The notes below the pieces were generated by a model. That model did no database searches. It was not told where the DNA came from and saw only the letters and a list, made by a program, of their open reading frames with translations. Positions 1 to 61,181 of a stretch of 61,181 bases of DNA are shown here, in pieces (positions within the stretch are counted from its first letter, which is position 1; each line of letters opens with the position of its first letter). Origin of the DNA: Pseudomonadota bacterium (lineage in GTDB: Bacteria; Pseudomonadota; Gammaproteobacteria; Acidiferrobacterales; Acidiferrobacteraceae); the NCBI GenBank assembly GCA_021816625.1, contig JAKAXM010000015.1, positions 1 through 61,181 on the forward strand, given 5' to 3'. The position numbers and the translations under genes are program-made.

Positions 1-569
1 CTTACCGGAAGACCAAGCAGCATGCCAAAGGCTATTACCGACGTCATGGCTATCTCGTTTTTCCCGAGATGAACGATGGTGATCTTTTGATCTCCATAGT
101 GGAGCAATATGAGATCGAGAATGAGCGTGTTGATTATTATCGTCCACAGCATTCTCCGTAGATCATTAGGAGTACGCGTCGTCACGATCAGCAACACGAT
201 AAGAACAAAGTCTTTTAAGTAATTGCCAAACAAAAAACGCGCGCTCCCCCCCGGCCATACCGCAATCGGTATGGTCAAAATACCCATCATAAAAAGCCCC
301 AAATAGGAACGCATGACAGGGTGGCTAAAGACCCCCTCCTTCCATCCCCCTCCCTCGAATAGCAAGGCCAGCATGGACAGTCCCACGAGGACTTTTCCGA
401 TCTCGAAATGCCCCAAATGCGGAAGGTTTCCGATCTTGGCCAGAAACACGAACATAGACGCCAGTGTCAGACGATTGGCAATCGGAGTCTCTATGACGCG
501 GGCCTGGGACCAGGGCCGGCTCGGCCCGCGGGGCGCGGGCTTGGCCCGCGCGGTTTGTGACATCAGCAT
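1..569 (-). CDS. O-antigen ligase/polymerase-like membrane protein (partial, 3' end beyond window)
   Basis: The minus-strand frame is open from 569 to the window edge, giving the first 189 residues. I chose the ATG at 569 because GGAGG lies 7 nt upstream; in-frame ATGs at 575 and 563 are less well spaced. After a basic, proline-rich cytoplasmic start there are several hydrophobic segments typical of multi-pass Wzy/WaaL-type proteins, which polymerise or transfer undecaprenyl-linked glycans in the inner membrane. It follows the flippase gene by about 26 bp, so it is probably the polymerase or ligase of this EPS pathway. The diagnostic periplasmic loop lies outside the window, so the exact family is inference. 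Confidence 0.6.
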   Translation of the reverse strand, partial: MLMSQTARAKPAPRGPSRPWSQARVIETPIANRLTLASMFVFLAKIGNLPHLGHFEIGKVLVGLSMLALLFEGGGWKEGVFSHPVMRSYLGLFMMGILTIPIAVWPGGSARFLFGNYLKDFVLIVLLIVTTRTPNDLRRMLWTIIINTLILDLILLHYGDQKITIVHLGKNEIAMTSVIAFGMLLGLPV

Positions 570-595
570 ACTCATTCCTCCATCAAATAGGTCGT

Positions 596-1960
596 CTACG
601 TGCGCCGCGTCGCGAGCCGCCACGACCGGGGTGCCGACCATAGGCGCAGCCATACCCCCAAGATCAGATACGCAATCCCCATGAACCAAGGTGCAATCGG
701 AAAGAACGCAAGCGCCGCGAGGTAGGCACATGCGGCACGCACAAGTACGCGTATGGGCAGCGTCTCCACACCCCGTCGCTTCATGTCGAGTCTTTGCACA
801 ACGGTGAGAACCGACCAGCGCAATACAACGGCCCAGGCTACCCCGACGAGACCAAAGCTCTGAGCCAAAAGATAGACCACTGCGCCGTAGGACCCGAGCG
901 CCACCACTTGGGCCTTCATGTTGCTAGCTGCCGAATCCTGGGCCACGGCCAGACTCGAGTGGACCAGTTCGACGGCCTTTACGAGGATCACCACTGTCAA
1001 GACCGCAAAGACCGGAAAGGCCAAGCTATAGTTGCGGTTCAAGACAAGCGGCAGCAGCCAGGGCAGAATCGCTGCCGCCGCTAGACTCATGACGGGTAGG
1101 ACCGCGAGATTTACCCCAACGATCTCGGCAGCCTTCGCATGGCCCGCGCCTTCGTTGGCCTGCGAAAAATGCGATAGCAAGACGCGCGACAGCATGTGCA
1201 CGGGCTTATTCAGAACGTTAAATAACGTAAGCGCCATCACGTAGACGCCAAGCGCCGGCAGACCCAGGACATGGCGAATCACGAGGCGGTCAGCAAGCTC
1301 ACCTACAGCAAACACCGTAGACCCAAGAAACACAGGCCACGCCGTCTTCCAGAATTCGCGGCGCCAGGGACCGGGCCGCTTGAGGGCCGGTAGGCGCTGC
1401 CGCAGCATATAAAGAAAGGCGACCGCCGCTGTCGTGTAGGCGCCCAAGACCTGACCCCATATGGGGGCCCAATAGCTATGGTCTGCCATCAGCAACACGA
1501 AAATCCATGCCGATGTGGCAAGCGAGGCGAGCACAAGGAGCAGCGCCTCGCGCCGCCGCCAGAGTTTCGCGCGCGCGGCACTGAGAGCGACATTGAAGGA
1601 TTGGTAGGCTGGCAGCGCGACCAAGGCAGATGCCAAGACCTTGAACGACAGCAGATACGCACACAAGGCGCCCGCGTAAAGCAAGAGCGAGATTAGCGCC
1701 AGACGCGTCAACATGTATGCCAAGAACTCGCCGGCATCGACCTGACCGCCGGCGACCCACTTCACGGTGGCTGGGGCCAGCCCAAAACTGGATGCGTAGG
1801 CGCCAAACAGGAAATAGGCCTGAAAAAGTCCGTATACGCCCAGGGCGGCACGCGACACGTCGCGGCTGATTAGGATCGTAAGCCCAAAGGTTACGAGCGA
1901 CGCTGCCACGTTGGCGCCGTAGAGGGTGCCGGCGTAACGGATGATATCCTTGAGCGTCAC
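596..1960 (-). CDS. Wzx-type oligosaccharide flippase
   Basis: A 454-residue protein made almost entirely of hydrophobic helices, about 12-14 by eye, as in the MATE/Wzx superfamily that flips undecaprenyl-linked repeat units across the inner membrane. The frame is open to an ATG at 2008, but the GTG at 1960 has GGGAGG 6 nt upstream and starts right before the conserved-looking TLKDIIRYAGTLYGAN amphipathic segment, so I prefer it. It sits between an acyltransferase and a Wzy-like protein in the EPS operon, which suits a Wzx/Wzy-dependent pathway. Specificity for the repeat unit cannot be read from the sequence. Confidence 0.85.
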   Translation of the reverse strand: MTLKDIIRYAGTLYGANVAASLVTFGLTILISRDVSRAALGVYGLFQAYFLFGAYASSFGLAPATVKWVAGGQVDAGEFLAYMLTRLALISLLLYAGALCAYLLSFKVLASALVALPAYQSFNVALSAARAKLWRRREALLLVLASLATSAWIFVLLMADHSYWAPIWGQVLGAYTTAAVAFLYMLRQRLPALKRPGPWRREFWKTAWPVFLGSTVFAVGELADRLVIRHVLGLPALGVYVMALTLFNVLNKPVHMLSRVLLSHFSQANEGAGHAKAAEIVGVNLAVLPVMSLAAAAILPWLLPLVLNRNYSLAFPVFAVLTVVILVKAVELVHSSLAVAQDSAASNMKAQVVALGSYGAVVYLLAQSFGLVGVAWAVVLRWSVLTVVQRLDMKRRGVETLPIRVLVRAACAYLAALAFFPIAPWFMGIAYLILGVWLRLWSAPRSWRLATRRT

Positions 1961-2069
1961 GCCGATCCTCCCGAGGGTTCCGCGCCGCCCTGCGGGGATC
2001 CGCCCCAACCGCCACCCACCATTGCCCTGTCCATAGTCTGCTCCTGCCCGTCCCTGGGCCTACGCGAAC

Positions 2070-2684
2070 CTAACCCGCCGCCGCTTCCGGATTATCCGTA
2101 TACCGTAAAAATCGCGCGGGATTGCCAACCGCCGTAGTCCCATCCGGCATGACCTTCGTCACCACACTCCCGGCCGACACGATGCAGCGGCTGCCGATAT
2201 CCGCCATCACAAGACACCCTTCGCCGAGCCAGCTCCCGGCCCCCACCCGCACAGGCTGTAGGTGCAAGACATTCTCACGGATCTCGCGACCCCTGCGGCC
2301 GCCTCCATGGTGGTATTTACCGCTCAAGACCGACACTCGGCTGGCAATCATGACCCCGTCTTCGAGTCGCGCGGTACCGATAATGGAAAAACTACCAATA
2401 CCGACACCCCGCCCCACCTCTGCGTCCGGATGCGAAAAAAACGAACCAAAGCCTACGGCCAAATCGTAGCAGCAAGCCTTCAAGGTCCACATATAAAAGG
2501 AGGCACGCAGGATCTGGCCGACTCGGCCCGGCCACAGGCTTAGGATCTTGGCCGCCACGTCAAAGGCTCGCTCCGATCCAAACCCACGATAAGCGATCAC
2601 AGCCGGCAGCCATAGCGGCCAGGTCACCCCGTGCGCTACCTTTACGGCCGCCACCTTCCATTCGTAGCGCATAGCGCCTTTCAC
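2070..2684 (-). CDS. Left-handed beta-helix (hexapeptide) acyltransferase
   Basis: A 204-residue protein whose C-terminal half carries imperfect hexapeptide repeats (for example VGRGVGIG, VGAGSWLGEG and CIVSAGSVVTK) ending in a typical AVGNPAR motif, as in WcaF/VatD-like O-acetyltransferases. The likely catalytic His is in the SGKYHHGG stretch. The N-terminal 60 residues are more hydrophobic and may associate with the membrane. Its start overlaps the stop of the NAD-synthetase-like gene by 4 bp (ATGA), so the two are probably translationally coupled. It probably acetylates, or transfers an acyl group to, a sugar of the EPS repeat. The acyl donor could be acetyl-CoA or the acyl-ACP encoded upstream; that is inference. 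Confidence 0.8.
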   Translation of the reverse strand: MKGAMRYEWKVAAVKVAHGVTWPLWLPAVIAYRGFGSERAFDVAAKILSLWPGRVGQILRASFYMWTLKACCYDLAVGFGSFFSHPDAEVGRGVGIGSFSIIGTARLEDGVMIASRVSVLSGKYHHGGGRRGREIRENVLHLQPVRVGAGSWLGEGCLVMADIGSRCIVSAGSVVTKVMPDGTTAVGNPARFLRYTDNPEAAAG

Positions 2685-3658
2685 ACCCCTTTGAGCAGAA
2701 CTGGCGCTTCATGGAGATAACGCGTCGTCCTACGTTTCGCCTCTATGTCCGCATAAACCCGCGCCGCGGCCAGCTCATCGATCCCAAGGGCCTCGGCCAG
2801 CGCACGCGCACTCCGTCCGCCCTCAAGATACAGAAGGGCAATATCGAGCTGCGCATACGGCAAAGCAAAGTAAAAGTCGTCTTGTTGCTGCGGAAGACTG
2901 TAGGTATCGCTTGTCGGTGTCGAGTTGATAATCTCACTGGGCAGACCCATGTGACGCGCGAGCCCGTACACCTGGGTCTTATATAGATGCGCGATCGGCT
3001 TTATGTCTGCCGAGCCATCGCCGTTTTTCACAAAAAATCCCTGGTCGTACTCGAGTTTATTCGGAGTCCCCACCACGACATAGTTCAGGCGGTCTGCGTG
3101 GAAATACTCGACGTTCTTGCGGGTCCTTTGCTTGAAATTTGTGGCCGCCACGATCTCCAGATATTCCCTAAGGCCAAGACGCTTTTTGATGCGCTCGCCC
3201 TGGGGACTGCCTGCTACGAGATAAAAATGGTTGAACTGGCCAGCAAGACCTCCGGCAATGGCAAGCTTGTTACGCCAGCCCGGGCCATATTCTGGGATTA
3301 CGGCTCTGATCGCCGCATCGCGCCGTTCGTAACATCCTAAGGCCTCTAGGGCCCCCGTAATATCCTTACGCTCGTAGGGAACACCGAGCTGATCTATAAG
3401 TTCAAGCGCCAGGCGTTCCGCGTTCGGAGAAGATTCCCGTTCTGGCAACAGCAATGCCAAAACGCGCTCAGGACCCAGTGCGCGCGCCGCCAAGGCGCAA
3501 CATACCGCGCTATCAACGCCCCCTGAAACCGCGACTACTGCGCCTCGCTTCCGGAATCGTACGACCACCTCCTTAAACTGCCGCGCAATGTCATCTATCG
3601 TGCGCTCGTAGTCGAGCGCCAGAAGTTCTTTACCTGCAAGTTCCTTGGCTGGCTCCAC
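2681..3658 (-). CDS. NAD(+) synthetase-like ATP-pyrophosphatase in EPS locus
   Basis: A 325-residue protein with the N-type ATP-pyrophosphatase P-loop SGGVDS at residues 45-50 and the NadE signatures TPNKLEYDQGFF and DGSADIKPIAHLYKTQV. These enzymes adenylate a carboxylate and amidate it, making NAD from deamido-NAD in the housekeeping case. There is no glutaminase domain, so ammonia must be free or supplied by a partner. The start is a GTG with GGGG 7 nt upstream. It lies between the acyl carrier protein (10 bp upstream) and an acyltransferase (4-bp overlap), which suggests amidation of a sugar or acyl acid in the EPS. A true NAD synthetase cannot be ruled out without knowing whether the genome has another nadE. 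Confidence 0.75.
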   Translation of the reverse strand: MEPAKELAGKELLALDYERTIDDIARQFKEVVVRFRKRGAVVAVSGGVDSAVCCALAARALGPERVLALLLPERESSPNAERLALELIDQLGVPYERKDITGALEALGCYERRDAAIRAVIPEYGPGWRNKLAIAGGLAGQFNHFYLVAGSPQGERIKKRLGLREYLEIVAATNFKQRTRKNVEYFHADRLNYVVVGTPNKLEYDQGFFVKNGDGSADIKPIAHLYKTQVYGLARHMGLPSEIINSTPTSDTYSLPQQQDDFYFALPYAQLDIALLYLEGGRSARALAEALGIDELAAARVYADIEAKRRTTRYLHEAPVLLKGV

Positions 3659-3668
3659 AGTGTCGCCC

Positions 3669-3941
3669 CTAAGCAGTCATCGACGAGGCGCGCGCAAATG
3701 TCTTGCGGGCGACGAATCGGTCTATTGCCGACAGACTGTCCAGATTATCGGGTGTCATCTCGGCGTCTTCCACCTGAATTCCATAGCTCTCCTCGAGAAA
3801 GGCAATAAGTTCAATGACGCCAGTCGAGTCTATGATTCCAAGATCGAGAAAAGACGCGTCGTCGGTGATGGCCGAATCCTTTAGACCCATCAGGAAATTC
3901 TCAGAAATATAGTCCTTCACGTGGTCCCTAACGCTTTTCAT
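3669..3941 (-). CDS. Acyl carrier protein
   Basis: A 90-residue acidic helical protein with the phosphopantetheine attachment motif LGIIDSTG, the serine being residue 39. It would carry an acyl or aminoacyl group as a thioester on a 4'-phosphopantetheine arm. GGGAGC lies 8 nt before the ATG. It is placed directly after the AMP-forming ligase gene and before the NAD-synthetase-like gene, so the ligase is its probable loading enzyme. The helix II sequence (DSTGVIELIAFLEE) resembles stand-alone carrier proteins of exosortase-associated EPS loci more than the fatty-acid-synthesis AcpP. The carried acyl group is unknown. Confidence 0.88.
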   Translation of the reverse strand: MKSVRDHVKDYISENFLMGLKDSAITDDASFLDLGIIDSTGVIELIAFLEESYGIQVEDAEMTPDNLDSLSAIDRFVARKTFARASSMTA

Positions 3942-3970
3942 CGAATGTGCTCCCGCTCTTCCCTAAGAGA

Positions 3971-5548
3971 TTATTGAATTGCCTGTAAGACATCGTCCTT
4001 GCTGCCCACGCCATTTTGCGCCAGCGCGGCAAGGCCCGCTTTGCGAATCTTCCCAGTATCGGTCTTTGGCAGTGCCGGGACGATATGGATGGCCTTTGGC
4101 ACCATATAGTTTTCGAGATGGGCGTTGCAGTGCCGCAGGATGTCTTTCTCCGTCGTCGCGGCACCATCATCCAAGACGACGAACGCATGGATCGCTTGAC
4201 CGAAAATCTCGTCGTCTACCCCAATCACTGCCGCCTCCAGGACCGACGCCAGCGCATAAAGGACGTTTTCGACCTCCTTTGGACTTACCTTCTCGCCTCG
4301 GCTTTTTATGATGTCGTCGGAGCGCCCTATGAAGTAGAGGTAACCCTCCTCATCCATATGAAAGACGTCGCCTGAATACAGAACCATTTCACCGGGATAG
4401 AGGCCCGGCCGCAGGCGCTGGGCAGTCTCCTCGGGCCGCCGCCAGTAGCCGCGCATCACATGGCTGCCCCGCACTACGAGTTCGCCTATAGAACCAGGCG
4501 GAAGGCGCCGCCCTTGCGGGTCGACCAGATAGACCTCCTGATTAGGCATGCCGCGGCCGACACTCGTCGGACGGCGCTCCAACTCCTCGGGGGGCAGATA
4601 AGTAACGCGCTTACACTCCGTCAAGCCATACATGGAGAAGATGCGCGCCTTCGGAAACCGGGCCTTGAGCCTTGCAATATGCTCGGGAGGCAGGCTCGCG
4701 GCGGTGTTGGTGATGATACGCACGGAACTTAGATCATGGCCTTCCAGCATCCCTTCGCGGTTTAACAGGATGGAGAATATCGTGGGAACGCCTGGAAACA
4801 CCGTTGCCCGTTCGGCAAGCAGTACATTGATGACCGCCGCCGGAAAGGCAAAGGACCGCTCGAGAATCACGCAGGCCCCGACCATGAAGCCCATGAGTAT
4901 CTGGTAGAGACCGTAGTCAAAGGCCAGCGGTAAACAGCAGAGGATACGGTCATTGCCCTCAAGTCCCAGATAGGTCGACACCGAGCGGGCCGCGGTCACC
5001 ATGTTGAGATGGGTGAGCATGACGCCCTTGGGCGTTCCCGTGGATCCCGAGGTATAGATTATCGCGGCGAGATCCAAATCGATCGTCGGTACGACAGGGG
5101 CTGGGCCGGGAACTGAGGCGCGATCAAAGGGCAGGGCCGCTCCGGCATGATCGACGGACATCGCCCCGCTCAAGATCACGACATTCGGTTTATAGATTTG
5201 CAAGGCCTGCCCCCAGACACCACTGAGGTGTCCATCGCTCAGCAGCGCCTTGACCTCGGCATCCCGCAGTATGAACGCGAGCTTATCGGCCTTCGTCAAG
5301 GGGTTGACGGGAATGACGACCGCCCCGGCCTTGAGGATGCCGTAGAGGGCAATGACGGCCGCCGGAGAGTTGTCCATGAAAACCACGACACGATCCCCGC
5401 GCCCTACCCCATGATCCACCAGAGTCTTGGCGAGCCCGCTACTGCGCCCGTCGATATCCTGGTAGGAGAATCGCTCCTCTCCGCAGACCAGGGCCTGCGC
5501 ATCCGGCCTCTTACGCGCCATTGCGACGAACATATCCTGCAACAACAT
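3971..5548 (-). CDS. AMP-forming acyl-CoA/acyl-ACP ligase, exosortase-associated type
   Basis: A 525-residue member of the ANL superfamily. The phosphate-binding loop YTSGSTGTPKGVMLTH is near residues 165-179, the adenylation motif SMYGLTE and the hinge aspartate of YSGDVF follow, and the catalytic lysine lies in the C-terminal TGKIRK. It would activate a carboxylic acid as acyl-AMP and pass it to CoA or to the carrier protein encoded just downstream. The frame also has a GTG at 5563 overlapping the amidotransferase stop by 4 bp, but the ATG at 5548 has GGGAG 5 nt upstream and fits the family start better. A ligase next to an asparagine-synthase-like amidotransferase is a known feature of exosortase A-linked EPS loci. 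Confidence 0.87.
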   Translation of the reverse strand: MLLQDMFVAMARKRPDAQALVCGEERFSYQDIDGRSSGLAKTLVDHGVGRGDRVVVFMDNSPAAVIALYGILKAGAVVIPVNPLTKADKLAFILRDAEVKALLSDGHLSGVWGQALQIYKPNVVILSGAMSVDHAGAALPFDRASVPGPAPVVPTIDLDLAAIIYTSGSTGTPKGVMLTHLNMVTAARSVSTYLGLEGNDRILCCLPLAFDYGLYQILMGFMVGACVILERSFAFPAAVINVLLAERATVFPGVPTIFSILLNREGMLEGHDLSSVRIITNTAASLPPEHIARLKARFPKARIFSMYGLTECKRVTYLPPEELERRPTSVGRGMPNQEVYLVDPQGRRLPPGSIGELVVRGSHVMRGYWRRPEETAQRLRPGLYPGEMVLYSGDVFHMDEEGYLYFIGRSDDIIKSRGEKVSPKEVENVLYALASVLEAAVIGVDDEIFGQAIHAFVVLDDGAATTEKDILRHCNAHLENYMVPKAIHIVPALPKTDTGKIRKAGLAALAQNGVGSKDDVLQAIQ

Positions 5549-5559
5549 GTTGACTCCCT

Positions 5560-7533
5560 TCACCCCACCTTCGCTTGCGGTAACTCGGGCGCCTGCTTGC
5601 CGCGAGCGCCGTCCGCCTCTATGAACTGTTCGTGAAGCAGCATGGTCGAATAAATACCTACAAAGGCCATGTTGTCCCCAAACCCTATCGCCTTACCCCG
5701 GCGACATTTCTCAAACAGCTTACAGGCGGGCTCAGCGTCGAAATATCCGACTTCCAGCAGTCGCTTTTTGTCAAAGCTCTGCGCTACACGCTCATCGCAG
5801 CGACCCCGATGAAAAAAACTTGCACTGTCGGGTGCCCGATAGGGCTGCTTTGGGCGCTCGCAAACCGCCGCCGGGATACGTCCCAGACCGAGCCGCTTGA
5901 GGATGTATTTCTCCTTAAGACCGAGAAGTTTGTAGCGCGGCGGCAACTCGTTGGCATACCTCACCACCTTGGCGTCGAGAAAGGGTACGCGGGTTTCCAC
6001 GCTATTGGCGGCCGCCACCCGATCCCCTTGGCTGCTTAGCAAATACCCCGATAACAGGGTATGTGCCTCCACATACTGGTCCTGACACAAAGGGTCCCAG
6101 TCGGCGTAATGGGGCGGCACGAGACTTTGGCCCGCGGCCTTGTAATCCAGGACCATTTCGGCACGCACGTCGGGATGCAAGAACTGCATGATCCGTTGCG
6201 TCGTTTGCCAGCGCGGCCAGTGACCGAAGGCCGCTTGGCCGTACGCATTTAGATCCTGTCCAAAGAACTTCTGCGCGTAAGCCGCGGATGCGGCAGGCGA
6301 GTTCTTGAGGTAGGGGTAGAGGCGGCTTAGAAGCGCCGGGCGCATCTTGGAACGTGGCGACCGCGCCCAGAATCGCCGGATACGCGCCTCCCGGAACAGA
6401 TCGTATCCGGCCAAAGTCTCGTCCGCCCCTTCACCGGTCAAGACGACCTTGATGCCGGCTGTCCGGACCCGCTGTGACAGCAACATCATGGGCACCGGGG
6501 CGGTCCGCAAAAGTGGGCTTTCCGCATGCCAGACCGCCCGCATAAAGGCATCGGCGATATCTTCGCCGCTTACGGTCACTTCGGTGTGCGCGGTCCGGAA
6601 ACGCTCGGCTACGGCCTTCTGGAAGACACCCTCATCAAATTCCTGGTCGGCAAAACGCAAGGAGAAAGTGGGTATGGGACCGTCCACAAGCTCTGCCATA
6701 TAGGACACTATGATCGCAGAGTCTATGCCGCCACTGATGTACGCCCCAACCGGAACATCGGACCGCATTTGCCGGGCCACCGCGCCTTGCAAGGCCTCAT
6801 CCAGTCCCTTCAGGCACTCGTTCAGACTACGTCCGTCCCGCAGCCGCCTGTGAGGGAAATTCCAATCCCAGTAACGGCGTTCTAACCGACGTCCGTTGCC
6901 GTCGAATGCCACGAGGCAACCGGGCGGCACCGTCTCGATGCCGGCAAACACCGTATCCGGACCGGGAATGCCCCAGTAGGTGAATACCTGTCCGAGCGCC
7001 CGCGGGTCGAGGCGCTTTGGTATCGCCGGGCATGCGAACAAGGCCTTCACCTCGGAAGCGAAATAGACCCGCTGACCTGCGACGGCAAACACGAGCGGCC
7101 TGATTCCCACCCTATCCCGCGCCAACACCAGCCGCCGGTGACGGGCATCCCACACGGCAATCGCAAACTGGCCATTGAGGTGGGACACGAAATCGTCGCC
7201 GTACTCCTCGTAGAGGTGGACTATGACCTCGGTGTCGCTGTTGGTTGAAAAGGCGTGCCCCCGCTTCTTCAGGAATCGGCGCAACTCTATGTAGTTAAAG
7301 ATTTCGCCGTTAAACGTGACCCAGATGCTGCGATCCTCATTGGCAAGCGGCTGAGATCCCCCAGCGATGTCGATAATGCTAAGCCGCGCATGCCCCAAAC
7401 AGCATTGTCCGTCGATGTAGCAGCCCTGGCCATCCGGACCCCGGTGATGAATGCGCGCGACCATGGCGTCCACTTCCGACGCCCGCGGCGGCTTTCCGCC
7501 CGGAATGGCCACGATTCCCGCGATTCCGCACAT
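5560..7533 (-). CDS. Asparagine synthase-family amidotransferase, exosortase-associated type
   Basis: A 657-residue two-domain protein. Mature Cys2 (MCGIAGIV) is the glutaminase nucleophile of the N-terminal class II amidotransferase domain. The C-terminal half has the SGGIDSA ATP-pyrophosphatase loop and ends with an extension rich in Ala and Pro. The family uses glutamine-derived ammonia and ATP to amidate a carboxylate, which is aspartate in AsnB. In EPS loci with exosortase-type genes, paralogues probably amidate a sugar acid or carrier-bound acid instead; that role is inferred from position. AGGGGA lies about 7 nt before the ATG. It ends within 15 bp of the ligase start, so the two are likely co-translated. 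Confidence 0.88.
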   Translation of the reverse strand: MCGIAGIVAIPGGKPPRASEVDAMVARIHHRGPDGQGCYIDGQCCLGHARLSIIDIAGGSQPLANEDRSIWVTFNGEIFNYIELRRFLKKRGHAFSTNSDTEVIVHLYEEYGDDFVSHLNGQFAIAVWDARHRRLVLARDRVGIRPLVFAVAGQRVYFASEVKALFACPAIPKRLDPRALGQVFTYWGIPGPDTVFAGIETVPPGCLVAFDGNGRRLERRYWDWNFPHRRLRDGRSLNECLKGLDEALQGAVARQMRSDVPVGAYISGGIDSAIIVSYMAELVDGPIPTFSLRFADQEFDEGVFQKAVAERFRTAHTEVTVSGEDIADAFMRAVWHAESPLLRTAPVPMMLLSQRVRTAGIKVVLTGEGADETLAGYDLFREARIRRFWARSPRSKMRPALLSRLYPYLKNSPAASAAYAQKFFGQDLNAYGQAAFGHWPRWQTTQRIMQFLHPDVRAEMVLDYKAAGQSLVPPHYADWDPLCQDQYVEAHTLLSGYLLSSQGDRVAAANSVETRVPFLDAKVVRYANELPPRYKLLGLKEKYILKRLGLGRIPAAVCERPKQPYRAPDSASFFHRGRCDERVAQSFDKKRLLEVGYFDAEPACKLFEKCRRGKAIGFGDNMAFVGIYSTMLLHEQFIEADGARGKQAPELPQAKVG

Positions 7534-7548
7534 AGACTGTCCCCTCTC

Positions 7549-8631
7549 CTAGGCCTCGTGGTCCAGATGCAGCTTTTCAATCTCCGCACTGACCTGCTTT
7601 AATATCTGCGCCACCTGGTTCTGGCTCACCCGCAAAGAAATATGGCTGCGTCTTTGCAAGACCGTTGCCATGGTCTTCAAAAGCGTCTCAATCCCGTCGA
7701 GCCGCGACTCGACCCCTGCCACCGCCCGCGCGATGTCGACAAGCTCCTTAGCCCCCCCGATGCCCATGTCACGCGCGGCCGGAAATGGCAGCGCCGGGCT
7801 CGGGCGGGAGCGGGCATTGAATGGCTTCCATTGCAACTCAACGATCGCCGACTTCACGACCGCCTCATCGACACACAGTCCATCATCGGCAAAGGCACAG
7901 GTAAGTGCGGTGTCGCACAACGTATTGATAAGCCGCGGGATACCCCCTGTGTACTCGTAGATGATAGGTATCGCATCGCGCGCAAAAAGCGCCTCGGGAT
8001 TGGCCGCGCCCGCGACCCGCAGTCGGTGAAATATATAATCGGCGGATTCCGCCTCCGTCAGGGCGGCTATATGAAAACGCAACCGCACCCGTTGAGTAAG
8101 CTGCTCAAGACCGGGTGCATCCAATGTTTCATTCAGTTCCGGCTGACCCACGAGGATCACATGAAGTATCTTCTGCTTCTCGGTCTCGAGACCCGACAGC
8201 ATGCGAATCTCTTCCAGAACCCGCCGATTGAGATTCTGGGCCTCATCGACGATCAGAACGAGTTGCTTGCGCTTAAGGAAGCTCTCGACGAGGAACGACG
8301 AGAGCATATCCATCAGCTCGACCTTGCCCGCATTGAACGGATTGAGACCAAACTCCACGAGTACCGCCTGCAGGAATTGCGTTTCGTCTAGCTGTGTCTG
8401 GAATATCTTTGCGACAAGGACATTATCGTCGAATTCCGACAACAGTTTACGGATCAGCGTCGTCTTGCCGGCCCCCACTTCGCCCGTGATGATGACAAAT
8501 CCGTCGCGATTCCGGATGCTGTAGTCCATATAGGCCTTGGCGCGTGAATGCGCCGCGCTCATATACAGAAAGTCCGAATCCGGCGTTATCTGAAACGGGT
8601 GCTCTTTGAGTCGAAAATGGTCAAGGTACAT
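7549..8631 (-). CDS. ExeA-like AAA ATPase of the PEP-CTERM/exosortase-type EPS locus
   Basis: A 360-residue ATPase starting MYLDHFRLKEHPFQ, the usual beginning of GspA/ExeA-like secretion ATPases. Walker A is GEVGAGKTT, Walker B is LVLIVDEAQN, and a sensor region GGIPRLINTLCD follows. The last 80 residues look like a coiled coil. An upstream in-frame ATG at 8727 would run deep into the previous gene, so I use 8631, which leaves only 2 bp after the outer-membrane protein's stop. The family (putative secretion ATPase, PEP-CTERM locus subfamily) is a hallmark of these clusters. Its role in export or assembly of EPS or of sorted proteins is unproven. Confidence 0.88.
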   Translation of the reverse strand: MYLDHFRLKEHPFQITPDSDFLYMSAAHSRAKAYMDYSIRNRDGFVIITGEVGAGKTTLIRKLLSEFDDNVLVAKIFQTQLDETQFLQAVLVEFGLNPFNAGKVELMDMLSSFLVESFLKRKQLVLIVDEAQNLNRRVLEEIRMLSGLETEKQKILHVILVGQPELNETLDAPGLEQLTQRVRLRFHIAALTEAESADYIFHRLRVAGAANPEALFARDAIPIIYEYTGGIPRLINTLCDTALTCAFADDGLCVDEAVVKSAIVELQWKPFNARSRPSPALPFPAARDMGIGGAKELVDIARAVAGVESRLDGIETLLKTMATVLQRRSHISLRVSQNQVAQILKQVSAEIEKLHLDHEA

Positions 8632-8633
8632 GG

Positions 8634-10025
8634 CTAATAGAAGATCGCGTTGGTGTAATGGACAAACGGGTCGCTGCGCATGCGATTGGGGTTTGTCAAA
8701 TATGAGACGCCAACGATCGCCCGCCACTCCGTGTAGGACAGAATGGGATCAGTGCTGATGCCCCGATCATACATGCCCTCTAGGCTTACGCTCAGATCGG
8801 GCGAGAGCCGGTAACGTAGCCGTAGCCCCCCACCAAAATCACGCGTATCGACGTTGTAATTCAAGTAATGGATCTTCACGTAGTCGCCAAAAACAGACTC
8901 CGTGACACGGTTTGAGGCATCGTACCCAAGATTGAACACCCCACCCTCGAGCTGCTGGCTCAAAGTCGCCGTCAGATAATGTAGGTGTTGCCAGAAGGCG
9001 CTGATGCGATCGACGCCATAGGATCTACGGTAGTCGTAGCTCAAGTTCGCCATGCGCCCGTAGTAGAGTCCGCCTCCTACGATCTGGCCGGGATTGGTCG
9101 CCACAGGAACGATCAGGTTCTGCGCGGGCGCCTCGAGCAAGGCATAACGACCGGCATCCCCGTAACTGCGATCGGCCGCCATTACGACCCGCGAGCGCCT
9201 TCCTAGGGTATCGGTAAGGGCGATGCGCGCAAGCGTACCGCTCAGGGTATGCGCCGTGCCGGTCTGCTCGATCTGCGTCCGTCCCCCCTGGGCACTAAGA
9301 CCAAGATTATCGATGCGGGTGTCAACGCCCAAGAATACGTCCTGCCGACGATAATCGGGATTGACCAGGGTATTGCGATAAATGACCTCCGACGGCACGT
9401 AATTTATGGAGGCCTTCGTAAACCGCGTGAAGGCATGAACAAACCGAGTCTCTGCCACCCACCTATAATTGCTGGTCGAATAGGTCGGCGGATAAGTGGA
9501 CGGCTCTTTCTGGTAATAGAAGTTGCGATAGCGCAAATTGACCTTGAACGCGTCTATAGGGTCTACATACCAAGAGAAATTGGGCCCTGCCGAAAAGGCG
9601 TTCGTGTTCTGCAGATTGGTCGGCGTCATCACGAAGCGCGGATCGATGGGCGCCTGGGTGAATATGTCGCGCTCAGAAAGACTAAAGACCTTGGGCAGAA
9701 CCACGTAATGCGTAAGCGAATTGACGCCGAAGAGCACGTCGTTGCCGTACGTCCCCAACGTAAAGACGCGGCCCATCGCTTCGAGATCGAGGTGTGTGTC
9801 GAGCCTCCGCCCGTGCTTTTGGTAGGAGAACAAGCCACGAAATATGTTGATGTACTCGTTTTGTTTGTCGGTCGGTGATCTATAGATATTGTTGGTGTAG
9901 ATACCGTTATAACCGACCCCGTATTCTATGTGGGCGGCCTGGGCCCTTATGGAAAATCCCATAAGAGCGCAAGACCCCACGCCCAGCATCCTGACGATGC
10001 GGGCCGCTTTCTTTGAGTTTTGCAC
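8634..10025 (-). CDS. EPS-locus outer-membrane beta-barrel protein (TIGR03016-like)
   Basis: A 463-residue protein. From the GTG at 10025 the N-terminus is a good signal peptide: a basic MQNSKKAAR region, a hydrophobic core, then cleavage after RAQA. The rest alternates short polar turns with amphipathic strands rich in Tyr and Arg, and the protein ends in an aromatic residue (AIFY), as outer-membrane barrels do. A longer frame to 10097 overlaps the upstream gene and lacks support. The GTG is 4 bp after the stop of the CpsD-like gene. Proteins at this position in PEP-CTERM-type loci are assigned to an outer-membrane family of unknown function; EPS secretion or surface anchoring is inferred. 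Confidence 0.75.
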   Translation of the reverse strand: MQNSKKAARIVRMLGVGSCALMGFSIRAQAAHIEYGVGYNGIYTNNIYRSPTDKQNEYINIFRGLFSYQKHGRRLDTHLDLEAMGRVFTLGTYGNDVLFGVNSLTHYVVLPKVFSLSERDIFTQAPIDPRFVMTPTNLQNTNAFSAGPNFSWYVDPIDAFKVNLRYRNFYYQKEPSTYPPTYSTSNYRWVAETRFVHAFTRFTKASINYVPSEVIYRNTLVNPDYRRQDVFLGVDTRIDNLGLSAQGGRTQIEQTGTAHTLSGTLARIALTDTLGRRSRVVMAADRSYGDAGRYALLEAPAQNLIVPVATNPGQIVGGGLYYGRMANLSYDYRRSYGVDRISAFWQHLHYLTATLSQQLEGGVFNLGYDASNRVTESVFGDYVKIHYLNYNVDTRDFGGGLRLRYRLSPDLSVSLEGMYDRGISTDPILSYTEWRAIVGVSYLTNPNRMRSDPFVHYTNAIFY

Positions 10026-10029
10026 GCTT

Positions 10030-10869
10030 TTAATTCCAAATGACGCGACGCGGCTGCGGCTCGTCGTTGAAGACAACACCCAGGAACTTCTGCTCATCTA
10101 TGCCCTTGGCCGCAGCCCAGATTTGAGACTCTGTAGCCTTGCCATAAGGCACTACAAGCAATACGAAGTCGGCGAGTTCGGCAAGGACAGCTGCGTCAGC
10201 CGATTCGGCCGGAGACGCCGCATCCAGGACGATGTAGCGGTCTGGATAGCGATCTTTGAGGTGGCTTATGAGATCGCGCATGCGGCGTGAATCTAGGTGC
10301 TCGGTCCCCGCATCGCTCTTTCTACCAGCCGGTATCAAACGGAAACGAGGAATGCCCCCTTCATGGATGATCTGCGCCACGTCCAGATCATCGGCCTCCA
10401 GATAATCGGTCAGGCCGTAATGAATATCGCCACTCACCAAGCGATCTTGCTGGGGATCGCGCAGCCGGCAGTCGATCAGAAGGGCCGTCTTGGTTTCGTC
10501 AAAGGCAAAGGACGCCGCAAGATTGAGCGCGACGAAGCTTGCCCCGCCATCCGGGACCACCGATGCCACCAATACCACGCAGTTTCTCGGGCCCGCGTTC
10601 TGCAGGATATGTGTTCGCATGTGCCGGAACGATTCCACCACCCTGGCATCCTCCATCTCCTGATAGATAATCTTGGCTTCGTCCAGATCGGATCGCTCCA
10701 TGCGGAATTTTTGCGACATCCGCGGGATCTGCACGGTATAGGCGGCTAGGTCCTTGACACCGACGATCAGCGGCTTTTCCTGTGCCACTGCCTGCGCGGT
10801 GCTGGGCAAGGGCTGAGCCACTTCATCCATGGCACGCGCTTTCTGTAATGCTTTCTCAACTTTGCTCAT
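10030..10869 (-). CDS. CpsD/CapB-like P-loop protein of EPS locus, probable pseudokinase
   Basis: A 279-residue protein of the bacterial tyrosine kinase (BY-kinase) family. It starts MSKVEKALQKAR as the exosortase-associated autokinases do and has a Walker A'-like ALLIDCRLRDP segment and a Walker B-like RYIVLDAA. The P-loop, however, reads PDGGAS at residues 106-111 where active kinases have GEGKS/T, so the invariant lysine is replaced by alanine. The C-terminus (RRVIWN) lacks the usual tyrosine cluster. It overlaps the Wzz-like gene by 4 bp, its expected membrane activator partner. I infer a structural or allosteric role in chain-length control rather than autophosphorylation. Confidence 0.8.
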   Translation of the reverse strand: MSKVEKALQKARAMDEVAQPLPSTAQAVAQEKPLIVGVKDLAAYTVQIPRMSQKFRMERSDLDEAKIIYQEMEDARVVESFRHMRTHILQNAGPRNCVVLVASVVPDGGASFVALNLAASFAFDETKTALLIDCRLRDPQQDRLVSGDIHYGLTDYLEADDLDVAQIIHEGGIPRFRLIPAGRKSDAGTEHLDSRRMRDLISHLKDRYPDRYIVLDAASPAESADAAVLAELADFVLLVVPYGKATESQIWAAAKGIDEQKFLGVVFNDEPQPRRVIWN

Positions 10870-12395
10870 AGAGTTCTACCCGATAGGACGAGACTGACGG
10901 CGACGAACAACACGCTAAAGACAAGGACCCCCAACCAATGCAGGCTGCGACGCGCAGTGAGCGTCTCGCTTGGCCCGTAAAGGTGAGGAACCACCGCAAG
11001 CAGCGGCAGGTTAAGAGTCTCCGGAATGATGGCCTCGGCCCGTACCCGAGCGTCCATCTGACTGCGTCCATAGAGCAGTCCGAATGGCAGCAATAGGCCA
11101 AGAACGATGCCGCCTACAACAAAAAGCGCGAACGGCGGGCCCAGGGGCGCGGCTGGCATGGTAGCTGGCTCATAAACACGGAAGGACAGCGCCTGTTGCG
11201 CCTTCTCGAGGTTAAGAGAGACCCGCGCCTGCTCACGGCGCTTCAGAAGGCCGTCGAGCGTTTGGCGGTCGACCTCATAGTTGCGCAGAAGTGTTGATAC
11301 TGCGGAGGATCCCTGCGAGGCCCGCAATGCGCGCATCTGCGAGGAAAGTAGGCTCTGGGATTCAGCGGTCTCCGCCCGTAAGGTAGCGACGCGCGCCTGA
11401 GTCTCGTCTAGCTCATGCTCCAGTTTCTGGAAAAACTGTCCCGATCCGACGGCAAACGCAAAGGTCTGTTGACCAGGATGCAAGGCCCGCTCTTTTGCCG
11501 AAAGCGCGGCGATCCGCGTCCTTAGGGTCTTGACCTCGGTGCTCAGGGTCTTGATGCCAGGATAGGTGCGACGGTAATAGAGCCGCAGTTTTTGCAACTC
11601 CGCCTCGTCTGCGATGAGGCGGGAGCGGTCTAGGCCTATCTTAGCGGCGATAGAGTTGGCTTGACCGTGGCCTGTGAGCTCCTGCTCGAGCGCCTTGACT
11701 CGTCCCTCATCCTCTTTCATTTCTATGCGACTTTTATCATAGTCCATGCGCAGATGCGCGATACGGCGGCGCTCATAGCGGGCATAGGTATGATTGGCGT
11801 CCAAGGTGTTGGCCTTGAGCTTCTTGATTTCCGCGTCTTCGCTTTGTAGCCGCCGGCGGTAGCTTGCTACCTGGGAATTGAGGAAGGCGTAGGCACCGCT
11901 TGCCTGCTGCAAGGCCGATTTTTTGTCTTGGCCAATGAACTGGGCGACGACGGCTTGGGTGAGGTGATAAGCGCGAACCGGGTCCGTATTCTTAAAAGAC
12001 ACGCTGATCAGATTCTTGCCGAGGTCCATCACCGAGGCCTGCGAGCGGACGTCTTTGACCATCTCGGCCCGTTTCCGGGCGGACATGGATTTGCGGAAGA
12101 ATCCGGCCTTCTGAAGGGCGGGCAGCAAGACCTCGCGGCTCGTTATGAGATCTTGCGCGATCTTGGCGCGCTGCTGACCGATGTCCGGCTGAAACGCCGC
12201 TCCTTTAATGAGGGGCGCTATGAGCCGCTTGTTGTTTACGAGTATCAAGGAAGTCGACTGATACGACTTGGGCCAGAGAAAGCCTGCGGCTGTAGCAAGC
12301 GCCGTCACGGCAACGAAGGTACCGGCTACAAAACGCCGGTGAGTAAAGGCCTCCTTGCCGAGAATGTGAGCATTTTGCTCGAATGTCAGTCTCAT
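10866..12395 (-). CDS. Wzz-like polysaccharide chain-length determinant protein (exosortase-locus type)
   Basis: A 509-residue inner-membrane protein. A transmembrane helix at about residues 22-41 leads into a long periplasmic region with extensive helical and coiled-coil stretches (about 170-400). A second transmembrane segment follows the proline-rich motif AAPLGPPFALF, and a third hydrophobic helix sits near the C-terminus (WLGVLVFSVLFVAVSLVL). Classical Wzz has two membrane helices; the extra one is a variant seen in the PEP-CTERM-associated group. AAGGATATCGT precedes the ATG. It acts with the Wza-like lipoprotein and the P-loop protein to set EPS length and export. Confidence 0.88.
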   Translation of the reverse strand: MRLTFEQNAHILGKEAFTHRRFVAGTFVAVTALATAAGFLWPKSYQSTSLILVNNKRLIAPLIKGAAFQPDIGQQRAKIAQDLITSREVLLPALQKAGFFRKSMSARKRAEMVKDVRSQASVMDLGKNLISVSFKNTDPVRAYHLTQAVVAQFIGQDKKSALQQASGAYAFLNSQVASYRRRLQSEDAEIKKLKANTLDANHTYARYERRRIAHLRMDYDKSRIEMKEDEGRVKALEQELTGHGQANSIAAKIGLDRSRLIADEAELQKLRLYYRRTYPGIKTLSTEVKTLRTRIAALSAKERALHPGQQTFAFAVGSGQFFQKLEHELDETQARVATLRAETAESQSLLSSQMRALRASQGSSAVSTLLRNYEVDRQTLDGLLKRREQARVSLNLEKAQQALSFRVYEPATMPAAPLGPPFALFVVGGIVLGLLLPFGLLYGRSQMDARVRAEAIIPETLNLPLLAVVPHLYGPSETLTARRSLHWLGVLVFSVLFVAVSLVLSGRTL

Positions 12396-12424
12396 ACGAT
12401 ATCCTTATCCTTAAGATGCGTGAC

Positions 12425-13060
12425 TTAGAGGAGACGCTCTGGAACGGTTATGATGTCGCCAGGCCTTAGCCGATAGTTCGTGCCCAGACTGCCGTCGTTC
12501 AAGATGCTGCCTAGCTTGACGTGGATGACGCGCTCCTTGTGGCCGACCTCTCTGTGGATTTCGGTATCGTTGGCCGCCGCAAAGGTATTGAGTCCGCCGG
12601 CATCGAGGACCGCGTCCAGGACCGTCATGCCCGGCTCGAATTTGAGCGACGCTGGGTGCTCGACGGCCCCTGTGACGCGAATCCGGTCGGCATAACTGTC
12701 TTGCACCACGCGCTTTACGATGACCGTCACCTGCGGATCGCGAACATAGTAGGCAAGCTTCTTGCGGATGATCCGGGCGACGCCCGAGGCCGTATGCCCG
12801 GCTACAGGAACGGCCCCGATGAGGGGCATTGAAATGCGCCCGTCAGGCCGTACGGGGACGGTCTCGGAAAGCTGTTTGTTGTGCCAGACGGACACGTCGA
12901 TGACGTCGGCTACTGCCAGACGATAATGGGGGACAGTGGCACTCGCGATCGTAGCGGTGTGCGCCGACTCCCCGACCGGCCGCATCGGGGTCTGCGCGCA
13001 GGCGCTGAGACCGACCACCGCGACCGTGGCGACTAATGGCTTTAGCTTCATGGGTTTCAT
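12425..13060 (-). CDS. Wza-like polysaccharide export lipoprotein
   Basis: A 211-residue lipoprotein with a signal peptide ending in the lipobox LSAC (Cys21 from the first ATG). It continues with the polysaccharide export domain (YRLAVADVIDVSVW, VRPDGRISMPLIG) and a SLBB domain (VTGAVEHPASLKF to the end). It would form the outer-membrane EPS channel with the Wzz-like partner. Two ATGs, 13060 and 13051, are possible; AAGGA lies 8 nt before the second and directly before the first, so the start is uncertain by three codons. At 211 residues it is shorter than E. coli Wza (about 380) but normal for the exosortase-associated type. Confidence 0.9.
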   Translation of the reverse strand: MKPMKLKPLVATVAVVGLSACAQTPMRPVGESAHTATIASATVPHYRLAVADVIDVSVWHNKQLSETVPVRPDGRISMPLIGAVPVAGHTASGVARIIRKKLAYYVRDPQVTVIVKRVVQDSYADRIRVTGAVEHPASLKFEPGMTVLDAVLDAGGLNTFAAANDTEIHREVGHKERVIHVKLGSILNDGSLGTNYRLRPGDIITVPERLL

Positions 13061-13155
13061 CCTTGGGTGTATCTTCCTTGTGAGAGCAACTCAACCTTAG
13101 CGCCGCAAGCTCATCCCTTATATCCGACCAAGGTCCCTACGGATAATTACGAGGA

Positions 13156-14538
13156 TCAGCGGGCCCCATCTTGAAAAATGACGACCTGAATCGTCTGAAA
13201 AAGCACAATGAGATCGAGAAACAGGGTGTTGTTCTTGACGTAATAGAGGTCGTATTTCAGCTTCTCCACGGCATCCTCCACCGACGCCCCGTAGGGGTAA
13301 CGGACCTGGGCCCAACCCGTTATGCCCGGTTTGATGGCGTGACGGTAGCTGTAGTAGGGGATATCGCGCGTAAGCTGCGCTACGAAAAACGGCCGCTCGG
13401 GGCGCGGACCGACAAAACTCATATCACCCCGCAGGACGTTCAGGGCTTGGGGTAGCTCGTCGATGCGGACCTTGCGGATAAAGGCCCCGACCCGGGTCAC
13501 GCGGCTATCGTTTTGCTTCGCCCAGCGTGGCTGGCCGTCATTCTCGGCGTTTACGCGCATGCTCCGGAACTTAAGGAGCGAAAACACGCGACCGCCCTGC
13601 CCGACCCGCTCTTGGCGATAGAACACAGGGCCATTGTCTTCGATCTTGATGGCAAGGGCCGTGAGCGCCATCACGGGCGCACACACAAGGAGAAGCAGCG
13701 TGCTTACCGTTACATCGAAGACCCGCTTCACCCATGCCTTGATGAGTCCCTGGGCAAACCCATCGGCAAAGACAAGCCAACTCGTATTCAAAGACTCGAG
13801 CTCTATGCGCCCGCTCTCGCGCTCGAAAAAGGTCGTAAGATCCACGACGCGGGTACCGGCAAGTTTGCATTCGAGGAGCTCATTGATCGGAAGCGCGTGG
13901 CGCCGGTCGCGGCTCCCCACGATGATTTCAGTGACCCGATTCTCACGCGCTATCGCCGCCAACGATTGACCGCCCTTCAAGACCATGGGGCCGTCTAGAT
14001 CTTCGCGCTCGCCGCACGGCACGAAACCGACCACCTGGAAGCCCGGACGACCCGGACCGCCTTTGGCAAGCGCCTGCACGGCCCGGGCCCGGCGTCCGGT
14101 GCCGAGCACCAGGACCTGCCGGTTGCCGGCGGTCCGGCGGGCCACGGCCACATAAAAAAGCCGGGTCAGCATCGTGCCGCACAAGGCCACGAGCACTACT
14201 GAAGCCAAGATCGAGGGTGGCAAGACCAGCGACGGCAGGATCGGCAGCAAGGTACAAAAGACGAGGAAACCAAGCGAGAGACTTACGACGAGCCGCGGAA
14301 AATACCCCCACTGCCCTTCCTTCAGTTCCCGCTGATACAAGCCAAGCGCGGTCATAGCGATCAGCATCACGAACACGAAGAGCACGGCGCGAGCGGAATT
14401 CGCGAGATCTTGAGGGGACGCAGTAAACCCCCCGTCGACCTGCGAGCCGATATAGAGCGCGCCCCACAACACCAATACCTCGGAGAGCCCCAGGATCAAA
14501 AGACCTTTGGGCAGATAGTGCCGGAAAATGCGGATCAT
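13156..14538 (-). CDS. EPS-initiating undecaprenyl-phosphate sugar phosphotransferase (exosortase-locus type)
   Basis: A 460-residue protein with four to five N-terminal membrane helices, a central Rossmann-like region (VLVLGTGRRARAVQAL), another helix near residues 270-290, and a C-terminal bacterial sugar transferase domain. That domain shows KRVFDVTVS, FYRQERVGQGG, FKFRSM-like LLKFRSMR, RKVRIDELPQ and GDMSFVGPRPE. It transfers a hexose-1-phosphate to undecaprenyl phosphate, the first step of EPS synthesis. It is the first gene of the EPS run, with AGGGA 7 nt before the ATG and a weak candidate promoter 14570-14599. The layout matches the family called PEP-CTERM/exosortase-system glycosyltransferase. 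Confidence 0.9.
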   Translation of the reverse strand: MIRIFRHYLPKGLLILGLSEVLVLWGALYIGSQVDGGFTASPQDLANSARAVLFVFVMLIAMTALGLYQRELKEGQWGYFPRLVVSLSLGFLVFCTLLPILPSLVLPPSILASVVLVALCGTMLTRLFYVAVARRTAGNRQVLVLGTGRRARAVQALAKGGPGRPGFQVVGFVPCGEREDLDGPMVLKGGQSLAAIARENRVTEIIVGSRDRRHALPINELLECKLAGTRVVDLTTFFERESGRIELESLNTSWLVFADGFAQGLIKAWVKRVFDVTVSTLLLLVCAPVMALTALAIKIEDNGPVFYRQERVGQGGRVFSLLKFRSMRVNAENDGQPRWAKQNDSRVTRVGAFIRKVRIDELPQALNVLRGDMSFVGPRPERPFFVAQLTRDIPYYSYRHAIKPGITGWAQVRYPYGASVEDAVEKLKYDLYYVKNNTLFLDLIVLFQTIQVVIFQDGAR

Positions 14539-14569
14539 GTTACGTCCCTGTAACGGTCCAGTCTGCGGC

Positions 14570-14599
14570 CATTTAGCGGCCCAAACCGGGGCAAGACAA
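14570..14599 (-). promoter_or_regulatory. Weak candidate sigma-70 promoter of the EPS operon
   Basis: Reading the minus strand, TTGTCT (14599-14594) and TAAATG (14575-14570) are separated by 18 bp, about 30 bp upstream of the first EPS gene. The match is partial at both boxes. No convincing sigma-54 pattern was found in the 177-bp gap after rarA (14539-14715), which also holds several GC-rich inverted repeats. Confidence 0.25.
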
Positions 14600-14715
14600 T
14601 CCGACTTCGGTCCCGCCCGTCGCGAGACACGGATACCGGCGGGGATGGGTCTTCAGGGTGCCGGGAACCGCCACACCGGGGCGCGCCACGCGCCGCCGAC
14701 CTCCTGCCCGAACAC

Positions 14716-15996
14716 TCAGGCGTCGCGGTCGCGCTGGCGCAAACGAGCCAGGCGCTCGGCGATGCGCATCTCCAAGCCCCGGTCGGTGGGTTCGTAATAA
14801 CGAGGGTTTTTCATGCCGTCAGGAAAATACGAGACACCGGCTGCGTAGGCCTCGGGCTCGTCATGCGGATAGCGGTAGTCGCGCCCATGACCGAGGCTGC
14901 GCGCCAGTACTGTGGGGGCGTTGCGCAGGTGCACAGGTACCGGCGCCGTGCCCTGTGCCTGGACGTCCTTTTGCGCCGCCTTGAAGGCCTTGTAGACCGC
15001 GTTGCTCTTCGGGGCCGAGGCGAGATAGACGGCCGCCTGGGCGAGGGCGAGCTCGCCTTCCGGACGGCCCAAACGATCCAAGGCCACCCAAGCGTCGAGG
15101 GCCAAGGACAGCGCCCGCGGGTCGGCGTTCCCGATATCCTCGCTCGCCGCCCGCACGAGCCGCCGCGCGACGTAGCGCGGGTCGCAGCCGCCATCCAGCA
15201 GGCGCGCCAGCCAATATAAAGCGCCATCAGGACTGGATCCGCGCACGGCCTTGTGGAGCGCCGAGATCTGATCGTAAAGCAGATCTGCCCCTTTATCGAA
15301 GCGGCGATACTGGGCGCCGGCCGCCTGCCGGACCATATCGTCATCGATCAGTGTGCTGCCGCTTGATAAGGCCAGATCGGCTGCAAGCTCCAATAGACCC
15401 AGTGCCCGGCGGGCATCGCCGTCGGCGGCGTCGGCGATCGCGGCGGCCGCCTGGGGACTGCAGTCCACGGCCTGCGCCAGGCCCTCGGGTGCAGCCAGCG
15501 CCCGCTGCAAGAGCCCCATGATCTCAGCTGCGCTAAGCGGCTCCAGGCCGTGCAACCTCAGTCGCGACAACAGCGCCGCGCTCAAGGCGAATGCGGGGTT
15601 TTCCGTCGTGGCCCCGATCAGGATGATCGTGCCTTCTTCGAGGGGGCGCAACAGCGCATCCTGCTGGGCTCGGTTATAGCGGTGGATCTCGTCGATGAAG
15701 ACCAGCAGCGCCTGGCCCTGGTCGCGAGCGCCCCGGCCGCGTTCCTCGAGGTCCTTGATCTCGCGCACCCCACTTGCCAGCGCACTCAAAGCCACGAAAT
15801 CCTGGCCACAGGCCTGCGCCAATAAGCGGGCGAGCGTCGTCTTGCCGGTGCCGGGCGGACCATAGAGGACCATGGAATAAGGACGGCCGCGCTCGTAGGC
15901 GACGCGCAGGGGCGCGCGGGGCGCAAGAATCGAGACATGCCCCACGACCTCGCCGAGCGTCCGGGGTCGTACGCGTTCTGCGAGGGGTGCCGCCAC
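14716..15996 (-). CDS. rarA: Replication-associated recombination protein A (RarA/MgsA)
   Basis: A 426-residue AAA+ ATPase of the clamp-loader type acting at stalled forks. It has Walker A GPPGTGKTT, Walker B FIDEIHRYN and sensor 1 GATTENPAF, followed by the RarA C-terminal tetramerisation region (GCDPRYVARRLVR). A longer frame begins at 16206 inside lolA. I use the GTG at 15996, which shares one base with the lolA stop (TAGTG) and puts AERVRPRTLGEVVGH right at the N-terminus as in homologues. It ends the ftsK-lolA-rarA operon. Confidence 0.92.
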   Translation of the reverse strand: MAAPLAERVRPRTLGEVVGHVSILAPRAPLRVAYERGRPYSMVLYGPPGTGKTTLARLLAQACGQDFVALSALASGVREIKDLEERGRGARDQGQALLVFIDEIHRYNRAQQDALLRPLEEGTIILIGATTENPAFALSAALLSRLRLHGLEPLSAAEIMGLLQRALAAPEGLAQAVDCSPQAAAAIADAADGDARRALGLLELAADLALSSGSTLIDDDMVRQAAGAQYRRFDKGADLLYDQISALHKAVRGSSPDGALYWLARLLDGGCDPRYVARRLVRAASEDIGNADPRALSLALDAWVALDRLGRPEGELALAQAAVYLASAPKSNAVYKAFKAAQKDVQAQGTAPVPVHLRNAPTVLARSLGHGRDYRYPHDEPEAYAAGVSYFPDGMKNPRYYEPTDRGLEMRIAERLARLRQRDRDA

Positions 15997-16607
15997 TACT
16001 CGTCGACGATCGCCGTGTGCGGCGGTGGCTGGAACCGGAAGATCGTGCCCGGCAATGGCCTGTTCCAGACCACGTCGTGCAAACGGATATCCGTCGTCTG
16101 ACCCATGGCGTCCTTGACCACGAGGCGCGCGATGCGCGGTCCCCGGTAGCCGATACGGATGGACTGAAAGCCTTGTCCGCCCCCCCGCGGCGTAAGCCGC
16201 AGCCAATGGAGGTCAGCACGCATCGGCAGGGTCTGCACGAAAAACAGCCGCCGGAGGTGGCCTGCACCCGCCAACAGCAAGGCCGGCGTACGGCCTAGGG
16301 CCGCACTCACGCTATAACGGGTCGCTTGGGCGAGTCCCGGGTCATAGAGCCATACCGTGTGGCCGCGGCCTACGATTTGCTCGCGATACGGGGTCGCATA
16401 ATCCCAGCGGAACCGCCCCGGACGGGCCAGCCACAGGGTCCCATGACCCCGCGTCACGACCCGCCCCCGTGCGTCGCGCACCGTCTGCGTGAAATGGCCA
16501 TGCAGGGTATGCACGGTCGCGAAGAAGCGCGCGAGATCGGCGCCACGCGCGACCCCGGCCTGGGATACGACCGCCATACTCACGCACAAAAGAAACCAGC
16601 TACGCAT
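15996..16607 (-). CDS. lolA: Outer-membrane lipoprotein carrier protein LolA
   Basis: A 203-residue periplasmic chaperone that ferries lipoproteins from LolCDE to LolB. The ATG at 16607 begins a signal peptide (MRSWFLLCVSMAVVSQAGVARG, quoted in part: cleavage after ARG/A), while the longer frame to 16655 runs into ftsK. Features include HGHFTQTVRDARG, the GTLWLARPGRFRWDY block typical of LolA and the strand-rich C-terminus. It starts 4 bp after the ftsK stop and overlaps rarA by one base. Confidence 0.92.
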   Translation of the reverse strand: MRSWFLLCVSMAVVSQAGVARGADLARFFATVHTLHGHFTQTVRDARGRVVTRGHGTLWLARPGRFRWDYATPYREQIVGRGHTVWLYDPGLAQATRYSVSAALGRTPALLLAGAGHLRRLFFVQTLPMRADLHWLRLTPRGGGQGFQSIRIGYRGPRIARLVVKDAMGQTTDIRLHDVVWNRPLPGTIFRFQPPPHTAIVDE

Positions 16608-16611
16608 GATG

Positions 16612-18864
16612 TCATCCTTCCGGAGGAGGCGGCGCGAGGACCTCGCGGCTGCCATTGGATTGGAGCGGGCCCACCACGCCCGAGCGCTCCATTTGCTCGA
16701 TCAGGCGCGCGGCGCGGTTATAGCCGATGCGCAGCCGCCGCTGCACGCCCGAGACCGACGCGCGCCGGCTCTCGGTCACGATACGCAAGGCCTCATCATA
16801 CAAGGCGTCGGCCTCACCGTCTTCGGGCGCGCCTCCATCGCCTGCCTCGGCCCCCTCTTCAGCGGCAAATATCCGCTCGTCATAGGTAGGCGTCCCGGTC
16901 TTCTTCAGGGCCGAGACTACGGCATGGACCTCGGCATCGGCCACGAAGGCGCCGTGCACACGCTGCGGAAAACCCGTGCCGGCCTGCAAAAACAGCATAT
17001 CGCCATGACCCAGCAACTGCTCGGCCCCCATTTGGTCGAGCACCGTCCGGGAATCCACCTTGGCCGACACCTGAAAGGCGATGCGCGCCGGGATATTGGC
17101 CTTGATGAGCCCGGTAATGACGTCGACCGATGGCCTTTGCGTCGCCAATACGAGATGCAGACCGGCCGCGCGGGCCTTTTGCGCCAGCCGCGCAATCAGG
17201 TCTTCGACCTTTTTGCCCACGACCATCATGAGGTCAGCGAGCTCATCTATGATGATGACCACATAGGGCAGGCGTCCCATCTCGCGCACCTCGCCCGGGG
17301 GCGCCTGCGGATCGTTTAGTATCTCGCCCCGCGCGTGCGCTTCATCATAGCGCTTGTTGTAGCCCGCCAGATTGCGCACACCGAGCGCTGCCATGGCCTT
17401 GTAACGGCGATCCATTTCACCGATACACCAACGTAACGCCTGCGCCGCTTGCTTCATATCGGTAACCACCGGTGCGAGCAGGTGCGGCAGACCATCGTAG
17501 ACGGCAAGCTCCAGCATCTTCGGATCGATCAGTATGAGCCGCACATCGGCCGGGGTCGCCTTGTACACGAAGCTCAGAATGAGCGCGTTCAAACACACGG
17601 ATTTTCCGGAGCCGGTCGTGCCTGCGATAAGGAGATGCGGCATGCGCGCGAGATCGGTAACGACGGGCTGACCGCTGATGTCCTTGCCCAGGGCAAGGGC
17701 TAGGGGCGACGTCACCGCTTCGTAAGCGGAGGACGCGAGGATCTCGCGCAGACGCACGACCTCACGGCGCTCATTGGGCACCTCGATGCCGATATAGGTC
17801 TTGCCGGGGATGTTCTCGACTACGCGCACACTGACGACCGACAGGGCCCGCGCCAAATCCCGCTGTAGGCCCGTGATCTGACTGGCCTTGACGCCGGGGG
17901 CTGGTTCGATCTCAAAGCGCGTAATGACCGGCCCCGGGTGGACGGCCTCGACCTTGGCCTCGATATGGAAATCGAGCAGCTTCTTCTCGAGTAACCGGGA
18001 TATGGCGTGCAGGGATTCCTCTGAGAAACTCGCCTGTTCGGACGCCGGCAAATCGAGCAAGGCGAGCGCGGGCAGCCCCGACTCCACCGGTTCAAGAAAA
18101 CTCGTCTGACGGTCACGGGCGGCGCGCGGCCCTTCGGCAGGCTCGATCGCGGGCTCGATGCGCGGAGGTGCCGGCCGCTTCAAGGCACGTCGCCCCTTTT
18201 GGACCGATTCCTCCCGCTCCTGGCGGGCCCGGCGCCCGCGCCAGCGATCGGCAAGCGCCCCCGCCCGGGCGCGCACACCGACCACAAGATCGAAGGCCGC
18301 GCCCCCCACCCAGTCCATCACCCCAAGCCAGGACACTCCGGTGGCGAGCGTAAAGCCGGCGAGAAAGACCGCCAACAAAAACAGCGTAGCGCCCAGGGGA
18401 TCGACGATCCGCACCAGTACCGCCGCCACCGAGCCGCCTAGCAGGCCGCCCGCCTGGAAGGGCAGGAAGCCCGGGCCCCGAAAGTCCAGACCCGCCAGCC
18501 CACAGAGACCGACAAAGGCGAGCGCCACCCCGACCCCTTCCACGAGCCGCGACTGGCCCGCAAGGGGCAGCCCTTTAAGGACGCGTCGACCGCCCCAGGC
18601 CATCAAAACGGGCACGATATAGGCGGGCAAGCCCATGAGGGCGAGCAGGATGTCCGACAACCAGGCCCCGACTACGCCCCCGCTATTGTGGACAGGCCCG
18701 GGGCCGCTATGGGAGAAGCTCGGATCCGTCGGGCGAAACGTGGCAAGCGCCAGCATGACATAAAGGGCCGCGGCCAAGATCACAAAGAGCAACGCCTCGC
18801 GCACGAGCCGCGCTCGCCCAGGGGCCAGGGCGGCGCGCTCCCGCCTAAATCGGGCCTGCGCCAT
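16612..18864 (-). CDS. ftsK: DNA translocase FtsK
   Basis: A 750-residue septal DNA pump. The N-terminus has four to five membrane helices, then a short Arg/Pro-rich linker, a RecA-like motor with Walker A AGTTGSGKS and Walker B VVIIIDELADLM, and a C-terminal gamma winged helix (VQRRLRIGYNRAARLIEQME) that reads KOPS sites. The linker is short compared with E. coli FtsK (1329 residues), as in many other bacteria. It heads an operon with lolA and rarA and coordinates chromosome dimer resolution with division. Confidence 0.95.
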   Translation of the reverse strand: MAQARFRRERAALAPGRARLVREALLFVILAAALYVMLALATFRPTDPSFSHSGPGPVHNSGGVVGAWLSDILLALMGLPAYIVPVLMAWGGRRVLKGLPLAGQSRLVEGVGVALAFVGLCGLAGLDFRGPGFLPFQAGGLLGGSVAAVLVRIVDPLGATLFLLAVFLAGFTLATGVSWLGVMDWVGGAAFDLVVGVRARAGALADRWRGRRARQEREESVQKGRRALKRPAPPRIEPAIEPAEGPRAARDRQTSFLEPVESGLPALALLDLPASEQASFSEESLHAISRLLEKKLLDFHIEAKVEAVHPGPVITRFEIEPAPGVKASQITGLQRDLARALSVVSVRVVENIPGKTYIGIEVPNERREVVRLREILASSAYEAVTSPLALALGKDISGQPVVTDLARMPHLLIAGTTGSGKSVCLNALILSFVYKATPADVRLILIDPKMLELAVYDGLPHLLAPVVTDMKQAAQALRWCIGEMDRRYKAMAALGVRNLAGYNKRYDEAHARGEILNDPQAPPGEVREMGRLPYVVIIIDELADLMMVVGKKVEDLIARLAQKARAAGLHLVLATQRPSVDVITGLIKANIPARIAFQVSAKVDSRTVLDQMGAEQLLGHGDMLFLQAGTGFPQRVHGAFVADAEVHAVVSALKKTGTPTYDERIFAAEEGAEAGDGGAPEDGEADALYDEALRIVTESRRASVSGVQRRLRIGYNRAARLIEQMERSGVVGPLQSNGSREVLAPPPPEG

Positions 18865-18904
18865 TACGCTACCCCAACACCCGGCCGCTCATCATGCCCG
18901 GTCA

Positions 18905-21595
<2,691 letters not shown>

Positions 21596-21631
21596 GCCGA
21601 CTTGCAACGGCCCCTGGCGCCGTGGACCGGT

Positions 21632-22828
21632 TTATCCGCGCCGGTCGATCAATGCGACGGCATGGGCGCTCATGCCTTCGCGGCGGCCCGTATAGCCCAT
21701 GCCCTCGGTGGTGGTGGCCTTTACGCTCACGCAATCGACCGCGACCTGGAGATCCGCTGCCAACCGCTCGGCCATCTGACCCACATAGGGCGCGAGCCGT
21801 GGCGCCTCAGCCACAATGGTCGCATCGACATTGATGACATAAAACCCCCGCTCCTGCAACAAAGACTGCACGGCGCGTAGCAGGATTCGGCTATCACAGT
21901 CCTTGAAACGGGGATCGCTGGCCGGAAAGTGCCGCCCGAGATCGCCCAGTGCGGCCGCCCCGAGACAGGCGCTCGTCACTGCATGGGTCAGGACATCGGC
22001 GTCTGAATGCCCCCCGAGCCCATACGGGTGCGGGATCGTGACCCCCCCGAGCACCAACGGGCGACCCTCGACAAAGCCGTGTGCGTCAAATCCCTGTCCT
22101 ATCCGCATGAATGGCCCTCGTGGTGCCGGTCGCGGATCCTGCTCGGCCAGATAAAGCGCCGCCAGGGCAAGATCCTCCGGTACGGTGATCTTTATGTTAT
22201 CGGCGCTACCCGGTACCAACCGGGGCCGGCCGCCCAAACGCTCCACCGCGGCGGCCTCGTCGGTCACCAGTGCATTGGCGGCGATCGCCGCCGACAAGGC
22301 CGCGCGTAGCTGTCCGAAACGAAAGGCCTGCGGCGTCAGGGCGAGCCACAGGCCACGTCGGTCGACCGTCTCTACCACGACCCCATCCGGCCCTCCGCGT
22401 TTCACGGTATCGGCCACGGGCCGCGCGAGAAGCGCCCCATCCGAGGATTCGCAGGCGGCCGCATAGAGGCGCTGCAGGTCCGCGATACGGACACAGGGAC
22501 GCGCGGCGTCGTGCACGAAGACGAGATCATCATCTGCCGCCTGGGCACTAAGCGCGGTAAGCCCGTTCAAGACCGTGACCATCCGTTCCGCGCCCCCCGC
22601 AAAGGTCACGACCGGCACCGCAAGCGGCGGACGGATCGCCGCCCAATGAGTGTCGTCCGGTGCCAACCCGATCGCCATGGCGGCGGGCTTTAGGGTCGCA
22701 AGTCGCGTCAAGGTCTGAGCGAGGACGGTCGTGCCCGCCAACGGAAGGTACTGCTTGGGTCGATCGGCGCCAAAGCGCAGACCCCGCCCGGCCGCCGGCA
22801 CGACCACGAAGAGACGCGGAGCCGACAC
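21632..22828 (-). CDS. ispDF: Bifunctional IspD/IspF (MEP pathway of isoprenoid synthesis)
   Basis: A 398-residue fusion. Residues 1 to about 230 are IspD (VVPAAGRGLRFG, RPKQYL, FVHDAARPC), which makes CDP-methylerythritol. Residues about 238-398 are IspF (GQGFDAHGF, GGHSDADVLTHA, KATTTEGMGYTGR), which closes the cyclodiphosphate. The zinc ligands (Asp and His of DAH, and the later His) are present. The start is a GTG, 5 bp after the carD stop, so it is probably co-transcribed with carD. Most gammaproteobacteria keep ispD and ispF separate, though adjacent, so the fusion is uncommon. Confidence 0.93.
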   Translation of the reverse strand: MSAPRLFVVVPAAGRGLRFGADRPKQYLPLAGTTVLAQTLTRLATLKPAAMAIGLAPDDTHWAAIRPPLAVPVVTFAGGAERMVTVLNGLTALSAQAADDDLVFVHDAARPCVRIADLQRLYAAACESSDGALLARPVADTVKRGGPDGVVVETVDRRGLWLALTPQAFRFGQLRAALSAAIAANALVTDEAAAVERLGGRPRLVPGSADNIKITVPEDLALAALYLAEQDPRPAPRGPFMRIGQGFDAHGFVEGRPLVLGGVTIPHPYGLGGHSDADVLTHAVTSACLGAAALGDLGRHFPASDPRFKDCDSRILLRAVQSLLQERGFYVINVDATIVAEAPRLAPYVGQMAERLAADLQVAVDCVSVKATTTEGMGYTGRREGMSAHAVALIDRRG

Positions 22829-22833
22829 GCGCC

Positions 22834-23334
22834 TTAGGGCCCTGTGCCCACCGAGGCCCTGATGATCTCCCCGGCGGCCTCCAGCGTGACGCCCTTGGCC
22901 GTGGCGAGCTCGCGGGCGAGATAGCCGTAGGCCATCTCCAAGAGCCGCGCCTCTTCAAACGACAGGCCATTGCCGGCCTTGAGCCGCATCAGATCGCGCA
23001 CCGCCGACCCGACCTCAAAGACCGCGCCCGACTGCACGCGGCGCTCGAGATCCTTATAGTGTTCCGCCCACCGCGTCCCGCCCCGCACGGTGCTTTTGTT
23101 GGCGAGGACCTGCAGCAGTTCGTGGACATCCTGATCACGTAGCAGCGGGCGCAGGCCATTGCTGGCCGCCTTGGCCTTCGGGACCCGGATCGTGACATGA
23201 TTTTCGGGGATGCGGATGACATAGCAGAGCTCATGCTCAGCCCCGTATACCACCTCTTCCAGCCCCTCGATGACGCCCACGCCGGCCGTCGGGTAAAAAA
23301 CGTCCTGTCCGACTTTGAATTCGTTTTTTTTCAT
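22834..23334 (-). CDS. CarD/CdnL-family RNA polymerase-binding regulator
   Basis: A 166-residue protein starting MKKNEFKVGQDVFYPTAGVG, the RNA-polymerase-interacting domain shared with the Mfd/TRCF family, followed by an all-helical C-terminal part (ERRVQSGAVFEVGSAVRDL). Such proteins bind the beta subunit and stabilise open complexes at promoters. The longer frame to 23502 would cross the mfd start, so I take the ATG at 23334. It is divergent from mfd, with 155 bp between the starts. Confidence 0.88.
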   Translation of the reverse strand: MKKNEFKVGQDVFYPTAGVGVIEGLEEVVYGAEHELCYVIRIPENHVTIRVPKAKAASNGLRPLLRDQDVHELLQVLANKSTVRGGTRWAEHYKDLERRVQSGAVFEVGSAVRDLMRLKAGNGLSFEEARLLEMAYGYLARELATAKGVTLEAAGEIIRASVGTGP

Positions 23335-23489
23335 GAACGCTTTGGCCGCCTTGAACGCCCCTCCATTATGCCCCGAAGGGCCCCCGCGCCACAATCGCAA
23401 CCACAGCACCCAGGCCGCGAAGGGGCCAGCGGCGCCCACCGCACGTGCCGCTCCCGGCCCCTCGCACTTTGGATTACAATGCCCGCGCC

Positions 23490-26400
23490 ATGACCATACC
23501 AAGCCCTGACGACCAACCGCTCTACTCGCCTTTAGATCCGCCTCGTGAAGACGGCCATGAGCACTGGATGGGTCTACGGGCCAGCGCTCGGGGGCTTGCT
23601 TTAGCGCGGGCCGCGGAAGGCGGCCGCCTGCTGATAGTCGTGACCGCCGACGTACGGTCCCGCGAGCGGCTCGAAAACGAATTGCGGTTTTACCGCGACC
23701 CGGCCGGTCCGCCCTTGCTCACCTTCCCAGACTGGGAATGTCTGCCCTACGACCGCTTCTCTCCCCACCCCGACATCATCTCGGAACGCCTGGCGACCTT
23801 GGCCGCACTCCCGCATCTGGCGAGCGGTGTGGTACTGACGGCGGCGGCCACCTTGATGCATTTTCTGCCCCCGGCAGCCCATCTGCTCGGGCAGAGCTTC
23901 GTCCTCAAGGTGGGCGACAAGCTCGCGATCGAACGCTTCCGCGAACGGTTGATACAGGCCGCCTACAGCGCGGTCGGACAAGTCATGGAGGCCGGCGAGT
24001 TCGCGATTCGCGGCGGCCTCATCGACCTCTTCCCGATGGGTGCCGAAACCGCCTACCGCATCGATCTCTTCGACGATACAGTGGAATCGATCCGCACCTT
24101 TGACCCGGAAACCCAGCGGTCGCTGTCCGTGCTGCCGGAGATCCGGGTGCTGCCGGCCCGCGAGCATCCCTTGACCGCAGAGGCCATCCAGACCTTCCGC
24201 TCCCACTACCGGGCGGCCTTTACGGGCGACCCGCAAGCGAGCCTCATCTATCGCGAGGTGAGCGAAGGGCGCAGTCCGATCGGCATCGAATACTACCTGC
24301 CGCTTTTCTTTGACGAAGTGGCCGCGCTCACCGACTATCTGCCGCCTCATGCCACCATCGTCTTCATGGACGGTGCGCGCGCCCAGACCGATCGCTTTGC
24401 CGAGGAGGCCGCGGAGCGTTACGAGGCGGCACGCGGCCATGTCGAGCGCCCGGTCCTGCCCCCCGACCGGCTATTCCTAACCCCTACGGATCTCGCCCGG
24501 CGTCTCACCGTCTTTTCCGAGATCTCGCTCGCCGCAGAGGCCCGCCCTGGGGCCCGGACGCGCCTCTTCGCTACCCGCGAACCCCCGATCCTCCCCCAGG
24601 ACAGCCGGGCCCCCGAGCCCTATGCCCGCCTCCTCGCAGCGCTCGCGGTACCGGCGCGCCGCACCCTGATCGTAGCCGAGACCGCTGGGCGCCGCGAGGC
24701 CTTGCGCACCGCCCTGACCGCCCACGGTCACCGTCCTCGCAGCGTCGACTCGTGGGCGGCCTTCATGGTCGGCGAAGAGCCCCTGGCCCTCATGTCGGCG
24801 CCGCTCGAACGCGGACTCGAACTCGACCAACCCCCGATCAGCGTGATCGTCGAATCACAGCTCTACGGGGAACGCGCCCAGCAACGCCGACGCCGCGCCA
24901 AGACGCGCGACCAGCAAGCCATCCTGAAGGGGCTTGGCGAACTAAAGAGCGGTGACGCGGTGGTGCACGAAGATCATGGCGTAGGCCGTTATCTAGGGCT
25001 CGTGAAGCTCACCGTCTCCGACATCGAAAACGAATTTTTGGCGTTGGAGTATGCGGGAGGCGATAAGCTCTACGTCCCCGTCACAGACCTCCACCTACTC
25101 GGCCGCTACACAGGGACCGATCCTGATCATGCCCCACTCCACAAGCTTGGCAATGAGGCCTGGGACAAGGCCAAGCGCCGCGCCGAAGAGAAGGCCCGTG
25201 ACGCCGCCGCTGAACTGCTCGAAATCTACGCCCGCCGGGCCGCCAAACCCGGACACGCCTTTAGGCCACGCGGCGCTGAATACGCACAGTTTGCCGACGC
25301 CTTCCCCTTCGAGGAGACCCCGGATCAGACGCGCGTCATTGCCGAGGTCCTGACTGACATGGAAAGCCCGCGGCCCATGGACCGTCTCGTCTGCGGGGAC
25401 GTTGGGTTTGGCAAGACCGAGGTCGCGATGCGCGCGGCCTTCCTGGCCGTCCAAGACCACAAGCAGGTCGCGGTACTGGTCCCAACGACCTTGCTCGCGC
25501 AACAGCATTACCAGAACTTTCGCGATCGATTTGCCGATCTGCCCGTCGAGATCGAGCTCTTGTCGCGCTTCCGGTCCCGCGATGAGATCAACCAAGCCCT
25601 GCGCCGGCTCGCCGAGGGCCGTGTGGACATCGTCATAGGGACACACCGGTTGCTGCAAGACGACGTCCAGTTCCAAGCCCTGGGGCTTGTCATCGTCGAT
25701 GAGGAACACCGCTTCGGGGTACGCCAAAAGGAGCGCATGAAGGCCCTGCGGGCCCACGTCGACATACTGACCCTCACGGCCACCCCATTGCCGCGGACCT
25801 TGAACATGGCCATGGCGGGCCTACGCGACGTCTCCTTGATCGGTACGCCCCCCCAGGACCGCTTATCGATAAAGACCTTCGTAACGCCTTGGGATAGCGC
25901 CCTCATTCGCGAGGCCTGCCTGCGCGAGATACGCCGCGGCGGCCAGGTCTATTTCCTGCACAACGACGTCCGATCCATGCAGCGGCGCGCCAGCGATTTG
26001 CAGGCCTTGCTCCCGGAAATCGACATCCGGGTGGCACATGGCCAGATGCCGGAACGGGAACTCGAGCGGGTCATGCTCGATTTCTACCATCAACGCTTTC
26101 ATATCCTGCTTTGCAGCACCATCATCGAAACCGGCATCGACGTACCGACCGCCAATACGATCATCATCGAGCGCGCCGACCGTTTCGGGCTTGCCCAACT
26201 CCACCAATTGCGCGGCCGGGTCGGACGCTCTCATCACCGCGCCTACGCCTACCTCCTCACGCCGGACCCGGCGGCGCTTACCGCCGATGCGCGCAAGCGG
26301 CTGGATGCCATCGCCGCACTCGAGGACCTGGGGGTAGGTTTCGCCCTGGCCTCGCATGACCTCGAGATCCGCGGGGCCGGCGAACTGCTCGGGGAATCCC

Positions 26401-27005
26401 AGAGCGGACAAATCAACGAAATCGGTTTCGGGCTATATAGCGAACTGCTCGAGCGCGCCGTAGCTACCCTCAAGGCCGGCGGTCAGACGCCGGGCGCAAG
26501 TGGCCTGTTTACCCGCCAAACCGACATCGAACTGCATGTCGCGGCCTTGCTGCCCGAAGACTACTGCGGCGATCCGCACTTGCGGCTCGTGTTCTACAAA
26601 CGCATCGCCAATGCCCACTCGGATGACGAACTAGACGACTTGGCGGGAGAACTCACCGACCGCTTCGGCCCCATACCGAAACCGGCCGCCCGCCTGTTTC
26701 GGCTCGCCCGCCTGCGGCGTCTGGCGCAACCCCTCGGGATCCTGCGCATCGACGCAGGCCCCAAGGGGGCCCGCCTGCAGTTTACCCCGACACCGCTCAT
26801 AGACCCCGGGACGCTCATAGGTCTCATGCAATCCGCGCCCAAACAGTACCGCCTGGACGGCCCCACGGGCCTGCGTATCACCGCCGACTGGCAGGACCCC
26901 GACGCCCGGGTCGAAGGCGTCATAGCCATCGTGCAGCAACTGGGCCAAGGGACAGGTGCGGAGACCACCGCCGCGCCTGTCCCTCCGATCCGCCGCCGGC
27001 GTTAG
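23490..27005 (+). CDS. mfd: Transcription-repair coupling factor Mfd
   Basis: A 1171-residue protein that removes stalled RNA polymerase and recruits UvrA. In order it has UvrB-like N-terminal domains, the polymerase-interacting domain (LKSGDAVVHEDHGVGRYLG), the helicase motor with Walker A GDVGFGKTE and DEEH box, the translocation motif region (HGQMPERELE, GRVGRS) and the C-terminal D7 domain. The ATG at 23490 starts MTIPSPDDQ; the frame is open to 23445. A TACAAT box at 23475-23480 lies very close to the start, so the transcript may have a very short leader; there is no good -35. Confidence 0.95.
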   Translation: MTIPSPDDQPLYSPLDPPREDGHEHWMGLRASARGLALARAAEGGRLLIVVTADVRSRERLENELRFYRDPAGPPLLTFPDWECLPYDRFSPHPDIISERLATLAALPHLASGVVLTAAATLMHFLPPAAHLLGQSFVLKVGDKLAIERFRERLIQAAYSAVGQVMEAGEFAIRGGLIDLFPMGAETAYRIDLFDDTVESIRTFDPETQRSLSVLPEIRVLPAREHPLTAEAIQTFRSHYRAAFTGDPQASLIYREVSEGRSPIGIEYYLPLFFDEVAALTDYLPPHATIVFMDGARAQTDRFAEEAAERYEAARGHVERPVLPPDRLFLTPTDLARRLTVFSEISLAAEARPGARTRLFATREPPILPQDSRAPEPYARLLAALAVPARRTLIVAETAGRREALRTALTAHGHRPRSVDSWAAFMVGEEPLALMSAPLERGLELDQPPISVIVESQLYGERAQQRRRRAKTRDQQAILKGLGELKSGDAVVHEDHGVGRYLGLVKLTVSDIENEFLALEYAGGDKLYVPVTDLHLLGRYTGTDPDHAPLHKLGNEAWDKAKRRAEEKARDAAAELLEIYARRAAKPGHAFRPRGAEYAQFADAFPFEETPDQTRVIAEVLTDMESPRPMDRLVCGDVGFGKTEVAMRAAFLAVQDHKQVAVLVPTTLLAQQHYQNFRDRFADLPVEIELLSRFRSRDEINQALRRLAEGRVDIVIGTHRLLQDDVQFQALGLVIVDEEHRFGVRQKERMKALRAHVDILTLTATPLPRTLNMAMAGLRDVSLIGTPPQDRLSIKTFVTPWDSALIREACLREIRRGGQVYFLHNDVRSMQRRASDLQALLPEIDIRVAHGQMPERELERVMLDFYHQRFHILLCSTIIETGIDVPTANTIIIERADRFGLAQLHQLRGRVGRSHHRAYAYLLTPDPAALTADARKRLDAIAALEDLGVGFALASHDLEIRGAGELLGESQSGQINEIGFGLYSELLERAVATLKAGGQTPGASGLFTRQTDIELHVAALLPEDYCGDPHLRLVFYKRIANAHSDDELDDLAGELTDRFGPIPKPAARLFRLARLRRLAQPLGILRIDAGPKGARLQFTPTPLIDPGTLIGLMQSAPKQYRLDGPTGLRITADWQDPDARVEGVIAIVQQLGQGTGAETTAAPVPPIRRRR

Positions 27006-27095
27006 GCGGGCATGGCGCTCGCGCGAGATCCCGTCACAGGCGCAGACTAGGCCACGCGCCCCTCCTTAACATAACAATCGCCAAGGATTGAGCCC

Positions 27096-27482
27096 ATGAA
27101 AACCTTACTCCGATTCTTTTTCCGCGGCGTGCGCGCCATCCTGACACCCCTGGTCGTGGTCGTCGACCGGCTCACGACACCGGCCGGGGTCAAACGTCCG
27201 CCGGCTGAACAAGCGCGCATCGACGCAGAGCTTACCGCGCTCGCCCTCTACCACTTCCCAAGCTGTCCGTTCTGCATCAAAACCAGGCGCGCGCTTAAGC
27301 GCCTCTCGCTTACGATCGAACTGCGCGACGTCCAGCACGACGCCGTTCATCGGGAGGCGCTGCGCGCCGGCGGCGGGAAGACCCAGGTCCCCTGCCTCAG
27401 CATCCGCGCTCCCAACGGCGAAACCCGCTGGCTCTATGAATCCCGCGACATCATCGCCTATCTCAAGGAACGTTACGGCTAG
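27096..27482 (+). CDS. Glutaredoxin-like protein
   Basis: A 128-residue protein with a short N-terminal basic/hydrophobic stretch (residues 4-25), which may be a membrane anchor, followed by a glutaredoxin fold. The redox motif CPFC is at 57-60, the cis-proline segment KTQVPCLSI follows, and the ending YESRDIIAYLKERY is the usual GST/glutaredoxin helix. AAGGA lies 8 nt before the ATG. It probably reduces mixed disulfides with glutathione. It follows mfd by 90 bp and may be in the same transcript. Confidence 0.85.
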   Translation: MKTLLRFFFRGVRAILTPLVVVVDRLTTPAGVKRPPAEQARIDAELTALALYHFPSCPFCIKTRRALKRLSLTIELRDVQHDAVHREALRAGGGKTQVPCLSIRAPNGETRWLYESRDIIAYLKERYG

Positions 27483-27592
27483 CCACCCGGCGGACTTGCC
27501 GTAGGCGGCTCATCGGCTCGCCGATAGCGGCCGCGGGAGGCGAGATGCCTACGCGCCCGACCAGGGGCCGTCGCAGGGCCCGGGATCCTGCC

Positions 27593-28129
27593 CTAGGCGT
27601 CCCCGCCCGCGAAGCCCTCGGGAAACAAGACGCTCTCATAACCGAAATATTTGAGATCGCGGACCCGCAAGGGATAGAGGATGCCGTCTAAGTGGTCACA
27701 CTCGTGCTGCACCACACGGGCATGGAAACCGTGCGCCTCCCGCTCTAACGCACGCCCGTCCTGATCGATGCCGCGGTAACGGATCCGCCGGTAGCGCGGC
27801 ACCAGACCCCGCATGCCAGGCACGCTCAGGCAACCCTCCCAGGCCTCCTCCATGTCATCTCCCAAAGGCTCGATGACGGGGTTTATGAGGACCGTATCGG
27901 GGACCGTCTCGACCTGGGGGTAACGGGGGTTGGCGCTTACGCCAAAGATCACCACGCGCAGCGGCACGCCGATCTGCGGGGCGGCGAGGCCCGCGCCCTG
28001 CAGCACCGCCATCGTATCGCGCATATCGCCGATCAGATCCTTAAGGGCCGGCGCCGCGACATCGGTCACCTCCTGCGAGCGCGCCCACAGCAAGGGATCG
28101 CCCATGCGCCGTACCGATCTCACCGCCAT
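27593..28129 (-). CDS. def: Peptide deformylase
   Basis: A 178-residue metalloenzyme removing the formyl group from nascent proteins. All three motifs are intact: [10 protein letters not shown] near residues 45-54, EGCLSVPG at 98-105 and HECDH at 142-146, which supply the Cys and two His metal ligands and the catalytic Glu. No fmt gene adjoins it, unlike the usual def-fmt pair, so this may be a second copy; the rest of the genome would tell. It is divergent from the csiV-like gene. Confidence 0.93.
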
Positions 28130-28189
28130 GACTTTACCCCTCGCGTGTTCCGACCCATACTAGCGGCATTGTACCAAAGGAAGACTGAC

Positions 28190-28762
28190 GTGCGCCGCAT
28201 TGCCCTGTTCGTCGCTACCCTAAGCCTCACGCCCCTGGCCTCGGCGGCCTCCCCGCCCCACCTCTACGAGGTCGATGTGCTTGTCTTTGCCAATCACTTG
28301 CGCAAGCTCGACGGACACGAACAATGGAGTGCCGAGAAGATCTCGCCGATCAAGGGGTTTCACAAGGCCCTGACGCCCAGCCGGGGCCTGCCCGCAGGCT
28401 CGCAACTGGCGGTTGCCGAGTCGATCCTCGCCCGTCACCCCCATTACACGATCCTCGCCGCACGCAGTTGGGTACAAAACGCCGTGAGTCTGCGCAAAAC
28501 CAAGCCGATCCGCATCACGAGCCGCGCGCACGGCCGCTTAAAGGGCGTCGTGCGCGTATTCCAGTGGCGGCTTTTGCATGTGGCGCTCGACCTCCACTAC
28601 ACCCCGGCGGCCACCAGCACCCTGTCCAGCGCGAGCGGTCCCTACGAATTGCAGGAGTCGCGCCCGATCGCCATACGCCGGACGAACTACTTCGATCAAC
28701 CGAAATTTGGCGTGCTCGTGCGGGTGGTGCCCTACCAAGGATCCGTGCCGGCACAACCGTGA
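28190..28762 (+). CDS. CsiV-like periplasmic protein
   Basis: A 190-residue secreted protein. The GTG at 28190 has AAGGAAG 7 nt upstream and starts a clean signal peptide cut after ASA (MRRIALFVATLSLTPLASA). Mature features include YEVDVLVFANHL, a middle of beta-type sequence and LKGVVRVFQWRLLHVALDLHY, resembling CsiV, a peptidoglycan-binding partner of the polymerase system in Vibrio. csiV usually lies next to mfd; here grx-like and def genes stand between. The exact biochemical role here is unknown. Confidence 0.65.
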   Translation: MRRIALFVATLSLTPLASAASPPHLYEVDVLVFANHLRKLDGHEQWSAEKISPIKGFHKALTPSRGLPAGSQLAVAESILARHPHYTILAARSWVQNAVSLRKTKPIRITSRAHGRLKGVVRVFQWRLLHVALDLHYTPAATSTLSSASGPYELQESRPIAIRRTNYFDQPKFGVLVRVVPYQGSVPAQP

Positions 28763-28810
28763 CCCTAAACCCGTAGTCCCGGGGCCGCCACGGCGGACCA
28801 AACCCAGGCC

Positions 28811-29563
28811 TTAGCGCCCGTCGTAGAGCAGCGGGATGGCGAATTCCAGCAGGGAGCGGACGCGGGCCATGCCGCTTTCGAGAAAGTGCTCGATCTCACG
28901 GAGATCGATCTGGCCGCTCCCCTTGCCAGCGGCATAATTGGCGACCACCGACAGCGAGGCATAGCAAAGGCCTAATTCGCGCCCGAGCGCCGCCTCCGGC
29001 ATGCCCGTCATACCGACGATATCGCCGCCGTCCCGCTCAAGCCTCACGATCTCCGCGGCCGTCTCGAACCGGGGACCTTGGGTCGCCGCATAGGTCGCCT
29101 GCAAGGCCACGTCAAGGCCGGCCCGGATAGCGGCATCATGCAATGTCTCGCGCAAGGCCGCACAATAGGGGTAGCTGAAATCGACGTGCGTAACGGGCTC
29201 CGGGTGACTCCCAAAGAAGGTGTGGGCACGCCCATAGGTGTAATCTATGATCTGGTCGGGGATCACGAGCGTGCCCGGCACGAGGGCCGTCTTGATCGCA
29301 CCCACGGCATTGACCGCGATCACATGCGTCACGCCGCATTCCTTGAGGGCCCACATATTGGCCTGATAATTGACGCTGTGTGGGGGTATGGTGTGGCCGT
29401 GGCCGTGCCGAGGCAGGAATATGACATCGCGGCCGCAGACCGTGCCATAGACGAGCGGGGCCGACGGTTCACCGTAGGGGGTGCGCATGACCCGCCGCTC
29501 ACGCACGCTCAGATTACGCAGATGCGTAAGCCCGCTGCCCCCGATGATCGCAAGCGTCTTCAT
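28811..29563 (-). CDS. S-methyl-5'-thioinosine / purine nucleoside phosphorylase
   Basis: A 250-residue member of the trimeric PNP/MTAP family. It has the phosphate-binding IIGGSGL start, the PRHGHGHTIPPHSVNYQAN block, the substrate-site MTGMPEA and the base-recognition segment VVANYAAGKG. Asn (not Asp) in that last motif points to 6-oxopurines, which fits methylthioinosine or inosine rather than methylthioadenosine. It overlaps hpt by 4 bp, so released hypoxanthine could go straight to IMP. Substrate assignment is inference from this residue and from the neighbour. Confidence 0.82.
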   Translation of the reverse strand: MKTLAIIGGSGLTHLRNLSVRERRVMRTPYGEPSAPLVYGTVCGRDVIFLPRHGHGHTIPPHSVNYQANMWALKECGVTHVIAVNAVGAIKTALVPGTLVIPDQIIDYTYGRAHTFFGSHPEPVTHVDFSYPYCAALRETLHDAAIRAGLDVALQATYAATQGPRFETAAEIVRLERDGGDIVGMTGMPEAALGRELGLCYASLSVVANYAAGKGSGQIDLREIEHFLESGMARVRSLLEFAIPLLYDGR

Positions 29564-30129
29564 GGCAGGGCGTAGATCTCCTTGGTATTGCGCAAAAAGC
29601 CGTTATAGTCCATGCCACAGCCAAAGACGTAGCGGTCGGGGACGTCGAGACCGGAAAAATCGGCCGTCAAATCGACCGGCCGCGAACGGACTTTGGTGAC
29701 CAGGACCGCCGTCAGGACCGCGTGTGCGCCCCGGTCGCGAAAGGCTTGGACTAGGGCCGCCAGCGTCACGCCTTCATCGAGGATATCGTCTAGCAATACG
29801 ACGGTGCGACCGGCCACCGGCAGACTGGGTCCGGCAAGCCAGCTGAGATCGCCCCCGGTCACCGCCCCGCGATAGCGGGTCGCATGCACGTAATCGAGCT
29901 CCAAGGGGAAGGCAAGCCGCGGTAAGAGGTGCCCCGCAAACACCAGGGCACCGTTTAACACGACTACGAACACCGGGTTGACCGCGGCCACCCGCGCCGT
30001 GAGGGCGGCCGCCATGCGGTCCAGCGCGGCCTCTATCTCGGCCTCGCCGTAAAGCCGCTCGGCGGTTTGCAACACGGTCCACGCCTGGGCGCCGAGCGCC
30101 CCCCGATCATCCGTCACGATGCCGATCAA
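29560..30129 (-). CDS. hpt: Hypoxanthine-guanine phosphoribosyltransferase
   Basis: A 189-residue purine salvage enzyme with the PRPP-binding signature VVLLDDILDEGVTL, the flexible-loop area and VFVVVLNGALVFAGHL near the N-terminus. It converts hypoxanthine or guanine plus PRPP to IMP or GMP. The start overlapping the dsrE stop is a TTG (TTGA); a GTG four codons later is an alternative. It sits in a three-gene operon with a DsrE-like protein and the phosphorylase. Confidence 0.9.
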   Translation of the reverse strand: MIGIVTDDRGALGAQAWTVLQTAERLYGEAEIEAALDRMAAALTARVAAVNPVFVVVLNGALVFAGHLLPRLAFPLELDYVHATRYRGAVTGGDLSWLAGPSLPVAGRTVVLLDDILDEGVTLAALVQAFRDRGAHAVLTAVLVTKVRSRPVDLTADFSGLDVPDRYVFGCGMDYNGFLRNTKEIYALP

Positions 30130-30494
30130 TACGTGAAGGTGACGGTATCATCATCCATGGCCTGGGTAATGACATAAGCCCCGCCGACGGTCTCCTCGAT
30201 CTCCGGGATCAAGTCCTTGCCCCACAGATCCAAGGTGGGCGTGCACACCTTGAAATGGACCCCTGCTTCATGGGCATCCTTGATGAAATCGTAGACAGAC
30301 TTGCTGCTCCCTTCCTGGACGAAAAGCTTTTCCGCGACCCCTTTGACGGCGAGCTCGCCCGCGCGCGCGGTCAGTACCACCGTCACATCATATTCCATGG
30401 CCGCCGCGACGGTCGCCTGAAAAAACGGCGCGCCCAGCTCGGAGGGATTGCGGGGATCGGTATTCACCATCATCATAAGAAGCTTGTCAGCCAT
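30126..30494 (-). CDS. DsrE/DsrF-like family protein
   Basis: A 122-residue protein with the alternating alpha/beta pattern of DsrE-like proteins and a single conserved-looking cysteine in FKVCTPTLDLWG, the expected persulfide-carrying position. It ends VITQAMDDDTVTFTY. Members move sulfane sulfur between TusA-like and other carriers in sulfur-oxidising bacteria; a sulfur-carrier role is inferred. It is the first gene of the dsrE-hpt-phosphorylase operon, with GGAG before the ATG and a consensus -10 box about 40 bp upstream. Confidence 0.8.
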   Translation of the reverse strand: MADKLLMMMVNTDPRNPSELGAPFFQATVAAAMEYDVTVVLTARAGELAVKGVAEKLFVQEGSSKSVYDFIKDAHEAGVHFKVCTPTLDLWGKDLIPEIEETVGGAYVITQAMDDDTVTFTY

Positions 30495-30532
30495 TACTAT
30501 GCTCCGCCCAGTTGATGAAATAAAGACGCGCG

Positions 30533-30559
30533 ATTATAACGGCTTTCGCTTATAAAGCC
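30533..30559 (-). promoter_or_regulatory. Promoter with inverted repeat for the dsrE-like/hpt operon
   Basis: Reading the minus strand, a perfect -10 box TATAAT occupies 30538-30533. Immediately upstream lies an inverted repeat GGCTTT-N7-AAAGCC (30559-30541), just where the -35 to -10 spacer should be; no clear -35 is seen. The repeat could be an operator or, less likely because no T-run follows, the terminator of galU. Confidence 0.5.
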
Positions 30560-30601
30560 CATAGCCGACCTGGCTCGGCACCGCCCGGCCCGGGGCGCGG
30601 T

Positions 30602-31471
30602 TCAGAGACTAAGCCCCTTCAGGTAGGCCCGGAAATCATCCTGCAACTGCGGGTGCCGCAAGGCGTATTCCACCGTGGCCTCGAGATAGCCAAGCTTATT
30701 GCCACAATCGTAACGCTTGCCTTCGAACTCATAGGCCAGGACCTGCTCACGCTCGAGGAGCTTCGCGATACCGTCCGTAAGCTGGATCTCGCCCCCGGAA
30801 CCGGCCCCGATCGTCTCCAAAAGGTCGAAAATCGGGGGGGTCAGGATGTAGCGCCCGACCACGCCTAGGGTCGAAGGGGCCTCGGCCGGCAAGGGCTTCT
30901 CGACGATCGCCTCGACGCGGTGTAGGCGGTCATCCCAGACTCGGGTCTTTACGATGCCGTAAGAGGCCGTATCTGCCCGCGCCACGTTTTGGACCCCGAT
31001 GATCGCGTTATGGTAGTGCGCGTAGAGATCAACCATCTGGCGCAAGGCAGAGGGCTTGGCATCGATCAGATCGTCGGCCAGGATCACGGCAAAGGGGGCA
31101 TCGCCCACCACTTGCCGCGCGCACAAGACCGCGTGACCGAGCCCCAGCGCCTCGGCCTGCCGAATATAGATGCAGGTGACCTCCTTGGGGAGGATACCCC
31201 GCAAGGACCGCAAGATCTTTTCCTTGCCGCGACCCTCGAGCTCCGCTTCCAGCTCATAGGCCTTGTCGAAGTGATCCTCGATTGCCCGTTTGCTGCGGCC
31301 CGTCACGAAGATGAGCTCGGTGATTCCGGCGTCAATCGCCTCTTCCGCCGCATACTGAATCAGCGGCTTATCCACAACCGGCAGCATCTCTTTGGGACTG
31401 GCCTTGGTCGCGGGCAAAAACCGTGTCCCAAGACCCGCTACCGGGAAAACCGCCTTCTTTACCACGCTCAC
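30602..31471 (-). CDS. galU: UTP-glucose-1-phosphate uridylyltransferase
   Basis: A 289-residue nucleotidyltransferase making UDP-glucose for LPS and EPS. It has the signature [20 protein letters not shown] and the metal/sugar-site region ILADDLIDA. The ATG-initiated frame to 31510 is longer, but the GTG at 31471 ([13 protein letters not shown]) has a GGAGAGGGGG tract 8 nt upstream; a second GTG at 31465 is possible. It stands alone between the dsrE operon and a 499-bp noncoding stretch and supplies both polysaccharide loci. Confidence 0.93.
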
Positions 31472-31970
31472 TCGATCAACCCCCTCTCCACGATATGATG
31501 GCAGGGCCATTCCCTGACCCCCGCAGCGATTCTATAGGCAAGACGCAAGGGCACGCTATCCCTCGCCCCTCAAACCGATCGAACCGGCCGCTCCCGATAC
31601 CCCTCAACGCCAAGCCGTCCACACCAACGAAAGACCCGCCATCCGGCCCCGCGTCACCCTAAAAGGCGCTATGCGCGCTACGCGGGCGGTGTGCTAGCAT
31701 AAGCTCCCACTCCACCGCAGGGAGAAACGGGCCCCTACCGACCCCCGCGCGGCACGCCCGGACGTATGGATGACCGGCGCGACCACGCAGCAGCGCATGC
31801 GCAGGACGCTTGCCCCAGCCCGGCTGGCACGCATCGCCGCAGACCCCGGCGCCCGCCACATGCGGCCGTCACGATCTATTCGACAACCACGATAGCATTA
31901 ACCCACCAAGGAGGATACGGGAAGGCGCTATCCCTCTCCGGCACGAAGCCGGGGTTTCCCGTTACACATC
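31472..31970. other. 499-bp noncoding stretch between galU and the CHRD-like gene
   Basis: No convincing gene is present; short frames here lack ribosome-binding sites and homology by eye. The left part should hold the galU promoter, but I see no good boxes. An 11-bp direct repeat CGCTATCCCTC occurs at 31554-31564 and 31926-31936. The extended -10-like TGCTAGCAT (31692-31700) lacks a -35. The right end holds the split ribosome-binding site described separately. Confidence 0.6.
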
Positions 31971-31973
31971 ATG
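31908..31973 (+). promoter_or_regulatory. Split ribosome-binding site: SD and ATG separated by a foldable stem-loop
   Basis: A perfect AAGGAGG lies at 31908-31914, 56 nt before the ATG at 31971, and no start codon follows it at normal distance in any frame. Between them the RNA can fold: ACGGGAA (31917-31923) pairs perfectly with TTCCCGT (31956-31962), and CTCCGGC (31936-31942) pairs with GCCGGGG (31948-31954) around the loop ACGAA. If this forms, SD and ATG are left about 10 nt apart. The pairings are seen; the function is inferred. Confidence 0.55.
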
Positions 31974-32369
31974 AAGAAACTGCTACTTACGTGCGTGCTC
32001 GCAGGCCTTGCCACCAGCGCTATGGCCGTCGCCAAACCCCTTAAGGTTCAGCTGACTGGAGAAAATGGCTCCGGTGAAAGCGGCTACGCCCTGCTCTACC
32101 CGCATGGCTCGCGCACGCGCGTCATCATCCACATGCACGGGGTACCCAAGGGGCTCGTCCAGCCGGATCACATCCACGCGGGGACTTGCCCCAACGTGAA
32201 CCCGCGTCCGGCGTATATGCTAAAGCCCATCAAGGACGGCAGGTCCGTCACCCTGATCCATGCACGGCTAGCGGCCCTGCTGCACCATCCGATGGCCATC
32301 AACGTGCATGAGAGCTCCAAAGACATGCAGAAATACGTGGCCTGCGGGGACATCCGCGGGCATTATTGA
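31971..32369 (+). CDS. Small secreted CHRD/SOD-like protein
   Basis: A 132-residue protein with a textbook signal peptide (MKKLLLTCVLAGLATSAMA, cut after AMA). The mature domain has the pattern of small secreted proteins distantly related to CHRD or Cu/Zn-SOD folds: NGSGESGYALLYP, IIHMHGVPKG, DHIHAGTCPN, AINVHESSKDMQKYVACGD. Several His and two Cys (in HAGTC and VACGD) could bind metal or form a disulfide. The function is unknown. It is a single-gene unit closed by a good terminator, and its translation start is unusual (see the split ribosome-binding site). Confidence 0.8.
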   Translation: MKKLLLTCVLAGLATSAMAVAKPLKVQLTGENGSGESGYALLYPHGSRTRVIIHMHGVPKGLVQPDHIHAGTCPNVNPRPAYMLKPIKDGRSVTLIHARLAALLHHPMAINVHESSKDMQKYVACGDIRGHY

Positions 32370-32383
32370 GCCTTTAGAGTCCC

Positions 32384-32427
32384 AACGGGCAGACGGCCTG
32401 AAAAAGGTCCGCCTGCCCGTTCTTGTA
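32384..32427 (+). terminator. Rho-independent-like terminator after the CHRD-like gene
   Basis: AACGGGCAG (32384-32392) pairs perfectly with CTGCCCGTT (32413-32421), and CGG-CC continues inside against GG-t-CCG, around the loop TGAAAAA. A short T-rich run (TTCTTGT) follows. On the other strand no T-run follows the stem, so it should act mainly on plus-strand transcripts. Confidence 0.75.
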
Positions 32428-32462
32428 TCCGGCCGCGCATCGCCTGCCGGATGTGCGGGGCC

Positions 32463-34334
32463 TCACCCTTGGGCCTGCGCCAACGCCCCGTGAGGCGGGT
32501 GGCCGATCATATCCCGAAGCGCCCGAGCGAGCCCCTCCTCATCCCCATCCGCACACAGGTCCTGCAGTCGCGCAAGGCCGGCATTGAACCCATCGGCCGC
32601 CACGCAGGTTCCCGCCGTGAGCCGGATCTTCGGGTGCGCCGTCGCGAGCAGCGCCTCGTCGGCATAAAAAAGCTCCTCATAGAGCTTTTCTCCCGGACGC
32701 AACCCCGTGTAGACGATCTCGACGTCCTGTCCCGGACGCTTACCAGACAGCAGAATCAATTGTTCGGCGAGATACGCAATGCGGACCGGTTCGCCCATGT
32801 CCAGTACAAAGATTTCGCCACCGGCCCCAATGACGCTCGATTGCAGGATCAACCCGCAGGCCTCCGGTATGGTCATGAAGTAGCGCGTGATCTCGGGATG
32901 CGTCACGGTCACAGGCCCTCCTTTGGCGATCTGCGCCTTGAAAAGCGGGATCACGCTGCCCGCCGAACCCAACACATTGCCAAACCGCACCGTAAGAAAA
33001 CGGGTCTGCGACTGACCATTAAGCTCCTGGCAGAGGATCTCGGCCGCGCGCTTTGTGGCGCCCATGATGTTGGACGGATTGACGGCCTTATCCGTCGATA
33101 TCAACAAAAAGACCCCGCAACCGTGGCGGGCCGCCGCTTGGGCGAGGGTCTGGGTCCCGAAGACATTATTCAGAACCGCCGCCCGACTTTGGCCCTCCAG
33201 CATGGGTACGTGCTTGTACGCCGCGGCATGGAATATGATCTCGGGCCGCTCCCGTGCCAGAGTCCGGTCCACGAGCAACGCGTCACGGACGTCGCCCAGT
33301 ACCGGCCTAAGGGACAATTGCGGGAAGTCGCGGCGCAGTTCGAGCTCTATCGTGTAGAGATTGAATTCGCTGCGCTCAAAGAGAATCAGTGCGCGCGGCG
33401 CAAGCCTTGCGATCTGCCGGCATAGCTCCGAGCCGATGGAGCCGCCGGCGCCGGATACGAGCACGACCTTGCCCCCGAGCCCGCGCGCGATCTCCTGCTC
33501 ATCGAGCAAAACCGGCTCCCGGCCCAGCAGGTCCTCGATACGGACCTCCCGCAGTTCCTGGATATTGACTTGGCCGTCGACTAGGTTCTGGAGTCCGGGC
33601 AGGATGCGAAACGGCCGCCCGCTACGCTCGCACAGCTCGATCAGGCGGCGCATGCGCGCGGCCTTGGCCTCGGTTACAGCAATAAAGATGATATCGGCCG
33701 CCAGACGTTCCGCTACCTCGGGCAGCTGCGCGCAGTCGGCGATCACCGGGACGCCGTGTATGTCCTGGCCTAGGCGCCGCGGATTATCGTCAACGAAGCC
33801 AACGGGACGAAAGCCGACATCGGAACCCCGCAAGAGGTCGCGCACCAGCATCTCGCCTGCGCGCCCTGCCCCCACTATAAGGGCCTTCTTGCCGGCTGGC
33901 TGATAGAGCCCGCGGTCCTTAAAGAAGCGATAAAAAAATCGCGGGCCCCCCAGCAACACCATCAGCAGCAAGCCATCGAGCACGAAGGCCGAACGCGGCA
34001 CCTGGGCCAACCGCACCCATAGGAACAAGACGAGGGCGCTACCCGCCGTCCCCGCGATGATCGCCTTGAAGATGCGCAAGAGGTCGGGGACCGAGGCAAA
34101 GCGCCAGATGCCCCGATACAGCCCCATCCCCCAAAAAACGAGGCCCTGAACTACGATGACGACCGGCAACAAGACGAGGCTTTGGCGAAGCATGGCGGCC
34201 GGTACATAGCCGAGATTGAATCGGAGCCAGTAGGCCCCAAGCCACGCGAGAGGGATCACAAACAGATCGTGGGCGACGATCGCCCAACGTCCGCGGGGCG
34301 CCTTAACGCGCGGGATTGCGGCGAGCTTGCCCAT
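32463..34334 (-). CDS. WbpM/CapD-type nucleotide-sugar 4,6-dehydratase
   Basis: A 623-residue inner-membrane protein: four membrane helices, a first Rossmann domain (ALIVGAGRAGEMLVRD) and a C-terminal SDR domain (VLVSGAGGSIGSELCRQI). The catalytic site reads NPSNIMGATKRAAE, with Met in place of Tyr before the Lys, as in WbpM/PglF UDP-GlcNAc 4,6-dehydratases that start QuiNAc or FucNAc synthesis. The upstream frame reaches 34427; I use the ATG at 34334 (MGKLAAIPRVK), with GGAGGG close before it. It overlaps the WbpL-like gene by 32 bp and ends the long minus-strand run. Confidence 0.92.
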   Translation of the reverse strand: MGKLAAIPRVKAPRGRWAIVAHDLFVIPLAWLGAYWLRFNLGYVPAAMLRQSLVLLPVVIVVQGLVFWGMGLYRGIWRFASVPDLLRIFKAIIAGTAGSALVLFLWVRLAQVPRSAFVLDGLLLMVLLGGPRFFYRFFKDRGLYQPAGKKALIVGAGRAGEMLVRDLLRGSDVGFRPVGFVDDNPRRLGQDIHGVPVIADCAQLPEVAERLAADIIFIAVTEAKAARMRRLIELCERSGRPFRILPGLQNLVDGQVNIQELREVRIEDLLGREPVLLDEQEIARGLGGKVVLVSGAGGSIGSELCRQIARLAPRALILFERSEFNLYTIELELRRDFPQLSLRPVLGDVRDALLVDRTLARERPEIIFHAAAYKHVPMLEGQSRAAVLNNVFGTQTLAQAAARHGCGVFLLISTDKAVNPSNIMGATKRAAEILCQELNGQSQTRFLTVRFGNVLGSAGSVIPLFKAQIAKGGPVTVTHPEITRYFMTIPEACGLILQSSVIGAGGEIFVLDMGEPVRIAYLAEQLILLSGKRPGQDVEIVYTGLRPGEKLYEELFYADEALLATAHPKIRLTAGTCVAADGFNAGLARLQDLCADGDEEGLARALRDMIGHPPHGALAQAQG

Positions 34335-35340
34335 GACCCTCCCACCGCCCGACCCAGGCGGCCAAGGCTGTGTATGTGACGGCCAAAGACGCGAGTATAA
34401 CCCATTGCCAAGGGACCGGGACGCCAACGGCCGCGTAGGCGGCCACCGCGCACACGGCCATCAAAGCGTACTCGCCAAGCACCGTCCGCCGCTGCGAGAG
34501 ACCGGCCTGGACGAGGCGCTGGTAATAATGCTCGCGGTGGGCGACCGTGGGATTCTCGCCACGCGCCACCCGGCGCACCAAGGTAAGCGTGGCATCTACG
34601 AGAAACGGTGAAAACACGATGAGGCCAGCCCAGGTCGGGAAATCGCCCCGGGCGTCACCGGCCAAGATCATCATGCCGGCGCCAAAGCCCAGGGCAGTTG
34701 CCCCCACATCGCCCATGAATAGGCGCGCCGGCGGAAAATTGCTCACGGTAAACCCAAGCGCCGCCGCGGCCACGGTCAAGCTCGCCTCAGCATAAGGGAC
34801 GTCATGGGCCCGGTACGCGAGCGCCGCCAGGGCCCCGAAACCAAACACCGCCATACCCCCCGCAAAACCATCCATACCATCCATGAAGTTATAGAGATTG
34901 ATCCACCAGACGAGAAAGCCTGTTACGAACAGGATTGCTAGAAAACCACCCGGCACCACCGCAAGACCTGGCAAGAGATCGCCGGGAGACGGTTGCACGA
35001 GCACGGCCACGAGGGCGGCGGCGGCGACGTGGACCAGGAGCCGCAACCGCGGGCTCAAACCCGCCTGATCATCATACCAAGACAAGACGGCAACCACAGC
35101 GAGCGCGGTCATGGCCACTGCCAGCCCGCGCGACCACTGCCAGGAATCGGCACAAAAGCCCATAAGGGCACCCGCGGCGATCGCAAGCCCCCCCATACGC
35201 GGCACCGGGCGCGCGTGCAAGGAACGCGCGTTCGGTTGATCAAGCACTTGCCAGGGGTTGCGGGGATGCGCCAAAAGCCGACTGCAGAGCCAGCTTACGA
35301 GTACGACCCCGCCGTCCATGATCACAGGCCAAGGCCTCAT
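34303..35340 (-). CDS. WecA/WbpL-like glycosyltransferase family 4 (sugar-1-phosphate transferase)
   Basis: A 345-residue polytopic protein of the MraY/WecA family, which links a HexNAc-1-phosphate to undecaprenyl phosphate. It has the cytoplasmic motif DQPNARSLHARPVPRMGG, the catalytic Asp pair in NLYNFMDGMDGFAGG and FMGDVGATALG, and about ten membrane helices. The ATG at 35340 overlaps the GT2 stop by 4 bp (ATGA). Next to a WbpM-like dehydratase and an epimerase, it resembles the wbpK-wbpL-wbpM end of Pseudomonas O-antigen loci. Confidence 0.9.
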   Translation of the reverse strand: MRPWPVIMDGGVVLVSWLCSRLLAHPRNPWQVLDQPNARSLHARPVPRMGGLAIAAGALMGFCADSWQWSRGLAVAMTALAVVAVLSWYDDQAGLSPRLRLLVHVAAAALVAVLVQPSPGDLLPGLAVVPGGFLAILFVTGFLVWWINLYNFMDGMDGFAGGMAVFGFGALAALAYRAHDVPYAEASLTVAAAALGFTVSNFPPARLFMGDVGATALGFGAGMMILAGDARGDFPTWAGLIVFSPFLVDATLTLVRRVARGENPTVAHREHYYQRLVQAGLSQRRTVLGEYALMAVCAVAAYAAVGVPVPWQWVILASLAVTYTALAAWVGRWEGHGQARRNPAR

Positions 35341-36095
35341 CGCGCCCCCGACTGGGCGCGCGATCGCAGTTGCCGGTAGGCCTGTGACCGGAAAAAACGC
35401 AGCGCGCTCTGGACATGCCACAGAAAGTAGCGCGGCCGCCGGTGTGAGGCACGCTGCGCGTCATGGACCACGACCGCGGCCGGCACGCGCACTACGCTAT
35501 AACCGGCCAACACGAGGCGGCAACAGAGGTCGCAGTCCTCATAGTAGAGATGGTAACGCGGGTCGAAGCCGCCCACGGCCGCGAAGGTCGCGCTGCGAAA
35601 GGCCATGAACATACCCGCTACCCATTCGACGCGCGCGCAGTCACCGGGGGTGCCACCTTTGACGAGTCGACGCAGCGCCCCAAGCGGCGTGGGAAATACC
35701 CGCGCGCTATCTTCCTCGGCGCCCCCGCTCCCTACGACACGCGGCGCCGCGACCCCGACCGCCGGGTCCTTTAGGGCGGCCATGAGCGCCGGGAACGGAT
35801 CGTGCGTCAGACGCAGATCAGGGTTCACGACGCAAAACACGTCAGAGGGCACAGCCACCGCAGCGGCATTATGATTTTCGGCAAAGCCGCGTGCCCGCGC
35901 GTTGCGAATGATGGTCACGGGAAACGGGGCCACAGGCTCGGGCAAGGTCTCTGGCCTATTGATCGTAATGACCAGATGTAAGGGTGTCTGACAAAAGGCG
36001 GCGAGATCCGCGCACAAGCGCGTAACGAGGTCCGCCTGCCCATGACTTACGACCGAAACGACGAGCCGGTCGCAGACGACGGTGTCGGCAGTCAT
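35337..36095 (-). CDS. Glycosyltransferase family 2
   Basis: A 252-residue soluble GT-A enzyme (RLVVSVVSHGQADL start, DVFCVVNPDLRL metal-binding region, YHLYYEDCDLCCRL acceptor-site ED motif), closest in pattern to rhamnosyltransferase-like GT2 enzymes of LPS clusters. The ATG at 36095 overlaps the epimerase stop by 4 bp. The donor and acceptor cannot be told from the sequence; a role in building an O-antigen-like glycan is inferred from the neighbours. Confidence 0.85.
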   Translation of the reverse strand: MTADTVVCDRLVVSVVSHGQADLVTRLCADLAAFCQTPLHLVITINRPETLPEPVAPFPVTIIRNARARGFAENHNAAAVAVPSDVFCVVNPDLRLTHDPFPALMAALKDPAVGVAAPRVVGSGGAEEDSARVFPTPLGALRRLVKGGTPGDCARVEWVAGMFMAFRSATFAAVGGFDPRYHLYYEDCDLCCRLVLAGYSVVRVPAAVVVHDAQRASHRRPRYFLWHVQSALRFFRSQAYRQLRSRAQSGAR

Positions 36096-36988
36096 AACGC
36101 GCGCCCAAGCCCACGCGATGCCCGCAACTCGCGCATCGCCGAGGCGAGCCCGTAACGCGGATTCATGCCGAGGTCTGCCCACACCCGCTGATCATCACTG
36201 ACGCACGACTCAAGCAATGGCGCAAAAAGCCGCGTACCGCGCCGCGCGCGCCCCGGCGGGCAGCGATCAGCGAGCCAGGCCGCCTGCGTGACGGTCCAGA
36301 AGGGCAAGGCCTGACGCGCTGGGGACCGGCCCAGGCCCACCCGCATCACATCGTATATCTCGCGTAGGGTATACGACTTGCCATCGGTCACCGTATAAGA
36401 CGCGCCGGGCCGCGGGGCCGCGATTAGGGCCATCAGCACACGCACCAGATCATCGCGATGTACCATACTGCGCCGGGCCCCATCGCGGGGCAGAGGCAGA
36501 GGCAGAGGCCATGCCGCCAGGGTCAAAAGCCGATCGAGATTGCCGCGCATCCCGGGCCCATACACCAGGGCCGGGCGCACAATCATGGTCGCAAGTCCCG
36601 GTGCCTCGCGGATCAGATCCTCAGCCGCCCGGCGACTCTTTGCGTAATCGTCATCGGCGCACTCGGCCTTGATGCTGCTCACAAAGAGCAAGTGCTGGAC
36701 CCCGGCCGAGCGCGCCTCCGCGAGCAAGGCCTCAGTCCCCCCGACCGTCACCTGGATGTGATGGGCGGCCGAGGCCTTGGTATGGGCGATCCCGCCGAGA
36801 TGGATCACCGCCTCACAACCGGCGCAGCAGCCGTGCAAGGAGGCCGGCACGGCGAGATCCGCGCGGTGCCATTCCTGTCCAGGTCCCGTTGTGCGCCCGA
36901 GACCCCGGGGCGTATGACCGGCCTCGGTCAAGGCCGCGACCAAGGCCGTCCCAATGAAACCACTCGCCCCCGTCACCAGGACCCGCAT
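36092..36988 (-). CDS. NAD-dependent epimerase/dehydratase (GnE/WbpK-like)
   Basis: A 298-residue extended SDR protein. It has the NAD motif VTGASGFIG, the serine of FVSSIK and a tyrosine in DDDYAKSRRAAED. In this family the active site is normally YxxxK; here it reads YAKSR, so the lysine four residues after Tyr is an arginine. It likely acts on a UDP- or GDP-sugar keto intermediate made by the WbpM-like enzyme; activity with Arg is uncertain. The ATG at 36988 has GAGG 6 nt upstream, and a CGCGGC-GCGG-GCCGCG hairpin precedes it. Confidence 0.82.
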   Translation of the reverse strand: MRVLVTGASGFIGTALVAALTEAGHTPRGLGRTTGPGQEWHRADLAVPASLHGCCAGCEAVIHLGGIAHTKASAAHHIQVTVGGTEALLAEARSAGVQHLLFVSSIKAECADDDYAKSRRAAEDLIREAPGLATMIVRPALVYGPGMRGNLDRLLTLAAWPLPLPLPRDGARRSMVHRDDLVRVLMALIAAPRPGASYTVTDGKSYTLREIYDVMRVGLGRSPARQALPFWTVTQAAWLADRCPPGRARRGTRLFAPLLESCVSDDQRVWADLGMNPRYGLASAMRELRASRGLGRAL

Positions 36989-37131
36989 CGCGCGCCTCAA
37001 ACCCCCGCGGCCCGCGCCGCGGCGCACCAGGCTGCTTGGACCTGAGATCGGCGCCCGGCCACCAACCCGCGTCGCGTCGCCACGGTCTGCCATGCCTTGC
37101 CATACATCGTCGCTGGCCGCCGTTCCATGTC

Positions 37132-38544
37132 CTACCCCCCCAGCGAAGGCTCCATGCGCCGATAACGGTCCTCGAAGCGGGTGATGTCGTCCTCGCCGAG
37201 ATAGCTGCCCGACTGTACCTCGATCATCTCAAGCGGGATCAATCCCGGGTTCTCGAGACGATGCCGGACGCCTACGGGGATGAACGTCGACTCGTTCTCG
37301 GTCACCAGAAACTCTTCGGTGTTGCGCACGACCCGCGCCGTGCCCGTTACGACTATCCAATGCTCCGCGCGATGGTGGTGCATCTGCAAAGACAGCGCGG
37401 CACCGGGCCGCACCATGATGCGTTTGACCTGGAACCGTGACCCGCTATCGAGCATCTCGTAGAACCCCCATGGTCGCCAGACGCGGCTCGGGGTCGTGCA
37501 TTCGGAGCGCCCCATCGCCTTAAGGCGCGTCACGAGTTCCTTCACGTCCTGGCAGCGCGTCCGGTCGGCGATCAGGATCGCGTCCTTGGTCTCGATCAGC
37601 ACCATGTCCCGAACACCCACGGCCGCCACCAGCCGGCTGTCCGCCACGATCAGATTGTCCGAGGCATCGAGCGTTACGACATCCCCGCGCACCACGTTAC
37701 CGCGCGCATCCTTGGCGCTCAGATCCCAAAGCGCCTGCCAGGCGCCCACGTCCGACCAGCCTGCGGACAGGGCAATGACCGAGCCGCAATCCACGCGCTC
37801 CATCACGGCATAATCGATGGATTCGCTCGGACACTCCGTGAACACCGCGCCGACGTGGAAAAAATCGGCATCCTGCCGGCCGTGCGCGACCGCCGCCTCG
37901 CAAGCGGCGAGGATATCGGGGCGGTAACGCCGCAACTCCTCGATCCAGCGGGTCGCGCGCATGAGAAAAAGCCCGCTGTTCCATAGATATTTCCCAGACT
38001 CCACGAAGGCCGCGGCACGCTCGGCATCCGGCTTTTCCACGAACTCCGCGATGGTCTCATCGGGACCCTGCCGGATATAGCCATAGCCCGTCTCGGGGGC
38101 ATCCGGCACCACCCCGAAGGTCACGAGCCGCCCCGCCAAGGCGCGCGGCAAGCCCTGTGTCACGGCCGCGCAAAAGGCGCGCGCATCTTGAATCGCGTGA
38201 TCGGCCGGCATGACGAGCAGCACCGCTTCGGGATCGACGGCCAGCACCCGCAGGGCAGCTACCGTAAGGGCCGGCGCCGTATTGCGCCCAACCGGCTCGA
38301 GAAGCAAAGGGCACGGCAGGCGCCCGATCTCGCGCATCTGTTCGGCGATCTGAAAACGGTATTCGGCGTTACTGACAACCACCGGATGGGTCACGTCTGC
38401 CAAGCCGTCTAGGCGCAACGCCGTCTCCTGCAACAAGGTCCGCTCACCAACCAGCGCCAAAAGTTGTTTTGGATGCTGATCGCGCGACAAGGGCCAGAGC
38501 CGGCTGCCGCTACCGCCACAAAGAATGATGGGATGGATCTTCAT
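37132..38544 (-). CDS. manC: Mannose-1-phosphate guanylyltransferase / mannose-6-phosphate isomerase
   Basis: A 470-residue bifunctional type II enzyme. The N-terminal nucleotidyltransferase has ILCGGSGSRLWPLSR and the FVEKPD signature; the C-terminal cupin isomerase part has QMHHHRAEHWIVV. It makes GDP-mannose, the precursor for mannose, rhamnose or fucose-type residues in EPS and O-antigen. GAGGTCCCT precedes the ATG. It lies 12 bp after hldD. No gmd or rmd gene accompanies it here. Confidence 0.92.
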   Translation of the reverse strand: MKIHPIILCGGSGSRLWPLSRDQHPKQLLALVGERTLLQETALRLDGLADVTHPVVVSNAEYRFQIAEQMREIGRLPCPLLLEPVGRNTAPALTVAALRVLAVDPEAVLLVMPADHAIQDARAFCAAVTQGLPRALAGRLVTFGVVPDAPETGYGYIRQGPDETIAEFVEKPDAERAAAFVESGKYLWNSGLFLMRATRWIEELRRYRPDILAACEAAVAHGRQDADFFHVGAVFTECPSESIDYAVMERVDCGSVIALSAGWSDVGAWQALWDLSAKDARGNVVRGDVVTLDASDNLIVADSRLVAAVGVRDMVLIETKDAILIADRTRCQDVKELVTRLKAMGRSECTTPSRVWRPWGFYEMLDSGSRFQVKRIMVRPGAALSLQMHHHRAEHWIVVTGTARVVRNTEEFLVTENESTFIPVGVRHRLENPGLIPLEMIEVQSGSYLGEDDITRFEDRYRRMEPSLGG

Positions 38545-38556
38545 AGGGACCTCGAC

Positions 38557-39555
38557 TCACGTGCCTTGCGCGGCAACCAACATACGCGTCACATAGCGGC
38601 CGACGCCCTCATTCACGTCATAGAGGGGCGCTGCGTAGCCCGCCCCCTTAAGCGCGTCTATGTCCGCCTCCGTAAAGCTTTGGTATTTCCCGGCCAAGGC
38701 TGCGGGAAAGGGTATATAGGTTATGACCCCCCTATCCTTCAAGGCCTGCGTGGTAAGGGGCTCCTCGCCCTTGTGGCGGCGCAGCGCGTTGATAACGGCC
38801 GTTGCCACCTCATTGAAGGTCTGGGCGCGGCCGGTCCCCACGTTATAGATGCCGCTCTTGTCCTTGTTGTCGAGAAAGTACAGATTGATCTTCACTACAT
38901 CCTCGACGGACACAAAGTCGCGCCGCTGCTCGCCAGGCTCGTAGCCGCCGCTCCCGCCAAACAGCCGCACCTGACCCGTCTCCTGATACTGATGAAAGAA
39001 GTGGTAAGCGACCGAGGCCATGCGGCCCTTGTGCTGCTCGCGGTCTCCATAGACATTGAAATACCGAAAACCCACGACCTGGCAAGCCGTAGGTACGCGT
39101 CGTCGCACGTACTGATCGAATAAAAATTTCGAATAACCGTAGACATTCAAGGGCGACTCGACCGCCCGCTCCTCGCGAAATACGCGGCCGCCGCCATAGA
39201 CCGACGCCGAGGACGCGTACAAAAACTGGGCGCCCTCCCGTTCGCAGAACGCGAGCAAGGCCTTCGAAAACTCGTAATTGTTGCGCATCATATAAAGGCC
39301 GTCGTGATTCATCGTGTCGGAGCATGCCCCTTCGTGGAAGACCGCCTCGACACGTCCCCCGAAGACCCCTTTGTCGAGGTCGGCCGCAAAATCGCGCTTG
39401 TCCCGATAGTCGGCGATGTCGCAATCGGTCAGATTACGAAACTTGTCCCCGTGCTCTAGGTTATCCACGACAAGGATATCGGAGCGACCACGCTCGTTCA
39501 GGGCCTTGACGATATTGGAGCCGATGAAACCTGCTCCGCCGGTTACGATGATCAT
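38557..39555 (-). CDS. hldD: ADP-L-glycero-D-manno-heptose 6-epimerase
   Basis: A 332-residue SDR enzyme making the L,D-heptose donor for LPS inner core. It has [24 protein letters not shown], the catalytic YGYSK and the typical [21 protein letters not shown] stretch (quoted as separate motifs: YFLDN and GIYNVGTG). It overlaps hldE by 4 bp. With the adjacent kinase it indicates a heptose-containing LPS core. Confidence 0.94.
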
Positions 39556-40520
39556 GTCGTGCGATCCTCCAAAGCAAGTAGCGCCGCAAGCTCGGCGCGC
39601 GGCACCGCGACGGCGCCTAGATGGCCTACCACTATGCCGGCCGCCGCGTTTGCGATATGAATGGCCTGAATGAGGCTTGCCCCCACCGCCAAGGCCGCCC
39701 CTATCATGGCGATCACGGTGTCGCCTGCCCCCGTCACGTCGTAGACCTCATGGGCCCGCGCCGGCACATGGACACGTGTCCCATCGCGTTCAAAGAGCGT
39801 CATCCCCTCTTCGCTACGCGTGACGAGCAGCGCCTGCAGTGCGAGCTCTGCGATCAGATCCTGCGCCTTGCGCTCGAGTTGCGCCTCGTCCTGAAACCGG
39901 CCGGCCACCTGCTCGAATTCCTTGCGATTGGGGGTGATCAGGGTGGCGCCCTGGTAGGGACTATAATCGTCGCCCTTGGGATCCACGATCACAGGCAAGC
40001 CCGCCTTACGGCCTGCGCTCACAATCTCCCGCACATGATTGAGCCCCCCCTTGCCGTAATCGGATACGATCACGGCCGCGACATCGGAAAGCGCGGCCTG
40101 GCACGCCGCGACCAGTCCCCGGCAGCTGTCGGGCGTGGCCTTCGTTTCAAAATCGATGCGAATCAACTGCTGGTTGCGCGACACCACACGCAGCTTCACA
40201 GTGGTGTTCAGCAACGGATCGCGCAACAGGCGATGACCGACGCCGGCAGCACTCAAGAGGCGTGCCAGGGAATCGGCGGCGTCATCGTTCCCCGCGAGAC
40301 CCAAAAGCAGGCAGGTCGCCCCCAGCCCCGCTATGTTTTGGGCGACGTTAGCGGCCCCGCCCGGGCGTTCTTCGGCCCGGCTTACTGCCACCACCGGCAC
40401 CGGCGCCTCCGGCGATATGCGCTCGACCCCTCCATACCAATAGCGATCCAACATCACATCGCCCACGACCAGCGTGCGCGCCCGGGCCATGCCCTCCAAA
40501 ACTTGCATGAGGCTATTCAT
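39552..40520 (-). CDS. hldE: D-glycero-beta-D-manno-heptose-7-phosphate kinase (kinase part of HldE)
   Basis: A 322-residue PfkB-type kinase ([12 protein letters not shown] start, [28 protein letters not shown] anion hole). It contains only domain I of E. coli HldE (477 residues); the cytidylyltransferase-like domain that makes ADP-heptose is absent and must be a separate gene elsewhere. This split is common outside the enterics. It overlaps both pyrF and hldD by 4 bp. Confidence 0.9.
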
Positions 40521-41242
40521 CGACCGTCCTCGTCCGTTCCTATCCCGAGTTCCTGCGCGCGCGCCTCGGCAACACAGCGGGCGAGCGCCGCAGCCGGATC
40601 GGGGTCCTTAGTAATGGGGCGGCCAATGACGAGATAGTCGGCGCCGGCCCGCAAGGCTTCGGCTACCGAGGCGGTCCGGCGCTGATCGTCTGCAGGCGTC
40701 CCGGCCGGCCGGATGCCAGGGGTCACGAGCACAAAGCCGTCGCCCCGCAGATCGGCGAGCAAAGCCGCCTCGCGGGGCGAGCAGACTACGCCATCGAGGC
40801 CGGCCTCGCGGCACATCCCCGCAAGCGCCCGTACCCGCGCACCCCCTTCTCCAAGACCAAGGGCTACGATCTCGGCTGCGTCATGGCTCGTCAAGACCGT
40901 GACGCCGATCAGACGCGTGCCGGGAGGCACCGCGGCGCGCGCCGCCGCCAGCATGCGCGGCCCCCCGAGGGCATGCACATTCATCATCCATACCCCCGCA
41001 TCGTAGGCCCGGCTACACGCCCGTGCCACCGTATTGGGGATGTCGTGAAATTTGAGGTCGAGAAACACATCAAATCCGAGGTTCTGAAGCGCGTCCACGA
41101 TGCGCGGCCCGGCAGCCACAAAGAGCTCAAGGCCAACCTTCAGGCGGCAGTCCCGAGGACTCAGGGTACTGGCTAGCGCCAGGGCCTCCTCGGCACTCGC
41201 ATAATCGAGCGCAACGATTACGACCGGCTCCTTAAACGACAT
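40517..41242 (-). CDS. pyrF: Orotidine 5'-phosphate decarboxylase
   Basis: A 241-residue TIM-barrel enzyme of UMP synthesis. The active-site signature reads DVFLDLKFHDIPNTV, with VALDYASAEEAL at the start, GVTVLTSHD in the middle and VTPGIRP near the C-terminus. The longer frame to 41359 runs into lapB, so I use the ATG at 41242, with GGGAGAAG before it inside the lapB 3' end. A pyrF after lapB is a common arrangement in this lineage. Confidence 0.95.
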   Translation of the reverse strand: MSFKEPVVIVALDYASAEEALALASTLSPRDCRLKVGLELFVAAGPRIVDALQNLGFDVFLDLKFHDIPNTVARACSRAYDAGVWMMNVHALGGPRMLAAARAAVPPGTRLIGVTVLTSHDAAEIVALGLGEGGARVRALAGMCREAGLDGVVCSPREAALLADLRGDGFVLVTPGIRPAGTPADDQRRTASVAEALRAGADYLVIGRPITKDPDPAAALARCVAEARAQELGIGTDEDGR

Positions 41243-42407
41243 CGTCTTCTCCCGACGGCGTGACCGTATTCCAGCGATGGCAGCTTGGGCATTGCCAATG
41301 CAAGGATTTTCCTGAGAACCCGCATTGATGGCAAAGGTAGCGCCGCCGCCCTTCCACAATCTTTTCGATGATCCCTTTCAGAATCGCCAAATCCTTGCGT
41401 GATTCGCCGCTCGCCTGCGCGACATGCAGGTCGATGAGACGGTTCAGGCCTCGCACCGACGGTTGCCGGCGCAGCCACGACACGATGAACGCCTCGGCAG
41501 CGGGTACGCCCTCGCGCCGCTCTATAACATCGGCAAGCACCAGCATCACCGCAATGTCACGATGACGCCCGAGGGTCTCGTTGAAGAATCGGTACAGCCC
41601 TTCCTCGTCACCCACCGCCTGGTAGCTTTTCGCGAGCCGCTCGGCCACCTCGCCGAGATACAGTGGGTTTTGGATTTCCACGCGCCGCCAGGCCTTGATC
41701 GCATCCTTGTGGCGCCCGAGATCGGCCTCGATATTACCAAGAACCACACTCGCCCGCACACACGCCTTGTCGCTTTGCAAGGCCCGCCGGGCCTGATCGC
41801 GCGCCACATCGTGTTCGTTGCGCCGGTAGGCTTCTTCAGCCAATTCGCAGTAGTACTGGGCGATCACATCGTTCAAGCCGGGGCCTCCGGCCCGCCCGAG
41901 GCGGCGGCACACGCTGATAGCCTTTTCCCAATCCCGCTCCTGCTGATAGATATGCATAAGCAGGCGCAGCGCCTCTTCGTTATGGATCCGGATCTCGGCG
42001 AGCTCCAGGAACAGGTTTTCCGCGCGGTCCAAAAGCCCCGCCTTCAGATAGTCCTGTCCGAGCTCAAGCAGTGCCCGCGCCCGCTGATCACGGTCGAGCG
42101 CCGGGCGCGCAATGATATTTTGATGAACGCGGATCGCGCGCTCGACCTCGCCGCGCCGGCGGAACAAGCTACCAAGCGCCAGATGGGTCTCGACGGTCTC
42201 CGAATTGACTTCGAGCACCTTGATGAAGATCTCGATGGCCTTGTCGGCCTGCTCGTTTAGAAGGAAATTCAAGCCCTTGAAATAGGCGGTGGGGAGGTCC
42301 TTGCGGACCCGGTGACGCTTTTGATCATAGCGCGCCGCCACCCACCCTGACCCAGCGGCGAGCGGCAACAATAACCAGATTAGAACGGAGGCATGATCAA
42401 AGAACAT
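41232..42407 (-). CDS. lapB: Lipopolysaccharide assembly protein B
   Basis: A 391-residue protein: one N-terminal membrane helix (VLIWLLLPLAAGSGWVAA), about nine TPR repeats, and a C-terminal rubredoxin-type metal site CHQCGFSGK...CPSCHRW. LapB (YciM) with FtsH controls LpxC turnover and so balances LPS synthesis. It overlaps lapA by 11 bp and pyrF by 11 bp, so the three are almost surely translated from one message. Confidence 0.94.
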   Translation of the reverse strand: MFFDHASVLIWLLLPLAAGSGWVAARYDQKRHRVRKDLPTAYFKGLNFLLNEQADKAIEIFIKVLEVNSETVETHLALGSLFRRRGEVERAIRVHQNIIARPALDRDQRARALLELGQDYLKAGLLDRAENLFLELAEIRIHNEEALRLLMHIYQQERDWEKAISVCRRLGRAGGPGLNDVIAQYYCELAEEAYRRNEHDVARDQARRALQSDKACVRASVVLGNIEADLGRHKDAIKAWRRVEIQNPLYLGEVAERLAKSYQAVGDEEGLYRFFNETLGRHRDIAVMLVLADVIERREGVPAAEAFIVSWLRRQPSVRGLNRLIDLHVAQASGESRKDLAILKGIIEKIVEGRRRYLCHQCGFSGKSLHWQCPSCHRWNTVTPSGEDDVV

Positions 42408-42693
42408 CTTTAATGGGGAGCGCGCGCAAATTCGCCACTTCCTGCTCCATGTGGCGAACCTGTTTCCGTACGGCGCCCAGTTCCCGGCGCAGTCGCACCA
42501 TCCGGCTCACGGCGGCTAGAAATCCAAGCCCGATCCCCAGGGCGAGGACGGTGACCAGGGCCAAGGCAAGCGGAACATGCCAGGCGAGCCCACCGTAGTA
42601 CCGGATGGTGACGTCGGTGGCGTTCTTGTAGGCAAATCCCAAGCCTATAAAGACAACGACTAAGGCAATCGACCCGTAGAGGATCCGCTTCAC
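42397..42693 (-). CDS. lapA: Lipopolysaccharide assembly protein A (DUF1049)
   Basis: A 98-residue inner-membrane protein with two hydrophobic helices (LYGSIALVVVFIGLGFA and VPLALALVTVLALGIGLGF) followed by a short basic coiled-coil tail. The GTG at 42693 (VKRILYG) has GAGGGGG upstream; the longer frame to 42732 would start inside the terminator. It lies between the ihfB terminator and lapB. Confidence 0.9.
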   Translation of the reverse strand: MKRILYGSIALVVVFIGLGFAYKNATDVTIRYYGGLAWHVPLALALVTVLALGIGLGFLAAVSRMVRLRRELGAVRKQVRHMEQEVANLRALPIKDVL

Positions 42694-42709
42694 CGTAACA
42701 TACCCCCTC

Positions 42710-42749
42710 AAAAAAAACGGCACGGGCCTCAACCCATGCCGCTTTTTTT
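42710..42749 (-). terminator. Rho-independent terminator between ihfB and lapA
   Basis: The stem CGGCACGGG (42718-42726) pairs with CCCATGCCG (42733-42741), one wobble, around loop CCTCAA. A-runs and T-runs (42710-42717 and 42743-42749) flank it, so on the minus strand the stem is followed by eight T. It would end or attenuate the gyrA-to-ihfB transcript before lapA. Confidence 0.88.
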
Positions 42750-42771
42750 CCTTGGCCCGATCCGCAGGTCC

Positions 42772-43050
42772 TTACTGGTCGACCCGCTCCCGCAGCTCCT
42801 TTCCGGGCTTAAAGTGCGGGACACGCCGGTCCGGCACCTGAACGCTAACGCCGGTCTTCGGGTTGCGCCCGAGTCGCGCGGGACGGTGGTGCAAAGAAAA
42901 ACTCCCGAAACCGCGCACCTCGATCCGCTCGCCGGACTGCAAGGCCTGCGACATCCGCTCAAGCAAGCCCTTAACGCCTAGCTCCACATCGCGTTGGTCC
43001 AATTGCGGCTGGGCGGCCGCCAAACATTGAATGAGCTCAGACTTCGTCAT
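42772..43050 (-). CDS. ihfB: Integration host factor subunit beta
   Basis: A 92-residue DNA-bending protein of the HU/IHF family ([12 protein letters not shown] start, [27 protein letters not shown] and the beta-arm, ending PGKELRERV). It pairs with IhfA to bend DNA at specific sites. It follows rpsA by 20 bp as in nearly all gammaproteobacteria, and a strong terminator follows. Confidence 0.95.
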
Positions 43051-43070
43051 ACAGACCTTATCTCTCAGGA

Positions 43071-44744
43071 TTAGTCCTTCTGGCCCAATTTTTCCTTCAA
43101 CTTGTCGCCCAGCGAGGACGTTGCCATCGGGGCCTTGCGGGTATATTCCTGCACCGCCTCGTTCTCCCGCTCCATGTCCTTGGCACGTACCGACAAGGTC
43201 ACCTTCCGGTTCTTGCGGTCCACGGTCATGATCTTCGCCTCGATGGTATCGCCCTCTTTCACTATCGACCGGGCATCCTCCACGCGGTCCCGCGCAAGCT
43301 CCGCCGCGCGGATATAACCCTCGATATCCTCGCCCAGCTTGATCGTTGCACCCTTCGCGTCGACGGCCGTAACCGTCCCGCTCACCACGGCGCCCTTGCC
43401 ATGCTCGGCACAGAAATTGTTGAAGGGGTCACCTTCCATCTGTTTTACACCCAGCGAGATGCGCTCCCGCTCCGGGTCGACCGCCAATACCACGGCCTCC
43501 AGCTCGTCGCCCTTCTTGAGATCGCGAACCGCCTCTTCACCGGCCCGGCTCCACGACAAATCCGTCAGATGAATGAGGCCATCGATACCGCCCTCGAGTC
43601 CCACGAAGACCCCGAAATCGGTAATGGACTTGATCTGACCCTTAACGAGGTCGCCCTTGTTGTGGGAGGCCGCAAATTCTTCCCAGGGGTTGGGCTGGCA
43701 CTGCTTGATACCAAGCGATATGCGGCGGCGGTCCTCGTCGATATCGAGGATCATCGCCTCGACCTCGTCGCCAAGCTGTACCACCTTGGTCGGGTGTACA
43801 TTCTTGTTGGTCCAGTCCATTTCGGACACGTGGACCAGACCCTCGACGCCCTCTTCGATCTCCACGAAGGCGCCGTAGTCGGTAATGTTTGTCACCTTGC
43901 CGAAAATACGCGTGCCGACCGGGTACCGGCGCGCCAGATCCACCCACGGGTCATCCCCCAGTTGCTTGAGGCCCAGGGAAACGCGATTACGCTCACGGTC
44001 GAAGCGCAGTACCTTGGCCTCCACCTCGTCGCCGATGTTGAGCATCTCCGAGGGGTGCTTTACCCGCTTCCAGGCCAGGTCTGTGATATGCAAAAGGCCG
44101 TCGACCCCGCCCAAATCTACAAAGGCGCCGTAATCGGTCAAGTTCTTCACAACACCCTTTACGACCTGCCCTTCCTCGAGATTGGCGAGCAACTGGTCGC
44201 GCTCCGCCGAAATCTCGTTCTCCACGACCGCGCGCCGCGATACGACGACGTTATTGCGCTTGCGATCGAGCTTTATGACCTTGAATTCCAGTTCCTTGCC
44301 TTCCAAGTAGGAGGGGTCGCGCACCGGCCGGACATCGACCAGGGAACCCGGCAGGAAGGCTCGGATGGAGTCGATGGCGATCGTAAACCCGCCCTTGACC
44401 TTACCGGTCATGATGCCCGTCACGACACTCTGCTTCTCGAAGGCCTCTTCGAGCACATCCCAGGCCTTGACGCGGCAGGCCTTCTCGCGCGACAAGCGCG
44501 TCTGGCCGAAGCCGTCTTCCATGTATTCGATGACGACCTCGATACGGTCGCCGACCTTGGCCGAGATCTCGCCATTGGCGTTGCGGAACTGTTCTGTCGG
44601 AATCACTCCCTCCGACTTGAGACCGGCGTTGACCACGACGACCTCATCATCGACATGCACGACTTCGCCCACCACGAGACTGCCGGGGCGCATCTGGCAC
44701 GACTGCATGCTCTCTTCAAACAATTCGGCAAAGCTTTGGCTCAT
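43071..44744 (-). CDS. rpsA: 30S ribosomal protein S1
   Basis: A 557-residue protein of six S1 (OB-fold) repeats, of the same length as E. coli S1. Repeats 3-6 show the typical [38 protein letters not shown] and [19 protein letters not shown] pattern (quoted separately). It unfolds mRNA and helps initiation on leaders with weak Shine-Dalgarno sites. The start has only a modest AAGAGAG site. It lies between cmk and ihfB, the classic order. Confidence 0.96.
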
Positions 44745-44828
44745 GTATCTCTCTTAAATCTCAAGGCCCCCGAAAGGGCAGGTTGGGTCCGCCTGGACGG
44801 ACGCGATTTTTCCCAATCCGGTGCGGAC

Positions 44829-45503
44829 TTACGAACCGAGTCGCCCTTCTACCATAGCGACTACCCGGTCGATAACGTCATTGAGCCCGAGATCCGACGA
44901 GTCGAGCACGACGGCATCCCGGGCTGGCTTGAGCGGTGCGACGGGCCGGTTTATGTCCCGCTCATCCCGCTCACGGATCTCCCCTATAAGCTTTGGAAGG
45001 GTAACACTGAAGCCCTTCGCCTTCAACTGATCGTAGCGACGCTGCGCCCGGACCTCGGCGCTGGCGGTCAAAAAGATCTTCAGAAAGGCATCCGGAAAGA
45101 CGTGGCTGCCCATGTCGCGCCCGTCGGCCACGAGACCAGGGGGGCGCCGCGCGGCCTGCTGGCGCGCCAACAAGGCCGTGCGCACCGACCCGATCACCGC
45201 CACCTGGGACGCCGCCGCGGCCGCTTCGGGGCCACGCAATAGGGTCGTACATTCCCGATCGTTGACAAAGACCGCCGGCTCATCCCCGCTCCCCGGCACA
45301 AAGCGCAACTCAAGCCCCTGCGCCAGATCCGTGAGGGCGCGGCCATCGTCGCAGGCGACCCCGGCCCACAGGGCGGCTAAACCCAGCGCGCGATACACGG
45401 CCCCGCTATCGAGGTAGTGCCAACCGAGCCGGTGTGCCACCGCGGCCCCTACCGCACCCTTACCGGAGCCGGACGGCCCATCTATGGCGAGCACCGGGAT
45501 CAC
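44829..45503 (-). CDS. cmk: Cytidylate kinase
   Basis: A 224-residue nucleoside monophosphate kinase with P-loop AIDGPSGSGKG, DGRDMGSHVFPDA and RDERDINRP motifs. It phosphorylates CMP and dCMP. The start is a GTG overlapping the aroA stop (GTGA); the longer frame would lie within aroA. It precedes rpsA by 84 bp. Confidence 0.94.
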   Translation of the reverse strand: MIPVLAIDGPSGSGKGAVGAAVAHRLGWHYLDSGAVYRALGLAALWAGVACDDGRALTDLAQGLELRFVPGSGDEPAVFVNDRECTTLLRGPEAAAAASQVAVIGSVRTALLARQQAARRPPGLVADGRDMGSHVFPDAFLKIFLTASAEVRAQRRYDQLKAKGFSVTLPKLIGEIRERDERDINRPVAPLKPARDAVVLDSSDLGLNDVIDRVVAMVEGRLGS

Positions 45504-46816
45504 GGCCCGGTCACCGTGAGGGCAAACCCGGCCTCGCGGGCGCGATCGACGAAACCCGGAAAGGAGGTGGCCACATTGCGGCAATCACGGATCACGACGG
45601 TACCTGCCGCGCGCAGTCCCGCGACCGCAAAGGCCATGGCGACGCGATGATCCCCCCCCGAATCGATCACACCGCCGGCCAGAGGGCCGCCCGTGATAGC
45701 CAGGCCATCCGGGAATTCCTGAACGGCGACACCCAGCGCCGCGAGACCGCGCGCCATGACCGCGAGACGGTCGCTCTCCTTAACCCGCAACTCCTCGGCG
45801 CCCCGCAACACGGTCGTGCCGCGGGCGCACGCGGCCGCCACGAACAAGGCCGGAAACTCATCGATGGCAAGCGGCACGAGCTCAGGCGGGATGGTGATCC
45901 CCTGCAGATCGGCGCTGCGCACCACGAGGTCGGCCACTGGCTCGCCGCTCACCCATGTCTCGTTTTCCTGATCGATATGGGCGCCCATGAGCCGCAGGAT
46001 GTCGATTATCCCCCGCCGGGTCGGGTTCACGCCCACCTGAACGAGACGCAGACAGGACCCGGGCACGATACTCGCCGCCACCAGGAAAAACGCCGCCGAA
46101 GAGAGATCAGAGGGGACCGCCAGGCGCACCGCCTGCAGGGCGCCCGCGCCCCCCTCGACCGTGATCGCCGCGCCCTCACGGCGCACCGGGTAACCGAAAC
46201 CGGCGAGCATACGCTCACTATGGTCGCGACTCGGCGCCGGCTCGATGACCGTGGTATGACCCTGCGCATAGAGCCCCGCGAGCAGGATCGCGGACTTGAC
46301 CTGCGCGCTCGCCACCGGCAGCCGGTACACGACACCCTGCAAGGGGCGGCCGCCTACGATATGAAGCGGCGGACAGCCTCGGTCCCCCGTCTCGATCACC
46401 GCCCCCATAAGCCGCAGGGGGGCGGCCACCCGCTCCATCGGGCGTCTCATGAGGGACTCGTCCCCTACGAGGCGCGTACCGAACGGCTGGGCGCAGAGCA
46501 GACCGGCCAGCAGACGCATACTCGTGCCGGAATTACCGAGATCGAGCGGGGCTTGCGGGACCTTGAGTCCGTGCAGGCCGACGCCCTCCACCACGAGCCG
46601 GCCATCCACCGGGCCTTCGATCGCGACCCCCAGGGCCCGGAACGCCGCGATCGTGCCAAGCACGTCCTCGCCTTCAAGCAATCCCGTGATCTCGCTACGG
46701 CCCACAGCGAGGGCGCTCAATATCACGGCCCGGTGAGATATGGATTTATCCCCGGCCACGCGCAGGGTCCCCGTAAGGGGTCCGCCTGGCCGTACGCTGT
46801 AATCAACGGTTGCCAT
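45500..46816 (-). CDS. aroA: 3-phosphoshikimate 1-carboxyvinyltransferase (EPSP synthase)
   Basis: A 438-residue enzyme of the shikimate pathway (GDKSISHRAVILSALA, LGNSGTSMRLLAG, KESDRLAVMARGL). The GNSGTSMRLL motif, instead of the GNAGTAMRPL of E. coli, resembles class II-like enzymes such as those fused to TyrA in pseudomonads. It overlaps tyrA by 14 bp in another frame. Confidence 0.95.
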   Translation of the reverse strand: MATVDYSVRPGGPLTGTLRVAGDKSISHRAVILSALAVGRSEITGLLEGEDVLGTIAAFRALGVAIEGPVDGRLVVEGVGLHGLKVPQAPLDLGNSGTSMRLLAGLLCAQPFGTRLVGDESLMRRPMERVAAPLRLMGAVIETGDRGCPPLHIVGGRPLQGVVYRLPVASAQVKSAILLAGLYAQGHTTVIEPAPSRDHSERMLAGFGYPVRREGAAITVEGGAGALQAVRLAVPSDLSSAAFFLVAASIVPGSCLRLVQVGVNPTRRGIIDILRLMGAHIDQENETWVSGEPVADLVVRSADLQGITIPPELVPLAIDEFPALFVAAACARGTTVLRGAEELRVKESDRLAVMARGLAALGVAVQEFPDGLAITGGPLAGGVIDSGGDHRVAMAFAVAGLRAAGTVVIRDCRNVATSFPGFVDRAREAGFALTVTGP

Positions 46817-47711
46817 CGCCGGCCTCCTTCATTAGGCAATCATGATAAGCCTGGGCGGCCCCCAGGCGGGCCTCAAGACCCGCCCAATCGCCCTCATCGA
46901 GCGCCCGGCCGTAAGCGGCCAGCATGGTGCCGTAGGCCCGCAAGGCGGGGGCCAGAAAGGCGGCGTTGGCCGCGAAGATGTCCCGCCAGATGACAGGGTC
47001 GCTCCCCGCGATCCGCAGGAAATCGCGCAAGCCAGTGCCGACAAAAGGCGCCAGCGCAGGCCCGGTACCCGGCTGCGCCAGATGCTCCGCACAGGCAAAG
47101 GCCAAGAGGTGCGGGAGATGACTCGTCTGCGCGAGCGCCCGGTCATGTTCGTCAGGCGATGTCACGATGACGCGCGCACCGACGGCCTCCCAGAGGGCGC
47201 GCACGAGGTCTTGCGCCGCGGCCTCTAGTCCCGGAAAGGGGGTAAGAACCACGGTACGGCCGCGAAAAAGGTCAACGCGGGCCGCGCCGGGCCCGGTGCG
47301 TTCGGCCCCCGCGATAGGGTGTCCCGGGACACAGCGCGTAAGCCCCAGATCCTCCGCGGCCCGCGCCACCGGCCCCTTGACGCTGCCGAGGTCAGTAATC
47401 ACCGTGGCGGGGCGCACGTAGGCCTTGAGTTGGGCGAGCAGATCGGGGAGCGGACCCACTGGCGTTGCCAACACCACGATATCGGCATCCGCCGCCTCCC
47501 GCAGACTGCTTACCCCTTGATCGATCAGGCCATGATCGCGGGCATGCCGCAAGGCCGCGGGGTTTTCGTCACAGCCTCTCACATGCGACACGAAACCCGC
47601 GGCCTTGAGCGCCGCAGCGAGCGATGCGCCCATGAGTCCCACGCCGACCACAGACAGCCGTGGCGCCCCCGCCGTAGGCGCCTGCGGGCGGGCGGCCGCC
47701 TTAGGAGGCAC
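46803..47711 (-). CDS. tyrA: Prephenate dehydrogenase
   Basis: A 302-residue NAD(P)-dependent enzyme of tyrosine synthesis with the Rossmann motif VVGVGLMGASLAAAL and the conserved LGLTRCVPGHPIAG region. The frame is open to 47987, but the first 92 residues lie inside hisC; the GTG at 47711 has AGGGAA 6 nt upstream and overlaps the hisC end by 11 bp. No chorismate mutase domain is attached; the mutase is supplied by pheA. Confidence 0.92.
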   Translation of the reverse strand: MPPKAAARPQAPTAGAPRLSVVGVGLMGASLAAALKAAGFVSHVRGCDENPAALRHARDHGLIDQGVSSLREAADADIVVLATPVGPLPDLLAQLKAYVRPATVITDLGSVKGPVARAAEDLGLTRCVPGHPIAGAERTGPGAARVDLFRGRTVVLTPFPGLEAAAQDLVRALWEAVGARVIVTSPDEHDRALAQTSHLPHLLAFACAEHLAQPGTGPALAPFVGTGLRDFLRIAGSDPVIWRDIFAANAAFLAPALRAYGTMLAAYGRALDEGDWAGLEARLGAAQAYHDCLMKEAGDGNR

Positions 47712-48813
47712 GACGGTTCCCTGTGAGCTCGGCAAGCGCGCGCACGAGGCGCTGGTTTTCCTCGGGACGCCCGACGGTGATGCGCAGATGGGCCGGCAAG
47801 GCATAGGGGGCAAGCGGCCGCACGATGACGCCCTGGCGCAAGAGCCCCTGATAGAGCCCGGCGGCATCGCCCACCTCGACACACAGAAAGTTGCCGACCG
47901 AGGGCAGTACTGCAAGCCCAAGGGCCGCAATCGCCTCCCGCAAGGCCGCGCGTTCGTCTCGGTTAACGGCCACCATACGCGCCACATAGGCCGTATCCTC
48001 GAACGCCGCCACCGCCGCCGCCTGGGCCACGGCGTTCACGTTAAAGGGTTGGCGCAAGCGGTTCATGAGCTCGGCTAGGCGCTCATCGGACACCGCATAG
48101 CCGACCCGCAGGGCCGCCAGACCATGGACCTTCGAAAAGGTCCGCACAACAATGAGATTCGGGTATTCGGCGAGCCAGGCGCAACCATCCGGATAGCCGT
48201 CCTCGGTCACGTATTCGAAATAGGCCTCGTCTAGGACGACGATCGTCGTCTGCGGCACGCGTGCGAGAAAACCCGCGAGCGCGTCGCGATCGAACCAGGT
48301 ACCGGTGGGGTTGTTGGGATTGGCGAGATACACCATGCGCACAGCCGGACTCACGGCTGCGGCCATGGCCTCGAGGTCATGGCCGTAATCGCGCGCGGGT
48401 ACCATCACTACCTGAGCGCCGATCCCGCGTACGCTGATGGGATAGGCCGCAAAGGCGTATTGATCGCAGACTGCGGTCTCGGCGGGGCTCAGGAAGGTCC
48501 GCGCGATGAGCTCTAGGACATCGTTCGAGCCATTGCCAAGGGTGATCTGACGCTCGGAGACCCGCAGATGCCGCGCCAGCGCGCGCTTTAACGCAAAACC
48601 CCCGCCGTCAGGATAACGGGCGAGCTGCCCAAGGGCATGGGCCGCGGCCTCCTGGGCCTTGGGCCCGGGGCCATAAGGGTTCTCGTTCGAGGCGAGCTTG
48701 ATCGCCCCGGTCACACCCAGCTCCCGCTCCAACTCCTCTATGGGCTTGCCGGGCTGGTAGGGAACGAGCCCGCGGACACCGGGGATGGCCAAGATCAGGG
48801 GATCACACGTCAT
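47701..48813 (-). CDS. hisC: Histidinol-phosphate aminotransferase
   Basis: A 370-residue PLP enzyme (LASNENPYGPGPKA, LANPNNPTG, catalytic Lys in RTFSKVHGLAALRVGY). In this gene neighbourhood the enzyme often acts also as aromatic aminotransferase for phenylalanine and tyrosine. The ATG at 48813 starts MTCDPLILAIPGV; the longer frame enters pheA. The gap after pheA is 40 bp. Confidence 0.92.
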   Translation of the reverse strand: MTCDPLILAIPGVRGLVPYQPGKPIEELERELGVTGAIKLASNENPYGPGPKAQEAAAHALGQLARYPDGGGFALKRALARHLRVSERQITLGNGSNDVLELIARTFLSPAETAVCDQYAFAAYPISVRGIGAQVVMVPARDYGHDLEAMAAAVSPAVRMVYLANPNNPTGTWFDRDALAGFLARVPQTTIVVLDEAYFEYVTEDGYPDGCAWLAEYPNLIVVRTFSKVHGLAALRVGYAVSDERLAELMNRLRQPFNVNAVAQAAAVAAFEDTAYVARMVAVNRDERAALREAIAALGLAVLPSVGNFLCVEVGDAAGLYQGLLRQGVIVRPLAPYALPAHLRITVGRPEENQRLVRALAELTGNRRAS

Positions 48814-48853
48814 GGGAAATGACTCTCTGCATGGTTGGACGCAACATCCCGGG

Positions 48854-49951
48854 TTACACCGCTTGAGGGTAGGATCCCAAACGGCGCACGATACGGCCGG
48901 CACCGTCGAGTTCGGCCAGGGCCTCGGCTATCGCACTGTCCCGCTCGTGACCGGCGATGTCGACAAAAAACACGTACTCCCACAGGGCCCGCCGGGCCGG
49001 GCGCGATTCTATGCGCAACAGACTGATGCCGCGGCGCGCAAAGGGCTCGAGCAGCGCGTGCAGAGAGCCTGCAGTGTGGGGCGCGGCGAGCAAGAGACTC
49101 GTCTTGTCCTGCCCGCTCGCCGCCACTCCCTGACGGCCGATCACGAAAAAGCGCGTCGCATTGTCGGGCGCGTCCTCGATGTTGGCAACCAGGATCGGCA
49201 CATCCCAGTGCATGCCTGCCTCGCGGGAAGCGATGGCGGCCAGCGTCGGCTCCGCGGCCGCACGCCGGGCGGCCTCGGCATTATTCGAAACGGCGAGCTC
49301 CTCGCAGTGCGGCAAATGCCGGGCGAGCCACGCGCGGCATTGCGCCAGGGCCTGCGGATGGGCGGCCACCTGTTTTATCTGATCTAGCCCGGCGGCCCGG
49401 CTGAGGAGCTGGTGATGGACGCGCAGCACCACCTCCCCCACAATGACGAGCGGGGAGTGCATCAGCAGGTCATGGGTGTGATTCACTATGCCCTCCGCCG
49501 AGTTCTCGGCGGGCACCACCCCGAAATCCGCGACCTTGGCGCTCACAGCGCGGAACACCTCGGCTATGGTGGCCAACGGGACGGCATCCGCGGCCCCTCC
49601 AAAGTGCTTGCGTAAGGCCCCCTCGGTGAAACTCCCCTCCGGCCCAAAATAGGCGACCTTGAGCCGGTGCTCGAGGGCAAGGCAAGCCCCCATGATCTCG
49701 CGGAAGATCCGCAGGACGTCTTCCTCGGCGAGCGGCCCCCGATGGCGCGCACGCACGGCGGCCAACACCTGCCGCTCCCGTTCCGGCCGATAGAAGACCG
49801 GGTCTTGGCCGTCCGCCTGCTTGATGCGCGCAATCGCCTGGGCATGCCCGGCGCGCTCGGCCAACAGGGCCTGGAGTTGTTCATCGAGCGCATCGATCTG
49901 GGCCCGGTGCTCACGCAGCTGCCCTTCCAGATCATCGGGGGAATGTGTCAT
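48854..49951 (-). CDS. pheA: Bifunctional chorismate mutase / prephenate dehydratase
   Basis: A 365-residue protein: an AroQ chorismate mutase at residues about 8-90 (IDALDEQLQALLAERA), a prephenate dehydratase (VAYFGPEGSFTEGA) and a C-terminal ACT domain with the phenylalanine-binding ESRPARRALWEYVFF motif. It commits chorismate to phenylalanine and is fed-back inhibited in the family. It begins 7 bp after serA. Confidence 0.95.
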   Translation of the reverse strand: MTHSPDDLEGQLREHRAQIDALDEQLQALLAERAGHAQAIARIKQADGQDPVFYRPERERQVLAAVRARHRGPLAEEDVLRIFREIMGACLALEHRLKVAYFGPEGSFTEGALRKHFGGAADAVPLATIAEVFRAVSAKVADFGVVPAENSAEGIVNHTHDLLMHSPLVIVGEVVLRVHHQLLSRAAGLDQIKQVAAHPQALAQCRAWLARHLPHCEELAVSNNAEAARRAAAEPTLAAIASREAGMHWDVPILVANIEDAPDNATRFFVIGRQGVAASGQDKTSLLLAAPHTAGSLHALLEPFARRGISLLRIESRPARRALWEYVFFVDIAGHERDSAIAEALAELDGAGRIVRRLGSYPQAV

Positions 49952-49958
49952 AGCGTTT

Positions 49959-51128
49959 TTAGGCCACGATACGCCGCACGGACATCACCCCCGGGATGGC
50001 CGCGATGCGCTCATACACGGGATCGGGGAGCGGACTATCGAGATCCACGAGGGTATAAGCGAGATCACCCCGCGACTTATTCACGAGATTATGGATATTG
50101 AGTCCGGCCTCGGCCATCGCCGTCGAGATCTGACCGACCATGTTCGGCACGTTGGCGTTGGCGATCGCAAGCCGGCACACCCCCTCGCGCGCCGCCACGA
50201 CTTCCGGGAAATTCACCGCATGGCGGATGTTTCCGTTCTCCAGGAAATCGCGCAACTCATCGGCCACCATCACCGCGCAATTGTCCTCGGCCTCCTGGGT
50301 CGAGGCCCCCAGATGCGGCAGGGCCACGACCTTGGGATGATTTTTCAGATGATTGGTCGGAAAATCGCAGATATAGGCGTGCAGACGGCCGGCATCCAGG
50401 GCCTCGATTACCGCCGCGTCATCCACCACACCCTCCCGGGCAAAATTCAGCACGGTCGCCGACGGCTTGAGCAGACCCACGGTCTGGCCATTGATCATGT
50501 GGCGGGTCGCTTCCACGAGCGGCACATGAAAGGTCACGAAATCGGCGCTGCGCAGCAATTCGGCGAGACTACCCGCCTTACTCACCTCCGCCGACAGCTG
50601 CCAGGCCCCTTCCACCGTAATCTCGGGATCAAAGCCCACGACCTTCATGCCCAAGAGCAGCCCTACGTGCGCGACCATGCGGCCGATCGCACCCAGACCC
50701 ACGACCCCCAAGGTCCGCCCCGGCAACTCAAAGCCGGCATAGGCCTTCTTACCGGCCTCCACGGCCCGGCTAATGTCCGCATCCGAGCCCGTAAGACCGC
50801 CCGCGAAGGCGTAGGCGCCGCACAGATTGCGCGCGGCCAGCAAAAGCCCCGCGACGACGAGTTCCTTGACGGCGTTCGCGTTGGCCCCCGGCGCATTGAA
50901 GACCGGTATACCGCGCGCGCTCAGCTCGGCCACGGGAATATTGTTGACCCCCGCCCCGGCGCGGCCCACGGCCTTCAAGCTCGGTGGCAAAGGCATGTCG
51001 TGCATCTTGAAAGATCGCAGCATGATGGCGTCCGGGGCGACGACATCAGGCCCGACCACGAAACGCTCCCGATCGAAACGCGCAAGGCCCAGCGGCGAAA
51101 TCTGATTCAGCGTCTGGACCTTAAACAT
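49959..51128 (-). CDS. serA: D-3-phosphoglycerate dehydrogenase
   Basis: A 389-residue NAD-dependent enzyme starting serine synthesis. It has GRAGAGVNNIP, the Rossmann motif LGVVGLGAIGRMVAHVG, the catalytic His of LPHLGASTQEAE and a C-terminal ACT domain (NMVGQISTAMAEAGLNI). It shares one base with the serC stop (TGATG). Placement between serC and pheA is unusual compared with pseudomonads, which lack serA at this site. Confidence 0.94.
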   Translation of the reverse strand: MFKVQTLNQISPLGLARFDRERFVVGPDVVAPDAIMLRSFKMHDMPLPPSLKAVGRAGAGVNNIPVAELSARGIPVFNAPGANANAVKELVVAGLLLAARNLCGAYAFAGGLTGSDADISRAVEAGKKAYAGFELPGRTLGVVGLGAIGRMVAHVGLLLGMKVVGFDPEITVEGAWQLSAEVSKAGSLAELLRSADFVTFHVPLVEATRHMINGQTVGLLKPSATVLNFAREGVVDDAAVIEALDAGRLHAYICDFPTNHLKNHPKVVALPHLGASTQEAEDNCAVMVADELRDFLENGNIRHAVNFPEVVAAREGVCRLAIANANVPNMVGQISTAMAEAGLNIHNLVNKSRGDLAYTLVDLDSPLPDPVYERIAAIPGVMSVRRIVA

Positions 51129-52213
51129 CAGCCGTGTCTCCGCGCGAATTCGCGCATGAATTCGGTGAGCGCCACCACGCCCTCCTCGGGCATGGCGTTA
51201 TAGATGCTCGCGCGCATGCCACCCACCGAACGGTGCCCCTTCAACTGCAAGAGACCCGCGGCCTTGGCCTCCTTCAGGAAGGGCTCATCGAGACGCGCAT
51301 CGCGCAAGGTAAACGGCACGTTCATCCAGGACCGGCATGCCTTGGCCACCGGACAGACATAAAACCCGCCCGAACCTTCGATAGTCCCGTACAAGAGACC
51401 GGCCTTGCGCTCGTTGCGCTGTGCCATCCCCGCAAGTCCACCCTGCCCTTTTAGCCAATCGAACACCAGTCCCGCCATATAGATCGGAAAGGTCGGCGGG
51501 GTGTTGTACATGGAATCGTTTGCGGCATGGATCGCGTAATCAAGCATGATGGGCATGCCCGGCAAAGGCTTGCCCAGCAGATCCTCGCGCACGATAACGA
51601 CTGTCAAACCCGACGGACCGATGTTCTTTTGGGCACCGGCATAGATAAGCCCAAAGCGCGTGACGTCGAGCGGCCGCGACAAGATCGTAGACGACATGTC
51701 GGCCACCAGCGGCACGCGGCCCACGTCAGGAACGAAGGGGAATTCGACACCCCCTATCGTCTCATTGGGCGTGTAGTGCACATAAGCGGCACTCGGGTCG
51801 AGCCGCCAGGTGTCGGGCGACGGGATGTCGGTAAATCCGGAGGCCTCGCCGCTTGCCGCGATATTGACCTCGCCAAAGCGCCGGGCCTCGGCAATCGCCT
51901 TTTTGGACCACTCCCCGGTATGGATATAGTCGGCGCGGTTCTTGCCGCGCAAGAGGTTGATCGGCACCATCGCAAACTGCAAAGACGCCCCGCCCTGCAA
52001 GAACAGGACCTTATAGGTAGCGGGTATACCCAAAAGCTCGCGCAGGGTTGCCTCGGCATGGGCTGCGATCTCCAGGAACTCTTTGCCCCGGTGACTCATT
52101 TCCATCACCGACATGCCGCTTGCGCGCCATTGGACGAGCTCCTCCTGGGCCTTGCGTAACACCGGCTCGGGCATAACGGCAGGCCCTGCACCAAAATTAA
52201 AGATCCGCGTCAT
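51128..52213 (-). CDS. serC: Phosphoserine aminotransferase
   Basis: A 361-residue PLP enzyme ([34 protein letters not shown] Lys in [13 protein letters not shown]). It makes phosphoserine and can also serve pyridoxal phosphate synthesis. The ATG at 52213 overlaps the end of gyrA by 17 bp; the longer frame is discarded. With serA next door it completes two steps of serine synthesis. Confidence 0.95.
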
Positions 52214-54806
52214 GCTCACCACCCGCGTCAGTTGTCTCTGTACTGGCCTCCGGCTCGCTTGCCGCGAGCAATGAGGCCTCCTCGATCTTCTCCAAGCCCA
52301 CCAGGCGCTCGTCGCCATTCAAACCCATCAAGCGGACCCCTTGCGTATTGCGGCTTTGCAGGGAGATCTCGCGTGCCGGGATCCGGATCAGACTGCCGGC
52401 ATCGGTGATCATCATGACCTCATCTTCGTCGCCGGCCGACACGGCCCCTATGATCTTGCCATTGCGTTCCGTGACCTGCATGGAGATCACCCCTTGTCCG
52501 CCGCGGTTGTGGCGGGGGAATTCCGCAAACGACGTCCGCTTGCCATAGCCGTTCTCGCTTGCAATGAGCACGGCCTGTTGCGCCGCGGCCGGATCTGCGA
52601 TCATGAGCGCCACGACCCGTTGGCCATCGCGCAGATTGACACCGCGCACCCCGCGCGCACCGCGGCCCATGGATCGCACGTCGGTTTCATGAAAACGGAT
52701 CGCCTTGCCGGCATCGGTGAAGAGCAGAATATCACTCTTGCCGCCTGCGATGCCCGCACCCACCAGGACATCGCCTGCGACCAGATCGATGGCCGCAATG
52801 CCGCTCGTCCGGGGCCGCGAGAAATCGGCAAGCGGCGTCTTTTTGACGGTACCATCGGAGGTCGCCATAAAGACACACTTACCCTCCTCGAACGCCGCCA
52901 GCGGCAGGATCGCCGTCAGCTTTTCACCCTCGCTTAGGGGCAGGAAGTTGACAATGGGCCGGCCTTGGGCCCCATGACTCGTCTGGGGCAGGTCATAGAC
53001 CTTGAGCCAATAGGCCTTGCCGCGATTGGAGAAACACAGGATGGTGTCGTGGGTATTGGCGACCACGAGCCGGTCGACGAAATCTTCTTCGCGCATACGG
53101 CCAAAGCTGCGGCCCTTGCCGCCGCGCCGCTGGGCCCGGTAATCCGCGAGCGGCTGGCACTTGATGTAGCCGGCATGCGACAAGGTGACGACCACGGTCT
53201 CTTGCGCGATCAGGTCCTCGCGGCTCAAATCGAGCCGACCGGCGAGGATCTCGGTGCGCCGGCCGTCGCCGTACTGGGCCTTGATCGCCGCGAGCTCCTC
53301 GGAAATCACCTCGAGCAGACGCGTGTCGCTGCGTAAGATCTCGGATAACCACTCGATTTTGCCCAGGATCTCTTGATATTCGGCATGGATCTTCTCCTGC
53401 TCGAGACCTGTCAAACGATGCAGCCGCAGGTCCAGGATCGCCTGCGCCTGGGTCTCGGTCAAACGATAGGCGCCATCCACGAGCCCCACCCCGGGCGGCA
53501 GGCCTTCGAGACGCGAATAACTCCCCGCGGTACTCAGAAGACCGGCCACGAGCCGCGCCGACCAAGACCGCTCGAGGAGCCCGTGCCGAGCGGCGGCCGG
53601 ATCGGCCGCACCCTTGATCACGGCGATGATGGCGTCGATGTTTTCCAGGGCCACCGCCAGACCTTCGAGGATATGGGCCCGCTCGCGGGACTTGCGCAGT
53701 TCATAGAGGGTCCGCCGCGTCACCACCTCACGGCGGTGGCTCAGGAAGGCCTTCAGGATCTGCGGCAAGGTGAGCAGCTTTGGCTGCCCGTCCTCGAGCG
53801 CCACCATATTGATACCGAACACGGTCTGCAGGGCCGTCTGCTGATATAAATTGTTCAGGATGACTTCCGCATTCTCGCCGCGCTTTAGCTCGATGACCAT
53901 GCGCATGCCCGATTTGTCGGACTCATCGCGCAACTCCGCGATACCGTCTATGCGCCCTTCCTTGACCAGTTCCGCGATCTTCTCCAAGAGTCGGGCCTTA
54001 TTGACCTGGTAGGGGAGCTCGGTGACGATCAGGGCCTGACGATGGCCGGGCCGCTCCTCCTCGATCTCGACCCGGGAGCGTACGTAGATCTTGCCGCGCC
54101 CGGTCGCGTAGGCCTCGCGAATACCGGCGTTGCCGTTGATGATGGCCGCCGTCGGAAAATCGGGTCCGGGAATAAAGGCCATCAAGGCCTCCACCGTGAG
54201 ATCCGGATTGGCGATCAGCGCGAGCAGGGCGTCGATCACTTCGGTGAGATTGTGCGGCGGTATATTGGTCGCCATGCCCACCGCAATCCCCGAGGAGCCG
54301 TTGACCAGGAGGTTCGGAATGCCCGTAGGCAACACCGCCGGCTCATGCTCGGAACCATCGTAGTTGGGCGTAAAGTCGACCGTCTCCTTATCGAGATCGG
54401 CAAGCAACTCGTGTGCGATCCGCGCCATGCGGATCTCTGTGTAACGCATCGCCGCTGGGGCGTCGCCATCCACGGATCCGAAGTTGCCCTGCCCGTCGAC
54501 CAAGGGGTAGCGCATGGAAAAGGTCTGAGCCATGCGCACGATCGTGTCATAGACCGCGGTATCGCCATGGGGGTGGTACTTACCGATGACGTCACCGACC
54601 ACGCGCGCCGACTTCTTGTAGGGCCGGTTCCATTCATTGCCGAGTTCGCGCATCGCAAACAGCACGCGCCGATGAACGGGCTTTAGGCCGTCGCGTACAT
54701 CGGGTAGGGCGCGCCCTACGATCACGCTCATCGCGTAATCGAGGTAGGACTGGCGCATCTCCTCTTCGAGATTGACAGGGATAGTTTCTTTGGCGAATTG
54801 ATCCAT
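52197..54806 (-). CDS. gyrA: DNA gyrase subunit A
   Basis: An 869-residue type IIA topoisomerase subunit. The catalytic Tyr lies in [11 protein letters not shown], the breakage region has [19 protein letters not shown] (Thr at the E. coli Ser83 position, a common natural state, and Asp at 87), and the C-terminal pinwheel carries the GyrA box QRRGGKG. The Shine-Dalgarno before the ATG is weak. It heads the long minus-strand run of amino acid and translation genes. Confidence 0.96.
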
Positions 54807-55110
54807 CGGATTTAGGCCGTCTGCGGGCCGCTTTGCCTCTGTGGGGCGCTCAAAATAGTCAGGGAGGATACCATAGGGCCGCCCTCAACCCCAAGGCGCA
54901 CGGAAGCGGCCAGACCGGCGATGGTAGTGCCCGGAGCCGGGGTGCCCCGCGTGTACCCGCGGGCCCTACCCGGGCCCCCAGGACCCCGCCAACGGGTCGC
55001 GTTCGGCCGTCCCCGGGGCGCAGACCCAAGCCATTTTACGGAGACGTCCGGGCGGTGTGGGCCGCTGGATCGCCGCACCAGCCGGGGTGCAAGCCGCCCC
55101 TAAAGGGTCG
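54807..55110. other. Noncoding gyrA upstream region with strong GC hairpins
   Basis: No gene is visible. A perfect inverted repeat CCCGCG-TGTACC-CGCGGG (54946-54963) runs into two GGGCCC copies (54961-54966, 54972-54977). Read on the minus strand this lies 140-170 bp before the gyrA start and could be a structured leader or a boundary; no T-run makes it a normal terminator. A gyrA promoter should be here but no clear boxes were found. Confidence 0.45.
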
Positions 55111-55413
55111 TTAGCGAACGGGACGCCACCACAGCGGCTTACGCCAGCGGCGCAGGGTTGCAAGCCGCCAGTGCATGTAAAAACGAGCCAGCACCGACGC
55201 CTTGCGGCTCATGAGCAGCGCCTGCACACGCGCCCGCATATCGGCAAGCCCCATGTCGTTTATAAACGACTCACCATCATGGCAGTAGCTGCAATAGGGA
55301 CTTCCCGCCTTGTGCTTCTTGTCATAGATGACCGGCATCCCGCAGCTCTGGCAACGCGAGCGCTCCGCCAACCACTGTTTCTTCAGGGCCCTGGCCCAAT
55401 CTTTTACAGTCAT
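55111..55413 (-). CDS. Putative zinc-ribbon protein
   Basis: A 100-residue basic protein starting MTVKDWARALKKQW. It carries a zinc-ribbon CQSCGMPV near residues 21-28 and CSYCHDGE about 20 residues later, the pattern of the putative zinc-ribbon domain family found in small bacterial proteins. The C-terminal 40 residues are rich in Arg and Trp. GAGGA precedes the ATG at 55413; the longer frame to 55524 has no support. It is isolated between gyrA and an MFS gene; the function is unknown. Confidence 0.7.
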   Translation of the reverse strand: MTVKDWARALKKQWLAERSRCQSCGMPVIYDKKHKAGSPYCSYCHDGESFINDMGLADMRARVQALLMSRKASVLARFYMHWRLATLRRWRKPLWWRPVR

Positions 55414-55859
55414 ACATTCCTCGCAAGGGAACCCACAAGCTCCGTCGCAAAACGCGTGGCGTTTAAACCCGCCCGCTTGCCGGTAAGCTCCGGCCGGTAC
55501 GAGCGCGGCCTTAAGGCGGCGCAATGGGAGCTGGGGGCCAGGCGGCAGCGTATGCCCAAGGCCCCTGGCCGGGCCCCTTCTGTGCGGGCGGCGCTATCAC
55601 GCCCGTCCCGCGCCGCCCCGCGACGGCAGTTGCACTAACCATCCCGACCTGCGCACCCCCAGAGCGGCGCGCAGGAGGTCTGGCGCCGGCATAGGATAGC
55701 AGTCCAGGCCGCGCCGGAACCAGCCGGACCTGTCGTTCGCAGGGGCGAGCCGCGCCCAGCGCGGGGGCGCACGGCCCCTGGAAATTAGATAGACTTTAAG
55801 GCCGGCACCCGAACGGCCGCCAGGATGCGAGCCAGGCGGAGTGCCAGACGGGGGGGCAA
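55414..55859. other. 446-bp gap between divergent zinc-ribbon and MFS genes
   Basis: Frames here lack plausible starts or homology. The only low-GC island, AAATTAGATAGACTTTAAGG at 55781-55800, may hold the promoter of the MFS gene, giving a leader of about 60 nt, but the boxes are poor. Confidence 0.5.
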
Positions 55860-57233
55860 GTGGCGGACAACGATAAAGGGACCATCGGCACCAGGCCGCC
55901 GGAGGCGGGCGGCCGGGCGGGGGCCACGGGGCTTGCGCGTCAAGCGGTACGGGCCGCGGCGCTTGGGATGTTTCTTGATGGTTTCGACCTTAGCATCATG
56001 GCCATCGCCCTCCTCCCTTTGCGTCAGGCCTTTCACCTCGATGCGGCCAGCACGGGGGCCCTCATGGCGTCGGCCTTGATCGGTTCTTTGTTCGGGGGAC
56101 TCCTGGGCGGCATCCTCGTCGATCGCTTTGGACGCAAAGCCCTGCTCCTCCCCAATGTCGCCCTGTATGCCCTCGGGGCGATCGTGAGCGCCATGAGCCC
56201 GACGCTCGCCGTGCTCGGGGCCGGGCGCTTGCTCGTGGGGCTCGCCGTGGGCATGGATTACCCTCTGGTATCCACGGTCATCGCCGAATACAGCCTTAAG
56301 GACCGGCGTGGCCAAGGCTTCGCCGGCATCAATGTCGCCTGGTACCTCGGTGCGCTGGCCTCGACGCTGGTCGGACTTGCACTGCTTGCGATAGGGCCCG
56401 ATTCGTGGCGTTTCATGCTCGGCGCAGCCCTCCTGCCGGCCCTGGTGCTCCTGTGGTTACGCCAACGGATCCCAGAATCGCCCCGCTGGCTCGCCCGCCG
56501 CGGCCAGGCCGAGGCAGCGCGCGCGGCCTTGGGCCGCCTCCATCCGGAGTGGGCCGCGTCAACGATCGAGGCTGCGATCACCGCCTTCACGGGTACGCGG
56601 CAGCGCTTGCCCGTCTTGCTACGCGGCGCCTGGCGGCGGCGCCTGGCGGCAAGCCTCATCCCGTGGACCTGCCTTGACATCGTGGGCCTTGGGATCGGTC
56701 TTTATTTCCCGCTCGTCCTGCGCATGCAGGGTCTGGCGGGCAACAACACAGCAGCCGCGGAGATCAATGCGGTCTTCCTACTCATCTCAACAGTGGCGAT
56801 ACTTTTCATTTACCGCCGCCTCGATACATGGGGACGAGTCCCGCTGCAGATCACGGGCTTCCTACTCATGACCGGAGGACTCCTGCTCTTTGCGCTCGGC
56901 ATCGAAACCCACGTTGCCGCCACCGTCTACGCCGGATCCGCCATCTACTCCGTAGGAACCGGCATCGGCCCCGGGGTGACTGCGATGGCCTTGTCGGTCG
57001 AGATCTTTCCGACAGAGTTGCGCGCAAGCGCGGGGGGGTTGGCGACGGCCGTCTCGCGGCTGGGCGCGGTCGGCTCGGCCGTGATCTTTCCGCGCCTCGA
57101 GGCCACTTTCGGACTCGCCACGGTCTTGCTATTCATGGCAGCGATTGCCTTGGCCGGGGTCGGGGCGACCCGTTTATGTCCCGTCGAGCCGGCCCGGCAG
57201 GACCTCGAGGACCTGGAGATGGGGGGGCATTGA
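55860..57233 (+). CDS. MFS transporter (sugar/aromatic-acid porter type)
   Basis: A 457-residue, 12-helix transporter. Signatures are DGFDLSIMAIAL in helix 1, VDRFGRKALLL between helices 2 and 3, and PESPRWLARRG after helix 6, typical of the sugar porter and aromatic acid:H+ symporter groups. The start is a GTG with a GGGGGG tract 3-4 nt upstream. The substrate is not evident. Its stop overlaps the TTG start of the next gene (TTGA). Confidence 0.88.
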   Translation: MADNDKGTIGTRPPEAGGRAGATGLARQAVRAAALGMFLDGFDLSIMAIALLPLRQAFHLDAASTGALMASALIGSLFGGLLGGILVDRFGRKALLLPNVALYALGAIVSAMSPTLAVLGAGRLLVGLAVGMDYPLVSTVIAEYSLKDRRGQGFAGINVAWYLGALASTLVGLALLAIGPDSWRFMLGAALLPALVLLWLRQRIPESPRWLARRGQAEAARAALGRLHPEWAASTIEAAITAFTGTRQRLPVLLRGAWRRRLAASLIPWTCLDIVGLGIGLYFPLVLRMQGLAGNNTAAAEINAVFLLISTVAILFIYRRLDTWGRVPLQITGFLLMTGGLLLFALGIETHVAATVYAGSAIYSVGTGIGPGVTAMALSVEIFPTELRASAGGLATAVSRLGAVGSAVIFPRLEATFGLATVLLFMAAIALAGVGATRLCPVEPARQDLEDLEMGGH

Positions 57234-57940
57234 AAGCACGGTGCCGCACCGAGCACAGCGGCCGCGGCCCGTACCGCCCGAATTTCGGCCACCCCTGGCG
57301 CCCCCTGCCCCGCTGGGGGGCCGCAGCGGCGCTCCTCGCGCTCGGCGCCTGCGCGCGCCTGCCCACCCCGCTTGCGACCGGCCCCCGTGGACGGCCCCCG
57401 GCCCGCGCCTTGGGCGTCCTACACGAAGGCTGGCACACAGGGCTCGTGTTCCCAGTCCGTGAAATAACGGGCCCCCTGCAGAGCCTGCGGCCGTGGTTCC
57501 CACAGGCCACATGGGTGGCCATAGGCTGGGGCGAGCGCCCTTACTACATGGCCCGCCACCCGGGTTGGCTCACAGGTCTGCGCGCCCTGTTCCCGGCATC
57601 GAGCGTCCTCCATGTGCGCACATTCCTCATGGGTAACACGCGCAATCCCCCCGACATCGCCTGGTATCGTCTGCGCCCGCGGGACTGGCGCCGCCTGCGC
57701 CGCTTTCTCGACCAAAGCCTTGCCACGATGCCTCATGGACCGCTTCTGCCCGTAGCAGGGCAAAGGCGGCGCGGCTGGTTCTTTGCCTCCCGCATGACCT
57801 ATGACGCCTTACATACCTGTAATACCTGGACGGTCCAAGCCTTGCATGCCGCCGGGCTTCCGGTCCACAGCATAGGGGTGATATTCGCAGGCCAGATCGA
57901 GATCAAGGGCGCGACCCTGCGCCGCCATTCATTTCCATAG
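57230..57940 (+). CDS. DUF2459-family lipoprotein
   Basis: A 236-residue protein from the TTG at 57230, which overlaps the MFS stop. After about 30 basic residues there is a hydrophobic stretch ending in the lipobox LGAC. The mature part shows LGVLHEGWHTGLVFPVREI, WVAIGWGERPYYM, FASRMTYDALHTCNTWTVQAL and GVIFAGQI, which match the DUF2459 pattern. Its function is unknown. The frame extends upstream to 56828, but that part lies inside the MFS gene in another frame. Confidence 0.75.
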   Translation: MKARCRTEHSGRGPYRPNFGHPWRPLPRWGAAAALLALGACARLPTPLATGPRGRPPARALGVLHEGWHTGLVFPVREITGPLQSLRPWFPQATWVAIGWGERPYYMARHPGWLTGLRALFPASSVLHVRTFLMGNTRNPPDIAWYRLRPRDWRRLRRFLDQSLATMPHGPLLPVAGQRRRGWFFASRMTYDALHTCNTWTVQALHAAGLPVHSIGVIFAGQIEIKGATLRRHSFP

Positions 57941-58388
57941 ATATCGTCTGTTCCCACAGACCTGCCGAGACGTTCGCTGCAAGGAGCGGCCCGCCCCGAC
58001 GGGCCCACCATGGCTTGGGGCGGCGGCGACCGTCCTAGACTAGTGCCGAACGCGGGCTTTGGAATCGGACTGGCGGTGTCTCGACCGGGCAAAGCGCATA
58101 TTCGTCCCGACCGGGATCGTGCCTTGATGAGACGATCGATGGGCAAGGGCTGCGACGAAGTCGGACGACCGGGCTTGACGAATAACCCATAATCGCCTAA
58201 TTATGGGAAGACTAGGGCTACCGGCACCGCGGCGCTTCTGGTCTGACCGGGCCGCTGAATGTCTGCGCCCAGCGGGCCCGCCGAGCACCGGTTCGTAGCC
58301 AAGACCCGAGACAAGCAGGCCCTGCGGAGAACGCCCACAGTCCGGGCCGCTCGCGCAGCCACTCCCCCCCGTCGAGACGAGACTTGCC
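57941..58388. other. 448-bp gap before the EAL gene: promoter, palindrome and structured leader
   Basis: No gene is visible. The left part shows nothing. At 58175-58207 there is a promoter with a palindrome (separate entry). In the leader, GGCTAC (58216-58221) and GTAGCC (58295-58300) can close a domain containing GCGGC (58229-58233)/GCCGC (58251-58255) and GCCC (58267-58270)/GGGC (58274-58277) hairpins. Confidence 0.5.
58175..58207 (+). promoter_or_regulatory. Promoter with overlapping perfect palindrome before the EAL gene
   Basis: TTGACG (58175-58180) is a near-consensus -35 box; 18 bp on, AATTAT (58199-58204) is a fair -10. A perfect inverted repeat CCCATAAT-CGCCTA-ATTATGGG (58186-58207) lies in the spacer and over the -10, where a repressor could block RNA polymerase. 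It is an AT-rich island in GC-rich DNA. The leader to the EAL start would be about 178 nt. Confidence 0.5.
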
Positions 58389-60449
58389 ATGCAGGATAAG
58401 ACCGATCCCTACGGCCCTACGGCAAGCGAAATTCTCAGTCCGATCCGTGCCACCGGCGCGGCATTCGCACAGGATCTTGCGCAGGCCTTCTATGACGGGT
58501 TGCGCGCCCACGCCGGACCCGACGATGTCGTAAACCATATCGACCGCGCCGATTTCTGGCGAATCCAGGGACACAACCCCATCGGCTCTATCCTGGATCC
58601 GGGACTAAAACCTCACATGCTGCGCAACAACGCGGTGGAAGCGGGTCGCGGACTGGCTTTCATAGGCATAGAAAGCGCGGCATTGATCACGTCATTCGAC
58701 CGGCTGCTGCAACTCGTATCCCAACGCATCGCCGAACTGCCGGCGGCAGAAGACGGCCACGCCGGCCTTCGACAACTGCTTACCGCCCGGTTGGTCGCCA
58801 TCTTGAGCGGCTTCGTGGCAGGTCAGCGGCAGATCCTGAAAGAACACCAACACGCCGTCGCTGCCGTCATACGGCTAGTCGAGACATCGACAAGCTTAAG
58901 CAACGTGGCCCATGCCCTCCTGGATATACTGGTAAGCCTTTCCGGCATGGCCGCGGCGACCATCGCCCGCCCGGACGCCAACGGCGTATTCCATTACGAG
59001 GCGATCGCCGGCAAGACACGCAGCACCCACAACGGCGCCGATATTGTCGGTGATCTAACCCCACGCCTGCGTGAGGGGAGCGAGGATTTGATCAGCCGCG
59101 CCTGGCGGTCCGGGCACACTCAGTGCTGCTTCCTGATTGCCGCCGACCCGACGCTTGCGCCATGGCACACCCTAGCCGCGGAACTCGGTTATGCGTCCTG
59201 CGCCGCGATTCCTGTCCTCGGTACCGACGGTAAACCCCAGAGTGTGTTGTCTCTCTATCATGAGGCGCCCGGCTATTTCCTAACCCCGGATCGGACAGTG
59301 CTGCTCGACCGCCTGCGCTCACTCCTAAGTGCCACGCTCCGTCAGCTCAGCACCGGCGGCTCAAGTGTCCTGCAGGGCACACGCCTCGACTACCGGGAGC
59401 GGCTCGCACAAGGCGATCTCGTGCTGCTCTACCAACCCGTCATCGACTTGCGAAACGGGCGCCTGTGTAAAGTCGAAGCGCTCGCGCGTCTGCGCACGAG
59501 CGACGGCGCGCTCGTGCCGCCTGCCGATTTCCTGGGGACCTTCGACCCACGTGAACTGCGCCAGCTATTTACCATCGGCCTGCGCCAAGCGCTCACCGAT
59601 CTCCGGCAATGGGAGCAGGAAGGGCTTGTGACATCAGTCTCGGTCAATCTACCCCCACAGGCCTTTTCGGACCCCGAATACGCCGAGATCGCCCGGGCAG
59701 CCCTAAGCGCCCATCCCATAGATCCCCGCCGCCTGACTATGGAACTGCTCGAAACCACCGAGATAGAGGCAAGGCGCGACCCGGTCGCGGCCCTCTCGCA
59801 CTGGCGCGCCCTTGGCATCCGGCTTGCCCAGGACGACCTGGGATCCGGCTACAGCTCGCTACTGCGCATGGAGCGACTGGCCGTAGACGAGGTCAAGATC
59901 GACCAGGGACTGGTGCGCTCCGCCGCCCATAACCCGCGCCGGGCCCTACACTTTATCTACCACCTAACCCGCCTGCTCCACGATCTGGGTATCTCGGTGG
60001 TCGTCGAAGGCCTCGAAACCGTGGGTCTGATCGAGGCCGCCGCCGTCCTTGGCGCCGATGCCGGACAAGGCTACGCGGTCAGCCGGCCTATTAAAGCCAC
60101 GGCCTTGCGCCCCTGGGCGCAGGCCTTTCGGTTCACGGCCTGTCACGAGGGGCCGACTACGGCCTTGGGGGCCTACGCGACTTTGCTGCTCCATGACACC
60201 CTCGTCGGCCTGCTCGAGGCGCGCTCCGAACTCCCGAAACCCGCCATATCGGAACCCGCCGCCCTGGCCGCCTATATCGGCACGAGCCGGTTTCAGGGCA
60301 CGACCCTCGAAGAGGCCTTCAAGACATGGCAGGCGGTCGCCACCCAGGGCGTCAACAGCCCAAGCTACCAGGTTGCGCGCAGCGCGGTGGAAAACGCGCT
60401 CTGCGAGCAGATCCAAAGGGAAGAAACATCGGCAGGAACAGGTGGATAG
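58389..60449 (+). CDS. Globin-like / GAF / EAL cyclic-di-GMP phosphodiesterase
   Basis: A 686-residue cytoplasmic signalling protein. Residues about 10-155 resemble the all-helical globin-coupled sensor, though the expected proximal-His segment reads AGRGLAFIGI, with Leu89 where His is usual. Residues about 160-320 look like a GAF domain. The EAL domain (about 331-575) has every catalytic landmark: E363-A-L, N420, the acidic ELLETTE motif, DDLGSGYSSL at 482, K503, E540 and Q560, so hydrolysis of c-di-GMP is expected. A C-terminal helical extension (about 585-680) is unrecognised. The Shine-Dalgarno is weak. It may control the EPS pathways through c-di-GMP. Confidence 0.85.
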   Translation: MQDKTDPYGPTASEILSPIRATGAAFAQDLAQAFYDGLRAHAGPDDVVNHIDRADFWRIQGHNPIGSILDPGLKPHMLRNNAVEAGRGLAFIGIESAALITSFDRLLQLVSQRIAELPAAEDGHAGLRQLLTARLVAILSGFVAGQRQILKEHQHAVAAVIRLVETSTSLSNVAHALLDILVSLSGMAAATIARPDANGVFHYEAIAGKTRSTHNGADIVGDLTPRLREGSEDLISRAWRSGHTQCCFLIAADPTLAPWHTLAAELGYASCAAIPVLGTDGKPQSVLSLYHEAPGYFLTPDRTVLLDRLRSLLSATLRQLSTGGSSVLQGTRLDYRERLAQGDLVLLYQPVIDLRNGRLCKVEALARLRTSDGALVPPADFLGTFDPRELRQLFTIGLRQALTDLRQWEQEGLVTSVSVNLPPQAFSDPEYAEIARAALSAHPIDPRRLTMELLETTEIEARRDPVAALSHWRALGIRLAQDDLGSGYSSLLRMERLAVDEVKIDQGLVRSAAHNPRRALHFIYHLTRLLHDLGISVVVEGLETVGLIEAAAVLGADAGQGYAVSRPIKATALRPWAQAFRFTACHEGPTTALGAYATLLLHDTLVGLLEARSELPKPAISEPAALAAYIGTSRFQGTTLEEAFKTWQAVATQGVNSPSYQVARSAVENALCEQIQREETSAGTGG

Positions 60450-60629
60450 CGGCACACTGCCCGCGCGCCTCCGATTTTGCCACGATCAGGTCATATTCCG
60501 ACGGCATAGTCAGGGCCCAGGGACGATACTTGGCGCAGGGATGCGCGGCGGCTGCGCCACGCCGGTTTTGTATCCAGCGTCCATGGGGCCGGATAGGCCC
60601 TTGCCATCACGCGGGCGATACCGCCCTCC

Positions 60630-61181
60630 TTAAGAGGGTAGCTCGATGTGACCTAAGGCAAAATCGGCGTCCGCCTCCTCCTGGTAGGGAATGAGGCCCA
60701 GGCACGGGGCCGCCAGATAGTCGTGCAAACCTTCCACGGTCCCGGCCGCAAGCGTGGGCGCAAGGTGGCTCCCGATCCACCCGGCCACCGTGAGACCGCG
60801 GGCCACGATGGCTTCGTAGGTAAGCAGGGCATGGTTGATGGCCCCTAGCCGCAACCCCACTACGAGCACTACCGGGAGTTTGAGCAGGGACGCGAAATCG
60901 GCAAAGGTCTGCGTCGGCGTGAGCGGAACCAGGAATCCCCCCGCACCCTCTACGACTACGCGATCGACGGCCGCCGCGGCGTCCCGCACAAAGCGTGCCG
61001 CAGCGTGAAGATCAATCGCACACCCGGCCTCATAAGCCGCAAAATGAGGGGCAATGGCCGGCGCGAACGTGTACAGCGTGCATTCGCTGACGGCCCGCTC
61101 CGGGACACTTGCGCGGCGCAAGGCCTCGACATCCTCCCAGACCCCTCCGGGCATGACGCCGGAGACGATGGGCTTAAGGCC
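60630..61181 (-). CDS. bioD: Dethiobiotin synthetase (partial, 5' end beyond window)
   Basis: The last 183 residues of a P-loop ligase of biotin synthesis. The frame continues to the edge (GLKPIVSG, the segment after the P-loop) and includes VVVEGAGGFLVPL and the nucleotide-site end GLIPYQ. It closes the ureido ring of dethiobiotin using ATP and CO2. An internal ATG at 61154 is not the start. The 180 bp between the EAL gene and this one (60450-60629) are convergent and show no clear terminator. Confidence 0.93.
   Translation of the reverse strand, partial: GLKPIVSGVMPGGVWEDVEALRRASVPERAVSECTLYTFAPAIAPHFAAYEAGCAIDLHAAARFVRDAAAAVDRVVVEGAGGFLVPLTPTQTFADFASLLKLPVVLVVGLRLGAINHALLTYEAIVARGLTVAGWIGSHLAPTLAAGTVEGLHDYLAAPCLGLIPYQEEADADFALGHIELPS

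Follow-up and report, generated by a model that had tools for sequence, protein, structure and literature searches.

The locus lies in a 61,181-nt stretch of DNA from a member of the Acidiferrobacteraceae, hereafter the window. A gene for a 132-amino-acid protein, defined by its reading frame and its relatives, occupies positions 31971..32369 of the + strand, on which all parts of its leader lie as well. Its product begins with what looks, by eye, like a signal peptide. We keep the name CHRD-like from the initial annotation only tentatively: the window protein has no match in Pfam, although two distant orthologues, of four proteins scanned, have sub-threshold matches to CHRD (E 0.011 and 0.06).

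Direct reading of the window places the Shine-Dalgarno (SD) sequence AAGGAGG at 31908-31914 and the ATG start codon at 31971-31973, with 56 nt between them. Upstream of 31971 no in-frame ATG, GTG or TTG occurs within the 23 codons back to the first stop. The intervening sequence can form a 7-bp outer stem, P1, whose 5' arm is at 31917-31923 and 3' arm at 31956-31962, and a 7-bp inner stem, P2, with one G-U pair (31936-31942 with 31948-31954). A 12-nt loop, GGCGCUAUCCCU (31924-31935), lies on one side of the stems only. Folding in this way would leave SD and ATG separated by 10 unpaired nt, two before P1 and eight in the spacer between P1 and the start codon (31963-31970). The initial annotation had described this anatomy, the lack of an alternative start and a gap of about 10 nt, and each point is exact on reading the window. 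A promoter and terminator scan of 31480-32480 returned neither.

Conservation of the leader within the genus

The MFE structure of the window leader, folded as a single sequence, includes both stems. Its energy is ordinary for GC-rich sequence (z = -0.38, with 67 of 200 shuffles as stable). RNA folding, which had been suggested as a check, thus recovered the stems but not an exceptional stability. Because the energy is unremarkable, folding alone would not carry the claim that the SD is bridged to the start codon, and it is comparison that does so.

Of 14 genomes of the genus searched, 12, among them that of the window, proved to have the gene (13 copies), and the leader precedes every copy. 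The encoded proteins are 68-74% identical to that of the window. In an alignment of 12 of these leaders CGATAGCAT and the loop core AGGCGCTATCCCTC are invariant, the spacer after P1 measures 7-9 nt, and the linear distance from the end of GGAG to the ATG is 55-61 nt. Across the rows of the 11 relatives, 9 of them distinct, pairing holds in 97% of cells and changes on both sides are seen in 3 pairs; the outer and the inner stem alike carry compensatory changes. This count was equalled by 4 of 500 shuffles, and all slid controls were lower in both paired cells and score. Compensatory changes, which the initial annotation proposed to look for in relatives, are therefore evident in both stems. The seventh and innermost pair of P1 (columns 19-55) is broken in 4 of the 9 distinct rows and was omitted from a later, enlarged count, made up of the genus relatives, two copies from other genes and six pseudoknot pairs, in which 100% of cells are paired and 4 pairs have changed on both sides. 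The window sequence was part of neither count; the G-C pair that its relatives show at the base of the outer stem is A-U in the window. The predicted probability of P1 exceeds 0.5 in 8 of the 12 genus leaders and is below 0.5 in the other four (L006, L010, L011 and L012).

A gene retained without the pairing had been named as one observation that would refute bridging. No such case was seen within the genus, but more distant CHRD orthologues are of this kind: by eye, they have an ordinary SD adjacent to the start codon. This is what one would expect if the leader arose by an insertion in the ancestor of the genus, as proposed below. One distant match, L020 (E 2e-4), is by its frame not a CHRD relative and was disregarded. 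A leader peptide beginning right after the SD was considered and rejected as not conserved, since an ATG directly past the SD occurs only in L002, L003, L005, L007 and L008 of the 12 aligned leaders.

The leader matches the right end of IscB/HEARO transposons

The exact 14-mer of the loop core was found at 18 places in 15 of 60 relatives, 13 of them being the leader itself. Two further places carry the whole structure, one before a rubredoxin gene (L034) and one before a phosphoketolase-like gene (L039), the latter sequence being matched, where printed, by the named locus L164. Another, in L035, resembles a CRISPR spacer, and no structure surrounds the 14-mer in L036 and L037 (all by eye). A covariance model of 13 sequences with the window left out (R2) finds the window leader at E 3e-10 (31889-31963). 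With E up to 1 allowed, 35 of the 60 genomes have matches, of which the lowest-scoring are noise. The weak matches L095, L102 and L108 do not look like this element and were set aside.

Six of 40 fetched loci (L071, L083, L084, L088, L098 and L110) share a long frame, and in each of them the element stands at the 3' end of that frame. Both proteins scanned (L083 and L088) contain the Pfam domains RRXRR and HNH, which identifies them as IscB. The left end reads GTCAACTACCCCG and is present in six of the eight loci inspected; the omega RNA, Rfam HEARO (RF02033), was found in three of the eight element loci (L078, L084 and L088). Since the structure stands 3' of a Pfam-confirmed IscB with HEARO at the left end, it is the right end of an IscB/HEARO transposon. 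Judged by this comparison, the window leader is a remnant of such an IS200/IS605-type right end, spanning 31890..31970. The window junction reads CATC followed by ATGA at 31971, so that the remnant abuts ATGA as IscB/HEARO right ends do.

Nothing else of the transposon was found at the locus. The HEARO omega RNA and upstream iscB of a complete element are both missing from the window: the 61-kb sequence has no HEARO match, the window's genome (G000) has no RRXRR match, and a search of as much as 1.5 kb in front of each of the 12 genus leaders showed no IscB similarity (best E 1.5). In the window's genome R2 finds one full match and one partial match at E 0.44. Most likely, the element inserted in the ancestor of the genus and its right end alone was kept. 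Nothing argues more strongly for a function of the stems in the mRNA than their continued compensation where the transposon is gone.

Two other loci, L078 and L081, join a left-end-like sequence to a right end with most of iscB deleted, and both end at ATGA before an open frame. Rfam HEARO was found in L078 only. These are apparently short non-autonomous copies.

Right ends of IscB loci with a resolved P1 mostly carry an SD at its foot

Named genomes were scanned with an alignment of four IscB proteins, and the best 80 of 554 confirmed loci were examined. By their titles these 80 loci, which are near relatives of the four query proteins, come mostly from Pseudomonadota and Nitrospirota with a few others. 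Right ends were sought by an anchor on the 3' arm of the stem and the junction, and the same anchor was run on control windows. We found a recognisable right end in 72 of the 80 loci and none in 8. In the control run 79 of the 80 true windows had sufficient length, and the anchor picked out 72. Four sets of control windows, drawn from the same loci, gave finds by chance in 12 of 78, 6 of 78, 5 of 80 and 6 of 80, with frames of at least 60 codons in 2, 1, 4 and 2. The junction of the 72 right ends is ATGA in 70, TTGA in one and GTGA in one. A frame of at least 60 codons follows in 63 of the 72 and of at least 100 codons in 61, while 9 open no 60-codon frame. Elsewhere downstream, ATGA opens 100 codons at 124 of 382 occurrences on the same strand and 57 of 354 on the other. 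The 72 downstream sequences are all different, and in the first 32 of the 72 loci (two too short) 21 of 30 proteins have an in-frame Pfam domain past the junction.

P1 was found within 90 nt in 45 of the 72 right ends, its 5' arm not being found in the other 27. Its sequence varies by element family (GCGGGA/TCCCGC, GCGAGA/TCTCGC and GCGCAT/ATGCGC). Outer stems of the GCGTGA/TCACGC type occur only at spans above 90 nt or with a G-U and are outside this claim. The arms of P1 were selected for complementarity, so that the independent part is the SD that adjoins them: 42 of the 45 resolved right ends have an SD of at least 5 nt no more than 12 nt 5' of P1, compared with 6.6% in shuffles. In these 45 the linear SD-ATG distance is 45-93 nt, and the spacer from P1 to the ATG is 5-11 nt (mode 8) in all 72. 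The predicted probability of P1 in 43 transposon ends has a median of 0.83 and exceeds 0.5 in 36.

In 15 of the 72 loci (for example L161, L198 and L217) iscB extends across the right end and has the TGA of the ATGA as its stop, a 4-base overlap of stop and start. The iscB stop begins 2 nt before the ATG in 11 more. Translation downstream could be coupled with that of iscB in these 26 elements.

The elements usually sit immediately before start codons

One genome (G009) carries three elements, at radA, serS and efp, and in a close relative (G005) the same genes are empty. The empty radA site reads gtgagtgccc directly before ATGAAG, the last flank base being c in G005 and t in G009. The empty serS site reads gaccgctt before ATGATC and the efp site gagatcgtc before ATGACC, and in both the flank next to the junction is identical to that of the occupied site. 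The left flank thus runs straight into ATGA in the empty sites, which places the element immediately 5' of the start codon and means that the native leader is displaced to its far side. Pfam agreed with the identity of 10 of 10 picked downstream proteins: radA, serS (Seryl_tRNA_N), efp (EFP_N), accA (ACCA), CcmE, CarD, a PHP-domain protein, rubredoxin, an outer-membrane efflux protein and DUF1015. In the window, ATGA at 31971..31974 would accordingly be both the start of the gene and the insertion site, or target-adjacent motif (TAM), of the ancestral element.

Integration of HEARO elements next to ATGA or GTGA was reportedly described in 2009. From the junctions we infer that the TAM of the present IscBs is of NTG(A) type. 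This resembles IsrB, for which PMC9581776 gives TAMs of NTG, NTGA or NTGG and cutting by DtIsrB at ATGA. Other IscBs differ from the present ATGA junctions: OgeuIscB reads NNRR (PMC9640706) and OrufIscB reads NTAAA (PMC13180657). Since the TAMs of IscBs differ by lineage, insertion at start codons is to be expected only in lineages of the NTG(A) type.

A putative pseudoknot involves the one-sided loop

GATAGC at 31891-31896, upstream of the SD, is complementary to GCTATC at 31927-31932 within the loop. GATAGC shows no variation across the 12 aligned genus leaders or in the copies that precede the rubredoxin and phosphoketolase genes. The six pairs are constant in the genus alignment (A4) and so prove nothing there. 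Among transposon ends the two strands co-vary. Of 61 right ends with the stem, 11 lack the loop motif by our rule, and 22 of the remaining 50 have an exact upstream partner, compared with 4.2% in shuffles. Three versions occur: GATAGC/GCTATC in 16, GAGAGC/GCTCTC in 5 and GATGGC/GCCATC in one. The GATAGC:GCTATC pseudoknot would form in the mRNA. RNAalifold, which draws no pseudoknots, prefers a small 3-bp hairpin in the loop to it. GATAGC could also overlap the -10 region of a promoter.

An upstream partner was not found in 28 of the 50 motif-bearing ends. By record titles 15 of these are Halomonas/Vreelandella or Chromatiaceae elements, and a few others seem to have been overlooked by the rule (L175 and L201 show CAGAGC/GCTCTG by eye). 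With no partner found in 28 of 50 ends and no motif in 11 of 61, we ruled out the pseudoknot as a universal feature; it is probably genuine in some elements and missing from others. The Halomonas/Vreelandella and Chromatiaceae right ends (for example L204 and L214) keep a CGCTATCCCTCC-like motif with no upstream partner found, and this motif may therefore have a further role.

Discussion

IscB transposons are relatives of the ancestor of Cas9. We hold with good confidence that the window leader is a domesticated IscB right end that bridges a distant SD to the ATG. Elements of this lineage insert immediately before ATGA, in which the ATG is very often a start codon. The right end presents, in order, an SD, P1 enclosing one or two hairpins, and then mostly 7-10 nt. 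In the mechanism we propose, folding would set the SD next to the host ATG and so leave the gene with a ribosome-binding site that can still serve it, and we infer that ribosomes use this bridged SD. Where iscB and the omega RNA are later lost, the right end would stay as the 5' leader of the gene and go on working by bridging. More broadly, and somewhat more cautiously, we think it probable that this RNA-guided IscB lineage has made the start codon its insertion site, with ATGA as TAM, that the right end serves as a portable ribosome-binding site, bridged by a hairpin, which restores translation and lets insertion before serS, efp, accA and radA be tolerated, and that leftover ends become new leaders, as they would have done in this genus.

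If instead the bridged SD had evolved at the gene as an ordinary functional leader, transposons would have to resemble it by chance or to have captured it. All 12 genus genomes with the gene keep the leader, as such an origin would predict. We nevertheless regard it as extremely unlikely, given that the same right end lies 3' of iscB in 72 of the 80 named loci (best 80 of 554), 70 of them at ATGA and, by titles, in several phyla; that the same element precedes rubredoxin, phosphoketolase, accA, efp and other genes; and that more distant CHRD orthologues have, by eye, an ordinary SD. The leader might also be transposon-derived with hairpins that matter only as DNA, for recognition by the transposase, translation using other signals and the distant SD being incidental. 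IS200/IS605 ends typically carry subterminal hairpins, iscB reads into ATGA in 15 of 72 right ends, and the CGCTATCCCTCC motif is retained in ends without the pseudoknot partner, all in keeping with a role as DNA. The right-end hairpins probably do also serve transposition in this way, and for that reason their conservation in live elements is no proof of a role in RNA; only the genus leaders, which have no iscB, speak to it. There the stems show compensatory changes with no IscB similarity upstream, the P1-ATG spacing is kept, and the window has no SD-like motif between the hairpin and the ATG on direct reading. Together with the SD of at least 5 nt that adjoins P1 on its 5' side in 42 of 45 ends (6.6% in shuffles), this makes an exclusive role as DNA unlikely.

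The initial annotation had seen a possible ligand or protein site in the one-sided loop, which could make the leader a riboswitch with two states, the SD being bridged in one and paired to CCCUCC of the loop in the other. The 14-nt loop core is invariant in the genus, and SD and CCUCC could pair. Such pairing as a conserved off-state was rejected, however, because the SD changes in L007 and L011 are uncompensated in the loop. By eye, many full elements carry an extra hairpin in the loop's place, and in a subset GCTATC pairs with GATAGC; the proposed site is not supported. The downstream genes have no obvious common pathway, and a scan of 31650-32450 gave no Rfam match in the leader at E up to 10, its two sub-threshold matches lying outside it. 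A responsive switch is thus very unlikely. We give equally little credence to translational coupling, in which ribosomes would re-initiate from an upstream frame ending in the TGA of the ATGA. A 66-codon frame does end there in the window, and iscB itself stops at ATGA in 15 of the 72 elements and 2 nt sooner in another 11; across the 12 genus leaders, however, the frame ranges from 0 to 169 codons and so is not conserved.

The initial annotation compared the leader with phage T4 genes 25 and 38, and the comparative evidence supports this likeness well. According to PMC3014915, structure in split initiation regions of T4 shortens the SD-AUG distance from 22 to 5 nt in gene 38 and from 27 to 11 nt in gene 25. 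RNA structure would likewise bring a distant SD near the AUG here; the intervening structure is conserved and its predicted folding would put the SD at a workable distance. The present case differs in its much longer linear distances (55-61 nt in the genus leaders, 45-93 nt in 45 transposon ends) and in travelling with a mobile element and standing in front of many unrelated chromosomal genes. That origin, a recurring IscB transposon right end, is what the initial reading missed; overall that reading is partly supported. With the HEARO/IscB OMEGA transposons (RF02033, IS200/IS605 superfamily) the elements share the HEARO omega RNA at the left end, an IscB with RRXRR and HNH, and insertion by an NTGA motif, whereas the window keeps only the right end, as a gene leader. 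Among the matches listed from open-licence papers there was no earlier description of SD-bearing IscB right ends at start codons.

If ribosomes use these ends, IscB transposons would limit harm to the host by landing on start codons with a replacement ribosome-binding site. This would explain IscB elements before genes expected to be essential, provide a natural collection of long-range SD bridges for studies of initiation, and open a route from transposon ends to gene leaders. Annotation would be corrected as well, with such leaders listed as transposon remnants and not as riboswitch candidates.

Two observations lie beside this argument. A related genus has at L035 (G016:C67, about 8352-8408 of the contig) a CRISPR-like array whose repeat is I-F-like by eye and in which a spacer matches the right-end core at 29 of 32 bases; its host may have met a right-end element on foreign DNA. 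A second repeat family (L099, L100, L104, L107 and L109) has a similar terminal hairpin, ends in TTGA and, by eye, does not sit at start codons. It is perhaps a TnpB-type element.
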